Part shown: one piece after another, positions 1 through 22,128 of the stretch | How positions within the stretch are numbered: position 1 is the first letter of the stretch | Layout of the letters: each line of letters starts with the position of its first letter | DNA from: Anaerolineaceae bacterium | Lineage (GTDB): Bacteria > Chloroflexota > Anaerolineae > Anaerolineales > Anaerolineaceae | DNA: 22,128 nucleotides | Direction: 5' to 3' | NCBI GenBank assembly: GCA_003158355.1 | Contig: PMIV01000088.1 | Coordinates: 1-22,128, forward strand | Notes under the pieces: model-generated | Database searches by the model: none | The model's input: only the letters and a program-made list of their open reading frames with translations | Told to the model about the DNA's origin: nothing | Made by a program: the position numbers and the translations under genes

Positions 1-1315
1 TTCTTTCAAGAACCTCTGCGATAGTCGCTCCAAATATCTCTGGTTTCAGTTTAAAACCTGCATCTTCCAACCGCGGACTGAAAAGAGGGCGCATTCCAGT
101 AGGTTTGATCGTTCCTTCAATTTTTCCATCTACACTAATTCCGGTCTGTTCAAATTTAAAGATATCAGTAAGTACCACCGTGTCCCCTTCCATTCCGGCC
201 ACTTCTGTAATGTTCGTCACTTTGCGAGTGCCGTCTTTCATTCGCGTTTGCTGTACGATCACATCAACAGCAGTCGCAATCATTTGCCGGATCACCACGA
301 TAGGTAAATCAAGGCCAGCCATCATGACCAAGACTTCGAGGCGGGAAATCGCATCTCTAGGAGTGTTCGCGTGTATAGTCGTAAGCGAGCCATCATGGCC
401 GGTGTTCATGGCCTGAAGCATATCCAACGCTTCTCCTCCCCGGCATTCTCCCACCAAGATCCGGTCCGGACGCATGCGTAAAGCATTCCGCACCAGATCT
501 CGAATATTCACTTCGCCAACGCCTTCGACATTGGGATTTTTCGTTTCCAGGCGTACTACGTGGTCCTGTTGTAACTGTAATTCTGCCGCATCTTCAATGG
601 TAACGATCCGTTCATCTTCAGGAATATAAGCGGAGAGAACGTTTAACAGAGTGGTTTTTCCCGATCCAGTTCCACCCGAAATAACCATGTTCATCCGACT
701 GACCACACAGGCCCGTAAAAATTCTGCCATGCTCGAGGTTAAAGAGCCATATTCTATCAAATCCTTTACCAACAATTTCTCTTTCCGAAATTTCCGAATT
801 GTGATCGAAGGCCCATCGATGGCGACCGGACGCATAATAGCATTCACCCGTGATCCATCCGGCAGACGTGCATCTACAGTCGGGCTGTCTGCGTCAATTC
901 GCCTCCCAAGTGGAAGAATAATTCTTTCGATCACTCTCATCACATGGTCATCATTGTCAAAAGTGATCCCGGTTTTAGTTAATTTTCCTTTTTTTTCTAC
1001 AAACACTTTGTTGGGGCCATTCACCATTATTTCACTGACATCTGGATCATCCAATAAGGGTTGAATGGGGCCATAACCAATGATTTCGTTATAGGCCATA
1101 GTCATGATTCGCTGGCTGGTTTCTTTGGATATTTGAAGGCCCGTTTGCTCATAAACGGATTGGATCTTTTTTGCTATGGTTGCACGATAATCGTTTGAAT
1201 CTATTTTTCTCCCATCGATCTCTGAACTTACTCTATCGATCAAGAAATCTCTAAAACGAGTGAGGTCATTATCAGAAAGGTTCTTTATATCAGGGATTCC
1301 TGGATCATTTGACAT
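1..1315 (-). CDS. cpaF: Tad/Flp pilus assembly ATPase CpaF (TadA), 3' end cut by window
   Basis: Cytoplasmic hexameric secretion ATPase of the type II/IV family that powers Tad (Flp) pilus assembly. Read on the minus strand, about 438 residues are visible. An N-terminal domain of about 180 residues is followed by the RecA-like core. The Walker A motif GGTGSGKT is near residues 214-221, the Asp box IVTIEDAAEL near 237-246, Walker B with LVGECRGGEALDML near 277-290, and the His box TGHDGSLTTIHANT near 295-308. All catalytic motifs are intact. CpaF proteins are usually about 430-480 residues, so only the last few codons should lie outside the window. The ATG at 1315 follows an AAGGA Shine-Dalgarno sequence by 8 bases. 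It lies inside the end of the small gene upstream, which suggests translational coupling. Other tad genes (tadB, tadC, pilin) would be expected beyond position 1 but cannot be seen. Confidence 0.95.
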   Translation of the reverse strand, partial: MSNDPGIPDIKNLSDNDLTRFRDFLIDRVSSEIDGRKIDSNDYRATIAKKIQSVYEQTGLQISKETSQRIMTMAYNEIIGYGPIQPLLDDPDVSEIMVNGPNKVFVEKKGKLTKTGITFDNDDHVMRVIERIILPLGRRIDADSPTVDARLPDGSRVNAIMRPVAIDGPSITIRKFRKEKLLVKDLIEYGSLTSSMAEFLRACVVSRMNMVISGGTGSGKTTLLNVLSAYIPEDERIVTIEDAAELQLQQDHVVRLETKNPNVEGVGEVNIRDLVRNALRMRPDRILVGECRGGEALDMLQAMNTGHDGSLTTIHANTPRDAISRLEVLVMMAGLDLPIVVIRQMIATAVDVIVQQTRMKDGTRKVTNITEVAGMEGDTVVLTDIFKFEQTGISVDGKIEGTIKPTGMRPLFSPRLEDAGFKLKPEIFGATIAEVLER

Positions 1316-1607
1316 AATCATTTTCCTTCTTCATCTCATCATCAGCAGTAATCCAAACCACCTGATCACGACGGATTGCCATAAATTTGGTCTGAAAAAG
1401 GACCTTATCCCCAGTATCATAGACAACGGCATTTGTAATTGCCAGAAATGGTTCAGCTAAATCCAATTCATCCTTCAGACGATATCCAACTCGAACATGA
1501 ACCTCCCCGGTTAAATAATGCTTGGTGGTCTGAACCCTGACTGTAATCGGTTCCTTGGGAACAATATCGGTAAAGATTTTTCCTTTACCATCATAATTAA
1601 TGGTCAT
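1305..1607 (-). CDS. small conserved-looking protein of unknown function, coupled to cpaF
   Basis: Encodes 100 residues with no signal peptide or membrane segment. I do not recognise the family with confidence. The sequence alternates short beta-strand-like stretches (KITVRVQTT-type, VHVRVGYRL, FLAITNAVVYD, FMAIRRDQVVWIT) with a charged C-terminus, which suggests a small all-beta domain such as a PilZ-like or split-barrel fold. That is only an impression. The start ATG at 1607 has an AAGG Shine-Dalgarno sequence about 9 bases upstream. The stop codon lies 11 bases inside cpaF, so the two genes are almost certainly co-transcribed and may be translationally coupled. The position directly ahead of cpaF points to a role linked to the Tad system, for example a regulator or adaptor of the ATPase. 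This rests on context only. Confidence 0.8.
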   Translation of the reverse strand: MTINYDGKGKIFTDIVPKEPITVRVQTTKHYLTGEVHVRVGYRLKDELDLAEPFLAITNAVVYDTGDKVLFQTKFMAIRRDQVVWITADDEMKKENDYVK

Positions 1608-1676
1608 TATTTACCGCCTTCTCAATTGGTTAAATTTTTTCAAAATAATGGGGATGCCGCTGTGATGATCATTAAC

Positions 1677-1682
1677 ATTATA
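1677..1682 (-). promoter_or_regulatory. candidate -10 element for the small gene and cpaF
   Basis: A perfect TATAAT hexamer reads on the minus strand, about 70 bases upstream of the ATG at 1607. No convincing -35 hexamer lies at 16-18 bases, so only the -10 is proposed. It sits in the divergent spacer shared with rfbB. Confidence 0.4.
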
Positions 1683-1784
1683 CGATCTATTCCTATTTGC
1701 CCGGTTAAGAAAAAACCCTTAGACAATTGACCCTTGTCTTCGTAGTTTTCCAGTGCAGAAGGGATTCAAGGACCCATTTTCAAG

Positions 1785-1790
1785 TATAAT
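1785..1790 (+). promoter_or_regulatory. candidate -10 element for rfbB
   Basis: A perfect TATAAT hexamer lies 58 bases upstream of the rfbB start codon. The matching -35 position is poor (GGATTC-like at 17 bases). It is the best plus-strand promoter candidate in the spacer before the sugar-nucleotide genes. Confidence 0.4.
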
Positions 1791-1848
1791 AATTTCTTGA
1801 TAAAGATCTAAAATTAATTTATTTCTTTTTTTGGTTTGCGAGGACTAA

Positions 1849-2913
1849 TTGAAATCAATATTAATTACCGGTGGTTGTGGATTCATTGGCTCAAATTTTA
1901 TCCACTACATCATCGATCATAACCAAGACCTGCGTGTCACCAACCTGGATGCAGTCACCTACGCCGGTAATGAAGCTAACCTGGAAAATATCAAGACAAA
2001 TCCCAATTATCACTTTATTAAAGGCGATATTTGTGACCAGGAATTGGTCCGGAAAATATTTGTAGAGAACGATATCGATACGGTCGTTCACTTCGCCGCT
2101 GAAACCCATGTGGATCGGTCGATCCTCAACCCTCTTGAATTTTTACATACCAATGTTTATGGCACCGGAGTGCTATTAGAAGCTGCTCGTGAGCACTGGC
2201 AGAAGAACCCAACGGGCGAGCATCGATTCCATCATATTTCCACTGATGAAGTATTCGGATCATTGATGCCCAATGATTCAGCGTTTAACGAATCCACGCC
2301 ATACTCGCCGAACTCTCCATATTCTGCCAGCAAGGCAGCCAGCGATCATTTGGTCCGCTCCTATTTCCATACCTATCAACTGCCCATAACCATCAGCAAT
2401 TGCACCAATAATTATGGACCTTACCAATTCCCCGAAAAGTTAATCCCGCTTTTCATTTCAAATGCCATTCATGGACTGCCTTTGCCTGTTTATGGCGATG
2501 GCAAACAAATTCGGGATTGGGTATACGTCGAAGATCATTGCGAAGGGATCTATCAAATCCTCAGCAAAGGTAAGGTAGGTGAGACGTATGGAATTGGCGG
2601 CAATAATCAGCCCACCAATCTGGAGATCATTTTAGAGATAACCTCCTTATTAGATGAGATATTGCCGCAGTCTCCACATAAACCTCATGCTCAATTGATT
2701 CAATACGTCAAAGACCGCCCAGGTCACGACCGCAGATATGCAATGAACATCTCCAAGATCAACCGAGAATTAGGATGGACACCCAAAGAATCACTTAATT
2801 CGGGTTTGCGTAAAACGGTTGAATGGTACATTCACAATGCAAATTGGGTGGAAAACATCAACAAAAACAAAGAATTTAACCACTTTTTACAGACAAATTA
2901 CTCGAATCGATGA
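1849..2913 (+). CDS. rfbB: dTDP-glucose 4,6-dehydratase
   Basis: Extended short-chain dehydrogenase/reductase that converts dTDP-glucose to dTDP-4-keto-6-deoxyglucose in the cytoplasm with a tightly bound NAD cofactor. The 354 residues match the usual family length. Visible motifs are the NAD-binding TGGCGFIG at residues 7-14, HFAAETHVDRS at 81-91, the family-specific STDEVFG at 131-137 whose Asp and Glu act in dehydration, the catalytic Tyr158-xxx-Lys162 in YSASK, NNYGPYQFPEKLIP at 187-200 and RDWVYVEDH at 222-230. The start is TTG at 1849. This puts the NAD motif at the normal distance from the N-terminus, and GAGGA ends 4 bases upstream; no ATG fits. The gene is 8 bases ahead of rfbA. Its product feeds rhamnose or amino-deoxysugar branches; the wecE and wecD homologues downstream favour the latter here. 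Confidence 0.96.
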   Translation: MKSILITGGCGFIGSNFIHYIIDHNQDLRVTNLDAVTYAGNEANLENIKTNPNYHFIKGDICDQELVRKIFVENDIDTVVHFAAETHVDRSILNPLEFLHTNVYGTGVLLEAAREHWQKNPTGEHRFHHISTDEVFGSLMPNDSAFNESTPYSPNSPYSASKAASDHLVRSYFHTYQLPITISNCTNNYGPYQFPEKLIPLFISNAIHGLPLPVYGDGKQIRDWVYVEDHCEGIYQILSKGKVGETYGIGGNNQPTNLEIILEITSLLDEILPQSPHKPHAQLIQYVKDRPGHDRRYAMNISKINRELGWTPKESLNSGLRKTVEWYIHNANWVENINKNKEFNHFLQTNYSNR

Positions 2914-2921
2914 GGTGATAA

Positions 2922-3788
2922 ATGAAGGGAATTATTCTTGCCGGTGGAAGCGGAACCCGACTTTACCCATTAACCCTGAGCGTCAGCAAACAACTCCTGC
3001 CCGTTTACGACAAACCCATGATCTATTATCCCCTGTCGACTTTGATGTTAGCGGGGATTAAAGAAATCCTCATCATCAGCAACCCCGAACATATCCAGGC
3101 GTATAAAAATTTGCTGGGTGACGGGTCTCAATGGGGCATGCGATTTGAATATGCGGTCCAACCCAAGCCGCGTGGTCTGGCGGATGCTTTTATCGTGGGA
3201 GAAAATTTTATTAATAATGAAGCAAGCGCCCTCATCCTTGGAGATAACATTTTTTACGGCAGTGGTTTAGTTACCAAAGTACAAGAAGCTGCTGAAATAA
3301 AGAACGGGGCTTTGATATTCGCCTATCCGGTGAAAGACCCAAACCGATACGGTATCGTTGAACTGGACAAAGAACGACGGCCCATCAGCTTAGAAGAAAA
3401 ACCGATTATCCCCCGTTCAAATTTTGCCATTCCCGGCCTATATTTTTATGACGGACGGGTATCCAAGTTTGCCAAGAAGATCAAGCCATCCCCACGCGGA
3501 GAGATTGAGATCACAGACCTGAACCGGATTTATATGGAAGAAGGCACGCTGCAGGTGAGTATTTTTGGCCGCGGCATGGCCTGGTTGGATGCCGGTACTA
3601 CCGAATCGCTGCTGCAGGCGGCTAATTTTATCCAAGTCGTCCAGGAACGGCAGGGATTCAAGATCTCCTGCCCCGAAGAGATTGCCTTCCGTATGAAGTT
3701 CATCGATCGCGCCCAGTTGACGCGTATTAAAGAAAGCACCACGAATCCAGATTATAAAAAATATTTTGAAGAATTAATAAAGGAATAA
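2922..3788 (+). CDS. rfbA: glucose-1-phosphate thymidylyltransferase
   Basis: Nucleotidyltransferase that makes dTDP-glucose from dTTP and glucose-1-phosphate, the first committed step toward dTDP-deoxysugars. At 288 residues it has the normal RmlA length. The signature loop LAGGSGTRL is at residues 6-14, the catalytic-site Lys23 lies in SKQLLPVYDKPMIYYPL, QPKPRGLADAF is at 80-90, and the metal-binding ILGDNIFYG region at 105-113 carries the conserved Asp. A good GAGGTGAT ribosome-binding site overlaps the rfbB stop codon, so rfbB and rfbA are one operon. The order rfbB-rfbA without rmlC or rmlD nearby means the rhamnose pathway is not complete in this window. After this gene comes an AT-rich spacer and then membrane glycosyltransferase genes. 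Confidence 0.96.
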   Translation: MKGIILAGGSGTRLYPLTLSVSKQLLPVYDKPMIYYPLSTLMLAGIKEILIISNPEHIQAYKNLLGDGSQWGMRFEYAVQPKPRGLADAFIVGENFINNEASALILGDNIFYGSGLVTKVQEAAEIKNGALIFAYPVKDPNRYGIVELDKERRPISLEEKPIIPRSNFAIPGLYFYDGRVSKFAKKIKPSPRGEIEITDLNRIYMEEGTLQVSIFGRGMAWLDAGTTESLLQAANFIQVVQERQGFKISCPEEIAFRMKFIDRAQLTRIKESTTNPDYKKYFEELIKE

Positions 3789-3886
3789 CTTATTAAATTT
3801 GAAGCCAAGGTCACTAATTCACAAAGAAATTTTGTTTGACCATGAAAATTTTAGAATTTTATCTTGAAATCTTTTAGGTGTCATTT

Positions 3887-5104
3887 ATGAGTAAAAAAGA
3901 AATAAATATTTTTTATGCTCTATTAAGTTGTTTGGTAATCGCCTTATTTGGATTAGTAATGTTTCACGAACTCAAGCACGGAGATTTTCCTGCACATATT
4001 GCATTTGCTAAATATTTTTCTGAAAATGGATATTTATATAAAATACCACATACGCTTTTCGCCAGAGGCGTTACGATCATTCGTGCTTTGTTGCCTGCAA
4101 ACATTCTGGTCTGGATCAGCCCATATGTAAAACAAGTATATGACCTTAAATCTTTCGAGATTTCCACCCTTATTTTAATGGTACTAACCTATCTTTTTTT
4201 GGCTTACATCATTGCCAATCGAATTCTGAATGAATGGAAAAACAGCACAAACAAAGCACTTTTCTGGGTTGGATTCATTACTTTTACAATATTACTCGCC
4301 GCACCAATTTTCCTGTTTACTTTTCCGAATAGAATGTTCGTGGGCTACGTAAACGGTAATCGTTACGATAGTCCAACCTATATTTTGTCAAAACCATTTG
4401 TTCTGCTCTTTTTTCTGGGAATTGTTGATAATTTTGAGGCAAAATGGAATTGGAAACAGGCAATTCTTATTGCGATAGCCTTAGTCTGTGCAACTTTAGC
4501 AAAGCCAAGTTTTACAATCACTATTCTTCCTGCTATTGGTATTCTGGTACTTTTTTCGATCAAAAGATTACGTAAAATCAATTGGGGATTCCTAATTTTC
4601 GCAATCGGTCTTCCCTCAATTATTGTGCTATTCGGGCAATATATCATCAATTATTCCGGGAATCGCGGCGATAGAATATTGATCGCTCCATTCAAAGAAA
4701 TATTGTTTCATGTACCCAATTTATATTTAGTCTTCTTCTTAATTATCATGTCGATTGCTTTCCCAATTGTGATCACAACCTTTTATTGGAAAGAAATCAA
4801 ACATGATCTAGAATTTCGTTTAGCTTGGATAAACTATTTTATCGGACAAATGTACGGATTGATTTTTTGCGAGGAAATTAATTTTGGGGTACTAAACTTT
4901 TGGAATAGTGCAATGATCGCAAATTTTGTACTATTCTTTACAACGGTAAAATTTTATGGCAGGGATATTTATGAAAATATTGCTACTAGAAAAAAATTAT
5001 CTAGCAAACAAATTGTTGCTAGTGGCGTCCTTGTTCTTCATTTGTTATGCGGAATCATTTATTTTATTGCCACATTGCTTAATAAGGGAGTCAATGTGGG
5101 GTAA
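3887..5104 (+). CDS. polytopic membrane protein, probable GT-C glycosyltransferase
   Basis: A 405-residue, very hydrophobic protein with roughly ten predicted transmembrane helices. Helix 1 is followed by the polar loop HGDFPAH (residues 31-37), with an Asp in the first outside loop as in GT-C glycosyltransferases, which use a polyprenyl-phosphate sugar on the outer face of the membrane. A second polar patch near residue 150 (NGNRYDSPTYILSKPF) also resembles GT-C proteins of surface glycan clusters. ATG at 3887 is preferred because AGGTG ends 6 bases upstream; an in-frame GTG lies at 3878. It is followed after 18 bases by another membrane glycosyltransferase gene. The gene is visibly more AT-rich than rfbBA. 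Substrate and acceptor cannot be read from sequence; a polymerase or other membrane role is possible. Confidence 0.72.
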   Translation: MSKKEINIFYALLSCLVIALFGLVMFHELKHGDFPAHIAFAKYFSENGYLYKIPHTLFARGVTIIRALLPANILVWISPYVKQVYDLKSFEISTLILMVLTYLFLAYIIANRILNEWKNSTNKALFWVGFITFTILLAAPIFLFTFPNRMFVGYVNGNRYDSPTYILSKPFVLLFFLGIVDNFEAKWNWKQAILIAIALVCATLAKPSFTITILPAIGILVLFSIKRLRKINWGFLIFAIGLPSIIVLFGQYIINYSGNRGDRILIAPFKEILFHVPNLYLVFFLIIMSIAFPIVITTFYWKEIKHDLEFRLAWINYFIGQMYGLIFCEEINFGVLNFWNSAMIANFVLFFTTVKFYGRDIYENIATRKKLSSKQIVASGVLVLHLLCGIIYFIATLLNKGVNVG

Positions 5105-5122
5105 TATTTTATGGGAGAGTTA

Positions 5123-6325
5123 ATGAAGAGCAGAAATTTACTGAATTTTCAAAAATTTGCGATCATTACGACTTTAATTATTCTGGCAATTGTGTTAAGG
5201 ATCTTTTTTTTATACATTCCCAGTCCAGATTTAACAGAATTCAATTCCGTTTGGTATGACACATTTATTAAAATTGGAAGAATTGATGCATTTAAAACAG
5301 TTTTTTATAATTATTCCCCCGCATATTTATATTTGATCGATTTTACAACACTATTCAGATTCATTCCAAAAATTATTGCATTAAAGTTGATCCCAATTTT
5401 TTTTGATGGGTTTGCTGCCTTTGCAGTTTATAAAATCATAAGCCTGAAATACTCCGGGGGTAATTATCCCTGGGTTGGATTTTTCGCAATACTTTTCGCA
5501 CCTACAGTTTTTATTGAAAGCAGTATGTGGGGGCAAGTTGACATTATTTTTACCTCTTTTCTATTGTGGTCTTTTTTTTATCTGCTAAAAGATAAACCGT
5601 TCTTATCGATCCTGGCATTCTCAATTGCACTTTGTTTTAAGTTTCAAGCGATATTTTTTGCACCCATCTTTATTATTTTATTCTTTAGAAAAAAGATGCC
5701 CTTCTGGTCCTTTTTTTGTATACCGATCGTATTTTTCATATCAGTGATTCCAGCATGGCTTTCTGGTGGTCCACTGGGTGATATTCTATCCATATATTTT
5801 TCTCAAGCAAATACCTATCATTCACTCTCGTTGCGGGCACCCAATCTCTATCTGTTTTTACCATCAGATCCGAATTTTGAACTTAAAAAATGGCTGGGCA
5901 TTGGATTCACTGGAATTTTAGTCTTACTCTACTTGCTTTTCCGAATTTATAAGAAGAAAGAGCTGTCTTATATAGCATTGAGTTTTGATGCAGCTTTACT
6001 CACTACCTTTATTGTTTTCTTTTTACCCAGCATGCATGAACGGTATTTTTTCACTGCAAGTGTTTTCCTCATTGTTTTAGCTTTGTTCTATCCAAAAATG
6101 ATTTGGGCCAGTATACTAATTCAAGCATCTTCATTGATTTCCTTTATCCCATATTTTACCGGTTGGTCAGACATATTCGCCCAGATTGGTGCAGTATTAA
6201 ATATTTTCTTGTTGATCGGTTTGGTTTTCTTTTATCGAGACTATTTAATTAATGGGATTAACGAGAACGATAGTCCAAAAATAATATTTCCTCACTCCCC
6301 CTCAATAGAATGCGGCGAGAAATGA
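5123..6325 (+). CDS. Gpi18-like (COG5542-type) GT-C mannosyltransferase-family membrane protein
   Basis: A 400-residue polytopic membrane protein. Hallmarks of the bacterial Gpi18-like GT-C family are MWGQVD at residues 135-140, SLRAPNLYLFLP at 236-247 and SMHERYFF at 303-310. Acidic residues in the first outside loop (Asp36, and Asp46 in WYDTF) are candidates for catalysis. Family members transfer sugars, often mannose, from polyprenyl-phosphate donors at the outer face of the membrane; the exact sugar here is unknown. Two in-frame ATGs exist, at 5111 and 5123. The second is preferred because GGGAGA ends 4 bases upstream, but 5111 cannot be excluded. The gene overlaps the next one in an ATGA arrangement, so translation is probably coupled. 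It is strongly AT-rich: 17 G+C in the 60 bases at 5161-5220. Confidence 0.8.
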   Translation: MKSRNLLNFQKFAIITTLIILAIVLRIFFLYIPSPDLTEFNSVWYDTFIKIGRIDAFKTVFYNYSPAYLYLIDFTTLFRFIPKIIALKLIPIFFDGFAAFAVYKIISLKYSGGNYPWVGFFAILFAPTVFIESSMWGQVDIIFTSFLLWSFFYLLKDKPFLSILAFSIALCFKFQAIFFAPIFIILFFRKKMPFWSFFCIPIVFFISVIPAWLSGGPLGDILSIYFSQANTYHSLSLRAPNLYLFLPSDPNFELKKWLGIGFTGILVLLYLLFRIYKKKELSYIALSFDAALLTTFIVFFLPSMHERYFFTASVFLIVLALFYPKMIWASILIQASSLISFIPYFTGWSDIFAQIGAVLNIFLLIGLVFFYRDYLINGINENDSPKIIFPHSPSIECGEK

Positions 6326-8364
6326 TCCAGAAACTGAAACGATTTGTTTTTTCATATGCGAATACTCCAATAATATTAGCCTTATTAGTCCTTGCCAGCT
6401 ATGCAATCACCATCCGGTTCTTAGGTTTCTTCATGGATGATTGGTATCTGATCTGGTATAAACACATTTTTGGTGCGTTACAATTTCCGGCTTATTTTTC
6501 TGTAGATCGACCGCTAATGGGATATTTTTATATCCTGGCCAATTTCCTATTGGCCAATTCTGAATCTCCGCTTGTTTGGCAAATTTTCGGTTTATTCACC
6601 CGTTGGTTAACTGTCTTTGCCTTATGGGGCTTTCTAAATACTCTTTGGCCAAACGCTAAAAAACAAAATACACTGGTCGCGATCCTGGCTGCGGTTTTCC
6701 CTGGTTTTACTCAGCAATGGATCGCAGTAATTTACAGCTTCTTTTTTACCTGCCTCGCCGGGTTCTTTTTCTCGCTCACCTTAATGCTGAAGGCTGTTCG
6801 AAACCCAAAACGCTTCTGGATCTATACCGTTCTTTCATTGATCATTGGCGTTTATTCTTATGCGGCGGCCGAATTTTATTTTGGATTGGAATTGATTCGT
6901 CCGGTAGTTTTATGGATTGAGTACTCCAGGGATAATCAAGATGTACGCCAGAAAATACAAAAAACTTTAAAGACCTGGGTACCTTACTTCATTGCCTTTT
7001 TGGCATTTGCTATTTGGCGTGGGTTTTTCTATGTTTCTGCTCATCATGAAGTTAAAATTACCCAAGAAATCTTACAGTCACCGCTTGGCTTTGTAATTAA
7101 ATCTCTACAAATAATTTACCAGGCTTGTATTGATGCGGTTTTTAATTCCTGGGTGAATCCCCTCAACCTGAGCAATTACCCTACAAAAGGAAAAGTCCCT
7201 TTCCTTATTTTAGGGATCGTGATTCTTGTTTTCTCGGGTTTGGTCATTTGGCTCCGCTCCATTACAAAAAATAATTTTCAGGAAACAGAAGCACAAAATA
7301 GATCCTGGAATAAAGAAGCTTTTTCCCTCGGATTGATCTCTTTAGTAGTTGCGGTTTTGCCATTTTTGGCAGCAGATCTACCAATTGGAATTGATTATCC
7401 TTATGATCGTTTCCTTTTAGCTTACATGTTTGGTAGCTGCTTGTTTTTGGTTACCCTTTTAGACAAACGGAAGATCGGGCTTTATTTCATTGCATTTCTG
7501 CTTGCAATATCCACAGGGTATCAAATCTCAAAGAGTGTTTATTACAAAAATGAGTATCAGGAACAAAGTGATTTTTTTTGGCAGTTAAGTTGGCGAGCTC
7601 CTCAAATTCAAAAAAACACAGTATTACTATCCGAAGATTTGTCTTTTTCTGATTTGTTTTCAAGTACTTCTTTGACAGCTCCATTAAATATGATCTATGC
7701 AAGCAATCTCGATTCTCACAATATACCTTATTTTTTATTGTTGTATTCTCAGCTACAAGATGTTGTGCCGGAATTTGAACCTAACTTACCCATTAATTAT
7801 GATTTGCGTTCGTTTGTTTTTCAAGGCAATACTTCATCCATAATGGTCTTTAAGAAGACATCAGATAGTTGTCTACGATTATTATCCAATGACGATTCGC
7901 CAGCCGAATTTTTACATAGTCCAAGGTATAATTTCTGGGAAGAAGTAATTCCTTTATCAAATCTAAATCAGGTGATTACCCAACCTGAAAATGCGGTTAC
8001 CTTGCCGGAAAAATACTTTGGGGTTGAAAATACGAACCAGTGGTGCTTTTATTTTGAAAAGGCAGATCTTGCCCGCCAATTAAAAAAATGGGATTTAGTC
8101 ATTACCCTTTATGACCAGGCAAGTTCTAAGGGCTTCGAACCCACAAATGTTAGTGAGTGGTTACCCTTGATTGATGCTTATGCAAATACAAACCAACTAT
8201 TTAAAGCCTCAGATCTTACTTTAAGCCTTAAAATTAATGATGATAACAATAAAGGGATAGTTTGTAATGCTTGGGAAAAAATAAAAGGACAGATCACAGA
8301 CACTCAGATGCAAGGACAAGCTCAAAACGTGTTGTCCCAACTCCAATGTGAAGCAATAAAATAA
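6322..8364 (+). CDS. large GT-C membrane glycosyltransferase with TPR-like C-terminal tail
   Basis: A 680-residue protein. About the first 400 residues are polytopic membrane with the GT-C signature MDDWYLIW near residues 38-45 (tandem Asp39-Asp40 in the first outside loop) and DRPLMGYFY near 62-70. From about residue 410 a soluble domain follows, and the last 115 residues contain helix-turn-helix pairs of TPR type (LARQLKKWDLVITLYDQA, then EWLPLIDAYANTNQLFKASD). The soluble part probably lies outside the membrane, but topology was not computed. ATG at 6322 overlaps the preceding stop as ATGA and is preferred over ATG at 6310, which lacks a ribosome-binding site; the GGCGAG ahead of 6322 is itself weak. 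This is the third consecutive GT-C gene, and a terminator follows it. Donor and acceptor are unknown. Confidence 0.78.
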   Translation: MIQKLKRFVFSYANTPIILALLVLASYAITIRFLGFFMDDWYLIWYKHIFGALQFPAYFSVDRPLMGYFYILANFLLANSESPLVWQIFGLFTRWLTVFALWGFLNTLWPNAKKQNTLVAILAAVFPGFTQQWIAVIYSFFFTCLAGFFFSLTLMLKAVRNPKRFWIYTVLSLIIGVYSYAAAEFYFGLELIRPVVLWIEYSRDNQDVRQKIQKTLKTWVPYFIAFLAFAIWRGFFYVSAHHEVKITQEILQSPLGFVIKSLQIIYQACIDAVFNSWVNPLNLSNYPTKGKVPFLILGIVILVFSGLVIWLRSITKNNFQETEAQNRSWNKEAFSLGLISLVVAVLPFLAADLPIGIDYPYDRFLLAYMFGSCLFLVTLLDKRKIGLYFIAFLLAISTGYQISKSVYYKNEYQEQSDFFWQLSWRAPQIQKNTVLLSEDLSFSDLFSSTSLTAPLNMIYASNLDSHNIPYFLLLYSQLQDVVPEFEPNLPINYDLRSFVFQGNTSSIMVFKKTSDSCLRLLSNDDSPAEFLHSPRYNFWEEVIPLSNLNQVITQPENAVTLPEKYFGVENTNQWCFYFEKADLARQLKKWDLVITLYDQASSKGFEPTNVSEWLPLIDAYANTNQLFKASDLTLSLKINDDNNKGIVCNAWEKIKGQITDTQMQGQAQNVLSQLQCEAIK

Positions 8365-8412
8365 TTAATTGATTCACAAAGTACTTTCCTATCAAGCCGG
8401 GTGATGAACAAA

Positions 8413-8438
8413 TAACCATCTTATGGTTAGTTTTTTTT
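8413..8438 (+). terminator. rho-independent terminator after the GT-C block
   Basis: A perfect 7-base-pair stem (TAACCAT at 8413-8419 and ATGGTTA at 8423-8429) with a 3-base loop is followed by G and eight T residues. It ends the transcription unit containing the three GT-C genes. It separates them from the GT2/wecD/wecE genes, which must then have their own promoter; I could not identify one confidently in 8439-8535. Confidence 0.75.
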
Positions 8439-8535
8439 CTTTCTGTATTTTGATAGTTCTTTTCATTTATTCTCTCAATAATCTTTTTTAAGGTTTTTCT
8501 TTAGAATAATAATGATCGAAAAAAAAGGGAATATC

Positions 8536-9468
8536 ATGACTAGATCGTCAATTTCAATAGTAATTCCTGTCTATTGCGCAGAGCAGACCATCACTCCGTT
8601 GGTCGATCAGTTATCTAAATGCCTGCCAACTTTGGCAGATGAATATGAAGTGCTGCTGGTAAATGACGGCAGCAAAGATAATTCCTGGCAGAAGATCGAA
8701 GAAATTGTAAAAACTTATCCGAAAGTCTCCGGCATCAACCTGATGCGCAATTACGGTCAGCACAATGCCCTCCTTTGCGGGATCCGTGCTGCCAAATGCG
8801 ACATTGTTGTCACAATGGACGACGATCTGCAGCATCCGCCTGAGACGATCCATATCCTCCTTGAGAAACTTGCTGAAGGATATGATGTTGTCTACGGCTC
8901 GCCTATCACAGAAAACCACGGCCTGTTTCGGGATGCTGCCTCTTTGATCACAAAGATGGTGCTGCAGAGTGTCATGAATGTGGATACTGCCCGTTATGTC
9001 AGTGCCTACAGAGCTTTTAGAACTGACTTGAGAAACGCGTTTGAGAACTATCAGGGCTCCAACGTCTCTATTGATGTCTTGCTCTCTTGGGGAACTTCCC
9101 GCTTTACCTATGTAAAAGTGGAACATCACCCACGAGCGGCCGGAGAGTCAAATTATACGCTGCGCAAACTGATCTCTCACGCCATGAATATGATCACCGG
9201 TTTCAGCACGATCCCGCTGCGTATTTCCAGTGGAATCGGTTTCTTGTTTACCTTGTTCGGCATTATCGTTCTTTTCTACACGCTGATCCATTATCTGATC
9301 GTGGGGGGTGTGGTACCCGGTTTTACTTTCACAGCTTCGTTGATCGCGATTTTTTCCGGCGCACAGTTATTCGCGCTGGGTATTATGGGTGAATATCTGG
9401 CCAGGATGCACTTCAGGTTAATGGATAAGCCTAGCTATGCCGTCAAAACAAAGGTTGAGCATGATTAA
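8536..9468 (+). CDS. GT2 polyprenyl-phosphate glycosyltransferase (GtrB/ArnC/DPM1-like)
   Basis: A 310-residue GT-A fold glycosyltransferase. Starting from the ATG at 8536, SIVIPVY is at residues 7-13, VNDGS at 42-46, and the metal-binding MDDDLQHPPE at 94-103. Two C-terminal transmembrane helices (about residues 220-285) match the GtrB/ArnC pattern of enzymes that move a sugar from a nucleotide donor to undecaprenyl phosphate on the inner face of the membrane. The start at 8536 has AAAAAAGGGA ending 5 bases upstream; an in-frame ATG at 8512 would add eight residues and has no better site. The stop overlaps the start of the acetyltransferase gene, so these are coupled. Context suggests a dTDP-amino-deoxysugar as donor. 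That is inference; UDP-glucose or GDP-mannose are equally compatible with the family. Confidence 0.9.
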   Translation: MTRSSISIVIPVYCAEQTITPLVDQLSKCLPTLADEYEVLLVNDGSKDNSWQKIEEIVKTYPKVSGINLMRNYGQHNALLCGIRAAKCDIVVTMDDDLQHPPETIHILLEKLAEGYDVVYGSPITENHGLFRDAASLITKMVLQSVMNVDTARYVSAYRAFRTDLRNAFENYQGSNVSIDVLLSWGTSRFTYVKVEHHPRAAGESNYTLRKLISHAMNMITGFSTIPLRISSGIGFLFTLFGIIVLFYTLIHYLIVGGVVPGFTFTASLIAIFSGAQLFALGIMGEYLARMHFRLMDKPSYAVKTKVEHD

Positions 9469-10207
9469 TGGCAGTTCATCCGATCCCGCCCGCTTTCTGG
9501 ATTGGGACAGCACTTTCTTTGAGAAACGTATTGCCTGGGTAAACAGCAATATACTTTCTCCTGACCGTATCGAAAGCATCAATACCTGGTCTCAGCAGAA
9601 CTCAATCGACTGTCTCTATTTTCTCGCCGCTTCGGATGATGATCAAACTGTGACCTGCGCAGAAAATGACGGTTATCACCTGGTGGATTTGCGCATCACT
9701 CTGGCCGTAAAACTTTCTGAACAAAATAAATCGAATCCGCCCGAAAGTTCTATTCGGTTTGCTGCCGAAAAAGATATCGATGACTTGCGTAGTATTGCCG
9801 GCATCAACCACACAAATTCGCGGTTCTTCACCGATCATCATTTTGACCGCGAGAAATGCCGTCAACTTTATGAAATTTGGATAGAAAAGTGCGTGCGCGC
9901 TGAAAATGGTCGGGTCTTTGTCTGGGACCATCAAGGCAAAGCGGTAGCATATGTTACTGCGGAACTGAACTCAGATCAAACCGGTTCCATCGAACTTGTT
10001 GGCGTTGCTCCGGAATTCCAGAGTAAAGGCATTGGAAAAAAACTTGTTTCAAGTGCACTGCTATTCTTTTATAACAATCTAGCAGTCTCAGCAAATACCG
10101 TAACGCAAGGCCGCAACATTCATGCCTTAAAGTTGTACCAAAAAAGCGGTTTCGCGATTCAATCTATCGAACTCTGGTATCACAAATGGTTTGAAAATTC
10201 TCATTAA
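9461..10207 (+). CDS. wecD: WecD-like dTDP-4-amino-4,6-dideoxyhexose N-acetyltransferase (GNAT)
   Basis: A 248-residue protein with the architecture of E. coli WecD (RffC), the acetyltransferase that makes dTDP-Fuc4NAc. An N-terminal domain opens with LDWDSTFF (residues 13-20), the typical WecD start. A GNAT domain covers residues 97-245, with the acetyl-CoA loop GVAPEFQSKGIG at 181-192. WecD-type features SRFFTDHHFD (120-129), LYEIWIEKCV and a YQKSGF C-terminal motif are present. The ATG at 9461 is chosen because AAAGG ends 6 bases upstream and it overlaps the GT2 stop by 8 bases; an in-frame ATG at 9437 would add eight residues. The wecE homologue follows after 11 bases. The pairing supports the assignment strongly; the acyl donor could differ (formyl or other acyl) without changing the fold. 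Confidence 0.85.
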   Translation: MINGSSSDPARFLDWDSTFFEKRIAWVNSNILSPDRIESINTWSQQNSIDCLYFLAASDDDQTVTCAENDGYHLVDLRITLAVKLSEQNKSNPPESSIRFAAEKDIDDLRSIAGINHTNSRFFTDHHFDREKCRQLYEIWIEKCVRAENGRVFVWDHQGKAVAYVTAELNSDQTGSIELVGVAPEFQSKGIGKKLVSSALLFFYNNLAVSANTVTQGRNIHALKLYQKSGFAIQSIELWYHKWFENSH

Positions 10208-10218
10208 AGGACGTAAAC

Positions 10219-11361
10219 GTGAATCAAATAAAGATTCCCTTTAATCTCCCCGCGATGGTTCCCAATGAACTCGAAAACATTCAAGATGTGATCGTTAAAG
10301 GGCACTTAGCCGGTGACGGCGAATATACAAAAAAATGTAATGCTCTGCTTGAACAAATCACTGGTGCACAAAAGGTGCTGATTACCACCAATTGTACCCA
10401 CGCCCTTGAAATGACCGCCATGCTACTGGATATTCATCCCGGTGATGAAGTGATCATTCCTTCTTTTACCTTTGTCTCAACGGTGAACGCGTTTGTATTG
10501 CGCGGCGCCAAGCCGGTCTTTGCCGATATCCGCCCCGATACACTCAATCTGGATGAGACAAAAATCGAAAAATTGATCACATCAAAAACTAAAGCAGTTG
10601 TTCCGGTTCACTATGCCGGAGTTGGCTGCGAGATGGACGCTATTCTCCCGATTGCCAAAAAACACAACCTCAAAGTGGTGGAAGATAACGCTCACGGTCT
10701 GTTTGGCAAATACAAAGGTCAGAACCTGGGTACATTTGGAGACCTGGCCACGCAGAGTTTTCACGAAACAAAGAACATTAGTTGCGGTGAAGGTGGGGCT
10801 ATACTCATCAATTCCGCGGAAATGAATGATCGCGCGGAGATCATCCGCGAAAAAGGCACCAATCGCAGTCGCTTCTTTAGAGGCCAGATCGATAAATATT
10901 CCTGGGTGGATATTGGCTCCAGCTACCTGCCTTCTGAAGTGCTGGCTGCCATCCTCTTCACCCAGCTCGAAGCCCGCGAAGCCATCCAGCAAAAACGCGG
11001 TCATATCTGGAATTCATATGCAAGCTCTCTGGTCGGTTGGGCTCAAAGACACGATGTGCGCTTTCCGATCATCCCGGATTATTGCCAACAGCCTTCCCAC
11101 ATGTTTTATTTGCTCATGCCCTCCCTTGAAATACGCACTCGTTTTATTCGTTTTATGAAATCCATGGGTGTTCTGTGTGTTTTTCATTATTTGCCGCTGC
11201 ATCTATCAGATATGGGTATCGGTTTCGGTAGTAAACCCGGCGACTGCCCGGTGACTGAAGATATCAGTGATCGGTTAGTCCGTTTGCCTTTGTTCTACAA
11301 CCTGGAACAAAAAGACCTGGATTACGTGATCGAACAGATCCTTAGTTTCAACGAATTCTGA
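10219..11361 (+). CDS. wecE: WecE-like dTDP-4-amino-4,6-dideoxygalactose transaminase
   Basis: PLP-dependent sugar aminotransferase of the DegT/DnrJ/EryC1 family, 380 residues. It closely follows E. coli WecE (RffA) from memory: PGDEVIIPSFTFVSTVNAF (residues 74-92), VPVHYAGVGCEMD (128-140), the cofactor-contacting VEDNAHG (154-160), SFHETKN with the Schiff-base Lys185, EIIREKGTNRSRFFRGQ, VFHYLPLH and a C-terminal RLPLFYNL. It would transfer an amino group from glutamate to C4 of dTDP-4-keto-6-deoxyglucose, giving dTDP-Fuc4N, the substrate for the adjacent acetyltransferase. One residue fewer than the E. coli enzyme appears after the lysine (NISCGEGG). Start is GTG at 10219 with AAAGGA overlapping the previous stop codon and a spacing of 7. 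It ends the operon and is convergent with uup. Confidence 0.93.
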   Translation: MNQIKIPFNLPAMVPNELENIQDVIVKGHLAGDGEYTKKCNALLEQITGAQKVLITTNCTHALEMTAMLLDIHPGDEVIIPSFTFVSTVNAFVLRGAKPVFADIRPDTLNLDETKIEKLITSKTKAVVPVHYAGVGCEMDAILPIAKKHNLKVVEDNAHGLFGKYKGQNLGTFGDLATQSFHETKNISCGEGGAILINSAEMNDRAEIIREKGTNRSRFFRGQIDKYSWVDIGSSYLPSEVLAAILFTQLEAREAIQQKRGHIWNSYASSLVGWAQRHDVRFPIIPDYCQQPSHMFYLLMPSLEIRTRFIRFMKSMGVLCVFHYLPLHLSDMGIGFGSKPGDCPVTEDISDRLVRLPLFYNLEQKDLDYVIEQILSFNEF

Positions 11362-11375
11362 TCCACCCCATTTAT

Positions 11376-11395
11376 AAAAAAACCGCCAGAGGTTC
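11376..11395 (-). terminator. weak terminator for uup
   Basis: On the minus strand AACC, a six-base loop and GGTT are followed by a run of T residues. The stem has only 4-5 base pairs, so this is a weak candidate. It lies in the 87-base convergent gap between wecE and uup. Confidence 0.35.
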
Positions 11396-11448
11396 AACAA
11401 TTCTAGCGATTCTCAATTTTCGATATAAACAGAATGACTGTTTCTTTT

Positions 11449-13293
11449 CTATTCAGATTTTCCACTATCTAATTCTTGCCAGCGTTGATAAGCTGCAGCT
11501 AATTCTTCTTCCAATTCATGCAAGCGGTTCGCAGTTTTGGCAATTTCAACTGCATCCCCCTGATAAAATTCCGGGGTTGCCATAGATTTACTGATCTCCA
11601 CCTGCTCAGCTTCAAGTCTCTCGATCTTCTTTGGCAGATCAAGCAATGCCTGCTTCTTTGCTTCAAGAGCTAGCTTGTCCTTGTAGCTCAGTTTGCGCTG
11701 CGGCTGTGGTTCTTCTTTGCCCGTTAATATAGAATGCTTTTGAACCCGGTTTGTTACCAGAGATGGGAGTTCAGCTTCGGCACGGCTCTGGCGCAGCCAG
11801 TCATCATACCCGCCCACATATTCTTTCGCATGACCTTTGCCGTCCAGTACAATGGTACTGGTTGCTAGATTGTTTAAGAATTCTCGGTCATGGCTGACCA
11901 GCAGTAGAGTCCCCGTATAATCTAGAAGTAGATCTTCCAGAAGTTCCAGTGTCTCGATATCCAGATCATTGGTGGGTTCATCCATGATTAGTAAATTTGC
12001 CGGATGTGCAAACAGACGGGCCAACAACAAGCGGTTACGTTCCCCTCCCGAAAGGGCGCTAATCGGAGCATGCACGCGGTCACGAGCAAACAAAAAATCT
12101 TCCAGATATCCCACCAGATTGCGGGATTTTCCGTTGATCTGGATCGTATCCCGTCCCTGCCCCACGTTATCTAGCACGGATTGCGATTCGTCCAGCTGCG
12201 TACGTAATTGATCAAAATAGGCAATTTCCAGGTTAGAGCCGAGTTCCACTGTACCTTTTTGTGGAGTCAATTCCCCCATTAATATTCGTAAAAGCGTTGT
12301 CTTTCCGGACCCATTAGGGCCAATGATTCCTACTCGGTCACCGCGTTGGATCACTGTCGAAAAATGGTCCAGGATCAGCCTGTGATCATAGGCATAATGC
12401 AAGTCTTCCGCTTCAATGACCAACCGCCCAGAACGTTTTGCTTCTTGCACCTGCATTTTAACTTTTCCGGCCTGTTCACGCCGTTCAGCCCGCAGTTCAC
12501 GCAAGCGTTTTAGTGCTCTCACCCGGCCTTCATTGCGAGTACGTCTGGCTTCGATCCCTCGCCGGATCCAGGCTTCTTCTTGAGCCAGTTTTTTATCAAA
12601 ATTAACGTTATGCTCCTGTTCAGCCGACAACATGGCCTCTTTGCGCTGGACGAACGTAGCATAATTGCAATTCCAATCAAAAAGGCGGCCGCGATCCAAT
12701 TCAACGATGCGGTGCGCGATACGTTGTAAAAACAAGCGGTCATGTGTAACAAAAAATAGCGTTCCGCCCCAACGAGCCAGAAAATCTTCCAACCAACTGA
12801 TCGAATTAATATCCAAATGGTTGGTGGGTTCATCCAACAATAAAAGATCGGGGTTCCGTACAAGTCCGCGGGCCAGCAGTACACGGCGTTTCATCCCTGC
12901 AGAGAGTGTCTCAAATTGAGCCTTGGGATTTAATTCCATCCTGTCGATCACCTGCTCCACTTGCAATTGGCGCTGCCACTGATCTTCCAATTCTTCCCCC
13001 GGTTCATCAGATTGATCGAGCAAACCGCTGGCTACAATTTCATTCACCTTTCCTGTCAATCCAAGCGGGACTTCTTGGGGTAAATAAGCTACACGCAAAT
13101 TTTGTTGTCTGGATACCGTACCGCTTTGAGGCAGTAGATCTCCGTTTATCAGTTTTAAAAGCGTGGATTTTCCCATACCATTGCGACCTAACAACCCAAC
13201 CCACTCCCCTTTTTCTATCTGCAAATTGACATCTTCCAAGAGTAAAGGACCGCCAAAACCAACGCTCACATCCTGTAAACTGATCAATGCCAT
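11449..13293 (-). CDS. uup: ABC-F family ATPase Uup
   Basis: Soluble duplicated ABC ATPase of 614 residues without membrane segments. ABC-F proteins act on the ribosome, and Uup is also linked to replication and recombination intermediates in E. coli. Domain 1 has Walker A GRNGMGKST (36-44), signature LSAGMKRR (130-137) and Walker B LLLDEPTNHL (151-160). A charged linker at about 230-290 carries the Uup-typical WIRRGIEARRTRNEGRVRAL. Domain 2 has Walker A GPNGSGKTT (325-333), signature LSGGERNR (414-421) and Walker B LLIMDEPTND (434-443). A C-terminal coiled coil at about 535-607 is characteristic of Uup and distinguishes it from EttA and the antibiotic-resistance ABC-Fs. The first signature is degenerate (SAG rather than SGG), as is common in this family. 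It has its own -10 element and is not part of the flanking glycan genes. Confidence 0.93.
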   Translation of the reverse strand: MALISLQDVSVGFGGPLLLEDVNLQIEKGEWVGLLGRNGMGKSTLLKLINGDLLPQSGTVSRQQNLRVAYLPQEVPLGLTGKVNEIVASGLLDQSDEPGEELEDQWQRQLQVEQVIDRMELNPKAQFETLSAGMKRRVLLARGLVRNPDLLLLDEPTNHLDINSISWLEDFLARWGGTLFFVTHDRLFLQRIAHRIVELDRGRLFDWNCNYATFVQRKEAMLSAEQEHNVNFDKKLAQEEAWIRRGIEARRTRNEGRVRALKRLRELRAERREQAGKVKMQVQEAKRSGRLVIEAEDLHYAYDHRLILDHFSTVIQRGDRVGIIGPNGSGKTTLLRILMGELTPQKGTVELGSNLEIAYFDQLRTQLDESQSVLDNVGQGRDTIQINGKSRNLVGYLEDFLFARDRVHAPISALSGGERNRLLLARLFAHPANLLIMDEPTNDLDIETLELLEDLLLDYTGTLLLVSHDREFLNNLATSTIVLDGKGHAKEYVGGYDDWLRQSRAEAELPSLVTNRVQKHSILTGKEEPQPQRKLSYKDKLALEAKKQALLDLPKKIERLEAEQVEISKSMATPEFYQGDAVEIAKTANRLHELEEELAAAYQRWQELDSGKSE

Positions 13294-13368
13294 AAGTGAC
13301 CTATCCTGAGATTTAATTGCACAAAAGAAGAAACCTGTTGACTTGTGTGATCCTTCTCCGAAGAAAAG

Positions 13369-13374
13369 ATTATA
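13369..13374 (-). promoter_or_regulatory. candidate -10 element for uup
   Basis: TATAAT on the minus strand lies 76 bases upstream of the uup ATG. It sits just beyond the T-tract of an upstream terminator, and no good -35 is visible at 16-18 bases. Confidence 0.4.
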
Positions 13375-13389
13375 TCCCTAGATTTCATC

Positions 13390-13423
13390 AAAAAGAAAGG
13401 GCCTTGTAAAATATGCAAGACCC
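13390..13423 (-). terminator. rho-independent terminator upstream of uup
   Basis: On the minus strand GGGTCTTG (13423-13416) pairs with CAAGGCCC (13406-13399) over 8 positions, including one G-U pair, with a 9-base loop, followed by TTTCTTTTTG. It would stop transcripts from the response-regulator gene, about 250 bases after its stop codon, before the uup promoter. Confidence 0.6.
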
Positions 13424-13549
13424 GGTTATCTTCGTTCCTTTAAAATTTGTAAACTTGCAGTTTTTTATTATCGCATGTTGAAACAGAAATTTGGGATTTT
13501 AAACAAATCAAAATTTTAACCCTTCATTTTTACATTTTAAGTTTATTTT

Positions 13550-13587
13550 CTGCAGCAATTTATCAGTTGAAAAATGCATTGCTGCAG
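13550..13587. repeat. 10-base perfect inverted repeat with 18-base loop
   Basis: CTGCAGCAAT at 13550-13559 is exactly repeated in inverse at 13578-13587 (ATTGCTGCAG). Neither strand has a T-run after the hairpin, so a simple terminator is unlikely. It could be an mRNA 3' stabiliser for the regulator transcript or a protein-binding site. Confidence 0.6.
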
Positions 13588-13676
13588 GCAAAGGCGTGGG
13601 TTATTTAATTTTGAAGGATTTAGGGGAAAATTGGAAAAGGTTTAAAAGTCCATCAATATTGTTTTCTTAAAAATGA

Positions 13677-14432
13677 TCACTTTGCTTTTTCATCACGAAT
13701 AGTATAACCAAAACCAGGAACAGTCTCGATAAAGGATGGTTCTTTCGGATCAGATTCAATACGCTCTCGTAAATTTTTAATATGCACACGAACGAGATCC
13801 GGGCTTCCAGAATCTAAAGGGTAATTCCAAACCTCATCCAATAACCGACTCGGAGAAAATATTTCACCTTTGTGGCGCATCAAATGAAAAAGTAAATCGT
13901 ATTGAATTGGTGTTAGTCTAATTTTCCCTTTCTGATGAGTTATTAATTCAAAAGTATGAGTATCCAGTCGAAATCCTTTGATTTCAATAAAATCTATTTT
14001 ATTTTCATTCATAGATTGATATGAACTATTACCATGTCCATAACTGTTTCGCACAAAATCAGTGCGGCGCAAAATTGCTCTAACCCGCAAAATGAATTCA
14101 TCCACATTAAAGGGTTTACTCAGATAATCGTCCGCACCAGCCAAAAAACCTTGAACTTTATCTTCATCCTTGGACTTTGAGGTAAGCATTAAAACTGGGG
14201 TATCTGCGATTAAAGGATCTTGTCGCATCTGACGGCATACCGTCAAACCGTCCATCCCGGGCATAACAATATCCAAAATTACCAGGTTAGGGAAATGCCG
14301 TCTGGTCAATTGCAAACCTTCAACCCCCGCATTCGCTTGAATGACGCGAAAATTTTCTCGTCTCAAACAATGTTCAATTGTTTGAGAGATTATTTCATCA
14401 TCTTCAATTACCAGAATCGTTTTTTGATCCAT
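13677..14432 (-). CDS. OmpR/PhoB-type response regulator, orphan
   Basis: A 251-residue two-component response regulator. The receiver domain (about 5-118) has the acidic pocket Glu10-Asp11-Asp12, phospho-acceptor Asp54 in LVILDIVMPGMDG, Thr84 and Lys106 in LSKPF, so phosphorylation chemistry should be intact. A linker of about 30 residues leads to a C-terminal winged-helix DNA-binding domain (about 150-247) with RLTPIQYDLLFHLMRH and the terminal ETVPGFGYTIRD wing. The ATG at 14432 is preferred because AGAGGGAAG lies directly upstream; the longer reading from 14465 would add 11 residues without a ribosome-binding site. No histidine kinase is adjacent in the window, so it is an orphan here. 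It diverges from a cytochrome c gene, which is a natural candidate target. Confidence 0.93.
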   Translation of the reverse strand: MDQKTILVIEDDEIISQTIEHCLRRENFRVIQANAGVEGLQLTRRHFPNLVILDIVMPGMDGLTVCRQMRQDPLIADTPVLMLTSKSKDEDKVQGFLAGADDYLSKPFNVDEFILRVRAILRRTDFVRNSYGHGNSSYQSMNENKIDFIEIKGFRLDTHTFELITHQKGKIRLTPIQYDLLFHLMRHKGEIFSPSRLLDEVWNYPLDSGSPDLVRVHIKNLRERIESDPKEPSFIETVPGFGYTIRDEKAK

Positions 14433-14485
14433 GCTTCCCTCTAAACAAAAAACTTGATCAGTCAATGATTAGTAATTCAATCGTA

Positions 14486-14491
14486 ATTATA
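14486..14491 (-). promoter_or_regulatory. candidate -10 element for the response regulator
   Basis: TATAAT on the minus strand lies 54 bases upstream of the ATG at 14432. No matching -35 is obvious. It is back to back with an extended -10 for the cytochrome gene. Confidence 0.4.
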
Positions 14492-14520
14492 CTCATTTCA
14501 ATCAAGTAAAACTATTCGAT

Positions 14521-14529
14521 TGTTATAAT
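14521..14529 (+). promoter_or_regulatory. candidate extended -10 promoter for the cytochrome gene
   Basis: TGTTATAAT is a full extended -10 (TGnTATAAT). Such promoters can work without a good -35, and none is seen. It lies 96 bases upstream of the cytochrome ATG, leaving a long leader that contains an interrupted palindrome. Confidence 0.45.
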
Positions 14530-14558
14530 CTCTTATTTTGCATAAATTTGGTAAGAAA

Positions 14559-14577
14559 TATCACCTAATAGGTTATA
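14559..14577. promoter_or_regulatory. interrupted palindrome in the leader of the cytochrome gene
   Basis: TATCACCT (14559-14566) and AGGTTATA (14570-14577) pair at seven of eight positions around a 3-base centre. The location between the extended -10 and the start codon suits an operator, possibly for the divergent response regulator. No known consensus was recognised. Confidence 0.35.
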
Positions 14578-14625
14578 AAAGAAGTACAATGATGGTAAAT
14601 ACCTAGTTTGATCTGAGAGGTTTAT

Positions 14626-14979
14626 ATGCGAAAAATTGGATTTGTTGCGTTTGTAACAGTAACTTGTCTGGTCCTGATTGTTGGTTGTACTTCCACAAAT
14701 TCAACAACAACTTTCACAAATTCATCAGCGACCACAGCCGTGTCATCAGCACCTGCAGCCACCACAGCATCAGGCACCAGTTCAACAACAGCCATTGATG
14801 GAAAAACACTTCTAAATACCCGCTGCATCAGTTGTCACACTTTGGCCAAGGTTGTCAACGCAAAAGGCACAGCCGACCAATGGAAACGACAAGTCGATCA
14901 AATGGTGCAAAGAGGCGCAGTTTTGTCATCGGACGAAGAAACAGTACTGGTCCAATATCTGGCCGCAAACTTCAAATAA
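14626..14979 (+). CDS. lipoprotein monohaem cytochrome c
   Basis: A 117-residue exported protein. A lipoprotein signal peptide ends in LIVGC with the lipidated Cys21. Residues 22-57 form a Thr/Ser/Ala-rich flexible tether. The C-terminal domain of about 60 residues has one covalent haem site, Cys67-Ile-Ser-Cys70-His71, and Met93 is a plausible second axial ligand. The domain is short for a cytochrome c but resembles small class I domains found as electron shuttles. It probably carries electrons at the outer face of the membrane while anchored through lipid. The ATG follows GAGAGG by 5 bases. It is transcribed alone, with an extended -10 upstream and a strong terminator downstream. Redox partner unknown. 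Confidence 0.88.
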   Translation: MRKIGFVAFVTVTCLVLIVGCTSTNSTTTFTNSSATTAVSSAPAATTASGTSSTTAIDGKTLLNTRCISCHTLAKVVNAKGTADQWKRQVDQMVQRGAVLSSDEETVLVQYLAANFK

Positions 14980-14987
14980 AGTCAGTC

Positions 14988-15026
14988 AAGGATCGTACTC
15001 TCGGGTACGATCCTTATTTTTTATTT
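14988..15026 (+). terminator. strong rho-independent terminator after the cytochrome gene
   Basis: An 11-base-pair perfect stem (AAGGATCGTAC at 14988-14998 with GTACGATCCTT at 15005-15015), a 6-base loop and then ATTTTTTATTT. The convergent SDR gene ends inside the T-tract (stop codon 15021-15023), so the hairpin probably also slows minus-strand transcripts. Confidence 0.9.
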
Positions 15027-15995
15027 ACAGGCTTCTACAGTTTTTTGCAAAGCAGCATCCAAATCACTGCTGTTGAAACCCAAAGCCTCACGTGCAACGG
15101 TTGGGTCGAAGAAAGTCTTGGCAGTTTGTATTTGGATCAATTTAATTGGGTCCAAACCACCTTCTTTACCTTCAAAGAAATGCTGCATCTTAAGCAACGC
15201 CCCGGCAATTGTAGCAAGCCAATTTGGAAGGCTGACAACGTGCTTTTCCTTACCGGTTAACTTGCTCAATTTATGCAGCAATTCAACCCAGGTAAGATTC
15301 TCACTCCCTACAACATAGCTTTGCCCTGCCTTCCCCTGTTCAATAGCTCCTGCAATTGCTTCACCAACTTGTTCGACCGCGATACAGTTCGTTCCACCAT
15401 GAGTGTAAAAAATAATGGGGGTATTGCGAATGTACTTAATCAGCGGTTTCCAGATTGGGGTTCTGCCTGGCATGGAACCAAATATGTATGGCAATTCAAG
15501 GATCATCACCGCCATGTCTTTACCGCCGGCTTCAATGGCAGCAGCTTCTTGTTCCACACGGCTGCGAATATATGGATGATTTTCTTTGAGCTTAAGATGC
15601 GGCCAGATCCGATCAAAATGGACGAAATAAGAACCCAACACCACGGCCCTTTTTACACCCGCATTGCGTGCCAATACCATTAATCGCCGGGTAGCTTCTA
15701 CATTGTATTTATAAAAATATGGATATGCCGGGGCTTTGGGAGTGACTCGATCATCCGCTCCTGCTGCATAGATCACTGCATCCTGTCCCTTTAATAATTC
15801 CAGGATCGCATCATCGGATAATTGGTTCAAATCCGCCAAAATAATTTTTGTTTCCTTTGGGAAGAGACCCTCAGCAGGCAGCGGCGGCAGCGCTAAAATA
15901 GATACTTGATGCCCTCTCTTAGTCAGTTCCTTCGTTGCATAAAATCCCAAAAAGCCGGTTCCACCAATCAGTAATACATTCAATTTTTTTGTCAT
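15021..15995 (-). CDS. NAD(P)-binding SDR / epimerase-dehydratase-like protein
   Basis: A 324-residue extended/atypical SDR protein. The Rossmann motif GGTGFLG is at residues 11-17, and VIYAAGADDR near 74-83 corresponds to the strand-4 NNAG/AAA motif. LGSYFVHF at 120-127 would hold the active-site Ser or Thr, and the active-site Tyr142 lies in PYIRSR. The Lys normally found four residues after the Tyr is Arg146 here. The rest (LELPYIFG, VVGSENLTW, C-terminal helices) fits NAD-dependent epimerase/dehydratase proteins. The substrate is unknown. It may reduce or oxidise a sugar nucleotide or a lipid-like carbonyl compound, or may have lost catalysis. The ATG at 15995 has GAGG 5 bases upstream. 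A terminator separates it from deoC upstream. Confidence 0.85.
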   Translation of the reverse strand: MTKKLNVLLIGGTGFLGFYATKELTKRGHQVSILALPPLPAEGLFPKETKIILADLNQLSDDAILELLKGQDAVIYAAGADDRVTPKAPAYPYFYKYNVEATRRLMVLARNAGVKRAVVLGSYFVHFDRIWPHLKLKENHPYIRSRVEQEAAAIEAGGKDMAVMILELPYIFGSMPGRTPIWKPLIKYIRNTPIIFYTHGGTNCIAVEQVGEAIAGAIEQGKAGQSYVVGSENLTWVELLHKLSKLTGKEKHVVSLPNWLATIAGALLKMQHFFEGKEGGLDPIKLIQIQTAKTFFDPTVAREALGFNSSDLDAALQKTVEACK

Positions 15996-16025
15996 AAGGC
16001 CTCGCTATCTATCCTTACAATATAC

Positions 16026-16051
16026 AATAAAAAACCTACTTTTCAGTGGGT
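16026..16051 (-). terminator. terminator after deoC
   Basis: On the minus strand ACCCACT (16051-16045), loop GAAA, and AGTAGGT (16040-16034) pair with one mismatch and run into TTTTTATTG. It lies 20 bases past the deoC stop codon. The SDR gene downstream would need its own promoter or read-through. Confidence 0.6.
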
Positions 16052-16070
16052 CAATTTATTATTTCGTTAG

Positions 16071-16799
16071 CTAATATCCCCTGTCTGCCGCTTTGGAGTT
16101 GTCTGTGCTATTTGCAGATTCGGCCTGGACGATGGTGACTCCAGCGCTGGCACCAAGACGGGTTGCCCCAGCAGCAACAAGCGCTCTGGCTTCTTCCAAG
16201 TTGTGGATTCCTCCTGAAGCTTTCACTCCCATTTCTGGCCCGACCGTACGGCGCATCAGTTCAATATCATGAACATTCGCTCCTCCCCCAGAAAAACCTG
16301 TGGAGGTCTTCACAAAATCAGCCCCAGCCTGTTTTGCGATCAAACATGCCTGTACTTTCTCGTCATCCGTTAATAATACAGTTTCAATGATCACCTTGGA
16401 TAGAGCACCGGCCACATGTGCCGCAGCCACAACAGCACGAATATCTTGTGCAACCAATTGCATATTTCCAGATTTAAGCGCACCAATGTTGATTACCATA
16501 TCCATTTCAGCAGCGCCGTCTTTAATGGCCGTTTCAGCTTCAAACACTTTTACAGTCGTTGTATTGGCTCCCAGCGGAAAACCGATCACCGTACAAACTT
16601 TTACCTTTGATCCTTTGAGTAAACTCGCGCAAAGGCTCACATTGGTGGGGTTAACACACACAGAAGCAAATGAATATTCCAGAGCTTCTGCGCAAAGTTG
16701 GCTAATCTTTTCTGGAGTAGCGTCTGGCTTTAATAATGTATGATCGATCAGACCTGCCAAAGATTGTGGTGCCTTCTGTTGATCATTTTTTTGGCTCAT
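16071..16799 (-). CDS. deoC: deoxyribose-phosphate aldolase
   Basis: Class I aldolase of 242 residues that splits 2-deoxyribose-5-phosphate into glyceraldehyde-3-phosphate and acetaldehyde in deoxynucleoside catabolism. Visible motifs are IDHTLLKP at 18-25, EMDMVIN with proton-relay Asp100, the Schiff-base Lys164 in [10 protein letters not shown], and Lys193 in GVKASGGI; all three catalytic residues are present. The TIM barrel ends near residue 225, and the last 17 residues are a polar tail (from AES to RGY) that looks disordered. The ATG follows AGGA by 7 bases. It sits 89 bases after the GT39 gene on the same strand, without other deo genes nearby, and probably has no functional link to the glycan genes. 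Confidence 0.95.
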
Positions 16800-16888
16800 A
16801 ATTGAATCCTCGTTTCATTTACCTAAAATTTCAATTGTTTTAGTACCCTTTGATCTTCTTCCAAACCAAGGCCTGTTCTGAAACCTTA

Positions 16889-19024
16889 TTAATTGCCATT
16901 GGCTGGCAGCACCAAATAAGAAATAAAATCGCGGCCAGGGATCGGTGATTGATGCAGGGTCGAATACCCATTTGGATATATTTGGTGGATCAATTGAATC
17001 GCATCGGCGTGATCTGATTTAATTATAAACATCTTTGCCCGCGTATCAGAGGTTGTATTAATGATGTCTTTAGGCCAAATGGCATAATCTTTAGTCGGGT
17101 ACCCTGCCACCATGGCTACCAGTCGGGTATCTACCCAATATGCCAAACCCACCACATAACAGTTATCTGGGGTACCCACCGATTCAATAAAGGCTTTGCA
17201 AACCTCACCCATTTCCTTCGTATTCCAGGTCGCATTTGCATAAGAATTATTGTACTGGTTGAATACCAGATCATAATTTTGGTTGGCAGAAATAAGAACG
17301 AGCCCTAAAGCCAGTGTCACCACCAGACCTTTGTTAAATAAGCCACGACATTTTTTCCACAAATTAACCAGTACGCTCTGAAAACCGATCGCAGCAATAA
17401 TGATTATCGGTACGACCGCTCCGCCTGCACGGCTGAGCGATGGATTTTCGATCGGAAATGCCAGCGCCAGAATGGAAGGCAGCATTAAAACTGGAATTGC
17501 CAGTATCAGGAATAAATCTTGCCAGTTACGTTGCTTCCTCCAACGCAGAAAAACAACCACTAGTCCAATAAAATAAAGGGCTGCGGTCACCACATCCAGC
17601 GCCGGACGGTCGGTCACCGAGATTACCCAGGTGCTGCCATCTTTCCAGAATGGCATGGTGAGCGCATTCCAGGTATTCGATAAGAAGACCAAAATCACAT
17701 CTTTTGCTAGGGGTACCTCTGCCGAGGTCATCCGTGTAATGGTGCGATAACCAAAAGTTTCAGGGTATTGAATGGCAAAATGGAGCAGTGGAAACGCCAG
17801 AACAATGGCAAATAAAGTCATCACTCCCAGGGCAAGCCATCCTTCTTTGCGTTTCTGGCTTACTTTTTGATGAATTAAATAGAGCAGTACACCAAGCACC
17901 ACCACAAAAGGCATAATGCGAAAAGCGGAATATCCCAACAGTCCCAGACCTAAAAAGATGCCAGCCAGGATAAAATCATTTCGGTTGGCACGTCTGAATC
18001 CGCGGATCATGTAATAAAGCACTGGAGCAACAAAGACCGGGCACAACACCAGACGCAGGCCAACCCTCGCAATGATATTTGTCCAGGAAGCAAAGCCCAT
18101 AAACAACATGGCTATCAGACCTGTCCAGCGGTTGCCAAGTTCCTTGCCCAGTTTGTAGACAAAGAACAGCCCCACCAGAAAAGCCAGCGCCATGCCCAAC
18201 TTAAGGGTGGTAAAGTTGAACCCCGCGCCAAACCATTTGATGAGTGCAGCAGACAGATAAAATTGAATGGGTTCCCGGCCGCCGTTGCGCGGGAAAAAAA
18301 GCGAATACTTACCGCTTAAAATATCATTGATATCCAGCAGTTTTTCGGCATGGTCGCTGGTCATCTCCAGCGGTACACTGGCAAGCTGGCTGAGATGAAA
18401 GAATGCTGCGACAGCAAAAACGGCGGTTACCAATAAATTCCAGACAGAAAAATGGATATTTAGGAAAGGTGCGCGAATATACGCCCATATCTTTTGCCAC
18501 CCCTGATACAGATCAATCTTCTTTTTGGGCTGCCAGAGGCTCCACACTGCTAAAATGATCGCTGCCAGCCAGAGAAACAAATTTATGGGGGTGAAAAGGT
18601 TGTTCTTCAGTTCATAAAAAGCCAGTAATGCTACCGGGATAAAAATATAAAATTGAATGCTGCGGACACCTGTCTCCATGACTGCCGAATCATTTGGATG
18701 CGGGTTCATAATGAACAATTCCTGTTTGTAGACGGCAAAAATAATCAGTCCTAGAGCAACAGCATATAGGAAAATTGCTGCAAATTTATTTGCCCGCGTT
18801 GGTTCTAAAAGGCTTTGGGCAACCAGGGCAGCAAAAAGCGCCAGCAGGGTTCGCCAGGGAATTTCTAAACGCGGCTTTACCCATTCTGTCTCCGATTCCG
18901 GCTCAGGAATGAGCGTATCCGATTCACCTTCCTGAAGTTCAGGTTTCAAATCGATTCCGGGTTTTCCCCAATTTCGAGGATTTATTTTTTCTTTAAAATA
19001 ATCAAGAACGCTGGGCTCTTCCAT
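16889..19024 (-). CDS. GT39/PMT-like membrane glycosyltransferase with acidic N-terminal extension
   Basis: A 711-residue protein. Residues 1-55 are soluble, proline- and glutamate-rich and likely cytoplasmic. Some twelve or more transmembrane segments follow, and the last 120 residues are a soluble domain. Four hydrophobic segments precede the part that aligns best with the GT39/ArnT superfamily. That part begins with LEMTSDHAEKLLDI (residues 219-232), whose Asp224 and His225 sit where the catalytic Asp of GT-C enzymes is found, followed by GGREPIQFYL (248-257). Such enzymes use polyprenyl-phosphate sugars at the outer membrane face to modify lipids or proteins. It begins 20 bases after the FkbM gene, with AAAGGG as ribosome-binding site, so the two form an operon. 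Donor and acceptor unknown. Confidence 0.8.
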   Translation of the reverse strand: MEEPSVLDYFKEKINPRNWGKPGIDLKPELQEGESDTLIPEPESETEWVKPRLEIPWRTLLALFAALVAQSLLEPTRANKFAAIFLYAVALGLIIFAVYKQELFIMNPHPNDSAVMETGVRSIQFYIFIPVALLAFYELKNNLFTPINLFLWLAAIILAVWSLWQPKKKIDLYQGWQKIWAYIRAPFLNIHFSVWNLLVTAVFAVAAFFHLSQLASVPLEMTSDHAEKLLDINDILSGKYSLFFPRNGGREPIQFYLSAALIKWFGAGFNFTTLKLGMALAFLVGLFFVYKLGKELGNRWTGLIAMLFMGFASWTNIIARVGLRLVLCPVFVAPVLYYMIRGFRRANRNDFILAGIFLGLGLLGYSAFRIMPFVVVLGVLLYLIHQKVSQKRKEGWLALGVMTLFAIVLAFPLLHFAIQYPETFGYRTITRMTSAEVPLAKDVILVFLSNTWNALTMPFWKDGSTWVISVTDRPALDVVTAALYFIGLVVVFLRWRKQRNWQDLFLILAIPVLMLPSILALAFPIENPSLSRAGGAVVPIIIIAAIGFQSVLVNLWKKCRGLFNKGLVVTLALGLVLISANQNYDLVFNQYNNSYANATWNTKEMGEVCKAFIESVGTPDNCYVVGLAYWVDTRLVAMVAGYPTKDYAIWPKDIINTTSDTRAKMFIIKSDHADAIQLIHQIYPNGYSTLHQSPIPGRDFISYLVLPANGN

Positions 19025-19044
19025 AATTAATTACCCTTTGGATT

Positions 19045-19827
19045 TTATCTTTCCGCAAACAGATAAGCCAAGTCGTCATGCACCGGATTCAGGGTTAGGC
19101 GGGTCTGATACCCATTCTTCTCCAGAAATTCGATCATTTCCTGGCGTGCATGCGGAGTGATGAGGTCGTGTACTTCCATGCAAATTCGCGAGATCTTTTG
19201 TAAAAATTTTGGGGAACAATTGAACAGAATATCATACTCTGCCCCCTCGCAGTCGATCTTCAAATAATCACACGAATCGATCTTCATCTCGGAAAAAAAG
19301 CTTTGCAAACTGCTTACTCTAACCGGCATACTGCCTGCCGCTGCAGTGGAAGCGGCGGTTGAATGCTGAACCGCTTGCCCGGTCACCAGTTGCAGACCCG
19401 ATTTCCCATCCTGGCCGCCTATGGCTGTTTCAACCACCACCACATTGTTCACCTGATTTAGCTGGACGTTTTGTTTTAGTAATTTGACAGATTGGGGAAA
19501 AGGTTCAATTGCAAAAACTCTACCGCCTGTTAGCTGACGACCTGCCCAAACCGCATAATCTCCCAATGCTGCCCCAATATCCACCACTAGCCAATCCGGC
19601 TGCAGCGGCACAGAGACTGCCTCATATGTCCGGTCAAGGATGGTTTCTTTTAAGATCCAGGCATCCATTAAAGTAGAAACATAGAATCGTTCGTTATCCT
19701 TCAAACGGATTTCGATGGGCTCATCACTGGGTTGGCGAGTGGCCAGTTTTATTAGCGCAGAAATATTCTTTACGCTTTTAAACAATGTAAATATTGAATT
19801 GCAATAATAAGTGATCCGATTTGTCAT
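19045..19827 (-). CDS. FkbM-family SAM-dependent methyltransferase
   Basis: A 260-residue methyltransferase. After an N-terminal region of about 75 residues comes the SAM-binding motif VVDIGAALGDYA at 81-92, VFAIEPFP at 104-111 whose Glu binds SAM, and the FkbM signature DYLKIDCEGAEYDIL at 187-201. FkbM proteins usually O-methylate sugars, polyketides or lipids; in surface-polysaccharide loci they methylate glycan residues. The short stretch near residues 146-157 (STAASTAAAGS) is a low-complexity Ala/Ser loop that breaks the usual strand order and may be a local expansion. The ATG at 19827 lacks a clear Shine-Dalgarno sequence. It is first in an operon with the GT39-like glycosyltransferase, so a methylated glycan is a reasonable inference. 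Confidence 0.87.
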   Translation of the reverse strand: MTNRITYYCNSIFTLFKSVKNISALIKLATRQPSDEPIEIRLKDNERFYVSTLMDAWILKETILDRTYEAVSVPLQPDWLVVDIGAALGDYAVWAGRQLTGGRVFAIEPFPQSVKLLKQNVQLNQVNNVVVVETAIGGQDGKSGLQLVTGQAVQHSTAASTAAAGSMPVRVSSLQSFFSEMKIDSCDYLKIDCEGAEYDILFNCSPKFLQKISRICMEVHDLITPHARQEMIEFLEKNGYQTRLTLNPVHDDLAYLFAER

Positions 19828-19850
19828 GAGAACATTCTATCCAACGGATT

Positions 19851-19856
19851 ATTATA
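19851..19856 (-). promoter_or_regulatory. candidate -10 element for the FkbM/GT39 operon
   Basis: TATAAT on the minus strand is 24 bases upstream of the FkbM ATG, within GGATATAATAATCC. The short leader and absent ribosome-binding site would fit a leader of under 20 bases. No good -35 was found. Confidence 0.45.
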
Positions 19857-20008
19857 TCCTGTAAATAGAAACTATCAGGTAGCTCAACTGCCATTTTTAT
19901 TGGGACCGGGTCTCTTAATCATTTATTAAAATAATATTAATAATTTCATAATCTATAACAAGTAACATCTATTTTAGGATTAATAATTCTTTCTTCGATC
20001 ATTCCATT

Positions 20009-21220
20009 ATGGTTTCAACTCCAAAAATAAACTGGTTTCTCCTAATTCTTTTTAGCTTGGGTAGCATGGCTGTATTTGTTGCAGCCTTGATATTCCCTTC
20101 ATTTCGAACCATTGCTTATGCACCCTTGCGCGAGTTAATCCTTCCTCCACCCGCGCCAATAAATATTACCGTACTATATTCAACTGAAAAAGAAACCTGG
20201 CTGGATGAAGTAACCAAAAACTTTGAAGCCACTTCGCCGAAAATTGATGGCCACGCAATTAAAATCAGCCTGGAAAAAATGGGTTCCTGGGAGATTAACG
20301 CCGCAGTTTTGGATGGAACCAGGAAACCGGTGATTATCAGCCCGGCCAGTTCATTACAGATAGCCGCATTGCAGGATTCCACAACAACCAAATTTGGAAA
20401 AAGTCTTGTCAATCCTGCAGATACTTCTTCGTGCCGGTCGGTACTCAAAACCCCATTAGTGTTAGTAGCATGGAAAGAGCGTGCAGATGCATTGTGGGGT
20501 CAGGAACCCGGAGCTTCAGTGTGGATGGATCTGAATAACGCTTTGGTAAATCCACAGGGGTGGGCAGCTTATAACCATCCTGATTGGGGCTATGTTAAAT
20601 TTGGACAAACGGATCCACTAAAATCTAATAGTGGTTTTATGACTATTTTATTAATGACCTACAGTTATTTCAATAAGACAGGTAACTTAACCAGTTCCGA
20701 TATACTTTCTAACAGTGCCTATCAAAAATGGTTTCTTGATACCGAAAATAGTGTCGGCCAATTTGCAGAGAGCACCGGACCATTGATGACAAATATGATC
20801 ACCTATGGACCAAGCACCTATGATTTCGTGACCGTTTATGAAGCTACAGCCATTCAACAATCTGATAACGCAGTCGGTCGTTATGGTGAATTGCATGTGT
20901 ATTATCCCCCTGTTTTATCATGGAGTGATCATCCGTTTTGTGTGCTTAATGGTGATTGGGTAACTCCCCAGCAAACCGAGGCTGCCAAACAATTTATTAA
21001 TTATCTTACTGGCAATTCAGCACAAGAGCTGGCTTTTCAGAAATACGGTTTTCGCCCAGTAGATAACTCAATTCAATTGAACCAACCCGGTTCACCATTT
21101 GAAATTTATGCCGCCAATGGCATTAAAGAAGATTTATCCACTTATCCAAATGTTGAAATCCCGGACGGGAATGTTCTCAACATATTGCGTGATTTTTGGT
21201 CTCGAAATGTCAATCGATAA
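20009..21220 (+). CDS. membrane-anchored extracellular substrate-binding protein (paralogue 1)
   Basis: A 403-residue protein. An N-terminal hydrophobic helix (about residues 8-30) without a lipobox or obvious cleavage site suggests a signal anchor, with the rest outside the cell. The outer part has the periplasmic-binding-protein type II look: ITVLYSTEKETWLDEV at 52-67, a PVIISPASSLQIAAL segment, a DWGYVKFGQTDP segment, SNSGFMTILLM and a C-terminal FINYLTGNSAQELAFQKYGF, as in solute-binding proteins such as SBP_bac_11/ModA-type. The next gene encodes a clear paralogue. No permease or ATPase gene is adjacent, so it may be a ligand sensor or belong to a system completed downstream. The ATG at 20009 has no recognisable Shine-Dalgarno sequence in the preceding 20 bases. 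The ligand cannot be inferred. Confidence 0.85.
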   Translation: MVSTPKINWFLLILFSLGSMAVFVAALIFPSFRTIAYAPLRELILPPPAPINITVLYSTEKETWLDEVTKNFEATSPKIDGHAIKISLEKMGSWEINAAVLDGTRKPVIISPASSLQIAALQDSTTTKFGKSLVNPADTSSCRSVLKTPLVLVAWKERADALWGQEPGASVWMDLNNALVNPQGWAAYNHPDWGYVKFGQTDPLKSNSGFMTILLMTYSYFNKTGNLTSSDILSNSAYQKWFLDTENSVGQFAESTGPLMTNMITYGPSTYDFVTVYEATAIQQSDNAVGRYGELHVYYPPVLSWSDHPFCVLNGDWVTPQQTEAAKQFINYLTGNSAQELAFQKYGFRPVDNSIQLNQPGSPFEIYAANGIKEDLSTYPNVEIPDGNVLNILRDFWSRNVNR

Positions 21221-21226
21221 TCTTCG

Positions 21227-21258
21227 CTCTCTGAACGATCTGTTTATCCTTCAGGGAG
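21227..21258 (+). repeat. intercistronic hairpin between the two substrate-binding-protein genes
   Basis: CTCTCTGAA (21227-21235) pairs with TTCAGGGAG (21250-21258) over 9 positions including one G-U, with a 14-base loop. It begins 6 bases after the first stop codon and ends 13 bases before the second start codon. It masks an AGGGAG sequence but leaves the AAGGG at 21261-21265 free as the ribosome-binding site. No T-run follows, so it is not a terminator. Confidence 0.5.
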
Positions 21259-21271
21259 AAAAGGGAAAACT

Positions 21272-22128
21272 ATGAAAAATCGTCTAGGGGTTTTTTTCAC
21301 TGTCTTTATTGTTCTTGCTTTGATATTAAACGCATGCAGCCAGATTCCGGGAATTTCGTCGGTGAATAATGTTACTGTCACTGTTATCTACGGATCTGAA
21401 AAACAGGAATGGCTGGATCCGTTGGTGAAACAATATAACGATGCACACAACAAAACAGCGGATGGCAAGACGATCATTGTGCAAGCCACAGCCATGGGTT
21501 CAATTGAATCAATAAATGGCATCATCGATGGCTCTTTGCAGCCAACCGTTTGGAGCCCGGCTTCTTCGATTTATATCCCCGTTGCCAACGCAGAATGGAA
21601 AAAGACACATTCCGACGATTTGGTTACTGGAACCCCGAATAACCTGGTGCTCAGTCCCGTGGTTATCGCCATGTGGCGGCCAATGGCCCAGGCATTGGGT
21701 TGGCCAGAGAAAGCCCTTGGTTGGGCTGATCTGGCTCAACTGGCAACTTCAACAGATGGCTGGAGTGCATATGGGCATCCAGAATGGGGGCTCTTCAAAT
21801 TTGGACATACTCACCCATCCTACAGCAACAGCGGTATTGTTTCAATCATTGCTGAAGCCTATGCTGGAGCGAAAAAGCAACACGATCTTACCCAGGCGGA
21901 TTTACAAAGCCCAGAATTGATCCGGTTTATGACTGACCTTGAAGGAAGTGTCATCCATTATGGTTCAAGTACAGGCTTTTTTGCCGATAAAATGTTCACC
22001 AATGGACCTTCTTATTTGAGCGCAGCGGTGATGTATGAAAATCTGGTCGTCGCTCAAGAATCAAAACGACTTTCCGGTGATTCCTCCCAAATTCCGGTTG
22101 TCGCAATTTACCCAAAAGAAGGAACTTA
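21272..22128 (+). CDS. lipoprotein substrate-binding protein (paralogue 2), 3' end cut by window
   Basis: At least 285 residues, continuing past the window. The signal peptide ends in a lipobox, LILNAC, with Cys22 as the lipid anchor. The mature part is clearly homologous to the preceding gene. VTVIYGSEKQEWLDPLV matches ITVLYSTEKETWLDEV, WSPASSIYIPVAN matches ISPASSLQIAAL, the GWSAYGHPEWGLFKFGHTHP region matches GWAAYNHPDWGYVKFGQTDP, and the SSTGFFADKMFTNGPSY segment matches the STGPLMTNMITYGPSTY segment. It is therefore a diverged tandem duplicate with a different membrane anchor. The ATG follows AAGGG by 6 bases and is 51 bases after paralogue 1, so they are probably co-transcribed. The family resembles ABC-transporter substrate-binding proteins; ligand and transporter are not visible. 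Confidence 0.88.
   Translation, partial: MKNRLGVFFTVFIVLALILNACSQIPGISSVNNVTVTVIYGSEKQEWLDPLVKQYNDAHNKTADGKTIIVQATAMGSIESINGIIDGSLQPTVWSPASSIYIPVANAEWKKTHSDDLVTGTPNNLVLSPVVIAMWRPMAQALGWPEKALGWADLAQLATSTDGWSAYGHPEWGLFKFGHTHPSYSNSGIVSIIAEAYAGAKKQHDLTQADLQSPELIRFMTDLEGSVIHYGSSTGFFADKMFTNGPSYLSAAVMYENLVVAQESKRLSGDSSQIPVVAIYPKEGT

Follow-up and report, generated by a model that had tools for sequence, protein, structure and literature searches.

A predicted dTDP-Fuc4NAc pathway encoded beside an ArnC/GtrB-type glycosyltransferase in a Chloroflexota genome

The window (the whole stretch of DNA that was analysed, 22,128 nucleotides) comes from an Anaerolineaceae genome that is 84% complete. The following genes lie between positions 1849 and 11361:

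1849..2913, + strand: rfbB, dTDP-glucose 4,6-dehydratase (TIGR01181, 499.6 bits; cut-off 365.1)
2922..3788, + strand: rfbA, glucose-1-phosphate thymidylyltransferase (TIGR01207, 455.4 bits; cut-off 360.65)
3878..5104, + strand: M1, membrane protein with a GT-C fold in its predicted model
5111..6325, + strand: M2, multi-TM protein, possible GT-C judging from its position and the look of its sequence
6310..8364, + strand: M3, membrane protein whose predicted model shows a GT-C fold, with a helical-repeat part at the C-terminus
8512..9468, + strand: GT2, ArnC/GtrB-type polyprenyl-phosphate glycosyltransferase (PF00535; ArnC and GtrB structures)
9437..10207, + strand: wecD-like GNAT, predicted dTDP-Fuc4N N-acyltransferase (PRK10975, 100.4 bits; below the cut-off of 219)
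10219..11361, + strand: wecE, predicted Fuc4N-forming dTDP-4-keto-6-deoxyglucose 4-aminotransferase (PRK11706, 563.6 bits; cut-off 375)

An earlier note on this DNA had placed rfbB, rfbA, a wecD-like gene and wecE in this stretch, and the coordinates are correct. RfbB, RfbA and WecE belong to their families, with scores above the curated NCBIfam cut-offs; the WecD-like protein falls below. The note had also described rmlC and rmlD as missing from the window, and no ORF there is identified as either. Searching the genome (84% complete) gave no hit for rmlC; for rmlD the top hit, located on another contig, stays under the cut-off (182.2 versus 224.05 bits). A promoter/terminator scan returned counts near chance (31 versus 27.2 and 9 versus 9.8) and plays no part in the argument. 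RfbA would form dTDP-glucose, RfbB would convert it to dTDP-4-keto-6-deoxyglucose, and amination at C-4 by WecE would yield dTDP-Fuc4N, which the WecD-like GNAT would then N-acylate, probably with an acetyl group. These are the same four predicted dTDP-Fuc4NAc enzyme activities as those of RffG-RffH-WecD(RffC)-WecE in the enterobacterial common antigen (ECA) cluster of Escherichia coli (K-12 b3788-b3791).

The aminotransferase passes TIGR02379 (529.0 bits; cut-off 434.85), a subfamily rather than an equivalog model, besides the PRK11706 equivalog model. It shares 54.7% identity and a 34-row clade (support 100/100) with E. coli WecE; within that clade it lies in a subclade separate from the E. 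coli one. The earlier assignment to WecE thus agrees with the phylogeny, in which the protein groups with E. coli WecE and apart from VioA. The blocks that had been described as shared with E. coli are so only in part: FHETKN is identical, and the other two each differ by one residue (EKGTNRSRFFRGQ in the window versus EKGTNRSQFFRGQ in E. coli, and HYAGVGCEMD versus HYAGVACEMD). VioA and VioB of E. coli O7, which make dTDP-Qui4NAc, are likewise annotated as a C-4 aminotransferase and an N-acetyltransferase, and they act on the same dTDP-keto sugar. However, VioA is only 29.7% identical to the window WecE and lies, on a long branch, outside the WecE clade, which disfavours a VioA-type product; VioB has no match in the window. 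Characterised aminotransferases of other types, such as QdtB, FdtB and Per, were compared outside the tree, by search score alone and where the PDB holds them; the window WecE scores 160.8 bits against QdtB and 438.3 bits against WecE (4piw).

Among 400 Chloroflexota genomes, 32 have a WecE above the cut-off, 20 of them in the window's own order. Below the cut-off, scores drop from 423 bits in a genome just under it (G330, locus L081, excluded from the 32) to 249. None of the 32 has a WecD above the PRK10975 cut-off. The WecD-like protein of the window is a significant match, yet it lies under both WecD cut-offs, that of PRK10975 and that of TIGR02382 (83.5 versus 195.1 bits). Its best match in the PDB is E. 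coli WecD (2fs5, E 1.8e-7), and the C-terminal tyrosine is kept, KLYQKSG aligning with KRYIQSG of E. coli. The motif LDWDS, which the earlier note had taken for E. coli WecD sequence, is not found there; K-12 has LTWEN at this place, and only L-x-W-[DE] is common to both. The predicted N-acylation of dTDP-Fuc4N probably adds acetyl, but the acyl group is unproven, since the protein assigned to this step scores under both WecD cut-offs. With that qualification, there is good support for a route to dTDP-Fuc4N(Ac) in a genome of the Chloroflexota.

The amino sugar may nevertheless differ, either because WecE makes dTDP-Qui4N or because Fuc4N carries an N-acyl group other than acetyl. The low score of the WecD-like protein, the subfamily status of TIGR02379, and the replacement of the WecD-like gene by a formyltransferase, other GNATs or WbqC in other genomes are consistent with this. 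Against it, WecE scores well above the equivalog cut-off and resembles E. coli WecE rather than VioA, and both the best PDB match and the conserved tyrosine of the GNAT argue for acetyl. We regard a different amino sugar as improbable, if a serious alternative.

Fuc4NAc is mainly known as a constituent of ECA, and in E. coli WecF adds it to the ECA lipid intermediate. As the earlier note had observed for the window, no WecF-like gene was found: PF07429 has no match in any of the 32 WecE genomes, this one (84% complete) included, and the E. coli control was positive. The WecG family (PF03808) is without a match in this genome (84% complete), with 7 of 14 controls positive, and WzxE and WzyE have no phmmer match in the neighbourhoods examined. 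The shared set of rfbB, rfbA, wecD-like and wecE might suggest a true ECA pathway gained from Enterobacteria, but with no WecF match in the 32 genomes and no WecG-family match in this one (84% complete), we rejected membership in ECA. The separate WecE subclade and a GT2-GNAT-WecE core in three genomes belonging to the same family (L056, L074 and L092) also speak against such a transfer, which we consider extremely improbable. Unlike the E. coli cluster, this one has no match to WecF, WecG, WzxE or WzyE and has an ArnC/GtrB-type GT2 and GT-C proteins instead. The earlier note went no further than concluding that the sugar must be used differently here; it overlooked a likely use that is readable from the operon, since the ArnC/GtrB-type gene overlaps wecD and GT-C enzymes precede it.

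The end of the GT2 reading frame overlaps the start of the wecD-like gene. The protein is similar over nearly its full length to solved ArnC (9hwj; residues 13-313, 154.8 bits) and GtrB (5ekp; residues 13-311, 147.6 bits), with a GT-A domain and a C-terminal membrane part. It scores below the ArnC equivalog cut-off (PRK10714, 181.4 versus 529 bits). GT2 is predicted to transfer a sugar to polyprenyl phosphate.

Structure models of M3 and M1 give a GT-C fold for both proteins; M1 has no Pfam or NCBIfam match. M1 and M3 are therefore candidate GT-C transferases encoded beside the putative polyprenyl-phosphate synthase GT2, although the fold alone is no proof of function. The alignment for M3 comprised the window and 74 of 120 listed homologues (275 were found), and that for M1 the window and 68 of 75 homologues. 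Three M3 homologues among the matches listed carry an organism name (Chloroflexi bacterium, Anaerolinea and Bellilinea). M2 was considered as a GT87 protein and rejected; its Pfam match is non-significant (E 9.3, 6.4 bits) and its alignment with the GT87 protein of locus L064 is at chance level (E 0.48). M3 lies directly upstream of GT2 in the window and in L074 and L092, and a GT-C-type gene takes this place in L057 and L070 (PMT_2) and in L064 (GT87). Homologues of M3 (E 1e-40 or better) are present in 32 of the 400 genomes, 31 of them in the same order or closer; 16 of these 32 have GT2 and 18 have WecE. Their distribution tracks taxonomy and includes genomes that lack GT2 or WecE, and M3 was therefore rejected as a specific partner of GT2. 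Because its co-occurrence with GT2 possibly reflects shared ancestry, we used adjacency alone, and it is uncertain whether M3 is the specific transferase. The GtrA flippase family (PF04138) has no match in this genome (84% complete).

We propose that the cluster makes dTDP-Fuc4NAc, that GT2 loads the sugar on polyprenyl phosphate, and that it is then passed to a GT-C enzyme in an Arn-like three-component route, a reading that we consider reasonably likely. GT2 would take the sugar off dTDP and attach it to polyprenyl (undecaprenyl) phosphate, the kind of reaction that ArnC and GtrB carry out on their own sugars; the polyprenyl-phosphate-linked sugar would be flipped across the membrane; and M3, perhaps with M1 and M2, as the GT-C enzyme of the operon, would transfer it to an extracytoplasmic acceptor. 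A route of the Arn/Gtr type would thereby replace WecF. The galacto configuration at C-4, the acetyl group, the substrate of GT2, the flippase and the acceptor are all inferred. The Arn pathway (ArnB, ArnC, ArnA, ArnD, ArnT and ArnE/F, with Und-P-Ara4FN) likewise encodes a 4-aminotransferase, an N-acylation and a polyprenyl-phosphate GT2 together. There the acyl group is formyl and the final transferase is a GT-C enzyme, for which this cluster has candidates. Unlike Arn, the sugar here would be a dTDP-hexose rather than a UDP-pentose, and GT2 is below the ArnC equivalog cut-off; ArnD and ArnT (E. coli queries) have no phmmer match in the neighbourhoods examined. The pairing of a polyprenyl-phosphate sugar synthase with a GT-C transferase also resembles the GtrA/GtrB/Gtr and GT136 pentofuranose systems, as far as the available part of PMC11127046 describes them. 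One related cluster, L064, has a flippase candidate, a small EamA protein that follows wecE and is weakly ArnE/F-like (21.7 and 23.0 bits). The three-component systems in that part of PMC11127046 carry Glc, Gal and pentofuranoses, unlike the amino-dideoxy sugar and exchangeable modification gene predicted here.

GT2 orthologues (E 1e-60 or better) are found in 31 of the 400 genomes, all with at least 230.7 bits; the next GT2 match within the 32 WecE genomes scores 160 bits. WecE and GT2 occur together in 25 genomes, compared with 2.48 expected (Fisher p 6.6e-28), and in 17 of 225 genera by a hand count (1.87 expected, p 4.4e-19), kinship being allowed for at the genus level only. The two genes are close together in 21 genomes, always on the same strand. 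Their distance is 44-3,727 bp in 20 of these, and in the 21st (G355, locus L092) M3-GT2-GNAT and the start of wecE, which is cut, lie at the contig end. The 21 also include G360, in which both genes are on a 4-kb contig and the GT2 match spans residues 104-315 only. Locus L052 spans just 3.7 kb. In the other 4 of the 25 genomes the genes are at least 129 kb apart or on different contigs.

It is alternatively conceivable that dTDP-Fuc4NAc is made but that GT2 and the GT-C proteins serve another sugar (as polyprenyl-phosphate-glucose or -mannose), with an unrecognised cytoplasmic glycosyltransferase elsewhere adding Fuc4NAc to a polysaccharide. Seven of the 32 WecE genomes lack a GT2 orthologue, and 6 genomes have GT2 without WecE. 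An RfbB-like SDR (40-93 bits against the RfbB of the window) is encoded next in 5 of these 6 regions, so the GT2 clade is not confined to the Fuc4N sugar and can probably use others. The second ArnC-like GT2 of many WbqC clusters, described below, is also consistent with this alternative. The excess of genomes with both genes, the close same-strand pairs, 20 of the 21 with a modification gene in between, the GT2/wecD overlap in the window, and the lack of a WecF match in all 32 genomes argue instead for use of the amino sugar by GT2, and we judge service to another sugar unlikely, somewhat more so than a different amino sugar. Three genomes beyond the 21 (G055, G120 and G224) have a different ArnC-like GT2, which scores 213-217 bits against E. 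coli ArnC and lies on the strand of wecE, 3.7-6.2 kb away from it. In four related loci from a scan of named genomes, the flanks examined contain no ArnC-like ORF of at least 80 bits.

The modification gene between GT2 and wecE, present in 20 of the 21 close pairs, varies in type. It is of the WecD type in 3, another GNAT in 5, a formyltransferase in 2 (one of them with WbqC) and WbqC in 10, of which 9 have a recognised methyltransferase ORF; one pair has none. Eight of the 10 WbqC clusters contain a second, more distant ArnC-like GT2 near wecE, so the GT2 that would use the sugar is ambiguous there. Locus L078 (G396), for which no wecE ORF was kept, is empty in the comparison of ArnC-like neighbours. 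More broadly, WecE, a polyprenyl-phosphate transferase and a GT-C protein may form the conserved core of an Arn-like dTDP-Fuc4N system in part of the Chloroflexota, in which a swapped modification enzyme (WecD type, other GNAT, formyltransferase, or WbqC with methyltransferase) yields polyprenyl-phosphate-linked Fuc4N derivatives that decorate extracytoplasmic acceptors; we hold this generalization to be evenly balanced.

A survey of 12,939 genomes reports Fuc4NAc in Gammaproteobacteria only, in the part of the source available, and warns there that sugars seemingly limited to a few phyla may occur in others (PMC7725333). A WecE above the cut-off occurs in 32 of the 400 Chloroflexota genomes, 21 of which link it to a gene for predicted polyprenyl-monophosphate loading, a different mode of use. 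If the proposed route is correct, an amino-dideoxyhexose would join the sugars of three-component systems, the orphan ArnC/GtrB-like clade would have a testable substrate, a 4-amino sugar would be suggested as the target of WbqC (PF08889), and Chloroflexota surface glycans would gain a handle. In the open-licence literature we found no paper joining Fuc4NAc with GtrB, none with both WbqC and Fuc4N and, among the matches listed, none tying Chloroflexi to wecE or Fuc4N. The open-licence papers on Fuc4NAc, undecaprenyl phosphate and WecE concern, in the portions available, ECA, E. coli, Salmonella or bacterial envelope screens. Open-licence papers on the structure of WecE, on GT-C proteins in Chloroflexi and on S-layer glycosylation of Chloroflexi contributed nothing beyond PMC7725333 and PMC11127046. 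The match for undecaprenyl-phosphate GT-C/ArnC with N-acetylfucosamine is, from the part available, a paper on Listeria lipoteichoic acid.

The sugar operon lies on the forward strand of the window, with overlapping frames at M2/M3 and at GT2/wecD. The window covers bases 1 to 22,128 of a contig 29,437 bases long; the draft genome totals 2.71 Mb and is 84% complete.

Genes of the sugar operon (position, strand, product)
1849-2913, +, rfbB
2922-3788, +, rfbA
3878-5104, +, M1, membrane protein (GT-C fold in the predicted model)
5111-6325, +, M2, membrane protein (possible GT-C)
6310-8364, +, M3, membrane protein (GT-C fold in the predicted model)
8512-9468, +, GT2, family-2 glycosyltransferase
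9437-10207, +, WecD-like GNAT protein
10219-11361, +, WecE

Profile searches of the four proteins that the earlier note had assigned to a dTDP-Fuc4NAc pathway placed RfbB, RfbA, and WecE above curated NCBIfam cut-offs, but the WecD-like protein, while significant against both WecD models, fell under their cut-offs. Among solved structures it matches E. coli WecD best (2fs5, E 1.8e-7), with which it shares an aligned C-terminal tyrosine (KLYQKSG versus KRYIQSG), the catalytic acid in WecD. A published survey of 12,939 genomes reports Fuc4NAc from Gammaproteobacteria alone, and cautions that sugars seemingly confined to few phyla may be present elsewhere (PMC7725333). As detection is described there, we infer that a WecD under the cut-off, as in the window, could escape it. 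The 84% complete draft has no match to rmlC and only matches under the cut-off to rmlD, and thus the usual branch leading from this keto sugar to rhamnose was not found there.

The organism-named M3 homologues among the matches listed are 'Chloroflexi bacterium' (58%), 'Anaerolinea sp.' (45%), and 'Bellilinea sp.' (38%), consistent with the earlier view that the host is probably a member of the Chloroflexota; the 400 genomes surveyed represent the window's phylum, taken as Chloroflexota from these names. WecE exceeds its cut-off in 32 of them, and 11 of these 32 have close rfbB and rfbA homologues in the fetched wecE neighbourhood (window, L059, L060, L062, L065, L066, L067, L068, L072, L073, and L076). 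The failure to see a WecF-like gene, noted before for the window, extends to searches of all the genomes with WecE (0/32). Most simply, Fuc4NAc would be used through an Arn/Gtr-like three-component route replacing the WecF route, with the sugar, acyl group, GT2 donor, flippase, and acceptor as predicted elements. Such a route would explain the failure to find WecF, an ArnC/GtrB-like enzyme travelling with WecE, and the GT-C genes within the operon.

GT2 aligns with solved ArnC (9hwj, residues 13-313, 154.8 bits) and GtrB (5ekp, residues 13-311, 147.6 bits), including an acidic stretch (DDDLQHPPE/DADLQNPPE). It was not classified as ArnC proper because its score (181.4 of 529 bits) is under the ArnC equivalog cut-off. 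Orthologues (E 1e-60 or better; the next match in the 32 WecE genomes is 160 bits) are present in 31 of 400 genomes at 336 to 712 bits, except for 230.7 in the partial match of G360. GT2 and WecE occur together in 25 of 400 genomes versus 2.48 expected (Fisher p 6.6e-28) and, counted by genus, in 17 of 225 versus 1.87 (p 4.4e-19), both p values being overstated since genomes and genera were treated as independent. The two genes are 44 to 3,727 bp apart in 20 genomes, and a 21st close pair (G355) has the order M3-GT2-GNAT-wecE up to a contig break (L092). Four of the 25 have them far apart (129 kb in G176, 2.8 Mb in G337) or on different contigs (G224, G282). Beyond the 21 close pairs, G055, G120, and G224 carry an ArnC-like GT2 of another clade (213 to 217 bits to E. 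coli ArnC) 3.7 to 6.2 kb from wecE.

Against the three-component reading, the GT2 orthologue occurs without WecE in six genomes, adjoining an RfbB-like SDR in five; 7 of 32 WecE genomes lack the orthologue; 8 of 10 clusters with WbqC contain a second ArnC-like GT2; and the distribution of M3 tracks taxonomy. Where the GT2-clade gene adjoins the SDR in genomes without WecE above the cut-off (L093, L094, L096, L097, and L098), it is perhaps the same lipid-loading enzyme serving another sugar.

We constructed a WecE phylogenetic tree of 45 rows: three E. coli references (WecE, VioA of O7, and ArnB), the window protein, and 41 further sequences, mostly Chloroflexota. The window falls with E. coli WecE in a 34-row clade (support 100/100). 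VioA (29.7%, the gene annotated vioA in IAI39), one of the other specificities raised earlier, and ArnB (about 31%) lie outside, VioA on a long branch. The clade divides into 28 rows and 6, the latter being E. coli, Bacteroides (L019), Ramlibacter (L018), and Chloroflexota L051, L052, and L053. The window's group comprises 27 of the 28, leaving out a Planctomycetes row (L017), and 24 of these have a same-strand ArnC-like GT2 in the fetched region (all but L058, L020, and L071; L077 counted through a second contig piece, L092). No such gene was found in the fetched regions of L017 or of the five E. coli-side rows that have one (just 3.7 kb for L052), nor in the annotated E. coli wec region. WecF on the E. 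coli side is represented by E. coli itself and a WecF-like ORF (52 bits) in the Ramlibacter MAG. With GT2 on one side and WecF on the other, the two subclades seem to correspond to two ways of using Fuc4NAc. In the Ramlibacter (Comamonadaceae) MAG, WecF-like, WecD-like, and WecE ORFs lie side by side (L018 8219-11152), a candidate for ECA-like use of Fuc4NAc outside Enterobacteria.

The gene between GT2 and wecE is exchangeable among the 21 clusters, typed by Pfam (L054, L057, L062, L069, L070, L075), alignment (WecD type), or phmmer (elsewhere).

Gene between GT2 and wecE
WecD type, 3/21: window, L056, L064
Other GNAT, 5/21: L062, L070, L074, L075, L092
Formyltransferase, 2/21: L057 (10375-11325), L069 (5712-6374, with WbqC too)
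WbqC (PF08889), 10/21: L054, L055, L059, L060, L061, L063, L065, L066, L068, L076
None, 1/21: L049

The position of WbqC at WecD's place suggests, from gene order, that it acts on a 4-amino sugar. A methyltransferase ORF was recognised in 9 of the 10 WbqC clusters (in L076 it was not called separately, the WbqC match lying inside a 493-aa ORF), and 6 also encode a 311-aa-type protein with no Pfam match. A GT2-WbqC-methyltransferase-311-aa cluster without wecE is present in L088 and L089, from genomes (G224, G337) whose wecE is located elsewhere, next to other genes. The formyltransferases of L057 and L069 point to Fuc4N-formyl as a putative product. In the Arn pathway, N-formylation precedes transfer to lipid, and its locus (arnB-arnC-arnA-arnD-arnT-arnE-arnF), like the Chloroflexota clusters, combines genes for an ArnC-like enzyme, a 4-aminotransferase, and a modification enzyme; ArnD had no phmmer match within the fetched neighbourhoods. 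A distantly related genome from the phylum (G081) encodes GT87, GT2, WecD type, WecE, and a small EamA protein at L064 8873-13575 (-), a candidate complete three-component set.

Three-component systems are defined for pentofuranoses, with Glc and Gal prototypes described, in the excerpt of PMC11127046. Titles and abstract openings in the open-licence literature (Fuc4NAc with GtrB, undecaprenyl phosphate with WecE, Chloroflex) made no polyprenyl-monophosphate route for Fuc4NAc evident. Divergent from the operon, a gene at 2-1321 (-) resembles, by the look of its sequence, a CpaF/TadA-like secretion ATPase; Tad pili could conceivably be an acceptor. Further along, a multi-TM protein with a PMT_2 match (16889-19024, -) and an FkbM-family methyltransferase (19045-19827, -) form a possible second surface-glycan module.
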